Position numbers and translations under genes: made by a program. A DNA stretch of 64,000 bases from Thiomicrospira pelophila DSM 1534 (GTDB lineage Bacteria > Pseudomonadota > Gammaproteobacteria > Thiomicrospirales > Thiomicrospiraceae): assembly GCF_000711195.1 (NCBI RefSeq), contig NZ_JOMR01000001.1:372001-436000 (forward strand). The letters are read 5' to 3'. Below, one piece after another: positions 1 to 64,000 of the stretch. Below the pieces are notes generated by a model, which saw only the letters and a program-made list of their open reading frames with translations, did no database searches and was not told where the DNA came from. Positions within the stretch are counted from its first letter, which is position 1, and each line of letters starts with the position of its first letter.

Positions 1-879
1 AAATTAGGCTTACGTCCAGAACCTTTTGCAGCCGCAGCTTACCAGTTCTGGTTAGGTGGCGACTTCATTAAAAATGATGAACCACAAGGTAACCAAGTTT
101 TCGCACCAATGAAAAAGGTTATGCCTTTAGTGGTTGATGCGATGAAACGTGCACAAGACGAAACCGGTCAAGCCAAGTTGTTCTCTGCCAACATCACCGC
201 AGATGACCATTACGAAATGCTTTACCGCGCGGACTACATCCTAGAAGCCTTTGGTGAGTTTGCACAAAACGTTGCATTCCTAGTTGACGGCTATGTAGGT
301 GGTCCTGGCATGATTACAACCGCTCGTCGTAATTATCCTTCACAATACTTACATTATCACCGTGCAGGTCATGGTGCGATCACATCGCCATCTGCTAACC
401 GTGGTTACACCGCATTTGTTTTATCTAAAATCTCTCGTTTACAAGGGGCGTCAGGTATCCACGTGGGTACGATGGGCTTCGGTAAAATGGAAGGTGGCAA
501 CGAAGACAAAAATATTGCTTACATGATCGAGCGTGATGAGTGTCAAGGGCCATTCTTCTATCAAAAATGGAACGGCATGAAGCCAACCACGCCAATCATC
601 TCTGGCGGTATGAACGCACTTCGCCTACCGGGTTTCTTCAAAAACTTAGGTCACGGCAACATCATCAACACCTCTGGCGGTGGTTCATATGGCCACATCG
701 ACAGCCCAGCCGCCGGTGCGATTTCATTGCGCCAGTCTTATGAGTGTTGGAAGCAAGGGGCCGACCCAATCGAATTCGCGAAAGAACACAAAGAATTCGC
801 GCGTGCGTTTGAGTCCTTCCCTGCTGATGCTGACAAAATCTATCCAGGTTGGAGAGAAAAGTTAGGCGTTCATAAATAA
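1..879 (+). CDS. cbbM: Ribulose-1,5-bisphosphate carboxylase, form II (3' part)
   Basis: This is the last 292 codons of form II RuBisCO, the CO2-fixing enzyme of the Calvin cycle; the gene begins before the window. The reading frame is open from base 1, so the ATG at 109 is internal. Visible active-site parts are the carbamylated lysine with its metal ligands (Lys at 70-72, Asp at 76-78, Glu at 79-81, in FIKNDEPQG) and the mobile loop-6 lysine at 484-486 (FGKMEGG). The phosphate-binding [11 protein letters not shown] and [16 protein letters not shown] stretches follow. The form II assignment rests on resemblance to the Rhodospirillum-type sequence and on the absence of a cbbS gene after it. 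A terminator follows, then cbbQ and cbbO. Confidence 0.97.
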
Positions 880-897
880 GCATCGCTTAAGCTAGTT

Positions 898-926
898 AAA
901 AACCCCTGTTAAATTCAGGGGTTTTT
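898..926 (+). terminator. Rho-independent terminator after cbbM
   Basis: An 11-bp stem (AAAAACCCCTG with CAGGGGTTTTT) around a 7-nt loop ends in a T run, 19 nt after the cbbM stop. It separates cbbM from cbbQ-cbbO, so the activase genes depend on read-through or on their own promoter. Confidence 0.9.
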
Positions 927-984
927 GCTATCCCCTATCCCAATATTTCATTGTTAATCAACCATAGGTTGTTTTTATTAAAGC

Positions 985-996
985 ACCAGGCCTGGT
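985..996. repeat. 12-bp palindrome ACCAGGCCTGGT, copy 1
   Basis: Exact intergenic copy between the cbbM terminator and cbbQ, extended to 14 bp (984-997). It starts 105 nt after the cbbM stop. Confidence 0.95.
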
Positions 997-1039
997 GGTT
1001 TAATAAAAGTAACTTCATCGTATTTTAAGAGGTCAGGTC

Positions 1040-1840
1040 ATGGATATTCGCCAATATAACATCGAAAAAGAACCGTTTTACCAAGCACAGAACAACGAGG
1101 TTTCGTTATACCAAGCCGCTTATAATGCGCGTCTCCCGGTGATGGTTAAAGGTCCAACCGGTTGTGGTAAATCGCGTTTTATTGAACACATGGCTTGGAA
1201 ATTGGGCAAACCATTAATCACCGTATCATGTAACGAAGACATTACAGCGTCTGATTTAGTTGGTCGTTTTTTATTAGACTCGAGCGGCACACGTTGGGTA
1301 GACGGACCTTTAACTATGGCCGCACGTCATGGCGCGATTTGTTATTTAGATGAAGTGGTCGAAGCACGTCAAGATACGATGGTGGTAATTCACGCGTTAA
1401 CCGATCACCGTCGTGAATTGTCATTAGATAAAAAAGGCGAGCTAGTTAAAGCCCACCCAGATTTTCAATTAGTGATCTCTTACAATCCGGGTTATCAGAG
1501 CTTGATGAAGGACTTAAAGCAATCAACCAAACAACGTTTCTGCGCGCTAGATTTTGATTATGCCCCGGCTTATGTCGAAGCCGAAATTTTGGTCAAAGAA
1601 TCTGGCGTGGAGTTGGAGGTCGCGAAAAAATTGGTTCAAATTGGTGAAGCCGCACGTAATTTAAAAGGCCACGGTCTGGACGAAGGTATTTCAACACGTT
1701 TGATGGTCTATGCGGCCACGCTGATTGCGCAGGGTGTTGAAAAGCAAGATGCTTGTCGTATGGCATTGGTTCGCCCGATTACCGACGATGCGGATATCCG
1801 TGAAACCTTGGATAATGCCATTAATATGGTTTTTGCTTAA
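1040..1840 (+). CDS. cbbQ: RuBisCO activase AAA+ ATPase CbbQ
   Basis: CbbQ is the AAA+ ATPase of the CbbQO-type RuBisCO activase, which removes inhibitory sugar phosphates from RuBisCO. At 266 aa it has the usual family length. The Walker A motif GPTGCGKS is at residues 38-45 and a Walker B ICYLDE at about 100-105. The C-terminal third matches the CbbQ/NirQ/NorQ pattern (STRLMVYAATLI). NorQ-type paralogues are the alternative, but the position between cbbM and cbbO makes CbbQ the clear call. An AGAGG ribosome site lies 7 nt before the ATG. Confidence 0.96.
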   Translation: MDIRQYNIEKEPFYQAQNNEVSLYQAAYNARLPVMVKGPTGCGKSRFIEHMAWKLGKPLITVSCNEDITASDLVGRFLLDSSGTRWVDGPLTMAARHGAICYLDEVVEARQDTMVVIHALTDHRRELSLDKKGELVKAHPDFQLVISYNPGYQSLMKDLKQSTKQRFCALDFDYAPAYVEAEILVKESGVELEVAKKLVQIGEAARNLKGHGLDEGISTRLMVYAATLIAQGVEKQDACRMALVRPITDDADIRETLDNAINMVFA

Positions 1841-1854
1841 CTCCTTTTGAACCT

Positions 1855-1901
1855 CAAACACACAAAGAGCGGAAGTCACGCACTTAATCCTCGTGTGTTT
1901 G
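1855..1901. repeat. Inverted repeat between cbbQ and cbbO
   Basis: Perfect 9-bp arms CAAACACAC (1855-1863) and GTGTGTTTG (1893-1901) are separated by 29 nt in the short gap between cbbQ and cbbO. In mRNA this could form a hairpin just before the cbbO start and tune the CbbQ:CbbO ratio. No T run follows, so it is not a standard terminator. Confidence 0.5.
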
Positions 1902-1908
1902 TGCCTCT

Positions 1909-4185
1909 GTGGTGAAAAACATGACGCTAGAATTACTTGAAACCTACCGAAAGCAACTCAACTGTGGCTTTGAGCAGGTTCAGCAACTTTTCCCCCAATG
2001 TGTCGTACAGGCTCGGGAATGTTTGTCGGAAGCTGGCTTAAATATCTATCTAGAAAAAGCTCAGCTACTTTGCAAAATGGGACGTGGCGCGGAGCCGGCC
2101 ATTATATATCTAGACGAAATGCCCAGCATTGCTAGTCATTTAGGTGAAACTTCGCTGAGTGCTGTAGCCGACTATGCCTATAAATTGGCGCGCAGCCCAA
2201 ACAGTAAAGCCATCGTGCCCTTTTTGCAAAGCTTGGCCTCCCTTAACCGCCGTATTGACCAAGTCGAACAGCTCAACGAATATCTGGCGATGCTGGATGA
2301 TTTTATTGATCGCACTCAAACCGTGATTCATGGCCACCAGTCGATGTATGAAAGCAAAGGCCTGATCCCGATGTTGGACAAGGTTCCATTTTTAGTGGGC
2401 AAGCTTACGTTGGATGGATTAAGACGTTGGATGGATTACGGCATTAGAAATTACCAACATTTTCCAGATCAACAAGCTGAATATTTTGCGCTGCAATCCG
2501 CCGATTCTAAAAACATCATGCAACGCGAGCGTCATGGCGTCGTGTTTAAAGATGTCGAACGCCAGTTGGATATGTTACAAAGTGCGTTATGGAATCAAGA
2601 ACGCATGTTTGTGAGTTTTTCGACTGCCTTTGATCAAATCAAAAAACCGATTCCCTATATTGAAGAAGATGCCATGCGTGTGCCGGATATGTACGATGAT
2701 TTAAATGGCGTGTCGGGTTTAGATCGTTATCGCGCCATGCTGATGCATATGATGGCCCATTACACCTGGTCAAAACCCAGCATCGGTGACAACATGGCGC
2801 CGCAAGTACAATTGTTCCTTGAACTGTTCGAAGATTGTCGCGTCGATAGCTTAGCCATTGCGCGTTTTCCCGGTTTAAAAAAGTTATTTCTGTCTTTGCA
2901 CCCGATCCCAGTTGAAGGAAGTTGTGATGAGAGCCAAGAGTCCTGCTTGCGTTATCGTTCAACTCGTTTATCGCGCGCTTTACTAGATGCGGACTTTAAG
3001 CCTAATGATGCGCTCATTGAAAATATGGTCGAACAGTTTAATCAAGTGATGCAAAAAGGCGAAAATTCGAGCATAGAAGACCTGCGCGATCTAGCGACGC
3101 ATTATTTTGTTAAAAGTCGTAAACAAACGGATAGCTTGCCCAATCTGTATTTTACCGATACCGAAATTTCCTATCGTGATGACAACCGCTATTTATGGGT
3201 GTTCCATGAAGAAGGCGACGAAGCTGATGATACGGTTGAAAATGAATACAAACCAGACGATCAAGACCGAGAAATTGATCAAGATGGCGGCTTGCCACCA
3301 CGTCATTACGACGAATGGGATTACATTAGTGAAACCTATCGGCCTGAGTGGACCACCGTTTATGAAAGATTGCATCCAGCCGGTGACGCCAACAAAATTG
3401 ACAGCTTGCTGGCTAAACATGCCGGCCTGGTCAAACAGCTTAAGCGTGTCATTGAAATGCTCAAACCGCAAAATAAAGTGCGCGTGCGTTTTCAAGAAGA
3501 AGGCGACGAGCTCGACTTAGATGTCGCAATACGCTCACTCATCGACTACAAAAGTGGCTCACAACCTGACCCGCGCATTAACACCAGCCACACGCCAGAT
3601 GGTCGCTCCATTTCGGTCATGTTGCTGGTGGATATGTCTGAATCTTTAAATCAACGTGTTGCAGGTACCGATCAAACCTTACTTGAACTCAGTCAAGAAG
3701 CTTTGGCCTTATTGGCTTGGGCGGTTGAGCAATTAGGTGATCCGTTTGCGATTGCGGGCTTTAGTTCAGATACCCGTCACGAAGTGCGATACCAGCACAT
3801 CAAAGGCTATAGCGAACATTGGTCAGAGCCGGTTAAATCACGCATCGCCGCGATGCAAGCGGGTTATTCCACTCGAATGGGCGCAGCGATGCGTCACGCC
3901 GCGCATTATTTATCCGCGCAACAAACCGATAAAAAACTCATGCTAATTCTAACGGATGGCGAGCCTGCGGATATTGATGTCAAAGATCCCAAAATGCTGA
4001 TTCAAGACAGCAAACAGGCGGTCACAGAGTTGGCCAATCAAGGCATCTACACCTACTGCATTAACATGGACCCAAAAGCCGATGAATATGTAGCGGACAT
4101 TTTTGGTAACCACTATGCCATTATCGACAAGCTCGAACGTCTACCCGAACAGTTACCTAAATTATTTATCAATTTGACGCAGTAA
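1909..4185 (+). CDS. cbbO: RuBisCO activase adaptor CbbO (von Willebrand A domain)
   Basis: CbbO is the large partner of CbbQ; its von Willebrand A (VWA) domain is known in the family to dock the ATPase ring onto RuBisCO. The protein is about 754-758 aa. The N-terminal two thirds is the helical CbbO/NorD-type region with an acidic segment near residues 435-455. The C-terminal VWA domain (about 565-750) has a metal-ion-dependent adhesion site DMSES and a later LILTDGEPAD. GTG codons at 1909 and 1912 and an ATG at 1921 are all possible starts; none has a convincing ribosome site, and I favour ATG 1921. It follows cbbQ by 68-80 nt. Confidence 0.94.
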   Translation: MVKNMTLELLETYRKQLNCGFEQVQQLFPQCVVQARECLSEAGLNIYLEKAQLLCKMGRGAEPAIIYLDEMPSIASHLGETSLSAVADYAYKLARSPNSKAIVPFLQSLASLNRRIDQVEQLNEYLAMLDDFIDRTQTVIHGHQSMYESKGLIPMLDKVPFLVGKLTLDGLRRWMDYGIRNYQHFPDQQAEYFALQSADSKNIMQRERHGVVFKDVERQLDMLQSALWNQERMFVSFSTAFDQIKKPIPYIEEDAMRVPDMYDDLNGVSGLDRYRAMLMHMMAHYTWSKPSIGDNMAPQVQLFLELFEDCRVDSLAIARFPGLKKLFLSLHPIPVEGSCDESQESCLRYRSTRLSRALLDADFKPNDALIENMVEQFNQVMQKGENSSIEDLRDLATHYFVKSRKQTDSLPNLYFTDTEISYRDDNRYLWVFHEEGDEADDTVENEYKPDDQDREIDQDGGLPPRHYDEWDYISETYRPEWTTVYERLHPAGDANKIDSLLAKHAGLVKQLKRVIEMLKPQNKVRVRFQEEGDELDLDVAIRSLIDYKSGSQPDPRINTSHTPDGRSISVMLLVDMSESLNQRVAGTDQTLLELSQEALALLAWAVEQLGDPFAIAGFSSDTRHEVRYQHIKGYSEHWSEPVKSRIAAMQAGYSTRMGAAMRHAAHYLSAQQTDKKLMLILTDGEPADIDVKDPKMLIQDSKQAVTELANQGIYTYCINMDPKADEYVADIFGNHYAIIDKLERLPEQLPKLFINLTQ

Positions 4186-4195
4186 GTCTATAATC

Positions 4196-4207
4196 ACCAG
4201 GCTTGGT
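4196..4207. repeat. Palindrome variant ACCAGGCTTGGT
   Basis: One-mismatch copy of the repeated 12-mer, 10 nt after the cbbO stop and just before the ribosome site of the next gene. Confidence 0.7.
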
Positions 4208-4225
4208 GATGAATAGGAGAGAACC

Positions 4226-4486
4226 ATGTGTTTAGTAATGTTAGCCGTGGCGGTTTTGTTGTTGGTGGTTTATCTAGATAGTCATTTAATGAATTGGCAT
4301 TTGGTTGAAAAACTGGATGCGCATAGTCAGATTACGTTGGCGATGGGTTGGGAAATGATTCCGGCTTTTTGGCCGTTGATTTTACTCACGGTATTCGCGA
4401 CCTTATTGGTGGTATTGATTTATCAGCGCTTGGTGAATAAACGTTCATTAGGTTGCTCAACCTGTCCGACGGATTCGAATGAGTGA
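4226..4486 (+). CDS. Small membrane protein downstream of cbbO
   Basis: An 86-aa protein of unknown function. Two hydrophobic segments are visible, at about residues 1-16 and 48-68, joined by a polar stretch. The tail carries two cysteines in CSTC. A strong AGGAGA ribosome site precedes the ATG by 6 nt. It lies 40 nt after cbbO in the same direction and could be cotranscribed with the activase genes. I do not recognise the family. Confidence 0.75.
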   Translation: MCLVMLAVAVLLLVVYLDSHLMNWHLVEKLDAHSQITLAMGWEMIPAFWPLILLTVFATLLVVLIYQRLVNKRSLGCSTCPTDSNE

Positions 4487-4527
4487 GTCTAATATTTTAT
4501 TTTGCCCTCTTGAAAAATATTAAATAA

Positions 4528-4560
4528 GGAATAAAAATATCGTGTAGGTGGATTTATTCC
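4528..4560. promoter_or_regulatory. Inverted repeat and possible heat-shock promoter upstream of hsp20
   Basis: Arms GGAATAAA (4528-4535) and TTTATTCC (4553-4560) are a perfect 8-bp inverted repeat 36 nt before the hsp20 start. A CTTGAAA resembling a sigma-32 -35 box is at 4509-4515, but no good -10 box follows. It is not a CIRCE element. Confidence 0.35.
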
Positions 4561-4596
4561 ATTTGATTCAATCACTTAATTTCATGGGGGTGAAAT

Positions 4597-5157
4597 ATGG
4601 AACTAAGTAAAATCAATCCTTGGAACTGGTTTAAACATGAAGAGCCAAATGCTTCTCAACAAGCTATTCCAGTTAAACATAAAGATTACCCTTCTCAAAC
4701 CGGGTTGTCGGATATTTGGCAGTTACACCGCGAAATGGATCGGTTATTCGATCAGGCCTTTCATGGTTTTGGTTTGCCGACTCGTCGCTTAAACTCGCTG
4801 TTTTCGGCCAATAATCAGGCGGCTTTTCGACCTAACTTGAATGTGGCAAGTGACGATAAGCAATATACGGTTTCACTCGAAGCACCAGGCCTGGTGCAAG
4901 AGGATATTAAGCTTGAACTGAAAGGCCAGACCTTGTTTATTCAAGGGGAAAAGCGTTTAGAGAAAGAAGATAAGGATCAGCATTATTATCGAATCGAGCG
5001 CAGTTATGGTCAGTTTCAACGCACCTTAGACCTGCCGGATGATGTGGTGTTGGATAAGATTGAAGCCAGTATGAAAGATGGGGTACTAACCGTGGTTTTG
5101 CCAAGAGATGGTCAAGCCCCGAAAAATGGCCACCGACAAATTCCGATCAAGACCTAA
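4597..5157 (+). CDS. Small heat-shock protein, Hsp20/alpha-crystallin family
   Basis: An ATP-independent holdase chaperone of the cytoplasm, 186 aa. The N-terminal arm (1-75) contains a DIWQLHREMDRLFDQAF segment typical of bacterial Hsp20. The alpha-crystallin domain spans about residues 78-172 and closes with the conserved MKDGVLTVVLPR (AxxxxGVLxxxxP-type signature). The start is supported by a GGGGGTGA ribosome site 5 nt upstream. The palindrome copy at 4884 encodes Ala-Pro-Gly-Leu-Val at the place where Hsp20 proteins usually have APG followed by a short hydrophobic pair, so the 12-mer fits a family motif. A terminator follows. Confidence 0.95.
   Translation: MELSKINPWNWFKHEEPNASQQAIPVKHKDYPSQTGLSDIWQLHREMDRLFDQAFHGFGLPTRRLNSLFSANNQAAFRPNLNVASDDKQYTVSLEAPGLVQEDIKLELKGQTLFIQGEKRLEKEDKDQHYYRIERSYGQFQRTLDLPDDVVLDKIEASMKDGVLTVVLPRDGQAPKNGHRQIPIKT
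4884..4895. repeat. 12-bp palindrome, copy 2 (in hsp20)
   Basis: Exact copy inside hsp20, read as xxA-CCA-GGC-CTG-GTx (Pro-Gly-Leu-Val). Confidence 0.95.
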
Positions 5158-5160
5158 ATA

Positions 5161-5188
5161 AAAAAGCCGTGTTATTACACGGCTTTTT
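5161..5188. terminator. Bidirectional terminator between hsp20 and hisI
   Basis: An 11-bp stem AAAAAGCCGTG / CACGGCTTTTT with a 6-nt loop sits directly after the hsp20 stop. It touches the hisI stop codon (5188-5190 on the minus strand), so it can serve both convergent genes. Confidence 0.88.
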
Positions 5189-5637
5189 TAGTGCGAATGG
5201 TGTTTGTAGAGTTCAGCCGGGTCTATTATTGGGTCGGTTAAGATTTCAATTTTGTCGTCTTTAATCGCATTGTAAAAACAGTTTGCACGGCCGCTGTGGC
5301 AGGCTGGTCCAGTTTGGTCGACCAACAATAGTAAGGTATCGCCATCGCAGTCCAAACGGGCTTCTTTAAGCGTTTGGATTTGACCAGAAGCTTCACCTTT
5401 GCGCCAGTAGTTTTGGCGTGAGCGCGACCAATAACAAACACGTCCGGTTTGTAAGGTTTCTTCGAGTGCGGCCAAGTTCATATAAGCCAGCATTAAGACT
5501 TCACCCGTATCGTGTTGCTGTGCTATGGCTGGCATTAAACCATCGGCATCAAATTTTAAATGGGTTTTGAGTTGTGCCCAGTCAAACTGATCACCTTTTT
5601 TGGCGTGCTCTAAACTTAAAAAATTGAGTTCCGACAT
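5188..5637 (-). CDS. hisI: Phosphoribosyl-AMP cyclohydrolase (HisI)
   Basis: Opens the adenine ring of phosphoribosyl-AMP in the third step of histidine synthesis; cytoplasmic, Zn/Mg dependent. The 149-aa protein has the diagnostic YWSRSRQNYWRKGEASG, then DCDGD and a metal-binding ACHSGRANCF. There is no C-terminal HisE pyrophosphohydrolase domain, so this is the single-domain form. It lies 14 nt downstream of the exonuclease gene on the same strand and may be cotranscribed with it; no other his gene is present here. Confidence 0.95.
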   Translation of the reverse strand: MSELNFLSLEHAKKGDQFDWAQLKTHLKFDADGLMPAIAQQHDTGEVLMLAYMNLAALEETLQTGRVCYWSRSRQNYWRKGEASGQIQTLKEARLDCDGDTLLLLVDQTGPACHSGRANCFYNAIKDDKIEILTDPIIDPAELYKHHSH

Positions 5638-5651
5638 GACTAACCTTTGTG

Positions 5652-6734
5652 TTATTTGCGTTTTGCGTTGGCAAAAGCCTGGGCAAATAAATTATTGCTG
5701 ACGGCTTTTTTCTCGGTTGGCGAGGGTTTTTTCTCATTGATTTGTGAGTTACGCCCGAGTTTTAACATAGCTAGCATCAGCTCAGCCGTCGCGCGCGCAT
5801 CCGCTAACGCATCGTGCGCATCACCCGGAAATGGCTGGCCTAGTACTTTTTCATAAGCGACTGTTAGCTTCGGGGTTTTCCAGAACCAATACATGCGCTC
5901 AGAATGCCAGCGCATCGCACCGACCAATTCTTTGCTGAGTTCGGCGACATCTAACCATTTGTTGTAGTCGAGCTCGAACTCGAGCATTTTCTTATTCGCC
6001 GAGTTTTGTAAATAGGCAAAGTCACTTTCGGTGCTGTAGGCCAGGATAATATCAGCTTCAAGTAATACCTTGTGAATCTCATCCCAACACTGTGCGAACA
6101 ACGGCGCTTCTTGCACCATTTCAGTTGAAATGTTGTGCTTTTCATTTTCAGGAATGTCATAACCTGGGTTGATCAGCTGGTTTAGGATTTCTTTACCGTC
6201 TAAATCGCAGATCGAAATTTGGATGACATCGGCTTCGGGATTGGTCGAAATATCGGTGGCTTCTATATCCAAGCACAATACACGTTTACCTTTAAGGTCT
6301 TTATCATGTTGTTTAAGCTTGAATAACGCATCATTACGGTTTTCTTTGATCAGTGGAATCACTTCAGATTGAGTGAATTCGCTGATTAAGGCTTCAATCG
6401 CCAACTGAGCTTTATTCATGGAACGAGTTAATGCAGCCCGTACGGTTTCATCTTCAGACGCACGTTGAATAAATTCTTCGCAGCTGACGACTTCATCTTC
6501 AGCAATGATGAGTTGATCTAATGCGGTATGCGCAATTTTTTTGGTGTTGTAATCAAACTGTTCTAGGGGCGGAATGCGTAGACCAGCAGATAGTAGAGCT
6601 TTTTCACCTTTTGCCGGAGAGGCTACGAGCTGAACGCCTTTGATATCCAGTCCATCGGAGGCCGTTACGGCAACAATGTATTCTTTTAAAGGTTGGTTAC
6701 GTTTATCAAATAAAATCAGTTGCGCTTGGCTCAT
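5652..6734 (-). CDS. DEDDh-type 3'-5' exonuclease domain protein
   Basis: A 360-aa protein with a DnaQ/RNase T-like exonuclease domain at about residues 150-322. The acidic catalytic set is visible: Asp156 and Glu158 in CLDIEATD, Asp238 in STESDF, and His307 with Asp312 in HDALADARAT. It presumably degrades DNA or RNA from the 3' end; the substrate cannot be told from sequence. The first 150 residues form an additional domain that I do not recognise, and the last 35 are basic and low-complexity. It precedes hisI. Confidence 0.85.
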   Translation of the reverse strand: MSQAQLILFDKRNQPLKEYIVAVTASDGLDIKGVQLVASPAKGEKALLSAGLRIPPLEQFDYNTKKIAHTALDQLIIAEDEVVSCEEFIQRASEDETVRAALTRSMNKAQLAIEALISEFTQSEVIPLIKENRNDALFKLKQHDKDLKGKRVLCLDIEATDISTNPEADVIQISICDLDGKEILNQLINPGYDIPENEKHNISTEMVQEAPLFAQCWDEIHKVLLEADIILAYSTESDFAYLQNSANKKMLEFELDYNKWLDVAELSKELVGAMRWHSERMYWFWKTPKLTVAYEKVLGQPFPGDAHDALADARATAELMLAMLKLGRNSQINEKKPSPTEKKAVSNNLFAQAFANAKRK

Positions 6735-6823
6735 AATGGTGGGATTCAGCTTAAGTGTAAAAAACCGTCATTTTATCAGTAAGGGGTGAGTTTGTCGGGT
6801 TTTTTACAGACGTGTCGGACACC

Positions 6824-6835
6824 ACCAGGCCTGGT
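6824..6835. repeat. 12-bp palindrome, copy 3
   Basis: Intergenic exact copy extended to 18 bp (ACCACCAGGCCTGGTGGT, 6821-6838), 18 nt beyond the mrpG stop on the minus strand. Confidence 0.95.
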
Positions 6836-6853
6836 GGTGACGAGAAAGGGTAT

Positions 6854-7183
6854 TTAGAAGCGTTCTGCTTCAGTAACGTTTTTGGTGCGCTCGACTTGTT
6901 TGAGTTTGATGTGCAGGGCTGCCTTGGCCATCAAATGCGCACTAACTGGTGCGGTGATAAAGAGAAAGAGCGTGATCAATATTTCATGCAGACTGGCATG
7001 GTCTGTTTTAAATGTAAAATAAAGTGCAGAAGCCAATAAAATCGCGCCTACACCTAAAGTGGTGGCTTTTGTTGGGCCGTGTAAACGCATAAAAAAATCC
7101 GGCAGTTTGTATAAACCCACCGAACCTACCAGGGTAAAAAATGCGCCGATTAATACCAGCAAAGCTAAAATCCATTCCAACAT
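6854..7183 (-). CDS. mrpG: Mrp Na+/H+ antiporter subunit G
   Basis: A small inner-membrane subunit (109 aa, three hydrophobic helices) of the multi-subunit Mrp/Mnh cation/proton antiporter. The typical MrpG pattern is seen: an N-terminal helix followed by LYKLPDFFMRLHGPTKATTLG, then two further helices. It is the last gene of the operon mrpABCDEFG, 9 nt after mrpF. The C-terminal 20 residues are polar. Confidence 0.93.
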   Translation of the reverse strand: MLEWILALLVLIGAFFTLVGSVGLYKLPDFFMRLHGPTKATTLGVGAILLASALYFTFKTDHASLHEILITLFLFITAPVSAHLMAKAALHIKLKQVERTKNVTEAERF

Positions 7184-7192
7184 ATTGCTTCC

Positions 7193-7462
7193 TTATTCCA
7201 TGATATCGCCGCGTAATAGGTATTTGCTTAGAGCCACTGTGCCCACAAACCCCATCACCGCAATTAACAGTGCGGCCTCAAAGTAGAGCGCGCTTCCTAA
7301 GTGGAGCCCGAGCAAAATGAGAAGCGCAATGGCGTTAATATAAAGCGTGTCTAACGCTAAGATACGATCAGGAAGATCTGGCCCTTTGACTAAACGAACC
7401 AAGCTAAGAACCAGCGCTAAGCTGACCAGTGCAAATGCAATCGGTAAAACCGTGGCTAGCAT
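7193..7462 (-). CDS. mrpF: Mrp Na+/H+ antiporter subunit F
   Basis: An 89-aa, three-helix subunit of the Mrp antiporter. The conserved RLVKGPDLPDRILALDTLYINAIALL is the hallmark of MrpF/MnhF. Its start overlaps the 3' end of mrpE by 7 nt, which suggests coupled translation. Confidence 0.94.
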   Translation of the reverse strand: MLATVLPIAFALVSLALVLSLVRLVKGPDLPDRILALDTLYINAIALLILLGLHLGSALYFEAALLIAVMGFVGTVALSKYLLRGDIME

Positions 7463-7950
7463 GATACAAATACCTCCATCAGTGGTTTTTCATAACGCTG
7501 TTTGATTTCATGAGTGGTCGCTTCAATATCTTCAACATGCAAGCCATGCACCAATAGCTGACGCTTGTCGGCTGATAAATCACAAGATACGGTACCCGGT
7601 GTTAATGAAATGGTGTTGGCCAACAAGCTGATACCAATTGGGCTGGTTATATCTAAGTCAATACAGATAAAGCTGGGTTGTAAGCGCTCATTTTTACCCA
7701 AGATTAGCTTAGCAACAGTAAAGTTGGCCACCAAAATATCCCATAACACCACCAGGATAAACTTGAGCAAGGTAAGTGGTTTATGAAGGCAAATCTTTTC
7801 AGGCCAAAAGCTGGAGGTTAGCCATGGAATAAAGGTCGCCAACATAAAGCCTAAAACAATATGCCCGGCCGACATGGTGTTGTTAAGCAATAACCAGGTA
7901 GCCCAAAGAACCAACATTAAGATTGGATGCGGAAACAGTTTCTTAATCAT
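7456..7950 (-). CDS. mrpE: Mrp Na+/H+ antiporter subunit E
   Basis: A 164-aa membrane subunit of the Mrp antiporter. Two N-terminal hydrophobic segments (about 8-50) are followed by a third near 60-80 and a soluble C-terminal domain containing NTISLTPGTVSCDLSADKRQLLVHGL, the MrpE signature. It shares one base with the mrpD stop and overlaps mrpF by 7 nt. Confidence 0.94.
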   Translation of the reverse strand: MIKKLFPHPILMLVLWATWLLLNNTMSAGHIVLGFMLATFIPWLTSSFWPEKICLHKPLTLLKFILVVLWDILVANFTVAKLILGKNERLQPSFICIDLDITSPIGISLLANTISLTPGTVSCDLSADKRQLLVHGLHVEDIEATTHEIKQRYEKPLMEVFVSC

Positions 7951-9473
7951 TATTCAACCCTCTGTGTCGCCGGTGTCGATAAGACCGCTTCAATATAAGT
8001 CGCGTTGTCAAAAACTTGGATCGATACCAGCTCGGTGTAAGCTGTAACCGGGTTGGCAAAGATGACTAAGATTGGGCTGATGGCCAATAAACCAATCACC
8101 GCACCCAAAGCAGCGACATTGAGTGGTTCACCCGGCAAGACATCCACTGGTTGGGTGCGATAAAACAGTAACGAACCTGCTCGTGCCATCGCAATAATCA
8201 TTAACAGACTGGCGACAAGCACAACAGCCAGTATGGCGAAGAACCAGCTGTTTTCTAGGGCGGCGGCTAAAATCAAAACCTTACCAAAAAAGCCCGATAA
8301 AGGCGGCATGCCCGTCATCGCCACTGCGCCAAACATAAACACACTGCCGATTAAGATGGCGTTAGGAATAATCGGGGCAGGCTCAAAACGATCCTCATGC
8401 ACTCCGCGTCCGCGCGAAATTATATCCGCAAGTAAGAACATGCCACCTGCGATGAGAGTGGAGTGAATTAAGTAATATAAGGTGGCGGCCAGAGCTTGTG
8501 GGCTGTTAAGACCAACGCCGATTAACAGGGTTGCTACCGAAGCTAATACTAAATAAGCCACTTGTTCGCGTAATCCTCGCGCGGCCATTACTCCGAATGC
8601 AGCTAGTAACAAGGTGATTAAACCTAAACCGAGCACCCAAGGGGTGTAGAAACTGGCTAAATCACCGGCCTGCTCACCAAAAATGGTGCCATGTACGCGG
8701 ATAATAGAGTAAATTCCAACCTTGGTCATAATCGCAAATAGTGCGGCTACTGGTGCCGAGGTTTGTGCGTAGGCATTCGGCAACCATAAATATAATGGGA
8801 ACATCGCAGCCTTAACGCCAAATACCACTAACAGCAATAAACCGGCAGCGGCAATCAAGCCTAAGTCTTCTGCAGGCGCGACCGATATTTTGGCGGCCAT
8901 ATCGGCAATATTTAGTGTGCCGACCGCACCGTAGAGCGCACCAACAGCAAACAAGAATAAGGTTGAGCCAATCAGGTTAATCACCACATAATGTAAACCC
9001 GCCTTGGTGCGTAAGCGCCCACCACCATGCAAAAGCAAACCATAGGAGGCGAGTAGTAAAACTTCAAAGAACACAAACAGGTTAAACACATCACCCGTTA
9101 AAAATGCACCATTTAAGCCAAATAATTGCAGTTGAAATAACACATGAAAGTGTGAACCTTGCTTGTCATACTTGGTTGCAATCGCATACCAAAGTGCACC
9201 TAAAGCCAGCAAGGAGGTAATCAAAACCATTAAGGCCGACAGTTGGTCTAGTACAAATACGATGCCAAACGGTGCGATCCAGTTACCCGCTAAATAAACC
9301 TGATGAACACCGGTGAGTGAGAGTTTAACCATCTCAATGCTCATAAACACCAGGCCTAATACGACCAGTAGGTTAAGTGAACGTTGCAGACGTAAGCCAC
9401 CCATGCGAGCGAATAACAAAACAAAACCGGCGATGAGTGGCAATAAAACAGCCCAGGCGGTTAACTGCATCAT
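7950..9473 (-). CDS. mrpD: Mrp Na+/H+ antiporter subunit D
   Basis: A 507-aa polytopic protein homologous to the proton-pumping NuoL/M/N subunits of complex I. The proton_antipo_M core is visible, including FFEVLLLASYGLLLHGGG, the conserved VKAAMFPLYLWLPNAYAQTSAPVAALFAIMTKVG stretch around residues 220-255 and PPLSGFFGK near 390. It carries one of the ion paths of the antiporter. The start overlaps mrpC by 4 nt. Confidence 0.95.
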   Translation of the reverse strand: MMQLTAWAVLLPLIAGFVLLFARMGGLRLQRSLNLLVVLGLVFMSIEMVKLSLTGVHQVYLAGNWIAPFGIVFVLDQLSALMVLITSLLALGALWYAIATKYDKQGSHFHVLFQLQLFGLNGAFLTGDVFNLFVFFEVLLLASYGLLLHGGGRLRTKAGLHYVVINLIGSTLFLFAVGALYGAVGTLNIADMAAKISVAPAEDLGLIAAAGLLLLVVFGVKAAMFPLYLWLPNAYAQTSAPVAALFAIMTKVGIYSIIRVHGTIFGEQAGDLASFYTPWVLGLGLITLLLAAFGVMAARGLREQVAYLVLASVATLLIGVGLNSPQALAATLYYLIHSTLIAGGMFLLADIISRGRGVHEDRFEPAPIIPNAILIGSVFMFGAVAMTGMPPLSGFFGKVLILAAALENSWFFAILAVVLVASLLMIIAMARAGSLLFYRTQPVDVLPGEPLNVAALGAVIGLLAISPILVIFANPVTAYTELVSIQVFDNATYIEAVLSTPATQRVE

Positions 9474-9856
9474 GATTTTGCCTCCTGGTTGTTATGACTG
9501 CTGATTTGTTCAGGCAGCCGTTCATCATCCGCTAGGTGTAAACCATCCACATGGTCATTCCCCATTTCACCCCGAGCCTTTAGCGCTAATACAATTAAGA
9601 AGGCGGTCATACCAAACGCAATTACTATCGCGGTTAACACTAAAGCTTGTGGCAGCGGGTCAGCATAACCAGCCGCGGCGGCATCAATTACCGCCGGTTG
9701 GCCAATGGTTAAACGTCCCATTGCAAACAAAAACACGTTAACGGCATAGGCCAATAAAGTTAAACCTAATACGACCGGAAAGGTGCGGGCACGCAGGGTT
9801 AAATACACACCCGCGCTGGTCATAACCCCGATAAGAATTGCAATTAACCATTCCAT
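9470..9856 (-). CDS. mrpC: Mrp Na+/H+ antiporter subunit C
   Basis: A 128-aa homologue of NuoK with three transmembrane helices (about 1-22, 28-50, 70-95). The central helix contains NVFLFAMGR and the third follows DPLPQALVLTAIVIAFG, which is typical of MrpC/MnhC. It overlaps mrpAB by 13 nt and mrpD by 4 nt. The last 30 residues are acidic and soluble. Confidence 0.94.
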   Translation of the reverse strand: MEWLIAILIGVMTSAGVYLTLRARTFPVVLGLTLLAYAVNVFLFAMGRLTIGQPAVIDAAAAGYADPLPQALVLTAIVIAFGMTAFLIVLALKARGEMGNDHVDGLHLADDERLPEQISSHNNQEAKS

Positions 9857-12684
9857 TGTTTTGTCTCCTGTTGAGGGCTGTGACCATTATGGTGAGAGGC
9901 ATAACTCAGCTTGCCGAGTTGAACCAAACTCATCACCGTTGCGCCGACCACGACAAGGAAAACCCCAACGTCAAACGCGATGGCGCTCGCCACTTCAAAC
10001 TTGCCGACCACCGGCCAGGTTAAATAGGTAAAGGTGGAGGTTAAGAATGGGAAGCCTAAACCAATCGCCACTAAGCCGGTACCGGTCGCGGCTAATAACC
10101 CAAAACCAATTACCCAATGCATATCCGCTTTTAATCGATCACTGGTCCATTCAATGCCATTGGCGAGGTATTGAACAATCAACGCCACCGCCGCAATCAA
10201 GCCGGCTATAAAGCCGCCACCCGGCAGGTTGTGACCGCGTAGAAAAATATACACCGCCACCATTAACATTAAGGGTAATAGCAGGCGAGTTAAGGTCTGC
10301 ATAATCATTGGGTGGTTATCTAAGCTCCACTGGCGGCCATGCGAATCTTTGTCGGGGGCGGGTAGTTTCATTCCTTCTAACATGGCAAAAATACCCAAAC
10401 CAGCTAGTGCCAGTACAACGATCTCTCCAAGAGTATCAATGCCACGGAAATCCACTAAAATGACATTTACGACGTTGGTACCCCCCCCGCCTGGCTTGGC
10501 GTTTTCTAGGAAGTAAGTCGAGATAGGATCGTATTCGCGACTTAAGACCGCCATGGTAAATAAGGTCACGCCGACCCCGGCCAAAATTGAAATGACCGCA
10601 TCACGACTTAAACGCAAGCGACCAACTTCTTTAGGGCTGGTTTGAGGTAGGAAATAAAGCGCCAGCAATAATAAAACAATCGTCACCACTTCTACTGATA
10701 ACTGAGTAAGTGCCAGATCTGGGGCTGAAAACTTAACAAAACCAAGCGATACAATTAAACCGACCACGCCAATTGTAATCAGAGCGGTTAAGCGCTGTTG
10801 ATGCCAGCGCACGGTTAAGTAGCTTGCAACGATTAAAGCCAGCGCGGCGGTTAGGGTCACGGCATCAAGTGGCAAGCCTTCACGGTCGCCCAGCAAGGCT
10901 GCAGGCATCGACATAAAGCCGATCAAGCCCGCAACAAGAGCTGCGCCAATCACCCAGACTGCGGCGTGCTGAAGTGAACCTTTGTCGAAGCCACGCGTTA
11001 AGCGTACCGAAAAACGTAAGGTGGACAACAGAATCGCGTTATATAAAACACGCGCATCAATTTGCGCAATAAAGCGTTCATGCAAGGCAAACAAACGCTC
11101 GCGCACAAAGTAAACCGCTACCCCTAATGTCAGGGCGAGCAAACTCATCATCAGCGGCAAATTGAAACCATGCCAAATTGCCAAGCTATAATCCGGCGGA
11201 GTTGCTTGAAGTGTACCGGCCACCGCAACCGCTAAGATCGGTGCGACGGTGAACATTGGCACAATGCCGACGGCCAAACAAATGATCACGAGCAGGTCGA
11301 CTGGGATTTTCATAAAACGCGGTGGCTCGTGTGGGGTTTTTGGTAGATCAATCGGTTCGCCATTAAAGAACACATCGTGAATAAAACGCAATGAATAAGC
11401 CACCGAAAAAATCGCGGCGATGGTCACAATAATCGGAATAAACCAAGCCAAAGCCGATGCATGTGAGGCGGTGATGGCCTGCTCAAAGAACATTTCTTTA
11501 CTCAAGAAACCGTTTAATAACGGAACCCCCGCCATCGCGGCGGCGGCGATCATCGCTAACACGGCCGTGTGAGGCATGTATTTAAGTAAGCCATTGAGCT
11601 TGCGCATGTCGCGCGTACCGGTTTCGTGATCAATAATGCCCGCCACCATAAATAAAGAAGCTTTAAACGTGGCGTGATTAATAATATGAAAAATAGCCGC
11701 CACCGCCGCCATATGGGTGCCAAAACCGAATAATAAGGTGATTAAGCCTAAATGACTGATGGTTGAGTAAGCGAGCAGACCTTTTAAATCGTGCTTAAAT
11801 AAGGCGGTATAAGCACCAATTACAAAGGTGATCATCCCTGCACCGCCGACTAGCCACATCCATTCAGGCGTGCCGGATAAAGCGGGGAAAAAGCGTGCCA
11901 ATAAGAAAATGCCAGCTTTTACCATGGTAGCTGAATGCAAGTAGGCCGAAACCGGCGTAGGGGCTGCCATCGCGTGAGGTAACCAAAAGTGGAAAGGGAA
12001 TTGTGCTGACTTAGTGAATACACCTAACAGAATCAATACCAGCGCGGGTACATAAAGTTCGTGGCTTCGAATGAGGTCACCGGCCGCGAGTACATCGGTT
12101 AAATTGTAACTGCCGACAATATGACCTAATACCAACACACCGCCGAGTAAAGCTAAGCCGCCCGCGCCCGTGATCGCCAAAGCCATGCGAGCGCCCTGGC
12201 GTGCATCTTTGCGGTGTTGCCAATAGCTAATTAATAAGAAAGAACTTAACGAGGTCAGCTCCCAAAATACCACCAGTTGAATCATGTTTTCGGATAACAC
12301 GATCCCCAGCATTGAACCCATAAACATCAGCAGGTAAGCAAAAAAACGTCCCATGGAATCATTGGGCGACAAGTAATATCGTGCATACACAATGATTAAT
12401 AAGCCAATCACCAAAATGAGCATCGCAAACAGCAGCGAAAGACCATCTAGCCGGAAGGCAAAGTCTAAGCCAATGGCCGGCATCCATGTCCAGCTCTGCA
12501 CCAAAGTTTCGCCGTTAAACGGAACACTAAAAGTCGGTGCTAAAAAAGCCATCGCCAGTACCGTAATACCAGCGGCTGCCCAGGCTGAAGCAACCCGGCT
12601 AAGCTTGGAGGACCAAGCCGCTAAAATGGCCCCGGCAAAAGGAAGTAGGGCTACGATCGGGAGGTTAAACGCAACTAAACTCAT
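9844..12684 (-). CDS. mrpA: Mrp Na+/H+ antiporter subunit A fused to subunit B
   Basis: A 946-aa polytopic protein, the first gene of the Mrp operon. Residues 1-500 form the NuoL-like antiporter module (VFWELTSLSSFLLISYW, KSAQFPFHFWLPHAMAAPTPVSAYLHSATMVKAG). Residues about 600-770 include the MrpA C-terminal module with GGTNVVNVILVDFRGIDTLGE. The last 150 residues, from the NHPMIMQTLTRLLLPLMLMVAVYIFLRGHNLPGGGF region on, are an MrpB domain, so A and B are one polypeptide as in many Gram-negative Mrp systems. Mrp exchanges cytoplasmic Na+ for H+ and supports growth in saline or alkaline conditions. A run of eight G in the coding strand lies at 10481-10488. Confidence 0.95.
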   Translation of the reverse strand: MSLVAFNLPIVALLPFAGAILAAWSSKLSRVASAWAAAGITVLAMAFLAPTFSVPFNGETLVQSWTWMPAIGLDFAFRLDGLSLLFAMLILVIGLLIIVYARYYLSPNDSMGRFFAYLLMFMGSMLGIVLSENMIQLVVFWELTSLSSFLLISYWQHRKDARQGARMALAITGAGGLALLGGVLVLGHIVGSYNLTDVLAAGDLIRSHELYVPALVLILLGVFTKSAQFPFHFWLPHAMAAPTPVSAYLHSATMVKAGIFLLARFFPALSGTPEWMWLVGGAGMITFVIGAYTALFKHDLKGLLAYSTISHLGLITLLFGFGTHMAAVAAIFHIINHATFKASLFMVAGIIDHETGTRDMRKLNGLLKYMPHTAVLAMIAAAAMAGVPLLNGFLSKEMFFEQAITASHASALAWFIPIIVTIAAIFSVAYSLRFIHDVFFNGEPIDLPKTPHEPPRFMKIPVDLLVIICLAVGIVPMFTVAPILAVAVAGTLQATPPDYSLAIWHGFNLPLMMSLLALTLGVAVYFVRERLFALHERFIAQIDARVLYNAILLSTLRFSVRLTRGFDKGSLQHAAVWVIGAALVAGLIGFMSMPAALLGDREGLPLDAVTLTAALALIVASYLTVRWHQQRLTALITIGVVGLIVSLGFVKFSAPDLALTQLSVEVVTIVLLLLALYFLPQTSPKEVGRLRLSRDAVISILAGVGVTLFTMAVLSREYDPISTYFLENAKPGGGGTNVVNVILVDFRGIDTLGEIVVLALAGLGIFAMLEGMKLPAPDKDSHGRQWSLDNHPMIMQTLTRLLLPLMLMVAVYIFLRGHNLPGGGFIAGLIAAVALIVQYLANGIEWTSDRLKADMHWVIGFGLLAATGTGLVAIGLGFPFLTSTFTYLTWPVVGKFEVASAIAFDVGVFLVVVGATVMSLVQLGKLSYASHHNGHSPQQETKQWNG

Positions 12685-12759
12685 GGGGTTCCTAACTATT
12701 TAAAGGCGTAGTAATAAATTCGTTTTATAAGTGCCAAAGCTTACCATGACTGCTTGTGT

Positions 12760-12765
12760 TGTCAA
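12760..12765 (-). promoter_or_regulatory. Candidate -35 box for the mrp operon
   Basis: On the minus strand a perfect TTGACA is followed after about 16 nt by TGGTAAGCT, which resembles an extended -10. This would place transcription start roughly 45 nt before mrpA. The -10 hexamer itself is poor. Confidence 0.4.
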
Positions 12766-12804
12766 TAATTTAGCTAGGATTGAAGCGCGCTAAAATGCGA
12801 TGAG

Positions 12805-12822
12805 AGCGCCAGGCCTGGCGCT
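12805..12822. repeat. 18-bp palindrome with symmetric variant core GCCAGGCCTGGC
   Basis: AGCGCCAGGCCTGGCGCT is a perfect palindrome in which both outer bases of the usual 12-mer are changed (A to G and T to C), so symmetry is preserved. It lies 8 nt from copy 4. Confidence 0.9.
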
Positions 12823-12834
12823 TAGAATTGAACC

Positions 12835-12846
12835 ACCAGGCCTGGT
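12835..12846. repeat. 12-bp palindrome, copy 4
   Basis: Exact copy extended to a perfect 20-bp palindrome (12831-12850), starting 4 nt beyond the stop codon of the minus-strand gene at 12854. Confidence 0.95.
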
Positions 12847-12853
12847 GGTTAAT

Positions 12854-13561
12854 TTAAAAACGGTAATCCGCTTTGGTTTGTTCGTATAGCTGGATAAGGT
12901 TGTCGAGTTGCTCTTGATCGAATTCACGTAAACCGCTTAAAACCATGGTTTTGTAACCGGATCCTACACGTACCCCAGACTCACAAATATCAAACTCCAT
13001 CCGTACTAAACCACGTTTACCAGTAACATTTAATGAACTGTTGGTTAGTTCTAAACTGGGATGTTCAGCACTTAGGTCGTCAAATGTAAACGCCATACTT
13101 TCATAGATCACCATCGGCTTGTCTGGGTTAATCATGACGTTTTCTTGTTGCATTAATGGTACTAGAATATGTGGAAAGCTGTGGCCTGAAAACGCCACGT
13201 AAGCGCGTGAAAAGGCCTCAATCAAGGTCATGTTATGACTGATGTCGCCGTTGCGCGTCACTTCTAAATAGGGCTTGTCGTTGGTGTCCGTAATGCAGAA
13301 TTCGGCGGCCTGGGTTTCTGGAAAGTTTAGCACCACGCCTTTGCCCACCATGCCAGTGTATTTAAACGCCATCTTTTTGGCCAAACCATAACGCGCCAAC
13401 ACTAACGCAAACAGTAAATCACCCGGCACACAAAAGCGTTTTGAGTCGGGGTTATGTAAAGGATTAAAATCGTCTGAAACCTGTTTGGCAAACTGGCTGC
13501 CCTGCTCGGCAGTAATGGTAATGGTTGAACCTTGGCTAGCGTGAAAGGAATCTAAATACAT
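12854..13561 (-). CDS. Hotdog-fold-like protein (DUF3581-like)
   Basis: A 235-aa soluble protein of unknown function. Residues 28-60 read SDDFNPLHNPDSKRF followed by a helix, which resembles the catalytic D-x-NP-x-H motif of MaoC/hydratase-2 hotdog proteins. The rest is beta-rich, consistent with a double hotdog fold. From memory it resembles the DUF3581 family of gammaproteobacteria; that assignment is not checked. It is transcribed alone, with mrpA downstream on the same strand and two palindromes between them. Confidence 0.75.
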   Translation of the reverse strand: MYLDSFHASQGSTITITAEQGSQFAKQVSDDFNPLHNPDSKRFCVPGDLLFALVLARYGLAKKMAFKYTGMVGKGVVLNFPETQAAEFCITDTNDKPYLEVTRNGDISHNMTLIEAFSRAYVAFSGHSFPHILVPLMQQENVMINPDKPMVIYESMAFTFDDLSAEHPSLELTNSSLNVTGKRGLVRMEFDICESGVRVGSGYKTMVLSGLREFDQEQLDNLIQLYEQTKADYRF

Positions 13562-13658
13562 AGCAACTCAGTGGATTAAATGAATAAAAGCGTTATCATA
13601 CTGAAAACTTGGTAGAGAGTCACGAGTTAAGCGGGTGTTTTGGGTGGATTTAAGTCGC

Positions 13659-15347
13659 TCAAGCCGGTCGATTGGCAAGCGGGAAGTCATTTTGCATAAG
13701 CTCGATCATGTTTTGAGCCGGCATAGGTTTGCCATATAAAAAGCCTTGAATATGACGGCAACCCAATTGGGTCAAAATATTAGTTTGTTCTGGGTGCTCA
13801 ACGCCTTCGGCAATAATGCTCAAGCCCAAGGTTTCGGCCATGCGAATAATGGCGGTCACGATGACTGCATCTTCCGATTCCAAGTGCAAATCGGTCACAA
13901 ATGAACGGTCTATTTTGACTTTGTTAAACATGCCGCGTTTTAAACTAGCAAAAGACGAATAGCCAGTACCAAAATCATCAATCGCAATTTTAATTCCCAG
14001 TGAGGTGATGTTTCTTAACAAGGCAAACGTCGCTTCAGGATTTTTGACCATTGAAGTTTCGGTGATCTCGAGTTCTATTTGAGTCAGGTCAAGCGCTGGA
14101 TAACGCGCCGGCAAACTCATAATCTGCTCAATAAAGCTATTGTGTTCTAATTGTTTAGGCGAAACATTGATACTGACCGGTATTTTAAAGCCTTGCTCTT
14201 GCCAACTTAAATGTTGCTCAATCGCATTATTTAGCACCCATTCACCAATCGGCACGATCAGATTTGAGGTTTCAGCAAACGGAATAAACTCAGCAGGTGA
14301 CACCGAGCCTAATAGCGGATTGTTCCAGCGAATTAAAGCCTCACAACCCACCAGGTGATTGTCATGATTATCTATTTGCGGCTGGAAATAGAGTTCAAAT
14401 TCGCTATTTAAAATCGCTTTTTTGAGCTCCAACTCCATCATGTGGGTCTGACTGATTTCGGCATCCATGCCAGTGCGATAAAAATGAAATTGGTTTTTAC
14501 CGTCCTGCTTGGCTCGGTTTTTGGCAATATCGGCATGTTGCAATAGGGTATTACAATCCATGCCGTCTTCTGGGTAAAGGCTGATGCCCATGCTGCAAGA
14601 CATCATCATTTCCCCAACTTGAGTATCGAAAGGTTTCGCAAACAAGGCATTAATCGCTTCGCAATGTTTGAACACTTGTTGCATATCGGCCTTTTCCACC
14701 AACAATACAAATTCATCGCCACCAAAGCTAGCTAAAGTGTGGTTTTCTTCCGTCAAACTGTTTAAGCAACGCGCCGCGTGTTGAATTAACTCGTCACCCA
14801 CGTGGTGGCCATAGCGGTCGTTAATAATTTTTAGGCTGTCGATATCAATAAAAAATAACGCTAACTTATGTTGGTAACGTTTTGCCATGTGCATGGCGTG
14901 TTCAAACATTTCTTTGAACAAATCCATTTTAGGCAACTGGGTGAGTTTATCGTAGTCTTTTAAATAACTCAGGCGTTTTTGGGTGTCTTCCAACTCAGTC
15001 ACGTCCTGACCTAAGCATACCAATGATGCGTTATTTTGATCGTTATTTAAAAATCCGTGATGCCAATTAAACGCGTGCAAATGCCCAGCATGGTCAATCA
15101 CATGATGATGAAACGTGACATGCGTGAGTTGCAGGGTTTTAACCTCATGGAGATGGCGTTTTAAAGCCGTTTGCTCGTCAACCGGCACATAGCGTTCAAC
15201 CCAGTTTTGACCCAATAACTGAGCTTCGACCTGGCCAAGCAGTTCGCAGGCAAATGGGTTGATAGATTTAACGCAACCTCGATCATCTAACGTTAGAATG
15301 AATTGTTGGCTATGGTCGAATAAATGTTGTGCGAGTTGTTTTTGCAT
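13659..15347 (-). CDS. PAS-GGDEF-EAL cyclic-di-GMP protein
   Basis: A 562-aa cytoplasmic protein that makes and/or breaks cyclic di-GMP. A PAS domain (about 8-120) is followed by a GGDEF domain with an intact GGDEF at 209-213 and an EAL domain starting near 320 with EAL at 336-338, DDFGTGYSSFASLK and IDRSFV. Both motif sets look catalytically complete. No RxxD inhibitory site precedes GGDEF (that position reads ENHT). There is no transmembrane segment, so input probably comes through the PAS domain. It is apparently monocistronic. Confidence 0.93.
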   Translation of the reverse strand: MQKQLAQHLFDHSQQFILTLDDRGCVKSINPFACELLGQVEAQLLGQNWVERYVPVDEQTALKRHLHEVKTLQLTHVTFHHHVIDHAGHLHAFNWHHGFLNNDQNNASLVCLGQDVTELEDTQKRLSYLKDYDKLTQLPKMDLFKEMFEHAMHMAKRYQHKLALFFIDIDSLKIINDRYGHHVGDELIQHAARCLNSLTEENHTLASFGGDEFVLLVEKADMQQVFKHCEAINALFAKPFDTQVGEMMMSCSMGISLYPEDGMDCNTLLQHADIAKNRAKQDGKNQFHFYRTGMDAEISQTHMMELELKKAILNSEFELYFQPQIDNHDNHLVGCEALIRWNNPLLGSVSPAEFIPFAETSNLIVPIGEWVLNNAIEQHLSWQEQGFKIPVSINVSPKQLEHNSFIEQIMSLPARYPALDLTQIELEITETSMVKNPEATFALLRNITSLGIKIAIDDFGTGYSSFASLKRGMFNKVKIDRSFVTDLHLESEDAVIVTAIIRMAETLGLSIIAEGVEHPEQTNILTQLGCRHIQGFLYGKPMPAQNMIELMQNDFPLANRPA

Positions 15348-15459
15348 AGTGGGCGATATTATGCAGACCTAAAATTTTAAAAGGAAGCCTAAGTATATCC
15401 TTAATCTCCCAAAATTTGTTTATGGGTCTATATCTATAAAATTCAGCTAAGATCGTTAG

Positions 15460-15899
15460 TTACAGGTTCGCTAGGGTTTTTACGTGCGCAACAACACTTA
15501 ATCCAAGTGCGGTCAGGTCGTAGCCGCCCTCTAGGGTTGAGATGATACGCCCTTCGCACAGTTGATTGGCAAGGTCAGATTGATTTTCGGTAAACGGGTA
15601 AATGCCCGATTCAAAATTGGAAATAAACATCACACGCGGTTCTTGGCGCACATAGCTTTCAGTACCGTTGCCGTGATGGACATCAATATCCAGAATCGCA
15701 ATGCGTTCTAAACCATAATGTGCTAATGCATAGGACGCACCAACCGCGACGTGATTAAGCAGGCAAAAACCCATGGGTTGATCCACCTCGGCATGGTGGC
15801 CGGGTGGACGTACATTAAAAATGCGCGTTTTACTTCGCCCGATAACACGGCGTCCACGGCTTCAAGAACCGCCCCACTAGCATAGCGCGCATCAAGAGC
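15460..15899 (-). pseudogene. Histone-deacetylase-family lysine deacetylase, degraded
   Basis: The remains of an acetoin-utilisation/HDAC-type Zn-dependent lysine deacetylase. Reading the minus strand from about 15899, DARYASGAVLEAVDAVLSGE leads into a frame break in a T run near 15824-15828. The next frame gives NVRPPGHHAEVDQPMGF and the metal-binding DIDVHHGNGTE. After SGIYPFTE the frame jumps directly to the family's C-terminal EGRIISTLEGGYDL, so roughly 130 residues are missing, including the conserved SAGFDAH-type segment. The start is also lost. The 108-aa open frame at 15460-15786 is only the surviving 3' part and is unlikely to make an active enzyme. Confidence 0.85.
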
Positions 15900-16089
15900 G
15901 AAACCATTGAGCTAGGGGTCACGCGCTATAACACCAATCCAGATGGCGAAAGCCCGTGGTTTAAAAGTGGTGATGGGTGAAGTCCTAGCCGAAAATCACA
16001 GTATGCTTGAGCTGGCCAAACATCATGGTTTTAAAGCCCAGGTGATGCAAGACGATCCAGGTGTGGTCGAAGTTAGTTTGACGCTTTAG
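15891..16089 (+). pseudogene. Remnant of Pat-type protein lysine acetyltransferase (GNAT end)
   Basis: Only the 3' end of an acyl-CoA-synthetase/GNAT fusion (Pat/YfiQ-type) survives. At 15909 the plus strand reads ELGVTRYNTNPDGES, the entry to the GNAT domain in this family. The acetyl-CoA-binding core is missing. At 15958 another frame resumes with GLKVVMGEVLAENHSML and ends in DDPGVVEVSLTL plus TAG at 16087-16089, the usual C-terminus. It abuts the broken deacetylase head to head, so one or more deletions appear to have fused two genes of reversible lysine acetylation. Recognition is from memory of the family pattern. Confidence 0.75.
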
Positions 16090-16165
16090 ATACCGTTAGC
16101 GGTTTTTTTATTTTACAGTCGCATCTGTCTATAATGGACCTTATTTAAATTAAGGAGAAAACGGC

Positions 16166-17266
16166 ATGCGAAGACGTCAATTATTAGGTGGTTTAACGGC
16201 TCTAGTCGCCACGACTTTACCAGGCCTGGTGGGTTGCCAGTCCGAATCTGATTCAGTTGCGAATAAAGATGATCGTGTATTTAAATGGAAAATGGTGACC
16301 GCTTGGCCAAAAAACTTCCCAGGGTTAGGAACGGGGGCGAATCAGCTTGCGCAGCTGATTAATGAAATGTCTGGCGGGCGTATTCAAATTAGCGTGTATG
16401 GTGCGGGTGAAATGGTCGGGCCATTTGAAGTGTTTGACGCGGTATCACAAGGTCGCGCCGAACTCGGGCATGCGGCCGCTTATTATTGGAAGGGTAAGTT
16501 GCCCAGTGCTGATTTTTTCACCGGGGTGCCAATGGGTTTAACCGCCGAGGAAATGAACAGCTGGCTCTATAACGGCGGTGGCTTAGAACTTTGGGAGGAG
16601 GCCTATAAACCTTTTGGCTTGATACCCAACCCCGCCGGTAATACAGGCACTCAAATGGGTGGTTGGTTTAATCGGGAGATTAACAGCCTCGACGATTTAA
16701 AGGGACTCAAAATTCGGATGCCGGGCTTAGGTGCAGAAGTCTATACGAAAGTGGGCGCCGTGCCCGTTAATTTACCCGGCAATGAACTGTTCCAGGCTAT
16801 GCAAAGCGGTTTGATTGATGCGGTTGAATTTGTCGGGCCATACAACGATTTAGCTTTTGGGTTTCATCGTGTGGCGAACTATTATTATTCACCGGGTTGG
16901 CAAGAGCCCGGTTCTGTAATGGAGTGTATGATTAACGAACAAGCGTTTAATGAACTGCCTAAAGACTTACAAAGTATCGTACGCAATGCGATGAAAGTTG
17001 CCAATTTGAATATGTTGTCAGAATTCACCGCACGAAATCAACAAGCCTTAACCAGCTTGGTTGAGGAACACCAAGTTCAATTACGCCAATTTCCGCAAGA
17101 GGTCTTGATAGCTTTAAAGCAGGCGTCCGCTGAAGTAGTTGAAGAGGCCGCCAACCGTGACCCGTTGGCGAAAAGAGTATGGGCGTCACAAAAAGCGTTC
17201 CGTGATCAGGTCGCACCCTGGACAAAGCACTCGTTAAAATCATTTTTAGATTTGCGCGCCTTATAA
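16166..17266 (+). CDS. TRAP transporter solute-binding protein, DctP family
   Basis: A periplasmic or lipid-anchored binding protein (366 aa) that delivers an organic or 2-oxo acid to a TRAP transporter. The N-terminus combines a twin-arginine-like RRRQLLGG with a lipobox ending at Cys24 (LVGC). The body has DctP features: FKWKMVTAWPKNFPG, GAGEMVGPFEVFDAV and the ligand-contacting LDDLKGLKIRMPGLGAEV. It resembles the TakP-type subgroup. No permease genes are adjacent; dctQ and dctM homologues lie at 36851-38814 and could be partners. An AAGGAGAAA ribosome site precedes the ATG. Confidence 0.9.
   Translation: MRRRQLLGGLTALVATTLPGLVGCQSESDSVANKDDRVFKWKMVTAWPKNFPGLGTGANQLAQLINEMSGGRIQISVYGAGEMVGPFEVFDAVSQGRAELGHAAAYYWKGKLPSADFFTGVPMGLTAEEMNSWLYNGGGLELWEEAYKPFGLIPNPAGNTGTQMGGWFNREINSLDDLKGLKIRMPGLGAEVYTKVGAVPVNLPGNELFQAMQSGLIDAVEFVGPYNDLAFGFHRVANYYYSPGWQEPGSVMECMINEQAFNELPKDLQSIVRNAMKVANLNMLSEFTARNQQALTSLVEEHQVQLRQFPQEVLIALKQASAEVVEEAANRDPLAKRVWASQKAFRDQVAPWTKHSLKSFLDLRAL
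16219..16230. repeat. 12-bp palindrome, copy 5 (in TRAP binding protein)
   Basis: Exact copy in the signal peptide, encoding Pro-Gly-Leu-Val directly before the lipobox Gly-Cys. Confidence 0.95.
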
Positions 17267-17290
17267 CCCCTTAAAAGATTGGATTTTTAT

Positions 17291-18286
17291 ATGAAAGTCG
17301 CCGTATTTAGTAGCAAGCCTTATGATAAAGAATCGCTACGTCATTACGAAGTGACCGAAATAGCGATGCAGTACTTTGAAGTCCCGCTGAATGTTGCGAC
17401 CGCGCATTATGCGCAGGGTTTTGACGCTGTGAGCGCATTTGTTAACGATGAGTTAAATGAAGCCACCATAGAAATTCTTGCCGATGGTGGCTGCAAAATC
17501 ATTGCGTTGCGTTGTGCCGGTTTCAATAATGTCGATTTAAAAGCCGCTGAAAACCTGGGTGTAAAAATTGTACGTGTCCCCGCCTATTCGCCTTATGCGG
17601 TGGCCGAGCATACGATTGGCTTAATGTTGGCATTAAGCCGAAAACTCTATAAATCCTATAATCGAGTGCGTGAAGGTAACTTCTCGTTAAATGGTTTATT
17701 AGGCTTCGATTTTTATGGCAAAACCGTCGGTATTATTGGTGCTGGTAAAATTGGCCTACTGGTCGCTGAACGTATGAAAGCCTTTGGTTGTCATGTATTG
17801 GTGTATGACCCTTATTTATGTAAAACCTGTAAAGAACAAGGGTTTGAGCAGGTTCCGCTGGATCAGCTTTATGAAGAATCGCATGTGATCTCATTGCATT
17901 GTCCGTTGAACAACGATACCCATCGTATGATTAACCAAGCTAGTATCGAAAAGATGCGCGGTGGCGTGATGCTGATTAATACGGGACGCGGTGCGCTGAT
18001 TGATACCCAGGCTTTGATTTACGCCTTAAAGTCGCGAAAAGTCGGCTATGTCGGACTGGATGTGTATGAAGAAGAGGGCCCGTTGTTTTTTGAAGATCAC
18101 TCAAATGACATTATCTTGGATGATAATTTCGAGCGCTTGATGACTTTTCCAAATGTATTGGTAACGGGTCACCAAGCTTACTTTACAAAAGAAGCGTTAG
18201 AACATATCGCGGAAACCACGATCGATAATTTATTAGCATTTAAACGTGCTGAACCACTTAAAAACGAAGTTGTTTTGCCTAATTAA
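17291..18286 (+). CDS. ldhA: D-lactate dehydrogenase (fermentative type)
   Basis: Reduces pyruvate to D-lactate with NADH in the cytoplasm. The protein is 331 aa from the ATG at 17291; the upstream TTG at 17279 gives an atypical DFY extension, whereas MKVAVFSSKPYD matches the family N-terminus. LdhA features are FINNVDL-like CAGFNNVDL, the NAD-binding GIIGAGKIG, the substrate arginine Arg233 (TGRGALID), the glutamate in VYEEEG, and the catalytic His294 in TGHQAYF. It follows the TRAP protein by 24 nt and may share its transcript. Confidence 0.93.
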   Translation: MKVAVFSSKPYDKESLRHYEVTEIAMQYFEVPLNVATAHYAQGFDAVSAFVNDELNEATIEILADGGCKIIALRCAGFNNVDLKAAENLGVKIVRVPAYSPYAVAEHTIGLMLALSRKLYKSYNRVREGNFSLNGLLGFDFYGKTVGIIGAGKIGLLVAERMKAFGCHVLVYDPYLCKTCKEQGFEQVPLDQLYEESHVISLHCPLNNDTHRMINQASIEKMRGGVMLINTGRGALIDTQALIYALKSRKVGYVGLDVYEEEGPLFFEDHSNDIILDDNFERLMTFPNVLVTGHQAYFTKEALEHIAETTIDNLLAFKRAEPLKNEVVLPN

Positions 18287-18327
18287 AGCCGTACAAAATT
18301 GAAATATTTTGGCTTTTAATATCAATC

Positions 18328-18339
18328 ACCAGGCCTGGT
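18328..18339. repeat. 12-bp palindrome, copy 6
   Basis: Intergenic exact copy extended to 14 bp (18327-18340), 41 nt after the ldhA stop. Confidence 0.95.
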
Positions 18340-18433
18340 GGTTTGTTATTTTAAGTGGGCGTTCAAAGGGTGAGGGGTTTTGGCGTAATTAATTGGCAAG
18401 TTTACAAACTAGTGCTTACGTTTTATTAATGGT

Positions 18434-18450
18434 TAGATTAAGATAATCTA
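18434..18450. promoter_or_regulatory. Dyad upstream of the lipoprotein cluster
   Basis: TAGATTA-AGA-TAATCTA is a perfect 7-bp inverted repeat with a 3-nt centre, 56 nt before the first lipoprotein gene. Its size and position suit an operator for a dimeric regulator. Confidence 0.4.
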
Positions 18451-18506
18451 GAAATTGAAGCCATCGTAATTAAGGCGGTAATAAAATTTTTAAGGAGAGA
18501 AAGACA

Positions 18507-19100
18507 ATGAAGTTAATTAAATTAATCCCAGTTTTATCAATGGTGGGTTTATTGGCCGCCTGTGGTGGTAAAGAAGTGAAACCTGAACCGGTTCAAACAG
18601 TTGTTCCAGATTGTTCGTTCCCTGGTACGACTACGCCAGCGCCGGCTTGGATTTGTGATGCGCCTGTACCCGGCGTTGAAATTTCGGCGGTGGGGGTTAC
18701 AGAACCTTCTAAAGCTGGTATTTCGTTTATGCGTGACCAGGCCTCAGCAGATGCACGTGGTCGTTTAGCCGAACAGGTACAAGTAAGTGCGCAGAAAATG
18801 GTGAAAAGCTATTTAGGTACAACAGGTGTAGGTGATGCCGAAACGGTCGATGCGGCGGCCAGCTCAACTGTGCGTACGCTTGCCAACCAGGAGTTATATG
18901 GTTCAAAAATCTACCGTTCATTGCAAGCACCGGATGGGCGTTATTTTGTGTTGATGGGTATTGATAAAGAAAATGCTCAAAAAATTATTCAACAGTCTGT
19001 GAATACAAGCATGAAAAACGATCAAGCTTTGTGGCAGCAGTTCCAGTCCCAAAAATCATTTGATGAAATGTCCGCTGAAATTGCAAAACAACCTATGTAA
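18507..19100 (+). CDS. LPP20-family lipoprotein
   Basis: A 197-aa lipoprotein. The signal peptide ends in the lipobox LAAC (Cys19). The mature part has a CSFPG...APAWICDAP lead and an LPP20-like domain (about 45-175) in which a helix with DQASADARGRLAEQVQVSAQKMV is followed by a strand-rich end with GRYFVLMGIDKENAQKII. LPP20-fold lipoproteins occur in outer-membrane assemblies such as Vibrio FlgP, but no flagellar genes are nearby. It has a strong AAGGAGAG ribosome site and its own terminator, and opens a run of envelope genes. Confidence 0.85.
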   Translation: MKLIKLIPVLSMVGLLAACGGKEVKPEPVQTVVPDCSFPGTTTPAPAWICDAPVPGVEISAVGVTEPSKAGISFMRDQASADARGRLAEQVQVSAQKMVKSYLGTTGVGDAETVDAAASSTVRTLANQELYGSKIYRSLQAPDGRYFVLMGIDKENAQKIIQQSVNTSMKNDQALWQQFQSQKSFDEMSAEIAKQPM

Positions 19101-19109
19101 TTAGGGTAG

Positions 19110-19138
19110 AAAAAAGGCCTCGTTTTATCGAGGCTTTT
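19110..19138. terminator. Rho-independent terminator after first LPP20 lipoprotein
   Basis: AAAAAGGCCTCG and CGAGGCTTTTT pair around a short TTTTAT loop and are followed by more T, 10-40 nt after the stop at 19100. Contains AGGCCT but not the repeated 12-mer. Confidence 0.88.
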
Positions 19139-19183
19139 TTTGTTTTACAGCCTCTTAACAACTTAAATATAAGTGAGAATGAC

Positions 19184-19354
19184 ATGAAGTTTCAATTTTT
19201 AATCTTAACCCTGAGTGCTTTAGTGTTAAGCGGGTGTGCCAATATGGCGATGTCGGAAGCAGAGCGGATGCAACTTGAACGTGCCAAAGCGGATGCTCAA
19301 AAAGCCGAGTCAGATAAATCGTTCAAAGAGTTGGACCGTGTTACTAAAGAGTAA
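19184..19354 (+). CDS. Small 56-aa lipoprotein
   Basis: A short gene with ATG at 19184 and TAA at 19352-19354. The signal peptide MKFQFLILTLSALVLSGC has a clear lipobox (LSGC, Cys18). The mature 39 residues are highly charged and alpha-helical (SEAERMQLERAKADAQKAE), reminiscent of small Lpp/OprI-type lipoproteins but without the C-terminal lysine that attaches to peptidoglycan. Its last 17 nt overlap the likely GTG start of the next lipoprotein, which suggests translational coupling. Confidence 0.8.
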   Translation: MKFQFLILTLSALVLSGCANMAMSEAERMQLERAKADAQKAESDKSFKELDRVTKE

Positions 19355-19790
19355 GACTCGACATGCCGCGATCGTTTTATATGGGTTGAGTTTTTTATTA
19401 TTAATCGGTTGTGCGGCTGCACCAAATCAAACGTTCACCGAACCCAGCCGTCCGGCTTGGACTCAGCCTGGTTTTATGCCGGAACAAGGTGTGGTGCGTT
19501 CTGGGTCTTTGCACATCAAAGGGCGTGATGCGACACGAGACTGGGTGTTTAATCAGGTGTTAGTTGAGCTTTCTAAAGCGCAGTTTGGCAGCAAAATATC
19601 GCTGAATACTCAGTTGACCAAATCAACACAGGTTCATAACGACCAAGTAACGAATCGAGTAGAGCAGGTGGATTATGCTGAAATTACCTCAGCCAATGAG
19701 TCTGCGCTTGTCAAAGCGAAAATAAAAGCCGAATGGTTTGATTCCATGACGCAGCGCTTATATTTATGGGTCATACCGCTGTCTGAATAA
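19338..19790 (+). CDS. Lipoprotein, LPP20-like
   Basis: About 150 aa from a GTG at 19338. The frame is open further up to an ATG at 19236, but that extension would lie inside the previous gene and would bury the signal peptide. From 19338 the protein starts with a basic LLKSKTRHA, a hydrophobic segment and a lipobox LIGC. The mature part begins with a Pro-rich stretch (PSRPAWTQPGFMPEQG) and ends with KAEWFDSMTQRLYLWVIP, a pattern shared with LPP20-like proteins. It overlaps the small lipoprotein gene upstream and is 8 nt before the transglycosylase gene. Confidence 0.72.
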   Translation: MLLKSKTRHAAIVLYGLSFLLLIGCAAAPNQTFTEPSRPAWTQPGFMPEQGVVRSGSLHIKGRDATRDWVFNQVLVELSKAQFGSKISLNTQLTKSTQVHNDQVTNRVEQVDYAEITSANESALVKAKIKAEWFDSMTQRLYLWVIPLSE

Positions 19791-19798
19791 AACAGAAT

Positions 19799-20962
19799 AT
19801 GGGTTCAAAAAAATGGTTAAGCATGATAAGACGTGAGTTTTTAAAAACCGGACTGGGTCTCTCTTTCAGTAGCATCTTGGGTGTTTCCCAAGCGCAAACG
19901 GATGAATTTGATCGCTACCGTCAAAGTCAAAATCAAGCGTTCAGCGATTATAAATCCGACTTGGAAGCGGCTTTTAAAGCCTATAAGCAATTAAATGATC
20001 GTGCGTTCAATCAATATAAAGCTTCTATTAGCCAACGCTGGTCTCAGGTTGAGGTGTCGAGCCCAAAGCGCTGGGTAACTTATGACGCTAACTTGTCGCA
20101 TAAACTGGTGATTGATTATGAAACCGGTGGGGTGCGAATTGAGAGTGTCTTGCCACCCAGCGCTGAGCATAGAGCTGAAATTGAAGCGATGATTAAGCAG
20201 ATCAATCGCAGTCGTTTTAGTGACTTAGTTGAGCGAGATCCGGTCGATCAAGTCCTGAATCAATTTACTAGTCAACAAGCCGCAAAGTTCCGTCAACAAG
20301 ACTCCCCATTCAACGCTATTCAAACCAAAGTATCGCGTTTGCCCGAAACTTTACCGAAGCCTCAATTAGTGAGACAAAACCAGCAACCGATCGTGCGTTA
20401 TGTTATTCCGTTAAGTATTGAATCCTTAACAAAACGAGAGCAGGCTTATTGGCAGGAAGTAAATAACCAAGCTAACCGCTGGAAAATTTCCCCCGCTTTA
20501 ATTATGGCGATTACGCGCACCGAGAGTGCCTTTAATCCCTTGGCTAAATCCTATGTGCCGGCATATGGTTTGATGCAGATTGTGCCCCGTTCAGCGGGCA
20601 TGGATGCGACCCAGTTGATTTATGGCGAGTCGCGTTTGGTTTCGCCTAATTACCTTTATAACCCCAGCAACAACTTACAAATGGGTAGCGCTTATTTACA
20701 TATATTGGAGTATCGCTATTTCAAAGAAGTACGTGATCCGACGGCTCGCTTATATTGTGTGATTGCGGCTTATAACACTGGGCCAGGTAATGTAGCCCGT
20801 GCCATCACCGGCAGCACTAAATTAAGCCCCTTATATGCACGAGTCAATACGATGACGCCCTCGCAGGTTCACGATCAGTTAATGGCCAACTTACCTTATG
20901 ACGAAACCAAAAACTATTTGCGCAAAGTATTGGCTGCGCAGGCCGATTATCAAAAGGCTTAG
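19799..20962 (+). CDS. MltC-like lytic transglycosylase with Tat-type signal
   Basis: A murein-cleaving enzyme. The N-terminal region (about 30-190) resembles the MltC-specific domain and the C-terminal lytic transglycosylase domain (about 215-385) carries the catalytic glutamate in ITRTESAFNP, then YGLMQIVPRSAG and IAAYNTGPGN. Unlike E. coli MltC there is no lipobox. Instead the start reads IRREFLKTGLGLSFSSI, a good twin-arginine signal, best placed from the ATG at 19823 (379 aa); the ATG at 19799 adds eight residues. It sits in the middle of the lipoprotein run. Confidence 0.88.
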   Translation: MGSKKWLSMIRREFLKTGLGLSFSSILGVSQAQTDEFDRYRQSQNQAFSDYKSDLEAAFKAYKQLNDRAFNQYKASISQRWSQVEVSSPKRWVTYDANLSHKLVIDYETGGVRIESVLPPSAEHRAEIEAMIKQINRSRFSDLVERDPVDQVLNQFTSQQAAKFRQQDSPFNAIQTKVSRLPETLPKPQLVRQNQQPIVRYVIPLSIESLTKREQAYWQEVNNQANRWKISPALIMAITRTESAFNPLAKSYVPAYGLMQIVPRSAGMDATQLIYGESRLVSPNYLYNPSNNLQMGSAYLHILEYRYFKEVRDPTARLYCVIAAYNTGPGNVARAITGSTKLSPLYARVNTMTPSQVHDQLMANLPYDETKNYLRKVLAAQADYQKA

Positions 20963-20999
20963 CCTTTAACCAAGCTTATAAGAAATAAAAGGAAACGAT

Positions 21000-21944
21000 A
21001 TGTTACAAAGAAAAATTAGGCTTTCAGCTCTAATGGGATTGGGTTTGAGCTTATTGGTGAGCGGGTGTGCTCAAAACACGAAAATTGTAGTGCCTTCCTA
21101 TACCGCGCCCGTTGAGTTTAGCAAAATTGAAGCGCTTAAAAGTGGTGGCGAAACCACCGAAGGCGTGTATTTAAGTTTTGCGATAAACCCTGATTTGGCT
21201 TTTTCAACTCAGCCACCAGCGAGTGATGAAGTTGATATGCTAGGCAGAAATTTAGTGAACCAACTACAAGTTCAGATTACTGAAACCAGTTTTATCACGA
21301 TACACCCAATCTATGATATGGCCAGCGTGGTATTAGATATGGAAGTCATGGATTTTCAATATAGTGAACAAGGGGGCGAACGTAAAGCCAAGTTGAGCGT
21401 CACCTTTACCTTGTCTAAAGGTGCCAATGCGGTCTTGTCCAAGGTTTACGATGGCAATGAATTCCGTTTCTCGAGTGATCCTAATCGCTTGCCAAGCAAG
21501 CAAGCCATGTTAGCCAAACTATCTGAAACGGTTGTAGAAAAGTTTGTGACCGATATTTCGCCGACTCGAACCAATCAGCTTAGAGAATTTCTTAGTCTAC
21601 CGTCGGATTTGTCGCATGTAATCGGCTTTGCTGAAAAGGGTAGTTTCCAGTCCGCAATTGACGATATGTTGAAGTATCAAGGTAAGCGTGATGTGAATTT
21701 TTATTACAACTTAGCTGTATTGTATGAAGCGCACGGCAGCCGTTCGGAAAACTTACAGGTCACGGCTAAAGCCAAGCAAGCTTACGAAGAAGCCTTTCGG
21801 TTAGGCGGCAACAAGAATGAAACCATCGCCTCAGCCAAAGCACGCTTTGATAATTTTTATCGTTTATTGGTATTAACACAAGACCAAAAAACGCGTAATC
21901 AGCAACTGAACCAAGAGCTTAATGAGCAATTTTTTGGTCGTTAA
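21000..21944 (+). CDS. Lipoprotein of unknown function, 314 aa
   Basis: The signal peptide ends at the lipobox LVSGC (Cys24). The mature protein has a beta-rich first domain (about 40-190) with repeated strand patterns (SVVLDMEVMDFQYSEQGGE) and a helical C-terminal part (about 200-310) including NFYYNLAVLYEAHG and AYEEAFRLGG, which look like one or two TPR-type units. An AAAGGAAA ribosome site precedes the ATG. I do not recognise the family. It lies 37 nt after the transglycosylase gene and 21 nt before the next lipoprotein gene. Confidence 0.8.
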   Translation: MLQRKIRLSALMGLGLSLLVSGCAQNTKIVVPSYTAPVEFSKIEALKSGGETTEGVYLSFAINPDLAFSTQPPASDEVDMLGRNLVNQLQVQITETSFITIHPIYDMASVVLDMEVMDFQYSEQGGERKAKLSVTFTLSKGANAVLSKVYDGNEFRFSSDPNRLPSKQAMLAKLSETVVEKFVTDISPTRTNQLREFLSLPSDLSHVIGFAEKGSFQSAIDDMLKYQGKRDVNFYYNLAVLYEAHGSRSENLQVTAKAKQAYEEAFRLGGNKNETIASAKARFDNFYRLLVLTQDQKTRNQQLNQELNEQFFGR

Positions 21945-21971
21945 TCTCTAAAATAAATAATAAGGATGCTT

Positions 21972-23210
21972 ATGATTAAACGTTATTTAGTCTTAACGGG
22001 CTTAGTGATAGGGGCCTTGTTGAATGCCGGTTGCGCGACGATGGGAGAAAGTGCGACGGCGTTACTTGAAGTTCCGTCAGTTGAGGCCAGCGCGAATCGG
22101 GTTGCGGTTGGAACGGGTGTGCTAAGAGTCAACCATCACATGCTCAATAATATGCCGATTTCAGCCGATGCCAACTGGCCCAAATTAGTTACGGATGAGA
22201 TTACGGATGCCGACTATAAGGCGATTCGAAAAGCATTAGAAAACGACCCTTGGTATGCCACTCGCCATTACTCCGACCCTTATCAACTGCAAGTGTTGGG
22301 CGGTTATATGGCACCGGGCATTTCACCGCTGACCTATGAAGTCTATCAAAAAATATTGGTACTCTATGGCCCTGATGCCGAGAACTGGCCAAACGTGCTT
22401 AAGTATTCACCCAAGCTTGATCAGTTTCTGGAGTTTGTGGATGCCGAAGATAAAACGCCCATTCAAATAGAAGCAGCGCAGGCGAATATGTATCCAAACT
22501 TGTTTGCCGCTATCACGTCCTTGATGCCGGTTAATTATCAAAAAGATTTAAGTGTTTCGCATGACGAAATGCAAACCGCATTTGATGAAACTGCCTACTT
22601 AAAAAAAGATAAGGCGTATCTCGAAAAACGTCTTGAAGATAATAAAGCCACGATTAAACCTAATTATTCAGGACCCTTAAGTCCTTTAAGCTCAGCGGAG
22701 ATTGAGCAGATTAATGAGCAAATTTCGGTACTGGATGTACAAATTAAACAGGCCGAGCAGCAAGCTGATCAAAAGCAAGAGATTCATTTTCAGCTATTGG
22801 ATTCGGCACTCGATGCGGTTAAAAGTGACATTAACTTATCGAAAGACAACGTGATGTTGGCGCACAACATTAAACAGGTATTGGATGATATAAAATCCAG
22901 CGCTATGCAAGCGGGCGTACTTTATACCTTGTCGGTGGCGTCTTTAATCGGGCGTAACAGTTTTCAAAACTTCGATAAAGAATTGATGAGCTTAGCGGCT
23001 TCAACCGCATTGGTACCGGTAAAAAAACGCGACTTAATGGGGGCTCGGATCGAGCGCTTAACTGAAAATGTGATTTATTTGTTGCCTTCTATCGGCATGG
23101 GCAGTTATTACATAGTGAAGCAATATTCATTAGCGGGTAAATATGCCAAAGTCGTGGATGTGGTGATTGAAGCCGATGCCAGTCAGAAAAAAATGCAGGC
23201 CGCAAAATAA
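21972..23210 (+). CDS. Lipoprotein with coiled coil, 412 aa
   Basis: ATG 21972 is preferred over 21966 because the AAGGA ribosome site at 21962-21966 is correctly spaced only for it. The signal peptide ends at the lipobox LNAGC. Residues about 195-275 are highly charged and helical with glutamine/glutamate repeats (EQINEQISVLDVQIKQAEQQADQ), a probable coiled coil. The C-terminal third has two weakly hydrophobic stretches (VLYTLSVASLIG, VIYLLPSIGMGSYYIV). Function unknown. The TAA stop shares its final A with palindrome copy 7. Confidence 0.8.
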   Translation: MIKRYLVLTGLVIGALLNAGCATMGESATALLEVPSVEASANRVAVGTGVLRVNHHMLNNMPISADANWPKLVTDEITDADYKAIRKALENDPWYATRHYSDPYQLQVLGGYMAPGISPLTYEVYQKILVLYGPDAENWPNVLKYSPKLDQFLEFVDAEDKTPIQIEAAQANMYPNLFAAITSLMPVNYQKDLSVSHDEMQTAFDETAYLKKDKAYLEKRLEDNKATIKPNYSGPLSPLSSAEIEQINEQISVLDVQIKQAEQQADQKQEIHFQLLDSALDAVKSDINLSKDNVMLAHNIKQVLDDIKSSAMQAGVLYTLSVASLIGRNSFQNFDKELMSLAASTALVPVKKRDLMGARIERLTENVIYLLPSIGMGSYYIVKQYSLAGKYAKVVDVVIEADASQKKMQAAK

Positions 23211-23221
23211 CCAGGCCTGGT
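23210..23221. repeat. 12-bp palindrome, copy 7 (overlaps a stop codon)
   Basis: Exact copy whose first A is the last base of the TAA stop of the lipoprotein gene. Confidence 0.95.
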
Positions 23222-23284
23222 GCTTTCCTAATAAGTCAGCCTTATATGGGTTGAGTTAATAAAATTAATTGAGAAGACAGTCTT

Positions 23285-24301
23285 ATGTTTAAAAATAGTT
23301 TAATAAGTTTGGTTATGTTATTCGTGTTGGGCGGATGTGTGTCAAATCCAAGCCAACCTTCGAGTTCATCAAATCAAAGCTCACAGGCCAAGCCGGAATT
23401 GATGGTGCCAGCGGACAATCAAGCGCATTTTTACTCGCAAGGTTTTGGCGAGTCTGAACAAGCGGCACAAAAAGATGCGTTAGCGCGCATTGCGACACGT
23501 ATTTCGGTTTCAGTTCAATCTCAAACCGAAACCAACTTAGCGGTGACCATGCGTGATGGGGATGAGAAGGTTGAACAAGACTATCGAAACCAAGTCTTAA
23601 CCCAAACCAAAGCGATTGATTTTGTCGGAGTCCGTTTGTTAGACCAGCAGCGTAATGCCGGTCAAGTTGAAGTGGTCGTGAGTGTAAATCGCCAAGCACT
23701 GATCCAGAATTACCAAAATAAATTGAATCAAGCGCAATCTCAGCTTAAACAAGACTTTGAGCTTTTTAAACAAACCAGCTTGTTTGAGCAATTAAAAAAT
23801 AAATCGGCGATCATGCAACAGTCGGCGGAACTTATGTCGACTTTCAGTGTGATGCAGGTATTGCAGCCATCCTATAAGCCCGATGCGGTGATTGGCTTAA
23901 ATCAAGCTTTGTATGCGCATATGAGTCAGCAACAACAAACGGCGGTGTTTTCAATTCAAGCGGATCAAAACTCACAAGCCCTAGGTCAGTTGATAGAGCA
24001 ACAATTGACCGCAGAAAACTACAAGGTCTCGAATAGTGGAGCAAATGTACGCTTACAAGTTATGACGCAAGCCACACCTTTATCGGTAAGAACCACCGAT
24101 GCACGCATTGCGAGCTTAAAGATGGTGAATCGTGATACTCAGATTACGGTCACCGATGCACAAAACCGCACGGTTTCGACCGCCAATTTAAAGGCTCGAG
24201 GTGTGTCACCGGAAAGCGAGCAGGCGGCCATTCAAGATACCACCGCTTATAGTCGAATGATGCAAGGTAAAACCATTGTTGAGTTTTTAAGCGGGCAATA
24301 A
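23285..24301 (+). CDS. LPP20-family lipoprotein, 338 aa
   Basis: The signal peptide ends at the lipobox LGGC. A Ser/Gln-rich linker (about 20-38) leads to an LPP20-type domain (about 40-145): HFYSQGFGESEQAAQKDALARIATRISVSVQSQTE, then a second half with VGVRLLDQQRNAGQVEVVVSVNRQALI. The rest (150-338) is a mixed alpha/beta region with TAENYKVSN and RLQVMTQATPLS. It closes the lipoprotein run and ends 30 nt before a bidirectional terminator shared with deaD. Confidence 0.83.
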   Translation: MFKNSLISLVMLFVLGGCVSNPSQPSSSSNQSSQAKPELMVPADNQAHFYSQGFGESEQAAQKDALARIATRISVSVQSQTETNLAVTMRDGDEKVEQDYRNQVLTQTKAIDFVGVRLLDQQRNAGQVEVVVSVNRQALIQNYQNKLNQAQSQLKQDFELFKQTSLFEQLKNKSAIMQQSAELMSTFSVMQVLQPSYKPDAVIGLNQALYAHMSQQQQTAVFSIQADQNSQALGQLIEQQLTAENYKVSNSGANVRLQVMTQATPLSVRTTDARIASLKMVNRDTQITVTDAQNRTVSTANLKARGVSPESEQAAIQDTTAYSRMMQGKTIVEFLSGQ

Positions 24302-24330
24302 GCTTATTCAATTGATTCGGACCATAAAAA

Positions 24331-24362
24331 AAGCCCAACCACCAGGCCTGGTGGTTGGGCTT
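24331..24362. terminator. Bidirectional terminator built on the repeated palindrome
   Basis: A 32-bp perfect inverted repeat centred on copy 8, flanked by A and T runs, lies between the convergent lipoprotein and deaD genes. The stem adds AAGCCCAACC to the ACCAGG core. It has almost no loop, so the actual RNA hairpin must open at the centre. Confidence 0.85.
24341..24352. repeat. 12-bp palindrome, copy 8 (core of terminator)
   Basis: Exact copy forming the apex of the terminator stem at 24331-24362. Confidence 0.95.
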
Positions 24363-24391
24363 TTGTTTAAGCCAACTTCTAATCTAGACGA

Positions 24392-26188
24392 TTAAGAACG
24401 ACGCGGCTTGCGAGCTGCGCCAGTACTTGGTTTACGGCTAAGTTTCGGACGCGGTCCGCCAGCTGGTGCGGCGCCCGCACTTTCATTAACTTCTGATAAG
24501 CCACTTGGCTGACCGCAAATCCAAGTTTTCTTCAAGGTCGCTAGCTGCTCTTTTGACAAATTGCTTGGCAAGTCAACCAAACTGAACGTGTCTTGAATGT
24601 TTAATTGACGAATTGATGAACCTTCAATACCACCTTCGTTCGCAATGGCGCCGATAATGTTCCCCGGCTTCACACCATTCGCAAAGCCGACATTTAAGCG
24701 ATAACGTTTCATGCCAGACTCAGGCGGGCCATCAGCGCGTGGGCGACGTGGCGCACGTTCTGGACGATCCGAACCTCGGTCGTTACGACCACGAGATGGA
24801 CGGTCACGACCAAAGTCACGAGAACCACGATCATCATCACGGAAGTTTTGGCGCATCGGTTTGTCTTCTAGGAAGAAAGGTGTATCACCCTGTACCAATT
24901 TAGCCAAAGCGGCGGCAATTTCTAAGGCTGGTACATTCGAAGCTTGCTGCATATCTTCGATCATTTTTTGATAGAACTCTAAGCCTTCCTGCTCTAAAGC
25001 ATCGGTAATACGAGCTTTGAATTTTTCTATACGCTGATCATTAATAGTTTGCGTGCTTGGTAATTCCAGCATGTCAATTTTTTTGTTAGTGGCGCGTTCA
25101 ATTTGCTGTAGCAAACGACGTTCACGTGGTGCCACAAACAAAATCGCATTACCTTCACGACCTGCACGACCGGTACGACCGATACGGTGAACATAGCTTT
25201 CCGTGTCATATGGAATGTCATAGTTGATAACATGCGTAATGCGCTCCACATCCAAACCACGCGCAACAACGTCCGTCGCGATTAAGATGTCGATTTTGCC
25301 TTTTTTCAACTGATTAACAATGCGTTCACGTTGGTTCTGCGCAATGTCACCGTTTAAGGCGGCGGCGGAATAACCACGCGCTTCGAGTTTTTCAGCCAAT
25401 TCAACCGTCGCCGTTTTGGTTCGTACGAAAATAATCATGCCATCGAAAGTGGTCGCTTCAAGAATGCGAGTTAACGCATCTAACTTATGCAAGCCACTGA
25501 CTAACCAGTAAGATTGGGTGATTAATGAAGCGGTGTTGGCTTTTTGCTTAATAATCACTTCAACCGGGTTGTTCAAATGCTTAGACGCGATTTTGTGCAC
25601 TTCTTTAGGCATAGTGGCTGAAAACAACGCAATCTGACGATCTTGTGGGGTTTGTTCTAGTACCCATTCGACGTCATCAATAAAGCCCATGCGCAACATT
25701 TCGTCGGCTTCGTCTAAAACTAAAGCTTGAAGTTGATCCAGTTTTAATGTGCCTTTACGCATATGATCCATAACACGACCCGGTGTGCCGACCACAACTT
25801 GGGCACCGCGTTTTAATGCCCGGATTTGGCCGCCATATTCTTGACCGCCATAAATAGGCAATACGTGAAAGCCTTTAATATGATGCGCAAAACCTTGGAA
25901 GGCTTCCGCCACCTGAATCGCGAGTTCGCGAGTCGGTGCTAAAACTAAAATTTGTGGGTTGGTGTTTTTGACGTCAACACGTGACAATAAAGGCAAAGCA
26001 AAGGCCGCGGTTTTACCAGTGCCGGTTTGCGCCATACCTAGAATGTCGCGTCCTTCCAAAATTGAAGGAATAGCTTGCGCCTGAATTGGAGATGGAGTTT
26101 CATAACCTATGTCTTTTAGGCCTTTTAAAACCATTGGATCAAGATTAAAACTCTCAAAAGTGATGTCTGTGCTAGATGTGTCGCTCAT
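24392..26188 (-). CDS. deaD: DEAD-box RNA helicase, DeaD/CsdA type
   Basis: An ATP-dependent RNA helicase for ribosome assembly and mRNA turnover, especially in the cold; 598 aa. Helicase motifs are in order: AQTGTGKT (I), PTREL (Ia), VLDEADEM (II), LFSATMP (III), HRIGRTGRAGR (VI). After the core comes a dimerisation-type helical segment (about 380-450), an Arg/Asp-rich linker (RDDDRGSRDFGRDRPSRGR) and a DbpA-type RNA-binding domain (about 495-560), which identifies the DeaD subgroup. The tail is basic. The promoter at 26449-26477 implies a leader of about 250 nt. Confidence 0.95.
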   Translation of the reverse strand: MSDTSSTDITFESFNLDPMVLKGLKDIGYETPSPIQAQAIPSILEGRDILGMAQTGTGKTAAFALPLLSRVDVKNTNPQILVLAPTRELAIQVAEAFQGFAHHIKGFHVLPIYGGQEYGGQIRALKRGAQVVVGTPGRVMDHMRKGTLKLDQLQALVLDEADEMLRMGFIDDVEWVLEQTPQDRQIALFSATMPKEVHKIASKHLNNPVEVIIKQKANTASLITQSYWLVSGLHKLDALTRILEATTFDGMIIFVRTKTATVELAEKLEARGYSAAALNGDIAQNQRERIVNQLKKGKIDILIATDVVARGLDVERITHVINYDIPYDTESYVHRIGRTGRAGREGNAILFVAPRERRLLQQIERATNKKIDMLELPSTQTINDQRIEKFKARITDALEQEGLEFYQKMIEDMQQASNVPALEIAAALAKLVQGDTPFFLEDKPMRQNFRDDDRGSRDFGRDRPSRGRNDRGSDRPERAPRRPRADGPPESGMKRYRLNVGFANGVKPGNIIGAIANEGGIEGSSIRQLNIQDTFSLVDLPSNLSKEQLATLKKTWICGQPSGLSEVNESAGAAPAGGPRPKLSRKPSTGAARKPRRS

Positions 26189-26442
26189 GGTGGATTCCTT
26201 AAAGTGCGTTAATTAAATACGCTAACACTCAATTCCACGGAGATGATGGGCGATAAGATCCTGTTCAAAGGGCGTGTTGCCAGTGTTGTAAAAACAGGTA
26301 ATAAGTCACGAAGATGGCGAAAGCGCCAAAAAAATGATCCCGAGCTCCGTACGGCTCTCAGGTCTAGCGAAATCAAACGGTTTGTGTCGAAACAAAGGCC
26401 GTGAAAATAAGTCGTCACTAATGAGAGAGCATGAGGTAAAGC
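26189..26442 (-). promoter_or_regulatory. Long 5' leader of deaD
   Basis: About 254 nt separate the predicted transcription start (near 26442) from the deaD ATG. The leader holds a small hairpin (GGCG-CTTT-CGCC) after a T run and a GAGCC/GGAGCTC partial dyad. E. coli csdA mRNA is known to have a similarly long leader linked to cold-shock control. An 83-codon open frame overlaps it but looks spurious. Confidence 0.55.
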
Positions 26443-26448
26443 CAGGCG

Positions 26449-26477
26449 ATTATATGCCATTAGTATATTTTATACAA
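26449..26477 (-). promoter_or_regulatory. Sigma-70 promoter of deaD
   Basis: On the minus strand, TTGTAT (26472-26477), a 17-nt spacer and a perfect TATAAT (26449-26454). Confidence 0.65.
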
Positions 26478-26580
26478 ACTCTATTTTAACTTATTTGACT
26501 AAGTCACTTTTTTCTAAGAAGTAAGTCTCAGCGAGCTTTCATAATTTTTGCATTAAATAAGACTGTTAATGTTGAGTTCT

Positions 26581-26612
26581 AACAACTAGAATGAAAGTTC
26601 ATTCTAGTTGTT
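26581..26612. promoter_or_regulatory. 32-bp palindromic operator before the TetR-family gene
   Basis: Perfect 15-bp arms (AACAACTAGAATGAA and its complement) flank a central AG, ending 15 nt before the regulator's ATG. The GAATGAA-N2-TTCATTC core is like known TetR-family operators, so autoregulation is the likely role, with the downstream enzyme gene under the same control. Confidence 0.82.
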
Positions 26613-26627
26613 TGGTCAGTCCAGATT

Positions 26628-27230
26628 ATGCAAAACTTTTTCCATGTTGATGCGGCCTCACCGCTTAAAACGAAAGTACTTACCAGTGCGTTGAGCCTAT
26701 TTGTGGAAAAAGGCTATTTCAACACCAGTATTCCGGACTTAGTTAAACACTCGGGTGTGAGTACCGGCACCATTTATAAGCACTTTGGTGACAAGCAAGG
26801 CCTGGCGAATAGCTTAATGGAGTGTTTGGTTGAGGAGCTTTATCAGCAAGAAATGGCGATTGTAGAGTCTACCACAGGCACGAAGGCACGCTACCGAGCT
26901 TTAGTGTTTTGGATTATGCAATTTAGTCTCGATTATCCTGATGTGATGAGCTTTATACTCTATGCACGTCATAAGGATTACTTGCCTAATTCTTCCCACA
27001 TATGCTCCTCCAAACCCTTTATGATCTTAAGGGATATTATTCAACAAGGCATTGAATCGCAAGAAGTGCGAAGAATGGATGAGATGGTTGCAGCGTCACT
27101 GGCTTTTGGCAGTGTATTAAGAATGGTGCAGCTTCATCTGGACGGTTTGTTGGAGAAGCCTTTAATGGCTTATCTGGATGAGCTGACTGAGTCGGCTTGG
27201 CGAGCGATTGAAAATCCGATTAAAACTTAA
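26628..27230 (+). CDS. TetR-family transcriptional regulator
   Basis: A 200-aa repressor-type protein. The N-terminal TetR helix-turn-helix is at about residues 14-60 (KVLTSALSLFVEKGYFNTSIPDLVKHSGVSTGTIYKHFGDK split over two helices). The ligand-binding C-terminal part is helical. It follows a 32-bp palindrome that is almost certainly its operator. The gene after it, 27 nt downstream, encodes a metallo-beta-lactamase-fold enzyme that it probably controls; the inducer is unknown. Confidence 0.92.
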   Translation: MQNFFHVDAASPLKTKVLTSALSLFVEKGYFNTSIPDLVKHSGVSTGTIYKHFGDKQGLANSLMECLVEELYQQEMAIVESTTGTKARYRALVFWIMQFSLDYPDVMSFILYARHKDYLPNSSHICSSKPFMILRDIIQQGIESQEVRRMDEMVAASLAFGSVLRMVQLHLDGLLEKPLMAYLDELTESAWRAIENPIKT

Positions 27231-27257
27231 CGTTAAATAATAAAAAAGGAAGATACC

Positions 27258-28280
27258 ATGAATAGACGTCATTTCATATTTGGTGCTGCGGCACTATTAG
27301 GTAGCCGTTGGGCGAATGCTTCTCAAGACCCGTTAGCGAACTCATTGAGTCACTATCGTGATCAATTAAAACGTGCTGAAAAAGCGGCAGGTTATATTGG
27401 TCCTAAAGCTTACATTCCAGAAGCGGTTAAAGTCACGGAGGGTGTGCATACCGTCGTGGGTAGTTTAATCTGGCACAACCCATCTAACTTTGGCTTAAAT
27501 AACAACTTAAGCTTTATGATTTTTGAAGATGGCGTTTTTGTATTTAATGGTGGGGCGAACCCGGCGTTAGCTAAAGCTTTACATGAGCAAATTAAACAAC
27601 ACACCGATAAACCAGTTAAATGGGTAGCGGTCGAAAACCACCAGGGTCATGCGCACTTGGGGGCAAGTTATTGGTATGACATGGGGGTGCGTAACTTCTA
27701 CTCTAACCGACAAGCACATGCTGACTTCAGCGCCAGTTGGGATATTATCAAACAGCGTTGGTCTGATGCGGTAGGTTTCCAATATACTCAAGGTGCACAC
27801 AATATTTCGGAAGAGTTCACACTTTTTGACGATAAGATGGAAGTGGATGTAGGTGGTGGCGAAACCGTATCATTACATTACTTTGGCCCAGGCCATACAC
27901 CAGGTTCAACCGCACTTTATGTACCATCGCGTAATGTAATCTTCCCTGGTGACCTGGCTTATAACACGCGTATGTTGGCGTTATTTAACTACACTGACAC
28001 CTTTAAGTGGGTGAAGTCGTTTGAAACCTTTATGGACTTTACGCCAGAAGGTACGATTATTGTGCCGGGTCATGGTGGTCCAACTGACATGGAAACCGTT
28101 AAACGTGATACTTATGATTATTTAGTTTGGCTACAAACCGAAGTTAAAAAAGTGATTGATGCGGGTGGCGGCTTGGCAGAAGCAGAAAAAATTGATCAGT
28201 CAGCTTACAAAGACCGTCCGGTATTTGACCAAACCTGGCGAGCGAATTCGCGTCATATTTATGAAGAGTTGACACGTTAA
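27258..28280 (+). CDS. Metallo-beta-lactamase-fold hydrolase with atypical metal site, Tat-type signal
   Basis: A 340-aa exported enzyme. The start MNRRHFIFGAAALLGSRWANA is a twin-arginine-type signal. The MBL fold spans about 60-300 with later ligands in place: His213 (GPGHTPGST), Asp232 (FPGDLAYN) and His272 (VPGHGGP). The first motif, normally HxHxDH, instead reads ENHQGHAHLG (His128, His131, His133), so the usual third-position His and the Asp are absent. The metal site may be different or rearranged. It probably acts in the periplasm on an unknown substrate and is cotranscribed with the TetR regulator. Confidence 0.85.
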   Translation: MNRRHFIFGAAALLGSRWANASQDPLANSLSHYRDQLKRAEKAAGYIGPKAYIPEAVKVTEGVHTVVGSLIWHNPSNFGLNNNLSFMIFEDGVFVFNGGANPALAKALHEQIKQHTDKPVKWVAVENHQGHAHLGASYWYDMGVRNFYSNRQAHADFSASWDIIKQRWSDAVGFQYTQGAHNISEEFTLFDDKMEVDVGGGETVSLHYFGPGHTPGSTALYVPSRNVIFPGDLAYNTRMLALFNYTDTFKWVKSFETFMDFTPEGTIIVPGHGGPTDMETVKRDTYDYLVWLQTEVKKVIDAGGGLAEAEKIDQSAYKDRPVFDQTWRANSRHIYEELTR

Positions 28281-28315
28281 AATAAAACGAGCCTAATCTA
28301 ATTTTAGGTTGATTC

Positions 28316-28346
28316 AAAAAGCCCCAGCAAGTGTCTGGGGCTTTTT
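28316..28346 (+). terminator. Rho-independent terminator after the MBL gene
   Basis: Stem AAAAAGCCCCAG / CTGGGGCTTTTT with a 7-nt loop, 36 nt after the stop. Confidence 0.9.
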
Positions 28347-28423
28347 CGTTATAATGCCCTTGAATTCAGATTTGGTTTTGGACAATAAGAACGAAATCTA
28401 TTAAGTCTTTGGAAAATTTCTGC

Positions 28424-29647
28424 ATGAAACAAATCGCCATTATCGGTGCGGGCCCAGGCGGCTTGATGACCGCCGAAGTTTTGTCGCAACAACCAGGCCT
28501 GGTGGTCACGGTTTTTGATGCGATGCCTTCGGCCGGGCGTAAGTTTTTACAAGCCGGTCGGGGCGGGTTGAATATTACGCATTCCAAGCCAATCAATGAG
28601 TTTATGGCGGCCTATGGTGCTCGCCGGACTCAAATTGAGCCTTGGATAAAAAGTTTTGGCCCAGATGATATTTGTAACTGGGTGCAAAGCTTTGGCATTG
28701 ATACGTTTGTTGGCAGCTCAGGTCGGGTTTACCCACAAGATATGAAAGCCGCGCCTTTGTTACGTAAGTGGCTGCATCGCCTACGAGAGCAAGGCGTAGA
28801 GTTTGTAATGCGCCACAAATGGCAGGGTTGGTCAGACGATGGGTCGCTTTTGTTTCAGTCCCCTGATGGGCAAAAAACCTATCCAGCAGATCAACTTGTA
28901 CTGGCCTTGGGTGGCGGGAGTTGGCCCCATTTAGGTTCGGATGGGCAATGGGCAGCCTATTTCGAGCCAGAGCATATTACCAAATTGCTACCCGCCAACT
29001 GTGGCTTTGAGTTAGCTTGGTCGACGATTTTTAAAGATAAATTTGCCGGTCAGCCCTTAAAGTCAGTGGCGTTGAACGTAACCGATTACCAACAATGTAC
29101 TTGGCATCAAAAAGGTGAGTGTTTAATAACGCAAGATGGCATTGAGGGAAGTTTGATTTACGCCTTGTCGGCACCCATGAGAGATAGTTTAATGGTGGAT
29201 AGTGAGGTTGATGCTTATTTAGATTTAATGCCGGATGTGTCATTAGAAAAACTCAAGCAGCGACTAAACAAATCACGCGCTAAATTGTCGTGGTCGAACT
29301 TGTTAAAGCGAGCCGGCTTGGATGCCATGCGGATTAGTTTACTGCGTGAAAAGCTGGATGCGAACGCGGCGCAAGACCTGGATCAGGTCGCAAATACGCT
29401 GAAACATTATGAGTTAAATATCACCTCGCCCCGCCCGCTTAGTGAGGCGATCAGCAGTGCGGGTGGTTTGAAGTTTGAGAGTTTAAGTGCGTTTAGTGAA
29501 CTAACAACCAGGCCTGGTTGTTACGCGATTGGCGAAATGTTGGATTGGGAAGCACCAACGGGAGGCTATTTATTGACCGCCGTATTGGCACAAGCACGTT
29601 ATGTGGCGCAACACATGGTTAAACAATTGGCGCACAACCCGACTTAA
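28424..29647 (+). CDS. FAD-dependent flavoprotein (HI0933/TIGR03862-like)
   Basis: A 407-aa flavoprotein. The FAD-binding GAGPGGLMTAEVL is at the N-terminus, followed by the family signature AGRKFLQAGRGGLNITHS, and a C-terminal FAD contact around CYAIGEMLDWEAPTGGYLL. The family (YhiN/BaiN-like; the closest I recall is the TIGR03862 group) has poorly known substrates. ATG 28424 is preferred over the TTG at 28409, which adds five unlikely residues. It ends 4 nt inside the 3' end of the convergent response-regulator gene. Confidence 0.87.
   Translation: MKQIAIIGAGPGGLMTAEVLSQQPGLVVTVFDAMPSAGRKFLQAGRGGLNITHSKPINEFMAAYGARRTQIEPWIKSFGPDDICNWVQSFGIDTFVGSSGRVYPQDMKAAPLLRKWLHRLREQGVEFVMRHKWQGWSDDGSLLFQSPDGQKTYPADQLVLALGGGSWPHLGSDGQWAAYFEPEHITKLLPANCGFELAWSTIFKDKFAGQPLKSVALNVTDYQQCTWHQKGECLITQDGIEGSLIYALSAPMRDSLMVDSEVDAYLDLMPDVSLEKLKQRLNKSRAKLSWSNLLKRAGLDAMRISLLREKLDANAAQDLDQVANTLKHYELNITSPRPLSEAISSAGGLKFESLSAFSELTTRPGCYAIGEMLDWEAPTGGYLLTAVLAQARYVAQHMVKQLAHNPT
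28492..28503. repeat. 12-bp palindrome, copy 9 (in flavoprotein gene)
   Basis: Exact copy, frame Pro-Gly-Leu-Val. Confidence 0.95.
29507..29518. repeat. 12-bp palindrome, copy 10 (in flavoprotein gene)
   Basis: Exact copy, extended to 16 bp (29505-29520). The only exact genic copy in the frame Thr-Arg-Pro-Gly. Confidence 0.95.
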
Positions 29648-30330
29648 ACCGATTCGGCTGGCTCCTGCTCATCAAGTATTTCAAACTTATAGCCAATGCC
29701 ATATACGGAGTGGATCACTTCAGTATCTGGCCAGGCCTGGTGAAGTTTTTGGCGTAGTTTTTTGATGTGACTGTCTACTGTTCGATCAGATACCACGCGT
29801 CCATCTTGATATATACGGTTCATCAGTTGCGTGCGTGAAAAAATTTGCCCCGGATGCTCAAACAAAACGTGAAATAAAGCAAACTCGACCGAGGTCAAGG
29901 CCACGTTTTTTTGCTGGAACAGCACTTGCGAACGCGACTCATCCAAAATCCAATCGGTTGGCGTTTGGGCTTCATAGTGGCGGCGTAATACCGCTTTAAT
30001 GCGAGCCATCACTTCACGCGGACTAAAAGGTTTACAAATATAATCGTCAGCACCAACTTCTAAGCCTAAAATTCGATCCAGTTCTTCTACTCGCGCACTG
30101 ACCATAATAATCGGCACTTGTGAGGTTTTGCGCACTTCTTTACAAATATCCAAGCCGTCTACACCTGGCAGCATAATATCAAGCAATACAAGATCCGGTT
30201 GTGTGTTTCGAATGGTTTCAACGGCGTTGATGCCAGTATTTAAATGCGAGACCTGGTAGCCAGCGGCCTTGGCATAATCCATCAGTAAGTCAGCAATACG
30301 TTGTTCGTCTTCAACAATCAGGATATTCAT
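29644..30330 (-). CDS. baeR: OmpR-family response regulator, BaeR-like
   Basis: A 228-aa two-component response regulator. The receiver domain (1-118) has the phosphoacceptor Asp in LLDIMLPG and the switch region ADDYICKPFSPREVMARIK, very like BaeR. The winged-helix DNA-binding domain (about 130-220) ends with SVYGIGYKFE. The gene starts inside the last 4 nt of the kinase gene, so the two are translationally coupled. BaeR of E. coli responds to envelope stress; the target genes here are unknown. A one-mismatch palindrome (29730-29741) lies inside. Confidence 0.9.
   Translation of the reverse strand: MNILIVEDEQRIADLLMDYAKAAGYQVSHLNTGINAVETIRNTQPDLVLLDIMLPGVDGLDICKEVRKTSQVPIIMVSARVEELDRILGLEVGADDYICKPFSPREVMARIKAVLRRHYEAQTPTDWILDESRSQVLFQQKNVALTSVEFALFHVLFEHPGQIFSRTQLMNRIYQDGRVVSDRTVDSHIKKLRQKLHQAWPDTEVIHSVYGIGYKFEILDEQEPAESV
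29730..29741. repeat. Palindrome variant GCCAGGCCTGGT
   Basis: One-mismatch copy in the response-regulator gene, frame His-Gln-Ala-Trp on the minus strand. Confidence 0.7.
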
Positions 30331-31748
30331 TTTGGAAACGCCTCCAAGGGTAATTGAATCGAAATAATTAGGCCGCCCAAAGGGCTGTGTTTACAGTCTA
30401 TTGTACCTTGGTGTGCTTGTACAATTTGTTCGACCAAAGCTAATCCAATGCCGGCGCCACCATATCGGCGATTACGCGAGGCCTCACCTCGGAAGAAACG
30501 ATCAAACAAGTGTGGCAACGCATCATCAGGTACGCCTGGTGCCGAGTCTTCAACTTCTAAACGTAAGTGCTTTTTATTGGCTTTAAGGCTGAGTTTTACC
30601 AGGCCTGGTGCATCTGTGTAAGCTAAGCTGTTACTGATTAAATTAGTCAGCATTTGCTGTAAGCGGTCGGCATCTCCGCGGAATTTAATGTCAGAAACCG
30701 GTAAGTAAGTCTCAAGCTTAATACCTTTTTCACGAGCCAAGCCAATAAATGGTTCAATTGATTGTTTAACTAGTAAACCAAACTCAAGCGGTTGCATTTG
30801 ATAACGTAGTCCGCCCACGTCATTCAGTGTAATTTGGTAGAGATCCTCCACTAAACGGTTTAAATGGATCGCTTCGCTATATAAGTTGTCTAAGCTATCT
30901 GCATTTAATGGGCGCACGCCATCTTTCAAGGCTTCAATATCGCCCCGGATAATGGTTAAAGGTGTGCGTAATTCATGTGATATATCCGCAATCCATTGGT
31001 TACGACTTTGTTGGTTTTTTTCTAGGCTGGTAGCAAGGTGGTTAAAATCCTGTTGCAGTTGTCCAAGCTCATCACGTCGATTCACTTTTAAACGTGTTTC
31101 AAACCTGCCCGCTGTTAAAGCTCGCATCCCTTGGGTCACCGATAAAATCGGTTGCAAGAAATAGTGGCCAAAGGGCATTAACAATAGGCCGGATAATAAA
31201 ACTAAGAAAAAGACGCCATAGGTCAGCAGAGATCGTTGGCGCTCAGCAAGCTGGATATCAAGCGCTTCGGTTAATTTAGCACGATGACTGTAGCCAATAT
31301 AACCCACTACACGTTGATTAATTTCGATGGGTATAAACATACGACTTTCTTCAGTCGGAAAACCGTAAAGACATTGCTTGTTTTCATCCACCAAGCTGAG
31401 TCGTTTTTCGGCCAGGTCAGGGTGGCGTTGTTTAAAATCCGAATAAGGATAGTTTAAAAATAAATCGACTGGCACGAAGGTTTCGGTAAAGTCTACTCGG
31501 CCAGAAATGTCGACAATTTTGCGCCAAGTGATTTCATCAATGATACTTAAGTCTTCTTCAAACTTTTCCTCAATGACAAATTGAATATTTTTTTTAATGC
31601 GATCAAGGTGTTGCTGGTCACGTTTATCAACGTATTCAATCAAACTGTTTTTGAGCATCGCATGGTTGGTAATCACCGTGCCTGCGATCAAAAAAAGCCC
31701 AAAAATAAGCAGTAGGGCGATGAGTTTGATTTTAAAACTGACAATCAT
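30327..31748 (-). CDS. baeS: Sensor histidine kinase, BaeS-like
   Basis: A 473-aa membrane kinase, partner of the BaeR-like regulator. Transmembrane segments lie at about 7-28 and 172-195 and enclose a periplasmic sensor domain of about 145 residues. Then follow HAMP (about 195-245), the phosphorylation site in ISHELRTPLTIIRGDIEALKDGV split over one helix, and an ATPase domain with NLISNSLAYT, DSAPGVPDD and YGGAGIGLAL. The kinase core closely follows the BaeS pattern. Palindrome copy 11 lies in its ATPase domain. The gene is first in the pair. Confidence 0.91.
   Translation of the reverse strand: MIVSFKIKLIALLLIFGLFLIAGTVITNHAMLKNSLIEYVDKRDQQHLDRIKKNIQFVIEEKFEEDLSIIDEITWRKIVDISGRVDFTETFVPVDLFLNYPYSDFKQRHPDLAEKRLSLVDENKQCLYGFPTEESRMFIPIEINQRVVGYIGYSHRAKLTEALDIQLAERQRSLLTYGVFFLVLLSGLLLMPFGHYFLQPILSVTQGMRALTAGRFETRLKVNRRDELGQLQQDFNHLATSLEKNQQSRNQWIADISHELRTPLTIIRGDIEALKDGVRPLNADSLDNLYSEAIHLNRLVEDLYQITLNDVGGLRYQMQPLEFGLLVKQSIEPFIGLAREKGIKLETYLPVSDIKFRGDADRLQQMLTNLISNSLAYTDAPGLVKLSLKANKKHLRLEVEDSAPGVPDDALPHLFDRFFRGEASRNRRYGGAGIGLALVEQIVQAHQGTIDCKHSPLGGLIISIQLPLEAFPK
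30598..30609. repeat. 12-bp palindrome, copy 11 (in kinase gene)
   Basis: Exact copy, frame Pro-Gly-Leu-Val on the minus strand. Confidence 0.95.
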
Positions 31749-31873
31749 TGTAGGGGTTCCATGTGCCGTTTCGGCTAATTTAAAATGGTTAATCTGGGCT
31801 AGAGACTTATTGACGTGTCTCAGTATAAAGAAACACGCGGCCTAGATTATGAAAAAACCACGAACTTAGTAGC

Positions 31874-31903
31874 AAAAAGCCCGCAAGGGAGCGGGCTTTT
31901 TTA
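31874..31903. terminator. Terminator between kinase promoter region and decarboxylase
   Basis: Stem AAAAAGCCCGC / GCGGGCTTTTT with a 6-nt loop, starting 18 nt past the decarboxylase stop; A and T runs on both sides. It serves the minus-strand decarboxylase gene. Confidence 0.88.
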
Positions 31904-31920
31904 GGCTAAATTGTAAGCGA

Positions 31921-34164
31921 TTAAATTTTCACACAGTCCATCGAGTAGACCATTTTTCCATCGACTTCTTCTTTAACAAGCCCGTGGATATCGGTTTCGA
32001 ATCCTGGGAACTTCTCGTTAAAGTTACGCGCAAATTTTAAATAGTCCATGATCTTGTTATTAACGCGCTCGCCCGGAATCAGTAGTGGAATCCCTGGTGG
32101 ATAAGGTGTTAATAAAATCGCGGTAATGCGGCCTTCTAAATCATCAATTTCAACGCGCTCAATTTTGTTATGTACCATTTTTGCATAAGCATCCGCCGGT
32201 TTCATAGCGGGCTCCATATGCGATGTGTACATTTCAGTGGTTAAGCGTGCCACATCGTTTTCTTTGTACATGTTATGGATCGCATCCGACAAGTCTTTTA
32301 AGCCAATGCGTTCATAACGAGGGTACTTGGCGATAAAAGTTGGCAGTACACGCCATAATGGCACGTTGCGATCATAATCGTCTTTGAACTGCTGCAAAGC
32401 GGTTACCATGGTGTTCCAGCGGCCTTTAGTAATGCCGATGGTGAACATGATAAAGAAGGAATATAAGCCGGTTTTTTCGATAATAACCCCGTGCTCGGAC
32501 AAATAACGCGTCACAATCGCCGCCGGAATGCCGGTTTCGGAGAAGTCACCATTAACGGCCAAACCAGGGGTAATAATGGTCGCTTTAATCGGGTCGAGCA
32601 TGTTGAAGTTGTTAGCGAGATTTCCAAAGCCGTGCCAAGGTTCGTTAGCACGTAAAATCCAAGCGTCACGTTCGCCCATGCCTTCTTCAGCAAGCTCATC
32701 GGGGCCCCAAACTTTAAACCACCAAGAGTCGCCAAATTCCTCATCAACCTTGCGCATGGCACGACGGAAGTCCAAGGCTTCGGCAATGGATTCTTCAACT
32801 AAGGCGGTACCGCCTGGTGGTTCCATCATAGCCGCGGCCACATCACAACTGGCAATGATGGAATATTGCGGACTGGTCGAGACGTGCATTAAATAAGCTT
32901 CGTTAAAGCGGCCACGATCCAACATACGTTTAGGTGATTCTTGCACCAAAATCTGACTGGCTTGGCTTAAACCCGCCAACAATTTATGGGTTGATTGGCA
33001 AGCATAAACCATCGGGCCTTCTGATCGGTTGGTGTCACGACCAATCGCATGCATGCCTTCATAAAATTCGTGGAAAGTCGCATGTGGCAACCAAGCTTCA
33101 TCAAAATGCAGGTTTTCAACATATTCCCCAAGTGTTTTCTTGATGGTATCGACGTTATACAAAATACCATCATAGGTACTTTGGGTTAAGGTCAGCATTT
33201 GGGGTTTTGCGCTTGGGTCTTTCACCAATGGGTTGGCTTGAATTTTCTTTTTAATCGTCTCAGGGTGAAACTCCGATTCAGGAATCGGTCCAATAATGCC
33301 GTAATGGTTACGGGTTGGCATTAAGAAAACCGGTACGGCCCCCGTCATAATGATCGAGTGTAAAACCGATTTATGACAGTTACGATCCACGACAACAATG
33401 TCATCATCGGCCACATTAGCATGCCAAACGATTTTGTTTGAGGTCGATGTACCGTTTGTTACAAAAAACAAGTGGTCGGCGCCAAAGATGCGTGCCGCGT
33501 TTTGCTCTGAGTCCGCAACCGCACCGGTATGATCCAATAGTTGGCCGAGTTCGTCTACCGCGTTACACACGTCAGCACGCAGCATGTTTTCACCAAAAAA
33601 CTGGTGGAACATCTGGCCTACTGGACTTTTCAAGAAGGCCACCCCGCCCGAATGTCCAGGGCAATGCCAAGAATAAGAGCCATCAGCTGCATAACCAGTC
33701 AGTGCGCGGAAGAAGGGCGGGGCTAAACCTTTAAGATACACGCGCGCTTCACGGATAATATGTCGTGCCACAAATTCGGGTGTGTCTTCAAACATGTGGA
33801 TAAAGCCGTGTAACTCTTTCAATACATCATTCGGTATGTGGCGAGACGTGCGAGTTTCGCCATATAGGAAGATCGGGATATCGGCATTGCGATGGCGAAT
33901 CTCACCCACGAATAAACGCAGTTTTTCAATCGCGTCATCTTTATGGGCTTCGTCGGCAAACTCGTCGTCGTCGATGGATAAAATAAAGCAGGAAGCACGG
34001 TTTTGCTGTTGCGCAATCATCGCCGTGTCATTAAAGCTGGTGACGCCTAAGGTTTCCATGCCTTCTTTTTCAATGGCTTCAGCCAGAGCACGGACGCCTG
34101 TGCCCGAGGCATTTTCTGAGCGAAAATCTTCATCAATAATGACGACAGGGAAACGAAATTTCAT
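31921..34164 (-). CDS. Orn/Lys/Arg decarboxylase (probably arginine decarboxylase)
   Basis: A PLP-dependent decarboxylase of the large, fold-type I group, 747 aa from the ATG at 34164. The frame is open to 34269, but a TATAAT-like box on the minus strand at 34217-34222 and the usual MKFRFPVVIIDEDF start favour the shorter form. Domains: a receiver-like wing domain (1-130), the PLP domain with the lysine in STHKLLAGLSQ (Lys394) and HFDEAWLPHATF, and a C-terminal domain with GKRVNNKI-like PGERVNNKI. The overall pattern resembles AdiA/SpeF-type enzymes; arginine versus lysine or ornithine cannot be settled by eye. It would feed polyamine synthesis or acid resistance. Confidence 0.87.
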   Translation of the reverse strand: MKFRFPVVIIDEDFRSENASGTGVRALAEAIEKEGMETLGVTSFNDTAMIAQQQNRASCFILSIDDDEFADEAHKDDAIEKLRLFVGEIRHRNADIPIFLYGETRTSRHIPNDVLKELHGFIHMFEDTPEFVARHIIREARVYLKGLAPPFFRALTGYAADGSYSWHCPGHSGGVAFLKSPVGQMFHQFFGENMLRADVCNAVDELGQLLDHTGAVADSEQNAARIFGADHLFFVTNGTSTSNKIVWHANVADDDIVVVDRNCHKSVLHSIIMTGAVPVFLMPTRNHYGIIGPIPESEFHPETIKKKIQANPLVKDPSAKPQMLTLTQSTYDGILYNVDTIKKTLGEYVENLHFDEAWLPHATFHEFYEGMHAIGRDTNRSEGPMVYACQSTHKLLAGLSQASQILVQESPKRMLDRGRFNEAYLMHVSTSPQYSIIASCDVAAAMMEPPGGTALVEESIAEALDFRRAMRKVDEEFGDSWWFKVWGPDELAEEGMGERDAWILRANEPWHGFGNLANNFNMLDPIKATIITPGLAVNGDFSETGIPAAIVTRYLSEHGVIIEKTGLYSFFIMFTIGITKGRWNTMVTALQQFKDDYDRNVPLWRVLPTFIAKYPRYERIGLKDLSDAIHNMYKENDVARLTTEMYTSHMEPAMKPADAYAKMVHNKIERVEIDDLEGRITAILLTPYPPGIPLLIPGERVNNKIMDYLKFARNFNEKFPGFETDIHGLVKEEVDGKMVYSMDCVKI

Positions 34165-34319
34165 AAGGGATAATGTCCTTGTTGCAGCATCTAAAATAAA
34201 CCAACTTTGACCCTGCATTATACAAAAACCACGTCTAAATAAAACGAAAGTTTTGTATCTGTGATGCATTGTGTTGGCTTGTTACTATAATGGTTTTTTG
34301 AGTAAAAGGATTGGGTATT

Positions 34320-35237
34320 GTGACACGAAGTTATTTTTGGGTCGGGTTTGGCTTGGCGGTGGTCGGTACTTTGCTATTTTCGATCAAGTCGATCCTGATA
34401 AAACTCGCCTACCAAGCTGGTTCGGATGCGGATGGTGTGATGTTGCTAAGAATGCTCATGGCGATGCCAGTTTATGCCGTGATTGCCTGGGCTTTATGGC
34501 AACGTTATCCACAAAAAGGCGCCCAAATTCCAAAACGCACTTGGTGGGCGCTGATCGGTCTTGGGTTTATGGGCTATTTTGTGTCTTCTTGGCTAGATTT
34601 GATGGGATTGGAGTTGATTTCGGCACAGCTCGAACGTCTGACTTTATTTACCTATCCAATTATGGTCGGCATTTTAGGCGCGTTGTTTTTTAAACAGCCG
34701 TTAACCCGCAGAATCATTTTAGCTTTAACCTTATCTTATATCGGTATATGGGTGATTTACGCTCAAGAGGCCAGCATGGCCGGTGATGACGTAGCTAAGG
34801 GTACCTTATTAGTTGCATTAGCCGCTTTTAGTTTTGCGTTTTATGTGTTGTTTAGCCGAGCGATTATCGCCCAAGTTGGCAGTCTGTGGTTTACCAGCTG
34901 GGCAATGTTAGCCGCCTGTGCTTGGGTGATTGTATTTTTTGGCGTGAGCTTGGATTGGTCTGAATTTGAGCTGAATGCGCAGATTTTACTCTGGACTTTT
35001 CTGCTGGCGATTGTAAGCACGGTCATTCCGAGCTTTATGATTAGTGAAGCCATCGCCCGCCTGGGCCCAGCACAAACGGGCATTATCGGCAGTTTGGGGC
35101 CGGTATTCACAATTGCGCTCGCGGTATGGATTCTGTCTGAACCCTTTACCCTTTCGCACTTAATTGGCTTTACGTTGGTGATGATTGGTGTGGGGGTGTT
35201 GACGATTAAAGGCAAGTCTTCGTCTAAGCTTTCTTAA
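34320..35237 (+). CDS. EamA/DMT-family transporter
   Basis: A 305-aa inner-membrane protein with about ten hydrophobic helices in two EamA repeats (about 8-140 and 155-298). The first repeat has LLFSIKSILIKLAYQ and the second EAIARLGPAQTGIIGSLGPVFTIALAVWILSEPF, both typical of the drug/metabolite transporter superfamily. GTG 34320 is chosen because an AAAGGA ribosome site lies about 10 nt before it; the TTG at 34311 is too close. The substrate is unknown. It is divergent from the decarboxylase gene. Confidence 0.87.
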   Translation: MTRSYFWVGFGLAVVGTLLFSIKSILIKLAYQAGSDADGVMLLRMLMAMPVYAVIAWALWQRYPQKGAQIPKRTWWALIGLGFMGYFVSSWLDLMGLELISAQLERLTLFTYPIMVGILGALFFKQPLTRRIILALTLSYIGIWVIYAQEASMAGDDVAKGTLLVALAAFSFAFYVLFSRAIIAQVGSLWFTSWAMLAACAWVIVFFGVSLDWSEFELNAQILLWTFLLAIVSTVIPSFMISEAIARLGPAQTGIIGSLGPVFTIALAVWILSEPFTLSHLIGFTLVMIGVGVLTIKGKSSSKLS

Positions 35238-35347
35238 AGAAAATCCATAGATAAAATAATCTTGTTGTACTTAATCTGCTTTTTGCCAAACAATGGGGCC
35301 TAATTCATTTAGGTGGATTTTATTAAATAATTAAAGGATAGATTACT

Positions 35348-35617
35348 ATGTTGAAGCAGGTTTTAATGTTTGATTCGATGCTAACCCCAAAAATCATTAC
35401 GTTTGTGTATTGGTTGTTGCTTGCGATTGCACTGGTGTCAGGTTTAGGAGCGATGTCCGGTTACTATGGGGTGACATTAGGTAGTTTTTTTACGGGTTTA
35501 GCAATCATAGTGTTTGGTGGGGTGTTCGCGCGAATTTGGTGTGAGTTATTGATTGTGTTGTTTAAGATTCATGAGAATCTGAAAAAAATCGTCGATAAAG
35601 AAAGCAAGGAAGACTAG
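35348..35617 (+). CDS. DUF4282-like small membrane protein
   Basis: An 89-aa protein with two transmembrane helices (about 15-37 and 45-72) followed by a charged helix (HENLKKIVDKESKED). The pattern resembles the DUF4282 family, with FARIWCELLIVLFKIHENL as a typical stretch. An AAAGGA ribosome site precedes the ATG. No function is known. It ends about 50 nt before the convergent chrA gene. Confidence 0.78.
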   Translation: MLKQVLMFDSMLTPKIITFVYWLLLAIALVSGLGAMSGYYGVTLGSFFTGLAIIVFGGVFARIWCELLIVLFKIHENLKKIVDKESKED

Positions 35618-35668
35618 CTAAACTTTTGGTCGCGCGGTTGAGCAAAGCCGGCGGCTAAGCCACAGTTT

Positions 35669-36829
35669 CTAACTAAGCACCAGGCCTGGTGCGAGCCATT
35701 CGGCGACCGTTACCATAATCAAGTTTAATAAAATCAATACAATAGCTGACACTTTAAATCGCCAGAGTAATAACAGGTTCAGACCCAGTAATCCCAGGCT
35801 TGGCAAATTCACAATCGCGTGCAGTAAGATTGGATTTATTAAGGCGGCGACCAGAAATCCAACCACCCCGGCTTGAATCGCCGTTAGGCCTGCTTGAAAG
35901 CTTGAGCGAGTAATGAGCTGTTGATAAAAGGGTAATACGCCAATAATCCAAGCTAAGCCAGCTAAAAAAATTGCAAAGGTTGCGACAATGGCTCCCAGCC
36001 ACCCTTGGGTAAGCGTACCCAAATAAGTCGAAAAACTAAACATGGGGCCGGGCAGGGTTTGCGCAAACGCATAGCCACTTAAAAAAGCCGACTCCGCCAC
36101 TAGGCCTGGTTGTACCAATTCAATTTGTAAATAAGGCAATACTACATGGCCGCCACCAAATACCAATGCACCCGCCCGATACAGACTATCAAACAAGGCT
36201 AGTTCTGGCATTAAAAGCACCAGGCCTGGTAGTAGGATTAATAGCCCCAGCGGTGCAATTAGCAGAGTTAACGCCAGTGTACGGTTGGGTGTGCGTTGCA
36301 AACTGAGTGTCGATGCCTCGGTGTCCGTTTTTAACCATTGGCCGAGTAAGGCTAAGCCGAACAATAAGATAATGGGGGTCCAAACACTTGGGAAAGCCAG
36401 CAATACGAATGCGCTACTAATCGCGGTTAGTATCCATTCGGCGCGGCGACAGAACTGTTTGGCCATACCCCAAGTAGCTTGCATCACTACCGCAGCCGCG
36501 ACAATGAGTAGAGCCGGAACCAGCGACGACCAGGCCTGGTGGTAGTTAAACCAACCGTACGCCAGTGCGCTCATAATTAAGGCCGATGGCAAGGTAAAGC
36601 CTAAAAAAGCCGCCAGCGCGCCCGACCAACCGCCGCGTTGATAACCAATTAGAAAGCCTAATTGTGAGCTAGATGGCCCCGGCAATGCGTGGCATAACGC
36701 AATCCATTGCGCGAATTGAATGTCGCTAAACCAAGCACGTTTTTCAACAAATTCTTGGCGGAAAAAACCAATATGTGCCATCGGCCCGCCAAATGAGGTC
36801 AGACCTAAGCGTAAAAATATCCAAAACAT
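35669..36829 (-). CDS. chrA: Chromate transporter, ChrA (CHR) family
   Basis: A 386-aa inner-membrane protein with two homologous CHR domains (about 1-170 and 205-380). The N-terminal signature FLRLGLTSFGGPMAHIGFFRQEFV and ALCHALPGPSSSQLGFLIGYQRGG are diagnostic; the second half repeats the pattern as FGGGHVVLPYLQIELV and TLPGPMFSFSTYLG. ChrA proteins export chromate; some members may carry other oxyanions. Three exact palindrome copies and one variant lie inside this single gene, the densest spot in the window. The dctM gene follows upstream on the same strand, 21 nt away. Confidence 0.92.
   Translation of the reverse strand: MFWIFLRLGLTSFGGPMAHIGFFRQEFVEKRAWFSDIQFAQWIALCHALPGPSSSQLGFLIGYQRGGWSGALAAFLGFTLPSALIMSALAYGWFNYHQAWSSLVPALLIVAAAVVMQATWGMAKQFCRRAEWILTAISSAFVLLAFPSVWTPIILLFGLALLGQWLKTDTEASTLSLQRTPNRTLALTLLIAPLGLLILLPGLVLLMPELALFDSLYRAGALVFGGGHVVLPYLQIELVQPGLVAESAFLSGYAFAQTLPGPMFSFSTYLGTLTQGWLGAIVATFAIFLAGLAWIIGVLPFYQQLITRSSFQAGLTAIQAGVVGFLVAALINPILLHAIVNLPSLGLLGLNLLLLWRFKVSAIVLILLNLIMVTVAEWLAPGLVLS
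35679..35690. repeat. 12-bp palindrome, copy 12 (3' end of chrA)
   Basis: Exact copy 10 nt inside the chrA stop, frame Pro-Gly-Leu-Val. Confidence 0.95.
36099..36110. repeat. Palindrome variant ACTAGGCCTGGT in chrA
   Basis: One-mismatch copy, still in the Pro-Gly-Leu-Val frame. Confidence 0.7.
36219..36230. repeat. 12-bp palindrome, copy 13 (in chrA)
   Basis: Exact copy, frame Pro-Gly-Leu-Val. Confidence 0.95.
36529..36540. repeat. 12-bp palindrome, copy 14 (in chrA)
   Basis: Exact copy, frame Gln-Ala-Trp. Confidence 0.95.
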
Positions 36830-36850
36830 CGGCCTTCCTTGGAGGAGAAC

Positions 36851-38227
36851 TTAAGATAGTAAACTTGGTAGCCAAGTGATTAAGCCCGGCCAAATTGCCA
36901 AAACGCCAAGTAAACCGAGTTGGATCAAAATATAAGGCCAGACACCGCGATACATATCGATTGTTTTAAGGCTGGCTTGGCTGGCAACGCCGCGCAAATA
37001 AAACAATGCAAAGCCAAACGGCGGCGTTAAAAACGCAGTCTGGAGGTTAATCGCGATCATAATGCCTAGCCAAATTGGATCGGCCCCTAGGATAAATAAA
37101 ATCGGCGCGACAATTGGCACCACTACATAGGTGATTTCGATAAAGTCTAAAAAGAAACCCAGCACAAATAACATCAACATCACAATCAGCATAGCCGTGA
37201 ATAAACCACCGGGCAGATCGCCTAATAAGTCGTGTACTAAATCATCGCCGCCCAAGCCTCGGAACACGAGCGAGAAGAAGGCCGCTCCGATAAAGATCAA
37301 GAAGATCATACTGGTGATTTTTAAACTGTTGAGCATGACCGATTTTAAGGTGGTCAGGCTGAATTGACGTTTTGCCAAAGCAAGTAATAACGCCCCTAAA
37401 GCGCCCAGAGCGCCCGCTTCGGTTGGTGTCGCGATGCCGCCAATGATTGAACCTAGTACCAGAATAATTAAGCCAATCGGTGGCAATAAGCTTTGGACGA
37501 CCCGTATTAACAGTCCGGCTTGCAAGCCGGTTTGTTCATTTTTAAACGCCGGCACGCGAAGCGGTTGGAAAATAGCGACGCCTATTATATAAACAATATA
37601 TAGCCCTACGAGTACCAGGCCTGGTAGGATCGCGCCGGCAAACAAATCGCCCACTGATACTGTTTCGGGAGCAAAATTGCCCTGTTGTAACTGGGCTTGT
37701 TGATAGGCGTTTGAGAGTACATCCGCTAATAAAATTAAAACAATTGATGGCGGAATAATTTGGCCAAGTGTACCAGAGGCACAAATAGTGCCGCTAGCAA
37801 GGCGCGGGCAATAACCTTGCTTGAGCAACGTGGGTAGCGCTAACAACCCCATCATTACCACGGTTGCGCCGACCAAGCCGGTGCTGGCGGCTAATAAAGC
37901 GCCCACCAAAACCACCGCGATACCTAAACCACCGCGTACACCTTGAAACACTTCAGCTAGGGTTAAAAGTAGTTGATCCGCAATTTTTGACTTTTCCAGC
38001 ATCAGCCCCATAAATACAAACAAAGGCACGGCCAGCAGTGTACTGTTGTTCATGATCGAAAAAATTCGACTCGGCACGCTGTTTAGAAACGCCATGTCGA
38101 ATACACCAAACAAGCTGGCACCCAAGGCAAATAATAACGACACACCAGCGAGTGTGAATGCGACTGGAAAACCGATCATTAAGGCCAATAACACCAGAGC
38201 AAATAACAGCAGGGCAAGCCACTCCAT
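36851..38227 (-). CDS. TRAP transporter large permease, DctM family
   Basis: The 458-aa membrane permease of a TRAP transporter, with about 12 hydrophobic helices. Typical features are GFPVAFTLAGVSLLFA at the N-terminus, VPLFVFMGLMLEKSKIA, and SGTICASGTLGQIIPPSIVLIL around residues 145-165. It imports organic acids using the Na+ or H+ gradient. It follows dctQ by 2 nt. No binding-protein gene is adjacent; the one at 16166 is a candidate partner. Palindrome copy 15 is inside. Confidence 0.92.
   Translation of the reverse strand: MEWLALLLFALVLLALMIGFPVAFTLAGVSLLFALGASLFGVFDMAFLNSVPSRIFSIMNNSTLLAVPLFVFMGLMLEKSKIADQLLLTLAEVFQGVRGGLGIAVVLVGALLAASTGLVGATVVMMGLLALPTLLKQGYCPRLASGTICASGTLGQIIPPSIVLILLADVLSNAYQQAQLQQGNFAPETVSVGDLFAGAILPGLVLVGLYIVYIIGVAIFQPLRVPAFKNEQTGLQAGLLIRVVQSLLPPIGLIILVLGSIIGGIATPTEAGALGALGALLLALAKRQFSLTTLKSVMLNSLKITSMIFLIFIGAAFFSLVFRGLGGDDLVHDLLGDLPGGLFTAMLIVMLMLFVLGFFLDFIEITYVVVPIVAPILFILGADPIWLGIMIAINLQTAFLTPPFGFALFYLRGVASQASLKTIDMYRGVWPYILIQLGLLGVLAIWPGLITWLPSLLS
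37614..37625. repeat. 12-bp palindrome, copy 15 (in dctM)
   Basis: Exact copy, frame Pro-Gly-Leu-Val. Confidence 0.95.
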
Positions 38228-38229
38228 AT

Positions 38230-38814
38230 TTAAATGCCCTCCTGCAAGTTATCCTGAAATGCTTCGGCTTGCGCCTGTGGATTTAGTTGGTCGAGGGCGA
38301 ATAACGCTAAGCTATATTGCACAATAAAAGCCAGCGTTTGCAAAAGAACCAGGCCTGCACTGATCAGAATCACGCTTTTAAGCAGATAGATATAAGCCAG
38401 TCCACTCGCATCCGCCGAGCGTTCTTGAATCGCCCAGCTGGCGGCGACATAATCCCAGCCAGACCAAATGATAAAGACCATCATTGGCAGTACAAAAAAT
38501 ACCGCGCCCAGAAGATTAACCCAGTTTTTTCGCTGTTGAGAGGCGCGCTCGTAAAATACATCCACACGCACATGTTGATTTTGTTGATAGGTATAAGCCA
38601 GTCCCAGCATAAAAATTAAGCCATGCACATACAGCAAGCTTTCATCTAATTTAGTCGAGCTGAAATCGAAACCATAACGCAAAGCAACGCCTAGACTTGC
38701 TAACACCACCAGCAACAGTGTTAACCACGCTACGCTATGTCCGACAGTCGATTGAAAACGGTTTTGCCAACTTAAGAATTGATTTAAGAAAGGATAAATG
38801 CGATTTGGTTTCAT
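38230..38814 (-). CDS. TRAP transporter small permease, DctQ family
   Basis: A membrane protein of about 194 aa with four helices that bridges the binding protein and DctM. The DctQ pattern is seen in VVLASLGVALRYGFDFSSTKLDESLLYVHG and QHVRVDVFYERAS. The start at 38814 (MKPNRIYPF) is preferred; the frame is open up to 38871, but the extension is not typical. It is the first gene of the dctQM pair. Confidence 0.88.
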   Translation of the reverse strand: MKPNRIYPFLNQFLSWQNRFQSTVGHSVAWLTLLLVVLASLGVALRYGFDFSSTKLDESLLYVHGLIFMLGLAYTYQQNQHVRVDVFYERASQQRKNWVNLLGAVFFVLPMMVFIIWSGWDYVAASWAIQERSADASGLAYIYLLKSVILISAGLVLLQTLAFIVQYSLALFALDQLNPQAQAEAFQDNLQEGI

Positions 38815-38912
38815 GGGTCTAAACAAAGTTTGAATAAATAAAAACATTATTTTACGCGGTTTTTGTGACAAGACCGCGCTGGTTAGTTAAAAAATCAGCA
38901 TTAATTTAGAGG

Positions 38913-40208
38913 TTAATTAATCAAACTAGCCTCATAAAATCGATAGGTATTACGTCCACTTGACTTGGCTAAATACATGGCCGTATCCGATAGTCGCATT
39001 AAGGTGCCGAGTTCTTGTGCATCATCTGGGTAAAACGCAATCCCAATGCTGGCTCCTATTTGTAGGGTGTGACCTTCAATTTCATATGCAGGGGAAAGAC
39101 AGTCAATAATATTTTGCGCCACTTTGCCTGCGGTTTCGCGGGTTTGAGCGCCATTTAAAATGACGGTAAATTCATCCCCTCCCATGCGCGCTAATAAATC
39201 GGCTTGACGCAGGGCATGACTCAAACGCTGCGTAACCGCAATTAGTAACTTATCACCAATGTCATGACCTAAATTATCGTTAACGTGTTTAAAACGGTCA
39301 AGGTCAATAAAAAGCAGCGCTAAGTTATGCTGGTTACGTTGAGCCTGTTTAAGCTCCTGCGCTAATTGTTGGTAAAACAAGGCGCGGTTAGGAAGCTGGG
39401 TGAGCGCATCTCTAAATGCTAAGGTTTCGAGTTTTTCGGCTTGGTGCCTGATATGCTGAGTTTGCTGATAAAACCACATAAAGAAATAAGCTAATAAAAA
39501 TGATAGGGCCGCGAGGCGTAAAAAGTGCCAGAGCCACCAAGTCGCATCCCATAGGGTTGAGTAGTCAAACAAGACCGCTGAAACCGCAAACATTAACGTT
39601 AACACCGCTAAAGTTTGATGAGAAGATTGTGATTCTGCACTCATCATCAATTTAAGACTGGCGATAAAAAAACCAGTCGCACCAATGGTATTAAAGGCGA
39701 TCGCTGGGGTGCTGAATACGCCTCCGTCATGCAGCATGTTGGGAAATAAATGGCTAGTAAGCAGCATAATAAAACTCAAGCCCAGCGCCCCAAAAAAGCT
39801 TAACCAGGGTAATTGCCTTAACCAGCGAGGATTAAGCCAAGACTTTGGTAGTGCGATGAATGAAAATAGTAGTCCACCCATTAATACGCCCATACTGTGA
39901 AGCCCGACAAAGGTATTGCCTGGCTCCACGCTACCGTGAAACGCACCGATGACGGCCATTGCAATAAAACTTGATGCTGCCCAGTAAAATCGAATGCAGA
40001 GCTTGTCGGCATGAATTAATAGGATGAGATATAAACCCAGAATCAGGTTTAATAAAACTCCTGCACCCTCAATCGTTGAGTGCAATGGAATATTAGGCCA
40101 AACCCCTATGCCAAATAAAACCGGAACCACTAAGGCTAAAATAAGCGGTACCACCAGGCCTGGTAGGATGGCCCAAATAGGGTGGCTGAGAGTGTAGGGC
40201 TGTTTCAA
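38913..40208 (-). CDS. Membrane-bound diguanylate cyclase (GGDEF)
   Basis: A 431-aa protein that makes cyclic di-GMP. Roughly eight hydrophobic helices fill residues 10-245, a membrane sensor of a type I cannot name. A short helical linker leads into the GGDEF domain (about 262-425) with an intact GGDEF at 343-347. The inhibitory I-site RxxD (RQAD, 334-337) is present, so product feedback is expected. Palindrome copy 16 lies near the start. The gene is divergent from priA. Confidence 0.92.
   Translation of the reverse strand: MKQPYTLSHPIWAILPGLVVPLILALVVPVLFGIGVWPNIPLHSTIEGAGVLLNLILGLYLILLIHADKLCIRFYWAASSFIAMAVIGAFHGSVEPGNTFVGLHSMGVLMGGLLFSFIALPKSWLNPRWLRQLPWLSFFGALGLSFIMLLTSHLFPNMLHDGGVFSTPAIAFNTIGATGFFIASLKLMMSAESQSSHQTLAVLTLMFAVSAVLFDYSTLWDATWWLWHFLRLAALSFLLAYFFMWFYQQTQHIRHQAEKLETLAFRDALTQLPNRALFYQQLAQELKQAQRNQHNLALLFIDLDRFKHVNDNLGHDIGDKLLIAVTQRLSHALRQADLLARMGGDEFTVILNGAQTRETAGKVAQNIIDCLSPAYEIEGHTLQIGASIGIAFYPDDAQELGTLMRLSDTAMYLAKSSGRNTYRFYEASLIN
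40153..40164. repeat. 12-bp palindrome, copy 16 (in GGDEF gene)
   Basis: Exact copy in the first membrane helix, frame Pro-Gly-Leu-Val. Confidence 0.95.
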
Positions 40209-40339
40209 TGGCGTGACCTAAATCGTTGATAAGTTACTTTTATTATGACGCTGAACTTGGCGCAAAACAACTAATGGGAAGCATGTTACTGACTGAGACT
40301 CGTTTATAATGATCGTACATTTTTAAGTTAAAGAATTTC

Positions 40340-42526
40340 ATGATTGTTAAAGTTGCCCTAAACGGTCCATTTTTAAGTGCGCTCGATTACGATTGCCCGT
40401 TTGAACAGGTGCGACCTGGTTTGCGGGTGCGGGTGCCGTTTCGAAATAAATCCAAGGTCGGCTTAATTCTTGGGTTAAGTATCGAAACCGACTACGACCT
40501 CAGTAAGCTCAAAACCGTGACCGAAATTTTGGATGATGAGCCTTTGTTTAGTGAGCTCGAGTTGCGTTTTTTAAGTTGGGCGGCGCACTACTATCATGAG
40601 CCGATTGGCGAAGTGATTATGGCCGCCTTACCCAAACGCCTGCGGTCAGGCGAGTCGCTAGCAGTTGAGGGATTGAAACAGTGGCAGCGTACAACATTAG
40701 GTCAAACCATTTCGGTGGAGGACTTGGCCAAAAACGCCCATAAACAACGCGCGATTTGGCAGGTCTTTACTAACGACCAGGCCTGGTCGGAAGCCCAGTT
40801 GAATCAGCAGTTTGAAAATTGGCGACCGTTGGTTAAAACCTGGCAAGACAAACAATGGTTGAGCTTGAGCCATGGTTCTTGTTTGCCGCCGGTTCAATTT
40901 TCAGATAAGCCGAACCATCAACTAAATCCGGAGCAGCAAGCCGCCGTCGATAGTGTTTTATCCGCTTCGGATGAGTTTGGTGCTTTTCTATTGCAGGGGG
41001 TGACCGGCAGCGGTAAAACCGAAGTTTATTTAGCGATGATTGAGTCGGTGTTAGCGCAAGGTAAGCAAGCCTTGGTGTTGGTGCCCGAAATTGGCTTAAC
41101 ACCGCAAACCGCCGCGCGTTTTGAAGCCAGCTTGCAACAGCGCGTGGTGGCGTTACATTCGGGTTTGAATGACCAAGAGCGTCATTGCGCTTGGCAGGCG
41201 ATTCGTAGTGGTGAAGTCAAGGTTTTATTAGGCACGCGTTCGGCGCTGTTTACGCCGTTTGCGAATTTGGGCTTGTGCATTATTGATGAAGAGCATGATT
41301 TGTCGTTTAAGCAGCAAGATGGTTTTCGTTACTCGGCGCGCGATTTGTTGGTAAGGCGCGCCCAAATGCATAAGGTGCCGGTGGTTTTGGGGTCGGCCAC
41401 GCCGTCGTTAGAGTCTCTTTACAATGTGCAACAAGCACGATATCAAAAGTTGGTTTTAACTCAGCGTGCGGCGGCGGCTGAAATGCCTAGTATCCATTTA
41501 TTGGATATTCGCGGTGAACGTTTAGCTGAAGGCGTGTCCGCCCAACTTAAAGCCGCGATGCAACGTCATTTGGACGCCAAAGGGCAGGTGTTGTTATTTT
41601 TAAATCGGCGCGGTTATGCGCCGGTTTTAATGTGCCATGATTGCGGTTGGCAGGCGGCCTGTCCAAGTTGCGATGCCAACTTAACCTACCACCAGGCCTG
41701 GAATGAACTACGTTGTCATCACTGTGGTTACAGCGAGAAAAAACCACCCGTTTGTCCCGACTGTCAGAGCAAAGAATTCGTGCGTGTTGGTCAAGGCACC
41801 GAGCGTTTAGAGCAAACCATTGGCAGTTGGTTCCCAGATAAAACGTTGGTACGAATTGACCGAGATACCACACGTTTGAAAGGCGCATTGGGCAAGAAAA
41901 TTGAGCAAGCACGCAGTGGCGAAGCCGATATTTTAATTGGCACCCAAATGCTTGCTAAAGGTCATCACTTTCCAAATGTTACTTTGGTTGGGTTGTTGGA
42001 TTTGGATCAAGGGTTATTTAGTGTGGATTATCGTGCGGCCGAACGCATGGCTCAGCTTATCGTGCAGGTCGCCGGTCGGGCGGGTCGAGCCGAACGCAAA
42101 GGCGAGGTGATGATTCAAACACATCACCCAGAGCATCCGTTGCTCATGCGTTTGGTTTCGAGGGGTTATGATGACTTTGCACAACAAGCCCTGACCGAAC
42201 GTGAATCCGCCCAGCTACCACCCTATGGCTTTCAAATTTTGGTTCGCGCCGAAGCCTTTGATATTAATCACGCGCTGGCGTTTTTAAATGACATAAAGGA
42301 TGCGTTGTTGGGGGTGGCTGTTAGCGAGCCGTGTGAAGTTTGGGGGCCAGTTAGCGCGCCGATGGAGCGCCGCCAAGGGCGTTATCGTTATCATTTGTTG
42401 ATGCAGTCGGAAAGCCGAGGCGCATTACAAACTTGGTTTAGCGCGATTGAATCACAGATTTATCAGTCGTCCTTGGTAAGCAAAGTACGCTGGAGCGTGG
42501 ATGTCGATCCGCAAGAGTTGAGATAA
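40340..42526 (+). CDS. priA: Primosomal replication-restart helicase PriA
   Basis: Restarts stalled replication forks by loading DnaB; 728 aa. The N-terminal 3'-end-binding domain is at 1-100. The helicase core has Walker A GVTGSGKTEVYL near residue 220 and DEEHD near 316, with GSATPSLESLY and QVAGRAGRA later. The zinc-binding region at about 431-475 shows eight cysteines in CxxC pairs (CHDCG, CPSC, CHHCG, CPDC). It is a single gene with a TATAAT at 40305-40310. It contains palindrome copy 17 and a variant within the zinc region. Confidence 0.96.
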   Translation: MIVKVALNGPFLSALDYDCPFEQVRPGLRVRVPFRNKSKVGLILGLSIETDYDLSKLKTVTEILDDEPLFSELELRFLSWAAHYYHEPIGEVIMAALPKRLRSGESLAVEGLKQWQRTTLGQTISVEDLAKNAHKQRAIWQVFTNDQAWSEAQLNQQFENWRPLVKTWQDKQWLSLSHGSCLPPVQFSDKPNHQLNPEQQAAVDSVLSASDEFGAFLLQGVTGSGKTEVYLAMIESVLAQGKQALVLVPEIGLTPQTAARFEASLQQRVVALHSGLNDQERHCAWQAIRSGEVKVLLGTRSALFTPFANLGLCIIDEEHDLSFKQQDGFRYSARDLLVRRAQMHKVPVVLGSATPSLESLYNVQQARYQKLVLTQRAAAAEMPSIHLLDIRGERLAEGVSAQLKAAMQRHLDAKGQVLLFLNRRGYAPVLMCHDCGWQAACPSCDANLTYHQAWNELRCHHCGYSEKKPPVCPDCQSKEFVRVGQGTERLEQTIGSWFPDKTLVRIDRDTTRLKGALGKKIEQARSGEADILIGTQMLAKGHHFPNVTLVGLLDLDQGLFSVDYRAAERMAQLIVQVAGRAGRAERKGEVMIQTHHPEHPLLMRLVSRGYDDFAQQALTERESAQLPPYGFQILVRAEAFDINHALAFLNDIKDALLGVAVSEPCEVWGPVSAPMERRQGRYRYHLLMQSESRGALQTWFSAIESQIYQSSLVSKVRWSVDVDPQELR
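40776..40787. repeat. 12-bp palindrome, copy 17 (in priA)
   Basis: Exact copy, frame Gln-Ala-Trp. Confidence 0.95.
41691..41702. repeat. Palindrome variant ACCAGGCCTGGA in priA
   Basis: One-mismatch copy, frame His-Gln-Ala-Trp-Asn. Confidence 0.7.
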
Positions 42527-42610
42527 CGCAATCATCGACTGAATGCCGGTTGCGTTTTAGGGGTTTCAGTTTAAAATTGATCCATTAAGATTCATTAACT
42601 AGGTGGCAAA

Positions 42611-43114
42611 GTGACGATTTTTATTAAGCTATTTAAGGCGCTCAACGCCAATCAACATCCCGGACAAATCGCGCTTTCGCTTACGCTAGGTCTGCTACTT
42701 GGTCTTACGCCTTTCTTTTTTCCTCACACTTTATTAACGCTTTTGCTCATCATTGTGCTTAGAGTCAATATTTCAGCCGTACTCGTTTCTTGGGGTGTGT
42801 TTACCGGCTTAGCTTATGCGTTTGATCCGCTTTTTCATCAGTTCGGTTTATGGATGCTTAATCATCCAGGCTTGGTGGAAATTTGGACGCAATGGTACAA
42901 CCAGGCCTGGTGGCGCTTTATGTCGTTTAACAATACGATTGTGATGGGTAGTATCTTGGTAGCTTACAGCTTGGCTTTACCATTTTTTGGCTTAAGTTGG
43001 TTGTTGGTACGAATTTATCGTCAACGATTTTTGGTTTGGGTGAATAAACTTAAACTTGTTCAAATGTTGAAGGTTTCAAATAAAGCGGAAACTTTGTCGG
43101 GGTTTTTTAAATGA
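42611..43114 (+). CDS. TIGR03546-like membrane protein
   Basis: A 167-aa inner-membrane protein with about three hydrophobic stretches (20-55, 60-75, 108-130). The N-terminal NANQHPGQIALSLTLGLLLGLTPFFFPHTLL matches what I recall of TIGR03546/DUF2062-like proteins. The start is a GTG at 42611. It overlaps the next gene by 4 nt, and the same pair occurs together in other gammaproteobacteria (TIGR03546 with TIGR03545), which suggests a shared envelope role of unknown nature. Palindrome copy 18 is inside. Confidence 0.8.
   Translation: MTIFIKLFKALNANQHPGQIALSLTLGLLLGLTPFFFPHTLLTLLLIIVLRVNISAVLVSWGVFTGLAYAFDPLFHQFGLWMLNHPGLVEIWTQWYNQAWWRFMSFNNTIVMGSILVAYSLALPFFGLSWLLVRIYRQRFLVWVNKLKLVQMLKVSNKAETLSGFFK
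42900..42911. repeat. 12-bp palindrome, copy 18
   Basis: Exact copy in the TIGR03546-like gene, frame Gln-Ala-Trp-Trp. A weaker relative (TCCAGGCTTGGT) lies 36 nt upstream. Confidence 0.93.
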
Positions 43115-45072
43115 GTGAACAAAACAAAGCCACAGCACAATCAGACGCCTCGCCAACTCAAAAGCCCCCTGTAAAAACTGCGAAACCAAAAGGTTGGATT
43201 CGTTGGTCAGGTTTAATTGGCGTGTTGGTTATTATCGGGTTAGTCGTTGGCTTAGGTTATCTGATCAGCAGTTGGGCGCTTAAAAGCAAAATTGAGAGTA
43301 TGGCCTCGAATGCTTGGGGGGCAAAAGTTGAGATTAATGAATTAGATTTCAGCTTCAACCCAGTTGGGGTGAATTTAGCGGGCGTGCAAATAACTGACCC
43401 TGAGCAGCCGATGCAAAACCTGATTGAGTTAAAACAGGTGCGTTTAAGCGTTAACCTTTATCATTTAGTGGTGAAACGTTTTGTGATCGAAGACATCACT
43501 ATTGCAGGCCTGGCATTGAATCAAGCGCGCCAAACCAGTGGCGAGTTGCCGAAACCAGAAAAAGTGAAATCTGAGTCAGTTGAGCCACAAATCCCTGATA
43601 AAACGTCTGGAGGTTTCAAACTGCCTTCGGCGGCTATGCCAGATGCAAAAGATGTGATCGCGCGTGAGCGTTTAGATACGGTTGATCAGGCTAAACGGTT
43701 GGAAACACTTACCAATAACACAGAAAAAGAGTGGGCAAAAATTGAAGAGTCTTTGCCAACCGCGAAAAGTTTAGCGCGTTATGAAACTGAATTGAAAGCG
43801 ATCTTTGAAGGCTCAGTGAAAGATCTTAATGACCTTCAGCAGCGCCAACAGCGCTTAAAGGCCTTGCAGAAGGATTGGCAGGCTGACCAAGCCGCGATTC
43901 AGCAAGCGCAAGATTTTATTCAAAACCGCAGTTCAGAAATAAGTCAGGGTTTAGGTCGGCTCGAAAAACTGCCTAACCAAGATTTACAACGCTTGCTGTC
44001 TAGTTATTCGATGGATCAATCCGGTTTGTCCAACCTAACTTATTTATTATTTGGTGAGAGCCTTCAGCAAAAATTGCAGTTGGCGTTGGACTGGCATCGT
44101 AAAGCCCAACCCTTAATTAAATGGGTTGAAGAATACCGCGCCCAATCGGCCGCTGATAAAGCCTTGGCTGAACAAGCTAAGAAACCACGCAGCTTAGGAG
44201 AAAACATAGTCTTTGAAGAGTTTGATCCCCAGCCGAAATTTATGATTAAGAGAATTGATTTTGATGGCGATATTGAATGGGGTTCGATCACGGCGAAAGT
44301 GCGTGATGTCAATTTTAACCAAACCGTTAGTCAAAAGCCGATTAGATTTAATGTACAGGCGATGCCCACAACGCAAAAAAGCGCGTTGGTTTTAGATGGT
44401 TATAGCTCAACCCTAGAGACCGATTCGGTCTTAACAAACGTGAAAGCCAATTGGACCGATTATGAGGTCAATCAATGGTGGATGGCCAAAACCGATGTGT
44501 TACCTGTGCAACTGGTTAAGGCCAAGGCGAACTTAAGCGGACAACTGGCATTAACGGGTTTGAGTGAGTTGGATGCCGATTTAAATATTCATTACCGCGA
44601 TGCCTTGTTTGATCTATCGCAAACTCATTCCGAACAAGTAACACGTTATTTGGCTCCGGCATTTTCTGATATTAATCAATTTAAAGTAGACGCTAGTATA
44701 AATGGGCGTGTCATGTCACCTAAAATTAAAGCCAGTTCAGACTTGGACAACCAGTTGTCGACAGCTTTCAAACAGGTGTTTGAGCAAGAAATGCAGGCCT
44801 TTAAACAGGATTTGGAGAAACAATTACAAGCCAAGCTAGGAGAGCTTAAGCAGCCAATTGAAGCTGAGTTGCGGCGCTTGAATATTGATCGGTCCGCGTT
44901 AGAAGATCAAGAAAAGGCCTTGAAAGCGATTCAGGCAGAAGCTCAAAATCGTTTAAAACAGTCTGAAGCCGAGTTACAAAAGCGTGTGGATGCTGAAAAG
45001 AAAAGGCTTGAAAATGAAGCGAAGCAAAAAATTGAAGATGAGCTGCGTAAACGCATTAAATTACCTTTTTAA
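43111..45072 (+). CDS. TIGR03545-like, AsmA-related envelope protein
   Basis: A 653-aa protein with one N-terminal transmembrane helix (about 30-55). After it, residues 65-145 look like an AsmA-type domain (WGAKVEINELDFSFNPVGVNLAGVQI). A charged helical middle (about 185-320) and a highly charged C-terminal coiled coil (about 550-653, rich in Gln/Lys/Glu) follow. The pattern resembles TIGR03545. It is coupled to the TIGR03546-like gene by a 4-nt ATGA overlap. The function is unknown; involvement in lipid or envelope transport is a guess from the AsmA resemblance. Confidence 0.8.
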   Translation: MSEQNKATAQSDASPTQKPPVKTAKPKGWIRWSGLIGVLVIIGLVVGLGYLISSWALKSKIESMASNAWGAKVEINELDFSFNPVGVNLAGVQITDPEQPMQNLIELKQVRLSVNLYHLVVKRFVIEDITIAGLALNQARQTSGELPKPEKVKSESVEPQIPDKTSGGFKLPSAAMPDAKDVIARERLDTVDQAKRLETLTNNTEKEWAKIEESLPTAKSLARYETELKAIFEGSVKDLNDLQQRQQRLKALQKDWQADQAAIQQAQDFIQNRSSEISQGLGRLEKLPNQDLQRLLSSYSMDQSGLSNLTYLLFGESLQQKLQLALDWHRKAQPLIKWVEEYRAQSAADKALAEQAKKPRSLGENIVFEEFDPQPKFMIKRIDFDGDIEWGSITAKVRDVNFNQTVSQKPIRFNVQAMPTTQKSALVLDGYSSTLETDSVLTNVKANWTDYEVNQWWMAKTDVLPVQLVKAKANLSGQLALTGLSELDADLNIHYRDALFDLSQTHSEQVTRYLAPAFSDINQFKVDASINGRVMSPKIKASSDLDNQLSTAFKQVFEQEMQAFKQDLEKQLQAKLGELKQPIEAELRRLNIDRSALEDQEKALKAIQAEAQNRLKQSEAELQKRVDAEKKRLENEAKQKIEDELRKRIKLPF

Positions 45073-45124
45073 TAAGTTTTTTCTTAAGCACCAATAAAAA
45101 ATAATAAAAAAGTTTTGAGGATAT

Positions 45125-47992
45125 ATGAAACAAAATCTGCCCGTAACACAGCACGAATATCAAATCGCCGAAGGCGTCTCACTGGTTTCAGAAACCGACT
45201 TATATGGCAATATTACCTATGCGAACCAGGCCTTTATTGAGGTAAGCGGATATAGTTGGGAAGAGTTAAAAGGGCAGCCACATAACCTTATACGTCATCC
45301 CGACGTGCCTGAAGCGGTGTTTGCGGATTTATGGAAAACCGTTAAAGCCGGCGAACCCTGGCACCAGTATGTAAAGAACCGTCGAAAAAACGGTGATCAC
45401 TATTGGGTTGAAGCGAATATTGCCCCAGTAGAACAAAACAGCAAAGTGGTGGGTTATAAGTCAGTTAGAAGCACGATGCCGCATGATTTAATTAATCCGG
45501 TTGAAGCAGCTTATCAATCAATCCGTCAAGGTAAACAACTAATACGTGGTGGGGTTTTGGTTAAACCTTGGCAAGAAAAATTGGCCAAATGGAGCCCCTT
45601 GCCGAAACGCAGCATCTTAGCGAAAACTATGATACCGCTGGTTGCGATGGCTGTTTTATGGAGCATTGTATTACAAATTTATTTGCAGAATGTAGCCGAC
45701 GATTTATATCAAAGCGCGGTGGCTGAACGTCATGATACCCTCCAGCGTAACTTAGAATCTGAAATAAAAGGGGTCGAGACCATTGCGCTTACCAACACCG
45801 TGGGGATTGCGAGTAATTCGGCCGTGATTTACGGGCTCTACGACAAACAAGATACGGTTCTTTGGCAAATCGTGCAGGTTAACTATAAGCATTATGTTGA
45901 ATCGGCTGGGCTTGAAGGTATAGGTTTAGCGATCTACAACGCAGATCTCAAACAAGTTACTCACCAAGGCGCACCCATTAGCCTGCAAAAATTACCCAAA
46001 AACACCCAAACCCAAGTCAGTTTTGAGGAGGGGGCCGGTTATGTGCGAGCGGTCGTTCCAGTCCCTTATGGTGATCGTGTTTTGGGTGCGGTAGTCATGT
46101 CGATACCTCTAAGCCATGTCGCGCAGCAAGAGTCAGCTGGTGATCGTTTATATGCCACCTTGTTTGGCTCAAAAGACAAGATTGATCTATTGAAATCAGG
46201 TGAACAAGATATTGATGATAGAACCGCGCAAGTATTGAATGGATTAAATTTGACTAAATTAGCCAGCACGGATTTACGTGTACAGGGTGAATACTTATTA
46301 ATGGTCGAAAAAATTTCTGTAGCAGACGGACAAGTCGCCGCCCATCTAGTGGCCGAACCTATGACCATTTTAAATCGCGTATTAAGTGAAACTTATTTCA
46401 TGATTTATGTTGCACAGGGTGCAATGTCAGGTGGTTTTATACTGCTCTTGTTCCAAGTGTTTACGCGTATGCGTGTGTCGGTGCTTAAACCCTTGAAGGA
46501 AATGACCGCAAAGATGAACCGAGCGGCTGATAAAGGCAGTTTGTCGGTTCGCACCGAATCATTAAGTGAAGATGAACTAGGCCGTGTAGGACGCAGTTTT
46601 AATCATTATATAACTGGTGTTCAGCATTTAATGGTGTCGGTATCCGACATGATTAAAGCTTTGGCAGAAGGTAAGTTGGAGTATCGGATTCAGGCTGATT
46701 CTAAAGGTGATTTGGATAACTTAAAAAATGAAGTTAATTTATCTGCGGATGAAATCCAGCGCGTTTTAAATGAAATCCAGCGTGCGATTCATTCACTTAA
46801 GTTAAGTGACTATACCTACCAGGTTGAAGGAGCCTATTCGGGTGAGTATGCGCGCATGGTGACTGATCTACAAATGGCTATGCATGAAACTCAGCAAGCG
46901 ATTAGCGCGATTAACCAAACCATGCAAGCCATTGCCGAAGGTGAGTTTTCAGAGCGTCTAAACATAGAGTTGCAGGGCGATTTGGGGGAGTTAAAACGTC
47001 ATGTTAATGCGTCGTTAGATCAACTCGAAAAAGGGATTAGTGAAACAGTGGATGTGCTGGTGGCGCAAAGTGAAGGCGACTTAACCAAACGCATTTCTGG
47101 AGATTACTCTGGAAAATTGGCCATGATGAAGGACTCAGTTAACCGTTCGATGACTAAAATGTCAGATGCGTTAGGAGAAATGCGTGTGGCCTCCGTTACG
47201 GTCGCAGAAGCATCTCGACAGATTGCCAGTGGTAGTTCAGATTTATCCGATCGAATTCAGGATCAAGCCAGCTCATTACAAGAAACCGTGAGTAATATGG
47301 ATATGATCACTCAGGCTGTAAGAAGCAATGCTCAAAATGCTCAGCAAGCGAATGAACTCGCTAATAGTGCAAAAACGCAAGCTCAAAACAGTAATGAAGT
47401 GATGAAACAAGCTCAAGCCGCTATGGCCGAACTGGCCAAATCGAGTCATAAAATTGCGGACATTATTGGCTTGATTGACAGCATTGCATTCCAAACTAAT
47501 TTGTTGGCATTGAATGCCGCGGTTGAAGCGGCTAGGGCTGGAGAGCAAGGGCGCGGTTTTGCGGTTGTGGCAGGTGAAGTTCGTACCCTCGCGCAAAAAT
47601 CAGCTGAAGCCGCTTCCGATATTCGAGCATTGATTGAAGTCAGTGTGAAACAGGTAGATCAAAGTCAGTCATTGGTCACCAAAACAGGAGAAGAGTTCTC
47701 CAATATCGTGGAAGCGATTTTAAAAATGCATAACTTTATCGCTGAAATTTCGCAGGCTAACCAGGAGCAAACCCATAGTATTGAGCACATTAATCAGGCG
47801 ATGGATGGCATGGATTCAGCGACTCAGCAGAATGCTGCACTGGTTGAAGAAACCGCTGCAGCGGCGGATACTTTGCGCCAAGAAGCGGATGAAATGCAGG
47901 CACAGGTGAATTTTTTCAAAATTGAATCCAAGCGACAAGCGGCATTATCTTCAACACCATCCGGTAAGCTGAAGCATAATCAAGATTCTTAA
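45125..47992 (+). CDS. Aer-like methyl-accepting chemotaxis protein with stacked HAMP units
   Basis: A 955-aa chemoreceptor. The N-terminal PAS domain (about 20-125) is of the Aer energy-sensing type ([35 protein letters not shown]). Two membrane helices at about 170-190 and 418-442 enclose an extracytoplasmic domain of about 225 residues. A HAMP domain and at least two further HAMP-like units follow (about 445-690; repeated [18 protein letters not shown] and SEGDLTKRI). The signalling hairpin tip [20 protein letters not shown] is near residue 785. It probably senses redox state through flavin in the PAS domain plus a second ligand outside. Confidence 0.92.
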
Positions 47993-48021
47993 TGATGGCT
48001 TGAGGGCTCGTTTCAGCCAAT

Positions 48022-48050
48022 AAAAAAGGTCGCTTTAAGCGACCTTTTTT
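48022..48050. terminator. Bidirectional terminator between chemoreceptor and gltD
   Basis: Stem AAAAAAGGTCGC / GCGACCTTTTTT with a 5-nt loop, between convergent genes. Confidence 0.9.
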
Positions 48051-48095
48051 ATTGCAAGATAGAAGGTGTCTTAATCAAGACGATCTTTTAGTTTT

Positions 48096-49517
<1,422 letters not shown>

Positions 49518-49558
49518 TTATAAGCCTAGCTAAAAAGCCAGGACAACGCATTATCAGC

Positions 49559-52500
49559 TTAAGCGGCTTCTGTTCCGAATAGACGGAACAAAGTATCAAT
49601 ATCAATCGCTAGCGATTTGACAAGCCAGAAGTGCCCTACGTAATGACTGAAGTTTTCTAGAACTTCCTGTCCCCAAGGGCTATGCGTTTTTTCGACATAT
49701 TCTTTAATCAGTGTTTTTAAATATACACGGTATTCTTCGGTGCTTTCGGTATCAATTCGAATCGCTTCAACCATTTCAGTATTAAGGCGGTCCGGTAGGG
49801 TGCGATCTTGATCAAGTACAAATGCCATACCGCCAGACATACCCGCACCAAAGTTCACACCTACTTCACCTAAGCTGACAACGGTGCCACCCGTCATATA
49901 TTCACAACCGTGATCACCTAAGCCTTCGACAACTGCGACAGCGCCAGAGTTTCGAACGGCAAAACGTTCTCCACCTGTGCCATGAGCAAATAATTTACCG
50001 TTGGTTGCGCCATATAAACAGGTGTTACCCACGATTGGTGTATATTTTGGATCAAACTTATAACCAGTCGGTGGGCAAACGACAATTTCGCCACCGGCCA
50101 TGCCTTTGCCAACATAATCGTTTGCATCGCCTTCTAGATGAAGGTTGAGGCCGTCGACGTTAAACACACCAAAAGACTGCCCGGCGATACCAGTTAGTTT
50201 TAAAGTAATAGGGGCGGATTTCATGCCGTCATTGCCATAACGCTGAGCGATTTCACCGGCTAAACGAGCGCCAATTGAGCGGCCTGTATTAACCAGTTTG
50301 AAGTTAAAGATGCCGCCTGATTTAGCTTCAATCGCTGGTAAGACTTCTTTAACCATGCTTTCAGCAATCTCACCGCGATCCCAAGGATTATTGCGTTCAA
50401 CCTGAACCGTTTGTGGTTTGTCAGTTGGTACGCCACCGTCAGTGATAATGGATGATAAATCTAAGTTGCGTTGTTTCGCGGTTAGTGGCTCATCAATGAC
50501 TTTCAGTAGGTCAACACGACCGACTAATTCTTTTAATGAACGAACACCTAACTTGGCCATCCATTCGCGAGTTTCTTTGGCCACGAATTCAAAATAGTGC
50601 ATGACCATTTCAGGTAAGCCAATAAAATGTTCTTTGCGTAAACGCTCATCTTGAGTTGCAACACCAACAGCGCAAGTGTTTAGGTGACAAATACGCAGAT
50701 ATTTACAGCCAAGAGCAATCATTGGCGCGGTACCAAAGCCAAAGGATTCAGCCCCAAGTATCGCGGTTTTGATAACATCCAAGCCGGTTTTTAAACCGCC
50801 ATCCGCTTGTAAAATAACTTGACCACGTAAATCGTTGGCACGAAGTACTTGATGAGTTTCGGCTAGCCCCATTTCAAACGGGTTGCCTGCATATTTAACC
50901 GAGGTTAGTGGGCTGGCACCCGTGCCGCCGTCATAGCCTGAAATCGTGATTAAGTCCGCATAGGCTTTAGCCACACCGGCTGCAATCGTACCCACACCAG
51001 GTTCCGCGACCAGTTTTACAGAAATCAGCGCGTTTGGATTAACTTGCTTTAAATCGTAAATTAACTGAGCTAAATCTTCAATTGAGTAGATATCATGATG
51101 TGGAGGTGGTGAAATAAGCGTAACACCAGGTACAGCGTGACGTAACTTTGCAATCGTCATGTCAACTTTATGCCCTGGTAGCTGTCCACCTTCACCTGGC
51201 TTAGCACCTTGCGCGACCTTAATTTGGATGACTTCCGCATTTCGCAAATAGTGTGCGGTGACACCAAAACGTCCAGATGCGACCTGTTTAATTTTTGACA
51301 TCTTTTCGGTGCCATAACGTGCCGGATCTTCGGCACCTTCGCCAGAGTTGGAGCGCGCGCCCAAACGATTCATCGCAATCGCCAAGGCTTCATGCGCTTC
51401 TGGCGATAAAGCACCTAACGAAATACCGGCACTATCAAAACGTTTGTAAATCTCGGTTAGAGGTTCGACCTCATCTAGCGGTATAGATTTCACCCCTTCA
51501 CGGAAGGTAATCATGTCGCGGATAGTCATTGCAGGACGATTATTAACTAAGTCGGCAAATTTATCGTAATAGACCTGCTCACCGGTTTGAACCGCTTTAC
51601 GTAAGTTTTCAACCACGTCTGGGTTATAGGCATGGTATTCACCTCCATGAACATACTTGAGTAAGCCACCTTGCTGCATGGATTTGCGAGGGTTGAAAGC
51701 TTCCCATGCTAGGCGCTTCTGATCTAGCTCTAGATGTTCAAATAGCGTGCCTTCAATGCGGTTAGTTGTGCCAGGGAAACAAAGCGAAACGATTTCGGTA
51801 CTTAGACCGACCGTTTCAAAAAGTTGAGAACCACGATAAGACGGTAGAGTTGAAATCCCCATCTTAGACATGATTTTTAACAGACCTTTATTAATCCCTT
51901 TACGGTAGTTTTTGATGTATTTACTCACCGGTGTGGCATTGTCGAGTTCACGTGTACGTAACATATCTTGAATGCTTTCATAAGCAAGGTATGGATAAAC
52001 AGCGGTTGCGCCATAACCAAATAGCACGGCAAAATGATGTGGATCACGCGCCGTAGCGGTTTCGACAATAATGTTGGTTTCAGTACGTAAGCCTTCACGG
52101 ATTAAACGGTGGTGCACCGCACCGGTCGCCATAATCGCCGGAATAGTCACCAGGCCTGGTTGAATGTCCAGATCCGTTAAAATTAGCAAGGTCTTGTTTG
52201 CCTTGGCCGCGGCTACGGCTTGATCACAAACTGCAACAATGGCCTTTTCAAGATCAATTTGAGTGGCGTCATAATGCAAGCTGATGTCTTGTTGTTGATA
52301 GTTGGGGTCGGTAAGTTCGCGCAACTGTACCATCATAGATGGGCTAAGAACTGGCGATTGAACTTCTAAACGTTGTGCATGTTCAGGGCCTTCTTCAAAC
52401 ATGTTAAGTTCACGCCCGAAACAGGTGTTTAAAGACATCACAATGGCTTCGCGCAGTGGGTCGATTGGTGGGTTGGTCACCTGCGCGAACATCTGACGGA

Positions 52501-54034
52501 AATAATCAAATACCGAGCGAGGTTTGTGAGAGAAAACTGGAAGAGGAGCATCATCCCCCATTGAGCCGATCGCTTCTTGAGAAGACTCAGCCAGTACGCG
52601 AATAATTTGATCGCGCTCTTCAAACGTGACTTGGAAGTATTTTTGATAGGTGTCTGTTAACTGATCCGTCCAACCACGAGCCGATTCTTCACGCCCCATT
52701 TGTTCTTCAAGGCGCATATAACCTTGGTCCATCCACTGGCGGTAAGGCTTGGCGGTTTTTAAGGCATCGTCAATTTGTTGAGGCTTAAGTAGTTGACCGT
52801 TTTCGAGATCAACCGCAATGACTTGACCTGGTTTTAAGCGTCCTTTTTCCAATACGTCTTCAGGAGCATAGTCGTACACGCCGATTTCTGAAGCAAACGT
52901 AATGTGACGGTCTTTTGTGATGACATAACGTGTTGGGCGTAAGCCATTACGGTCAACACCACAAATTGCATATTTACCGGTGTTGATTACCATGCCGGCC
53001 GGACCATCCCATGGTTCCATGTGCATCGAGTTATATTCCAGGAAGGCTTTAAGATCGGCATCCATGTGGGGCACGTTCTGCCAAGCAGGTGGAATCAACA
53101 AGCGTAAAGCTTGGAAAACCGACATATCACCCATCATCAAGACTTCAAGCATGTTGTCTAAGCTATTTGAGTCTGACCCTTCTTGGGCAACTAACGGCTT
53201 TAAGTCAGCTAGGTCAGGCAGTAAAGGTGTTTCAAATTTTTTCTGACGAGCTAAAGCCCAGTTGCGGTTACCGCGAATTGTATTGAGTTCACCATTGTGG
53301 GCTAAGAAACGGAATGGTTGTGCCAAGCGCCATTGCGGCATAGTGTTGGTAGAGAAACGCTGGTGATAAGAAATCGAGGCCGATTCAAATCCAGGGTTCT
53401 GAAGGTCCAAATAAAACTCTTGAAGTTCTTTGGGCATTACTAAGCCTTTGTAAGATAAAAGCTGAGTGTTTAAAGAAGCAACGTAAAAGGTTTTGTCATT
53501 TGGTTCAATCGCCATTTCTGTTTTGCGACGTGCGCTGAATAATAGACGATTAAACTCGGCCTCAGAAACATTGGTTCCAGCATTTACATAAATTTGCTCA
53601 ATAACCGGCTCCATTGAAGCCGCTTGTTCGCCCAATACCTCTGATTTAACCGGCACTTTACGCCATCCAGCGACACTCAAACCACGTGCACTGAGTTCAG
53701 CTTCTATTGTTTGGCGTGCTTTGTCCGCAAGTGTAGGATCTTGGTTTAGGAATAGCATGCCGACAGCATAAGTATCATTTAATTGAAGCCCTAAGCTTTG
53801 CGCTTCCGTTCTTAAAAATGCGTCGGGTTTTTTAATTAAAATGCCGCAACCATCGCCCGTGCAGCAGTCGGCCGCAACACCACCGCGATGCGTCATGTTG
53901 GCAAGGGATTGAATGGCGGCCTGAACGACCCAGTGACTTGGTTTGTCGTCCATATTGGCAATAAGGCCAAAACCACAGTTTTCTTTTTCAAAGTCAGGGG
54001 AATAAAGCCCTTTTAGGGTGTTCAGTGAATTCAT
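49559..54034 (-). CDS. gltB: Glutamate synthase (NADPH), large subunit
   Basis: The 1491-aa alpha subunit that converts 2-oxoglutarate and glutamine to two glutamates. A short propeptide precedes the class II amidotransferase cysteine (Cys20 in ENCGFGLIA). The synthase domain binds FMN and one 3Fe-4S cluster through CKYLRICHLNTC, and the C-terminal beta-helix region has repeated Gly-rich turns (GKGMAGGEIVV, GATNGKLFAHGTGGERFAVRNSGA split over turns). Full length compared with the family. With GltD it assimilates ammonium. Palindrome copy 19 lies in the central domain. Confidence 0.97.
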   Translation of the reverse strand: MNSLNTLKGLYSPDFEKENCGFGLIANMDDKPSHWVVQAAIQSLANMTHRGGVAADCCTGDGCGILIKKPDAFLRTEAQSLGLQLNDTYAVGMLFLNQDPTLADKARQTIEAELSARGLSVAGWRKVPVKSEVLGEQAASMEPVIEQIYVNAGTNVSEAEFNRLLFSARRKTEMAIEPNDKTFYVASLNTQLLSYKGLVMPKELQEFYLDLQNPGFESASISYHQRFSTNTMPQWRLAQPFRFLAHNGELNTIRGNRNWALARQKKFETPLLPDLADLKPLVAQEGSDSNSLDNMLEVLMMGDMSVFQALRLLIPPAWQNVPHMDADLKAFLEYNSMHMEPWDGPAGMVINTGKYAICGVDRNGLRPTRYVITKDRHITFASEIGVYDYAPEDVLEKGRLKPGQVIAVDLENGQLLKPQQIDDALKTAKPYRQWMDQGYMRLEEQMGREESARGWTDQLTDTYQKYFQVTFEERDQIIRVLAESSQEAIGSMGDDAPLPVFSHKPRSVFDYFRQMFAQVTNPPIDPLREAIVMSLNTCFGRELNMFEEGPEHAQRLEVQSPVLSPSMMVQLRELTDPNYQQQDISLHYDATQIDLEKAIVAVCDQAVAAAKANKTLLILTDLDIQPGLVTIPAIMATGAVHHRLIREGLRTETNIIVETATARDPHHFAVLFGYGATAVYPYLAYESIQDMLRTRELDNATPVSKYIKNYRKGINKGLLKIMSKMGISTLPSYRGSQLFETVGLSTEIVSLCFPGTTNRIEGTLFEHLELDQKRLAWEAFNPRKSMQQGGLLKYVHGGEYHAYNPDVVENLRKAVQTGEQVYYDKFADLVNNRPAMTIRDMITFREGVKSIPLDEVEPLTEIYKRFDSAGISLGALSPEAHEALAIAMNRLGARSNSGEGAEDPARYGTEKMSKIKQVASGRFGVTAHYLRNAEVIQIKVAQGAKPGEGGQLPGHKVDMTIAKLRHAVPGVTLISPPPHHDIYSIEDLAQLIYDLKQVNPNALISVKLVAEPGVGTIAAGVAKAYADLITISGYDGGTGASPLTSVKYAGNPFEMGLAETHQVLRANDLRGQVILQADGGLKTGLDVIKTAILGAESFGFGTAPMIALGCKYLRICHLNTCAVGVATQDERLRKEHFIGLPEMVMHYFEFVAKETREWMAKLGVRSLKELVGRVDLLKVIDEPLTAKQRNLDLSSIITDGGVPTDKPQTVQVERNNPWDRGEIAESMVKEVLPAIEAKSGGIFNFKLVNTGRSIGARLAGEIAQRYGNDGMKSAPITLKLTGIAGQSFGVFNVDGLNLHLEGDANDYVGKGMAGGEIVVCPPTGYKFDPKYTPIVGNTCLYGATNGKLFAHGTGGERFAVRNSGAVAVVEGLGDHGCEYMTGGTVVSLGEVGVNFGAGMSGGMAFVLDQDRTLPDRLNTEMVEAIRIDTESTEEYRVYLKTLIKEYVEKTHSPWGQEVLENFSHYVGHFWLVKSLAIDIDTLFRLFGTEAA
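52149..52160. repeat. 12-bp palindrome, copy 19 (in gltB)
   Basis: Exact copy, frame Pro-Gly-Leu-Val. Confidence 0.95.
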
Positions 54035-54140
54035 AGCTTATGGTTCCTGTTAAGTCTGGCCCGTTTGGTGGCTTGTATTGGTTAAAGCACAGAGTCTTTA
54101 ACCTAATTGAGGCACTTTTTAATAATCTTTTACACGCCCC

Positions 54141-54181
54141 AAAAAATAAAAAAACGGCGCAATAGTATATATTTTTGCGCC
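54141..54181 (-). terminator. Terminator after gpmI
   Basis: On the minus strand GGCGCAA pairs with TTGCGCC over an AT-rich loop and is followed by G and a long T run. Confidence 0.8.
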
Positions 54182-54236
54182 TATCTTATCAATACCGGTA
54201 ATGTTATGTTTTAGCTTGGCTTTTGATAGCTTAGTT

Positions 54237-55793
54237 CTAGTTTTTAATACATAAAGGTTGGCCGGTCATCTCTGCTGGGATTTCAATTTCCATCATATCC
54301 AGTAGAGTTGGAATGACATCAGGTAGACTGCCGTCTTCACGCAGGTTGCAGTTTTTGTGCCCGACGTACACAAACGGTACCGGATTGGTTGTGTGTGCGG
54401 TGAGCGGGCTATTGGTGCTGTCATCCCAGAGTTGTTCGATATTGCCGTGATCAGCGGTAACGAGTAGCTCGCCATCGGCTTTATTAATGGCTTGTAAAAT
54501 GCGTCCCAGGGCCGTGTCAACCGCTTCTACAGCTAGCTTGCAAGCATCCATATTGCCGGAGTGTCCTACCATGTCTGGGTTAGCTAAGTTACAAATAAAG
54601 GTGTCATATTTGCCGGATTGAATCGCTTCACAAAGCTTGTCGGCCACTTCTACTACACTCATTTCTGGTTGTAAGTCATAGGTAGCCACTTTGGGAGACG
54701 GGATTAAAATACGATCTTCTCCTTTGTTAGGAGCTTCTATGCCGCCATTTAAAAAGAAGGTGACGTGAGCGTATTTCTCGGTTTCGGCAATGCGAAGTTG
54801 AGTTAGGCCTTTTTTTGAGACCCATTCGCCAAAGGTATTGATCAGCTTCGTAGGGCGGTAGGCGATGCTTACATCAAAGTTTTTGTTGTATTCGGTTAAG
54901 GTAACGAAGTCGCTTAGGACAGGGGTCACGTCTCGATGAAAATCCGCGAAATCTTTTTCAATAAAGGCACGTGTAAGTTGGCGGGCCCGATCCGAACGAT
55001 AGTTCATAAAGATAATGGCGTCACCATCTTTCACTTTTACGGGCTTACCACTTTTGCGTAGGACGCTTGTGGCTTGGATAAATTCATCCGTTTCACCGCG
55101 TTCGTAAGCGTTGGTAATAGCTTCTTTGGCTGAGTTTGCAGTGTATTCGGATTTGCCGGCACTAATAACATCAAACGCTTTTTGCACACGCTCCCAGCGG
55201 TTATCTCGATCCAAAGCGAAATAACGACCGGTGATTGAGGCGATACGTCCGCCGCCAATTTCTTTCATATGGGTTTCGATTTCTTTGATATAGCCTTGTG
55301 CGCTTTCAGGTGCGGTATCGCGACCATCTGTAAAAACGTGTAAGTAGGCCTTTGCACCGCGTCTAACCGCCAGTGTTAAGGCCGCTTTTATATGGCTGAT
55401 GTGCGAATGAACACCGCCGTCTGAAAGGAGGCCCATAATATGAACAGCTCGGCCGCGAGATGTGGCGTTATCTATAGCGTGAACAAAAGCGCTGTTCTCA
55501 AAAAAAGAACCGTCCTCAATAGATTTTTGGATGCGAGTCAGTTCTTGATAAACCACGCGCCCAGCGCCTAAGTTTAAGTGTCCCACTTCGGAGTTGCCCA
55601 TTTGGCCGTGTGGTAGACCAACATTAAGCCCAGATGTGTGGATTAGTGTATGAGGATGTTTGGCAAGTAGTTCATCCCAGTTTGGGGTGTTGGCCTGAGC
55701 GATGGCGTTATGTTCAAATTTTTCGCTATGGCCCCATCCGTCAAGGATGATTAAGCCAGTTGGTCGATGTTGAGGTTTTGCTGTCTTGCTCAT
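54237..55793 (-). CDS. gpmI: 2,3-bisphosphoglycerate-independent phosphoglycerate mutase
   Basis: Interconverts 3- and 2-phosphoglycerate in glycolysis and gluconeogenesis, Mn-dependent, 518 aa. The phosphoryl-accepting serine is in QMGNSEVGHLNLGAGR, and alkaline-phosphatase-type metal motifs are seen in LLVTADHGNIE and NPDMVGHSGN. It is divergent from the rhodanese-grxC-secB-gpsA operon, an arrangement known from other gammaproteobacteria. Confidence 0.97.
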   Translation of the reverse strand: MSKTAKPQHRPTGLIILDGWGHSEKFEHNAIAQANTPNWDELLAKHPHTLIHTSGLNVGLPHGQMGNSEVGHLNLGAGRVVYQELTRIQKSIEDGSFFENSAFVHAIDNATSRGRAVHIMGLLSDGGVHSHISHIKAALTLAVRRGAKAYLHVFTDGRDTAPESAQGYIKEIETHMKEIGGGRIASITGRYFALDRDNRWERVQKAFDVISAGKSEYTANSAKEAITNAYERGETDEFIQATSVLRKSGKPVKVKDGDAIIFMNYRSDRARQLTRAFIEKDFADFHRDVTPVLSDFVTLTEYNKNFDVSIAYRPTKLINTFGEWVSKKGLTQLRIAETEKYAHVTFFLNGGIEAPNKGEDRILIPSPKVATYDLQPEMSVVEVADKLCEAIQSGKYDTFICNLANPDMVGHSGNMDACKLAVEAVDTALGRILQAINKADGELLVTADHGNIEQLWDDSTNSPLTAHTTNPVPFVYVGHKNCNLREDGSLPDVIPTLLDMMEIEIPAEMTGQPLCIKN

Positions 55794-55897
55794 GGGGTGT
55801 CCTACATAAGATAAATTATAAAATTATCGTTCATTGTAGCGGCTTTCGCTGTTAAAATCATCAGGTTTGCAAGTTTGTCATAGTAAGGAATCACCTA

Positions 55898-56347
55898 ATG
55901 TTTATTGAATTCGTCCAGCAGGAGTTTTTGCTCTTTATCGCATTGGGCATAATCGCGATTATGTTGTTGTATAGTTATGTCGGTGACCGTTTTTTAGGCT
56001 ACAAGCAGGTTTCGCCAGAGGAGGCTACTCGCCTATACAATCAGGGCGCGCTTGTAATAGATGTGCGCACCGATTCGGAATATAAAACGGGTTTTATCGG
56101 TGAAGCGCGCCATATTCCGGTAGCTGATCTTAAAGCTAAGGCGGCGAGCTTAAGTGCGCATAAAGATAAGAATATATTGCTTTACTGCCAGACTGGCGCG
56201 CGCTCAGCATCGGCCGCGAACACTTTAGTTAAAGAAGGTTTTACCCAGGTTTTTAACCTAAGGGGCGGCATTATGGCTTGGAAAATGTCTGGTTTACCGC
56301 TTAATCAGCCGGTATCGCGTAAAACACGTCGTAAAAGCAAGGTTTGA
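55898..56347 (+). CDS. Membrane-anchored rhodanese-like protein (YibN type)
   Basis: A 149-aa protein with an N-terminal transmembrane helix (about 10-30) and one rhodanese domain (about 38-135). The active-site cysteine is in LLYCQTGARS. It may transfer sulfane sulfur on the cytoplasmic face of the membrane. It starts the rhodanese-grxC-secB-gpsA operon, a block matching E. coli yibN-grxC-secB-gpsA. In a probable sulfur oxidiser a role in sulfur trafficking is possible but not shown. Confidence 0.92.
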   Translation: MFIEFVQQEFLLFIALGIIAIMLLYSYVGDRFLGYKQVSPEEATRLYNQGALVIDVRTDSEYKTGFIGEARHIPVADLKAKAASLSAHKDKNILLYCQTGARSASAANTLVKEGFTQVFNLRGGIMAWKMSGLPLNQPVSRKTRRKSKV

Positions 56348-56350
56348 GTT

Positions 56351-56605
56351 ATGAGTGAAATTATTGTTTATGCTAATCAATCATGTCCTTTTTGTGTTCG
56401 TGCACGCAAGTTATTGGATGCCAAGGGTTTGGATTACGAGTTAATTGATGTCACGGGGTCGCCAGATTTATGGTCTCAAATGGAGGCCCGATCGGGTCGT
56501 AATACCATCCCGCAGGTGTTTGTCAAAGGCCAGCATGTGGGCGGGTTTGATGATTTATATGACGCTGATCAGTCAGGTCGGTTAGATGAAATGTTAAAAG
56601 GATAA
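56351..56605 (+). CDS. grxC: Glutaredoxin 3
   Basis: An 84-aa glutathione-dependent disulfide reductase. The dithiol active site CPFC is at residues 12-15, followed by the glutathione-binding TIPQVF and GGFDDL. It starts 3 nt after the rhodanese stop and lies 5 nt before secB, clearly within one operon. Confidence 0.96.
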   Translation: MSEIIVYANQSCPFCVRARKLLDAKGLDYELIDVTGSPDLWSQMEARSGRNTIPQVFVKGQHVGGFDDLYDADQSGRLDEMLKG

Positions 56606-56610
56606 GACGC

Positions 56611-57069
56611 ATGTCTGAGACAACTGAAAAGAGCTTTATCATCCGTAAGGTTTATACTAAAAATGTGTCGTTTGAGGCACCGAATTCGCCGCAAATTTTT
56701 ACACTAGAATTTGATCCTAAAATGGATGTGACGCTAAACGTTGAAAGTTTTAAGATTGAAGAGTCGCTTTATCACGCACTTATTCGCTTAACAGTAACGG
56801 TAAAGGTTGAAGATAAAACCGCGTTTTTGTGTGAAGTAGAGCAAGCGGGTATTTTTGTTCTAACTGGTTTTGATGATAATGAACTTAGTTATATGCTAGG
56901 CAGTCACTGTCCAAATGCCTTATTCCCATTTGCGCGTGAAGCAGTGTCGGATCTTGTCGTGCGCGGAGGTTTTCCTCAGCTACTGGTTGATCCGGTTAAT
57001 TTTGATGCTTTGTATGCAGATCATATGCAGCAGCGTCAGGTGCAACAGTCTGAATCAGAAGCTAATTAG
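56611..57069 (+). CDS. secB: Protein-export chaperone SecB
   Basis: A 152-aa cytoplasmic chaperone that keeps precursors unfolded and hands them to SecA. The conserved IRKVYTKNVSFEAPN start and the C-terminal region LFPFAREAVSDLVVRGGFPQLLVDPVNFDALY (split over strand and helix) are diagnostic. It lies between grxC and gpsA, as in E. coli. Confidence 0.97.
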   Translation: MSETTEKSFIIRKVYTKNVSFEAPNSPQIFTLEFDPKMDVTLNVESFKIEESLYHALIRLTVTVKVEDKTAFLCEVEQAGIFVLTGFDDNELSYMLGSHCPNALFPFAREAVSDLVVRGGFPQLLVDPVNFDALYADHMQQRQVQQSESEAN

Positions 57070-57077
57070 AAGTCGTT

Positions 57078-58079
57078 ATGTCAGAGATTGCCGTATTAGG
57101 AGCCGGGGCATGGGGAACAGCACTAGCCATTCATTTGGCGAAAGCGGGTCACAGGGTAAATTTGTGGGCGCATAGTGCCACCCATGCAGAACAAATGGAG
57201 TTGCAGCGAGAAAATACGCGTTATTTAGCGGGTTTTACATTGCCACCAGGCCTGGTGGTAACGCATCATTTAGAAATTGCATTAAAAAACTCTAAAGCAG
57301 TTTTATTGGTGGTGCCTAGTGATGCATTTTCGGGTGTCTTAAAGCAGGTTTCAAGTATTCTCGAAACGGCGCCGACTTACTTAGCTTGGGCGACAAAAGG
57401 TTTTGAGCCAGAACAGCATCGTTTATTGCATCAAGTGGTACAGGATGAGTTGGGGATTGATACACCAGTGGCTGTGCTGTCAGGCCCGACTTTTGCGGAT
57501 GAAGTCGCGCAAGGTTTACCAACGGCGATGGTGAGTGCATCACCACAAGATGAGCAGGCCCAGTTTTGGGCGGACGCGTTTCATTATGACCGTTTTCGTG
57601 TTTATACCCAGGCCGATATCGCCGGAGTTGAAGTCGGAGGTGCCTATAAAAACATCATGGCGATTGCGACAGGTGTTAGTGATGGTTTAGGCTTGGGTGC
57701 AAATGCGCGTGCCGCCCTTATTTCTCGAGGCATGGCTGAAATGATGCGTTTTGGTTCTATTTATAAGGCGTTGCCTGAAACCTTAATGGGATTGGCGGGT
57801 TTGGGGGATTTGGTTTTAACTTGTACGGATGATTTGTCACGCAACCGTCGCTTTGGTTTACGGTTGGCACAGTCTGGCAAGTCGGCTTTGCAAGTCCAAC
57901 AAGAAATTGGGCAAGTGGTTGAAGGGGTCAAGGCGGTTAAGGTGGTGAAATACCTGGCCGATAAACATCAGTTAGATTTACCTATCATGCAACAAGTATA
58001 TGCGCTTGTTATGCAGGAAATCACCCCAAAACAAGCCGTGTCGCAACTATTATCTCGGACGTCTAGATCGGAAGCCTAG
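57078..58079 (+). CDS. gpsA: Glycerol-3-phosphate dehydrogenase [NAD(P)+]
   Basis: Makes sn-glycerol 3-phosphate for phospholipid synthesis; 333 aa. The nucleotide-binding GAGAWGTALAIHLA is at the N-terminus, the catalytic lysine region is VEVGGAYKNIMAIATGVSDGLG split over two elements, and GLGDLVLTCT with SRNRRFG follows. It ends the operon. Palindrome copy 20 lies near the start. Confidence 0.97.
   Translation: MSEIAVLGAGAWGTALAIHLAKAGHRVNLWAHSATHAEQMELQRENTRYLAGFTLPPGLVVTHHLEIALKNSKAVLLVVPSDAFSGVLKQVSSILETAPTYLAWATKGFEPEQHRLLHQVVQDELGIDTPVAVLSGPTFADEVAQGLPTAMVSASPQDEQAQFWADAFHYDRFRVYTQADIAGVEVGGAYKNIMAIATGVSDGLGLGANARAALISRGMAEMMRFGSIYKALPETLMGLAGLGDLVLTCTDDLSRNRRFGLRLAQSGKSALQVQQEIGQVVEGVKAVKVVKYLADKHQLDLPIMQQVYALVMQEITPKQAVSQLLSRTSRSEA
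57245..57256. repeat. 12-bp palindrome, copy 20 (in gpsA)
   Basis: Exact copy extended to 16 bp (57243-57258 reads CACCAGG...), frame Pro-Gly-Leu-Val. No exact copy follows in the remaining 6.7 kb. Confidence 0.93.
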
Positions 58080-58103
58080 CTTTTGGCTTTTTTAGAATTA
58101 GTT

Positions 58104-58574
58104 TTATTTGCTGGATAGGTCGGCATAGTCAAGTTGTCGCCATGCTTCGTAGGCCATAATGGAAACCGCATTCGCTAAATTAAGACTGCGCGCGCCATTT
58201 TTCATGGGAATTCGTAATCTTTGTTCGGGGGTAATTTGCTCTAACACCTCGCTTGGCAACCCTCGACTTTCTGGACCGAATAGAAATGCGTCTCCATGTT
58301 GGTATTTAGGCTGGCTATGCGACAGTGTACCCTTGGTGGTTAACGCAAAAACACGTTTAATTTTATGGCTGTTAAGGCAGGTATCAAGGTCCGAATGTTC
58401 ATAAACATTCGCCAGTTCATGGTAGTCCAAGCCCGCTCGACGCACCCGTTTTTCGCTGAGGTCAAACGAGAATGGATGAATTAAATGCAAATAAGCACCC
58501 ATGTTGGCACTTAAACGAATTAAGGCTCCGGTGTTTTGCGGGATTTCAGGCTCGTATAAAATAATATGTAACAT
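58104..58574 (-). CDS. trmL: tRNA (cytidine/uridine-34-2'-O)-methyltransferase TrmL
   Basis: A 156-aa SPOUT-class methyltransferase that modifies the wobble base of leucine tRNAs. The three SpoU motifs are visible: NTGALIRLSANMGA, LFGPESRGLP and RIPMKNGARSLNLANAVSIMAYEAWR (split at the knot). It is convergent with gpsA and divergent from pyrD, whose start lies only 17 nt away. Confidence 0.95.
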   Translation of the reverse strand: MLHIILYEPEIPQNTGALIRLSANMGAYLHLIHPFSFDLSEKRVRRAGLDYHELANVYEHSDLDTCLNSHKIKRVFALTTKGTLSHSQPKYQHGDAFLFGPESRGLPSEVLEQITPEQRLRIPMKNGARSLNLANAVSIMAYEAWRQLDYADLSSK

Positions 58575-58591
58575 AATGATTAGGTGACGTC

Positions 58592-59536
58592 GTGGTTGAT
58601 TTATCCGTTAATATTTGTGGTGTTCAATGTAATTCACCTGTTGCCATGGCTTCCGGTAATGCCGGTTATGGCCTTGAGTATCAAGCGGTTTCAGGTTTTA
58701 GTAACCGTGATGTTGGTGCCGTATTTTTAAAGGGCACCACGCTTGAGCCAAAGCTGGGTAATAAGCCAGAACGTGTATGGGAGACGCCGAACGGGTTGTT
58801 AAACTCAATCGGGCTTCAGAATCCCGGGGTGGATTATGTGATAAACCACCTATTGACGCAACTGGATTATTCACAAACCCAGTTTTTTGCGAATGTATCG
58901 GGCTCAAGTATTGAGGAGTATGCAGAAGTCTGTAAGCGTTTTGATGACACGCCCTTAGCGGGTTTAGAGATAAATATATCGTGCCCTAATGTTAAAAAAG
59001 GCGGGGCGGCTTTTGGCAACGATCCTGATATGGCGGCGAGAGTGGTTGAGGCTTGTCGACAAAGTACGACAAAGCCTTTAATTGTAAAGCTATCCCCTAA
59101 TCAAACGGATATTGCAGAAGGCGCTCGACGCGTGGTTGATGCCGGAGCAGACGCGTTATCGGCCATTAATACTTTGATGGGTATGTCAGTCAATATTAAC
59201 ACTTGGCACCCAGACCTAGGGAATAACCAGGGTGGCTTGTCGGGAGCGGCGATTAAGCCTGTTGCGTTATTAAAAGTGCACCAAGTGTATCAAGTAGCCA
59301 AGCAACACGGCATTCCTATAATTGCACTAGGCGGAATAAGTTGTGCTGAAGATGCCATTGAATTTATGTTAGCAGGAGCTTCGATGGTCGCTGTGGGAAC
59401 GGCGCTTGCAAAAGATCCACTTTTGATTAAGAAGATGAATAAAGATATTACTCGTTATTTAACCAAGCGTGGCATGCAGTCAGTTAGTGACTTGACAGGT
59501 AAGCTTGAGTTAAATAGCGATACCGTTTTGTGTTGA
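58592..59536 (+). CDS. pyrD: Dihydroorotate dehydrogenase, class 1B catalytic subunit type
   Basis: Oxidises dihydroorotate to orotate in pyrimidine synthesis; cytoplasmic FMN enzyme, 314 aa. The catalytic base is a cysteine in NISCPNVKKGGAAFG, the mark of class 1 (class 2 uses serine). The overall pattern (PVAMASGNAGYG, ISCAEDAIEFMLAGASMVAVGTA) matches class 1B, which normally pairs with the iron-sulfur flavoprotein PyrK. No pyrK is adjacent. Most gammaproteobacteria use the membrane-linked class 2. The start is a GTG at 58592 with AGGTGA before it. Confidence 0.92.
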   Translation: MVDLSVNICGVQCNSPVAMASGNAGYGLEYQAVSGFSNRDVGAVFLKGTTLEPKLGNKPERVWETPNGLLNSIGLQNPGVDYVINHLLTQLDYSQTQFFANVSGSSIEEYAEVCKRFDDTPLAGLEINISCPNVKKGGAAFGNDPDMAARVVEACRQSTTKPLIVKLSPNQTDIAEGARRVVDAGADALSAINTLMGMSVNINTWHPDLGNNQGGLSGAAIKPVALLKVHQVYQVAKQHGIPIIALGGISCAEDAIEFMLAGASMVAVGTALAKDPLLIKKMNKDITRYLTKRGMQSVSDLTGKLELNSDTVLC

Positions 59537-59568
59537 AAAATTGAATTAGTGAAATTTAGAGAGTGAAA

Positions 59569-60762
59569 ATGTTATCAATTGATGAACAGTTGGCCGTGAT
59601 CAAGCGCGGAGCAGAGGAAATTCTAGTTGAGTCAGAGCTAATCGAAAAGTTAAAGCTCGGACGTCCTTTAATTGTGAAAGCCGGCTTTGATCCAACCGCG
59701 CCAGACTTGCACTTAGGTCATACGGTGCTTATTAATAAGTTGAAGCAATTTCAGGACATGGGTCATGAAATTCACTTTTTGATCGGGGACTTTACCGCCA
59801 TGATCGGAGACCCGACTGGAAAGAGTGCGACTCGACCACCACTGTCAGCTGAAGCGATTGCGCAAAATGCGCAAACTTATCAAGATCAGGTGTTTAAGAT
59901 TCTTGATCCGTCTAAAACCAAGGTGGTCTTTAATTCAGCTTGGTTTAATAATGTTAGTGCCGCAGATATGATTAAGTTGGCGGCGACGTCGACCGTGGCT
60001 CGAATGCTTGAGCGTAATGACTTTGAGGATCGTTACCGATCTGGAACACCTATTGCCATTCATGAGTTTCTATATCCATTAGTGCAGGGTTATGACTCTG
60101 TGGTGATGGAAGCGGATATTGAGCTGGGCGGTACTGATCAAAAGTTCAATCTTTTAATGGGGCGTCAATTGCAACACCATTATGGTAAGAAGCCACAGGT
60201 GACACTTACTATGCCGATACTTGAAGGTTTGGATGGTGTGCAAAAAATGTCTAAATCACTGAATAACTATATAGGCATTCAGGATCAGCCAAATGACATG
60301 TTCGGAAAGATTATGTCTGTATCAGATGATTTGATGTGGCGCTATTTTGAACTTTTAAGCTTTGAAAGTCTTGAAGTTATCGCTCAACATAAGCAGGCTG
60401 TTGAGCAGGGTGAGAACCCGCGTAATATTAAGGTTAAGTTAGCCATGGAGTTGGTGGCGCGTTTTCACTCAACCGAATCCGCGCAGTCTGCATTAAATGA
60501 TTTTGAAACACGGTTTTCTAAAAACGCCATCCCGGATGATATGCCGGAGTTCGTATTTAATACCGAGATGCCGCTCGCTAATTTGTTAAAAGAAGCAGGC
60601 CTGGTACCAACCACTTCAGAAGCGCATCGCATGATTAAGCAGGGTGCGGTTAAATTAAACGGCGAGCGATTAGATGATGGACGCCAAGTGTTCTCAAATA
60701 TTACAAAGCAAGTTTTTCAAGTCGGTAAGCGTAAATTTGCACGTATAACGGTTGCGAACTAG
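59569..60762 (+). CDS. tyrS: Tyrosyl-tRNA synthetase
   Basis: Charges tRNA-Tyr; 397 aa from ATG 59569 (a GTG at 59563 is a less likely start). Class I signature motifs are HLGH in [17 protein letters not shown] and KMSKS in [13 protein letters not shown]. The C-terminal S4 RNA-binding domain occupies about 335-397 ([30 protein letters not shown] over two strands). It belongs to the TyrZ-like group found in Haemophilus and others. A one-mismatch palindrome lies near the 3' end. The rrn operon follows. Confidence 0.96.
60594..60605. repeat. Palindrome variant AGCAGGCCTGGT in tyrS
   Basis: One-mismatch copy, frame Ala-Gly-Leu-Val. Confidence 0.6.
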
Positions 60763-60994
60763 CTGTAAGGCTTCTGACTAAAACCCTGGCGAAGCCATAA
60801 AACTGTTAAAAAATCTGTGGATAAGTATTGGGTAACTAGGTCATAAGCTGAGTTTATTAAAAAAAGCATCATTTTTATGAAAAAACAGTTGCAAGCAAGC
60901 GGGGAGTCTGTAGAATACGCCTCACTTCGCAGCCAAGGGTTGTGAAGGAGAAAAAAACGCAGTTGAGAAGTGAAAAATAAATTGAAAAATTTGA

Positions 60995-61023
60995 TTGACA
61001 CATCTCGCTGAGATGGCTAGAAT
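60995..61023 (+). promoter_or_regulatory. Ribosomal RNA operon promoter with a dyad in the spacer
   Basis: Perfect TTGACA (60995-61000), a 17-nt spacer and TAGAAT (61018-61023). AT-rich DNA upstream (60970-60992) looks like an UP element. The spacer contains the perfect inverted repeat CATCTC-GCT-GAGATG (61001-61015). The rest of 60763-61227 holds only the leader; I see no gene there. Confidence 0.85.
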
Positions 61024-61069
61024 AGCCGGCTTGCTAAGAGCGAAAGCGACAAGCAAAACGAATTAAGAA

Positions 61070-61080
61070 GTTCTTTAAAA
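61070..61080 (+). promoter_or_regulatory. boxA-like antitermination site in 16S leader
   Basis: GTTCTTTAAAA resembles the rrn boxA core (GCTCTTTAA) and precedes the 16S processing stem. Confidence 0.65.
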
Positions 61081-61085
61081 ATCAG

Positions 61086-61108
61086 GTAATTCAGAGATAA
61101 TTTATGTG
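61086..61108 (+). other. 5' arm of pre-16S processing stem
   Basis: Pairs with 62801-62823 over 23 bp with a single U-G wobble, the RNase III processing stem around 16S rRNA. Confidence 0.85.
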
Positions 61109-61227
61109 GAAGTTCACTGAGTGAGCGGAGGCAAAAATTAACTCGAAACGACAAATGAAGTATAGGTAGAAGAAATTCTTCCATGTTAACTTTGTCAATT
61201 CCGAGTGTTATAAAAATGTTCAAGATT

Positions 61228-62769
<1,542 letters not shown>

Positions 62770-62800
62770 AAGAAAAGCTAAAGCGAACTCTTTGAGCTTT

Positions 62801-62823
62801 CACATAAATTGTCTCTGAATTAC
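62801..62823 (+). other. 3' arm of pre-16S processing stem
   Basis: Partner of 61086-61108. Confidence 0.85.
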
Positions 62824-62867
62824 AGATAAAAAGAACACGCCTGGGTGCAGCTCAGGACACAAGACCT

Positions 62868-62944
<77 letters not shown>

Positions 62945-63002
62945 AATTACCCGCAGCAAAAAAATCAGGGGTTGTGAAACACAACTGATTGAGTAATTAT
63001 TA

Positions 63003-63078
63003 GGGGTTATAGCTCAGCTGGGAGAGCGCCTGCCTTGCACGCAGGAGGTCGGCGGTTCGATCCCGCCTAACTCCACCA
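63003..63078 (+). tRNA. tRNA-Ala (TGC)
   Basis: 76 nt with encoded CCA. Acceptor GGGGTTA pairs with TAACTCC and includes the G3-U70 pair that identifies alanine tRNA. The anticodon loop is CTTGCAC with TGC. Confidence 0.98.
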
Positions 63079-63206
63079 AATAACAACCGCTCATGTGGTT
63101 TTAGTTAATCAAGATTAAGTCTAAATTAACTGAGAATATATGAGCGGTTCTTATTGCCAGAAAGGGAAGCGAATGATAATATTCCGCTTCTCGGTAGTAA
63201 GCCGAA

Positions 63207-63220
63207 GTTCTTTAACAATT
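63207..63220 (+). promoter_or_regulatory. boxA-like site before 23S rRNA
   Basis: GTTCTTTAACAATT closely matches the E. coli rrn boxA and its flank. The rest of 63079-63460 is spacer and 23S leader; no gene seen. Confidence 0.7.
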
Positions 63221-63460
63221 AGGAATAGATCTCTTCTAAAGAGAAGGTTATAAAACGTTGATGAGACGGATTTATAACCAGCAATAATGATCTCCAATCA
63301 TTATTGTAGTAATAGGTATACATGTATCTTGATGAGTAATCTCAAGCGAACATGTCAGCGAAGAATCTTAGTTACGTTGTATGCTCAAAAGTTAAGTTTT
63401 GATTGAATGCAAGTTCAATACAAAAGGTCAAAACGAACGTAGGTTGCTTTTGAGTTGTAT

Positions 63461-64000
63461 AGTTAAGTGATTAAGCGTACACGGTGGATGCCTAGGCGGT
63501 AGAAGGCGATGAAAGACGTGATAGCCTGCGATAAGCTTCGGTGAGGTGGCAAATAACCTTTGACCCGGAGATTTCTGAATGGGAAAACCCATCCTTTCGA
63601 GGATATCCCTATATGGGAGGCTAACCCGGGGAACTGAAACATCTAAGTACCCGGAGGAAAAGAAATCAACCGAGATTCCCTAAGTAGCGGCGAGCGAACG
63701 GGGACCAGCCCTTAAGCAATAATAAAGTTAGTAGAACAGTCTGGAAAGTCTGACGATACAGGGTGATAGTCCCGTATATCAAAACTTTTTTATTGTGAAA
63801 TCGAGTAGGACGGAACACGTGAAATTCTGTTTGAACACGGGGGGACCACCCTCCAAGGCTAAATACTCTCTACCGACCGATAGTGAACCAGTACCGTGAG
63901 GGAAAGGCGAAAAGAACCCCAGAAGGGGAGTGAAATAGAACCTGAAACCGTGTACGTACAAGCAGTGGGAGCAGACTTGTTCTGTGACTGCGTACCTTTT
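63461..64000 (+). rRNA. rrl: 23S ribosomal RNA (5' part)
   Basis: Begins with AGTTAAGTGATTAAGCGTAC, the usual 23S 5' end, followed by ACGGTGGATGCCTAGGC. About 540 nt are present and the gene continues beyond the window. Confidence 0.97.

Follow-up and report, generated by a model that had tools for sequence, protein, structure and literature searches.

A palindromic repeat of Thiomicrospira at gene ends: a putative terminator apex at one locus and a candidate uptake-like dialect

Between two convergent genes of Thiomicrospira pelophila DSM 1534, a 12-nt perfect palindrome, ACCAGGCCTGGT, lies at the center of a longer inverted repeat, and further copies of it recur throughout the window (the whole stretch of 64,000 nucleotides that was analyzed). 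An earlier note on this DNA had proposed that the palindrome doubles as a transcription terminator and marks the ends of genes, and had likened it to the DNA uptake sequences of Neisseria and Haemophilus. The locus thereby raises the question of whether the palindrome is a terminator in its own right or a genomic repeat that some terminators have taken in as their apex.

A putative terminator between convergent genes

The arms of the inverted repeat measure 16 nt each (36 nt in total if the adjoining A-T pairs are counted), and the copy of ACCAGGCCTGGT within it is 39 nt from the stop codon on each side (Table 1). The description of this copy in the earlier note as the apex of a 32-bp inverted repeat flanked by A and T runs between convergent genes is confirmed from the sequence. 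As RNA, the element is predicted to form a 16-bp stem with a GGCC loop, with folding energies of -28.5 kcal/mol on the forward strand and -28.0 kcal/mol on the reverse strand (z = -5.8 and -5.5, respectively; 0 of 200 shuffled sequences were equally stable on either strand). It is the first-ranked terminator-like site in the scanned 20 kb, and the tracts immediately 3' of the stem are TTTTGTTT on the forward and TTTTTTT on the reverse strand. An Rfam search at the site matched no known RNA element, and this candidate was ruled out. A homologue search with the lipoprotein returned a single match, from Thiomicrospira sp. Kmv17. Sequence, predicted fold, and orthologues together strongly imply a bidirectional intrinsic terminator common to the lipoprotein and helicase genes. 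The GC-rich stem, 4-nt loop, U-tract, and bidirectional placement between convergent genes are those of an ordinary Rho-independent terminator, and taken alone this one would be ordinary; it differs in that its apex is a copy of a genome-wide repeat.

Table 1 Features at the terminator locus and intergenic copies of the palindrome in the window (positions are those of the window)
Feature	Position	Strand	Reading or basis
Intergenic ACCAGGCCTGGT	985..996	no strand	105 nt past stop; hairpin without T-tract
Intergenic ACCAGGCCTGGT	6824..6835	no strand	18 nt past stop of mrpG-like gene; hairpin without T-tract
Variant copy GCCAGGCCTGGC, core CCAGGCCTGG at 12809	12808..12819	no strand	Shares gap with the copy at 12835
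Intergenic ACCAGGCCTGGT	12835..12846	no strand	7 nt past stop of DUF3581 gene; hairpin without T-tract
Intergenic ACCAGGCCTGGT	18328..18339	no strand	41 nt past stop; weak terminator-like pattern, fold z -0.6
Intergenic ACCAGGCCTGGT	23210..23221	no strand	Overlaps stop codon; without stable hairpin context; lost in G002
LPP20-like lipoprotein gene, convergent	23285..24301	+	ORF; Pfam LPP20, E 2.5e-5, 25.0 bits, slightly below cut-off
A7 run, putative U-tract of leftward (helicase) transcript	24326..24332	-	Sequence; equal A/T tracts in G002 and G004
32-nt perfect palindrome AAGCCCAACCACCAGGCCTGGTGGTTGGGCTT	24331..24362	no strand	Predicted stem of bidirectional intrinsic terminator; fold energy
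ACCAGGCCTGGT copy, predicted hairpin apex with GGCC loop	24341..24352	no strand	Sequence; exact in G002 and G004 orthologues
TTTTGTTT, putative U-tract of rightward (lipoprotein) transcript	24361..24368	+	Sequence
DeaD-type DEAD-box RNA helicase gene, convergent	24392..26188	-	ORF; Pfam DEAD, Helicase_C, DeaD_dimer, DbpA

Orthologous loci were found through a search with the helicase, and the gaps downstream of it were compared by eye in 30 family members. Most of these gaps contain an intrinsic terminator, recognized as a hairpin followed by a T-tract. In T. pelophila (G000) and G002, the stem AAGCCCAACC...GGTTGGGCTT surrounds the palindrome; in G004 the stem around the identical palindrome is AAGCCCCGATC...GATCGGGGCTT, and the changes relative to the other two genomes preserve pairing. 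The palindrome is also the hairpin apex in G013 and G020, which belong to another genus, together with TTTT or a longer tract. A GCCCCC...GGGGGC stem with an unrelated loop is present in G005, G007, and, in degenerate form, G001, and in these three a copy of the GCAGGCCTGC type (in G005 a near match) stands apart from the stem, close behind the stop codon. In G003 the palindrome adjoins the terminator and is not inside it, and G008 has a terminator and no palindrome. Since the orthologous gaps keep a terminator with another loop or with a separate palindrome, the terminator of the helicase gap appears to be the stem and T-tract, and the palindrome its exchangeable apex.

A repeat with dialects in Thiomicrospiraceae

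The complete genome of T. pelophila (2,108,215 bp) contains 613 copies of ACCAGGCCTGGT, compared with 0 for the reversed control. More detailed counts refer to a sample of 864 kb, or 41% of this genome, and relatives were covered in parts. There are 264 copies in the sample versus 0.08 expected from trinucleotide content, which is more than 3000 times chance; no other 12-nt palindrome has more than 3 copies there, and one-mismatch variants are far scarcer than the exact form. The window holds 20 exact copies, 14 inside genes and 6 intergenic.

Each of nine Thiomicrospira genomes carries between 181 and 688 copies of ACCAGGCCTGGT and other family members between 0 and 557, with no more than 1 in any genome outside the family. 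Several of the family members that lack it possess a repeat of their own. Dialects in relatives include ASCAGGCCTGST, and in G001, G005, and G007 ACCAGGCCTGGT occurs together with forms of the AGCAGGCCTGCT type. G030, G032, and G034 have a non-palindromic form, AAAATCTGCCAGGYTGGGG, with 215, 225, and 253 core copies, respectively, and at most 1 elsewhere. ACCGGCCGGTA is confined largely to G029, where 627 forward and 599 reverse matches were counted (1226 oriented matches, versus 0 to 6 per strand elsewhere). The G029 dialect can also be described as a palindrome with A-rich outer flanks, TACCGGCCGGTA, with about 600 matches per strand in this one species only. Two further genomes, G023 and G033, possibly have additional AT-armed dialects (AAAATGAGCAGGCCTGCTCATTT; ACAGGCCTGTYCGG pairs 3' of the helicase). 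A GGCC center is common to the palindromic dialects, and CCAGG is common to AAAATCTGCCAGGYTGGGG and ACCAGGCCTGGT. Judged from these sequences, ACCAGGCCTGGT appears to be one dialect of a family-wide repeat.

The sister dialects are also found between convergent genes. The G029 dialect reaches 2.9 copies per kb in convergent gaps versus 0.3 in divergent gaps, without long arms, and AAAATCTGCCAGGYTGGGG has 2.8 (G030) and 4.7 (G032) copies per kb in convergent gaps. Close pairs of AAAATCTGCCAGGYTGGGG in G030 and G032 are inverted in 12 of 12 cases, with no direct pair, and lie in convergent (most) or tandem gaps. Their members are mostly 25 to 33 nt apart, in both +- and -+ orders; in a pair of +- order, the A-rich arm would supply both an A-tract and a T-tract.

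Placement at gene ends and association with terminators

Gene calls come from a purpose-written gene finder, and the start codons are approximate. In the 864-kb sample, convergent gaps hold 3.27 copies of ACCAGGCCTGGT per kb, tandem gaps 0.90, divergent gaps 0.48, and genes 0.23; the ratio of convergent to divergent density is 6.8 (p = 1.4e-7), and intergenic density exceeds coding density 4.4-fold (p = 3e-24). Genes contain 176 of the 264 copies. Intergenic copies are not placed at random with respect to gene ends: 67 of 87 are within 105 nt of a stop codon, compared with 37% of random intergenic positions (p ~5e-14), and 38 are within 20 nt versus 11.6% expected. Of the 54 copies in tandem gaps, 36 are closer to the stop codon than to the next start (p = 0.02). 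The distances in the window given by the earlier note, with all six intergenic copies at most 105 nt past a stop codon and three within 20 nt, proved correct, and its statement that the palindrome marks gene ends is supported by the placement statistics in 41% of the genome. In G006, a more distant Thiomicrospira, the corresponding densities per kb are 1.22 (convergent), 0.85 (tandem), 0.39 (divergent), and 0.40 (coding). The bias there is weak, and the strength of gene-end bias therefore differs between species.

Placement of this kind could arise from avoidance only, if copies were kept out of promoters and most of the coding sequence, gathered in the gaps under least constraint, and coincided with terminators by chance; such an account concerns placement and is compatible with a role in uptake. 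It is consistent with the 20-kb region of ribosomal-protein, tuf, fusA, and rpoC genes (G000:C1:1995001-2015000), which has 0 exact copies versus 6.1 expected, with the mild preference of tandem copies for the stop codon, and with a T-tract rate near background. However, copies in convergent gaps have on average 3.9 further base pairs beyond the palindrome, compared with 1.5 after random re-pairing of left and right flanks; 6 or more extra pairs are present in 8 of 24, where 0.44 would be expected. These correlated long arms, like the uniformly inverted close pairs of the sister dialect and their restriction to convergent and tandem gaps, point to selection for a hairpin, and we consider avoidance as the sole cause rather doubtful.

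The association with terminators was examined with our own strict scan, for which a stem of at least 4 GC pairs and 5 or more T within 8 nt were required; of the 461 gene ends that had a usable gap, 72 qualified. A strict terminator coincides with the palindrome in 8 of 87 gene-end instances (~9%), at 7 places. Separate terminators are present at 10 of 79 palindrome-bearing gene ends without such overlap and at 54 of 374 palindrome-free ends. Since these rates are similar, and terminators are not scarcer in gaps with a palindrome, replacement of terminators by palindromes at gene ends was ruled out. T-tracts follow the hairpin no more often on the sense side (12 of 102) than on the antisense side (6 of 72) in T. 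pelophila (p = 0.61), and the counts pooled over the genus, 23 of 174 versus 9 of 124, show a weak sense excess that is not significant (p = 0.13); after coding copies, pooled with relatives, the count is 61 of 1022. A small excess of true terminators among the palindromes is plausible, and the class as a whole is not terminators. The proposed double role as a terminator thus appears sound for 24331-24362 and about six other places in the 864 kb, and does not extend to the class.

Genic copies occur mainly in two of the three reading frames, as QAW and PGL peptides. Of 162 such copies in the T. pelophila sample, 30 fall in the first tenth of the gene, an enrichment perhaps due to permissive N-termini or misplaced start codons and one that gene-end logic leaves unexplained. 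Four genic copies have at least 6 extra paired bases, which is above chance (L009 11592, L053 5664, L008 996, and L054 8721). A 2.3-kb stretch without called genes (L016, ~9700-11400) contains three palindromes, two of which have an identical 18-nt left flank, CCCAACCCAAACGACACC. Coding scores of genes with and without ACCAGGCCTGGT do not differ significantly, and so give no evidence on foreign genes.

Maintenance of the repeat and comparison with known systems

The copies are held in place between T. pelophila and G002. Over the 35 kb compared (83% identity), all 12 bases agree in 12 of 14 palindromes, versus 13% of other 12-mers (p = 2e-9); more distant members are without the palindrome at the few comparable sites, except for one dialect variant. 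Genes for ComEC, ComEA, and DprA were found, and such competence genes are not specific to users of DNA uptake sequences (DUS); ComEC occurs also in genomes in which no motif was found. Genera g5 and g7 lack ComEA, and both have 0 copies of ACCAGGCCTGGT, the only repeat counted there. The receptor family of the Neisseria DUS, ComP_DUS (PF16732), had no match above the cut-off in 36 genomes.

The account that we favor, and regard as moderately probable, is that an uptake-like repeat runs through the whole family, with ACCAGGCCTGGT as its local dialect and a minority of its gene-end copies serving in terminators. A process that recognizes its sequence would maintain the repeat at hundreds of sites, most probably the biased uptake of DNA from kin and its recombination; uptake specificity is something we infer here. 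Copies are best tolerated directly past genes, above all between convergent genes, as their placement shows. Because ACCAGGCCTGGT reads the same on both strands, one copy is enough to form a short hairpin, and with stem-extending flanks and a T-tract, as at 24331-24362, such a copy very probably serves as the apex of an intrinsic terminator that works in both directions. Most gene-end copies are hairpins that lack a U-tract and may be capable of at most weak termination or protection of mRNA 3' ends. Counting against uptake are the non-palindromic nature of described DUS and uptake signal sequences (USS), the ComP_DUS result, the occurrence of ComEC in motif-free genomes, and the weak convergent enrichment in G006.

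Three other explanations were considered. The copies may be sites for a chromosome- or nucleoid-organizing protein, or gene-end roadblocks or mRNA-stabilizing hairpins, each selected at its own site and unconnected with uptake. The retention of 12 of 14 sites between T. pelophila and G002 agrees with this, dyad symmetry fits a dimeric protein, and gene-end hairpins free of U-tracts could stabilize 3' ends; however, the dialects turn over fast within one genus, which is unusual for a structural site, and more distant species have lost those few sites that could be compared, bar the one dialect variant, so that we judge the explanation unlikely. Less credible still is a dedicated terminator or gene-end element that spread because it terminates transcription: the clustering of copies behind stop codons and in convergent gaps, the long correlated arms there, and the site at 24341 would all fit, but two-thirds of the copies (176/264) are genic, strict terminators account for 8 of 87 only, palindrome-free ends have terminators at a similar rate, the sense-side T-tract excess is not significant, and other species terminate without the palindrome at orthologues of the 24341 site. 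It is equally improbable that the copies are a by-product of methylation and mismatch repair at CCWGG, GGCC, or AGGCCT inside the motif, as modeled for cyanobacterial HIP1, for although a perfect palindrome in hundreds of copies, patchily swapped for GC-rich palindromes between relatives, recalls cyanobacteria (PMC4390886), and the core contains two CCWGG sites and GGCC, the gene-end bias is strong and the sister dialects include non-palindromic forms and A-rich arms. The two methylase families covered by profile search also speak against it: the C5-cytosine methyltransferase family (PF00145) is absent from all nine Thiomicrospira genomes, and the only match in T. pelophila to the N6/N4 family (PF01555) is below the cut-off. 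On these grounds the methylation and repair model is disfavored, and Dcm- or HIP-type methylation was rejected as the cause, no C5-methyltransferase being found across the genus.

Extending the uptake-like reading to the family, we tentatively propose, as something that may well prove otherwise, that Thiomicrospiraceae have a fast-evolving set of uptake dialects, several of them perfect palindromes. Recognition of these would be directionless and would need a symmetric receptor, and palindromes would also provide hairpins at convergent gene ends, one copy doing the work of an inverted pair in a sister dialect. If true, this would be a third lineage with uptake sequences, in free-living sulfur oxidizers and with palindromic and non-palindromic dialects within one family; comparison would then allow tests of how such repeats originate, turn over, and are co-opted at gene ends, and the question would arise of how a directionless motif is recognized. 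The open-licence papers searched contained no report of ACCAGGCCTGGT as a genomic repeat or of uptake sequences in these genera, which is weak evidence of novelty.

Uptake sequences with experimental support have been described in Neisseriaceae and Pasteurellaceae, and as described both DUS and USS are non-palindromic (PMC1852404, PMC2397512, PMC3630211). A ComP-type receptor defines the Neisseria system, and the receptor of Pasteurellaceae is predicted only (PMC12616744). Eight DUS dialects with a common core are known (Frye et al., PMC3630211). Uptake sequences are part of 54-57% of gene-end terminators in Neisseria and of 17-29% in Pasteurellaceae, as determined with TransTermHP (Kingsford et al., PMC1852404), and their hairpin-forming pairs are concentrated tail-to-tail, the +- order giving A and T tails (PMC1852404). 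In comparison, ACCAGGCCTGGT is present in ~11% of strict gene-end terminators (8/72), a figure from our own scan that is not directly comparable with those from TransTermHP. In contrast to DUS and USS, ACCAGGCCTGGT is a perfect palindrome without direction, one copy of which makes a hairpin, whereas the dialect of G030, G032, and G034 is non-palindromic as they are. Unlike Neisseria, the genomes with ACCAGGCCTGGT are without a ComP_DUS receptor; the likeness to DUS and USS is one of pattern.

HIP1 of cyanobacteria is a GC-rich palindrome in very many copies that is swapped for other palindromes in some relatives, for which a methylation and repair model has been put forward (PMC4390886). The ACCAGGCCTGGT family resembles it in GC-rich symmetry, very high copy number, and replacement of palindromes in relatives, and differs in its greater length, strong gene-end bias, non-palindromic sister dialects, and the absence of a matching methyltransferase in the two families searched. 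With the DUS of Neisseria and the USS of Pasteurellaceae it has in common hundreds of copies, species dialects that share a core, few mismatched variants, and a concentration of hairpins and close inverted pairs in convergent gaps, as well as co-option into terminators, some genic copies, and competence genes. The likening to the uptake sequences of Neisseria and Haemophilus therefore seems apt, and the dialects strengthen it.
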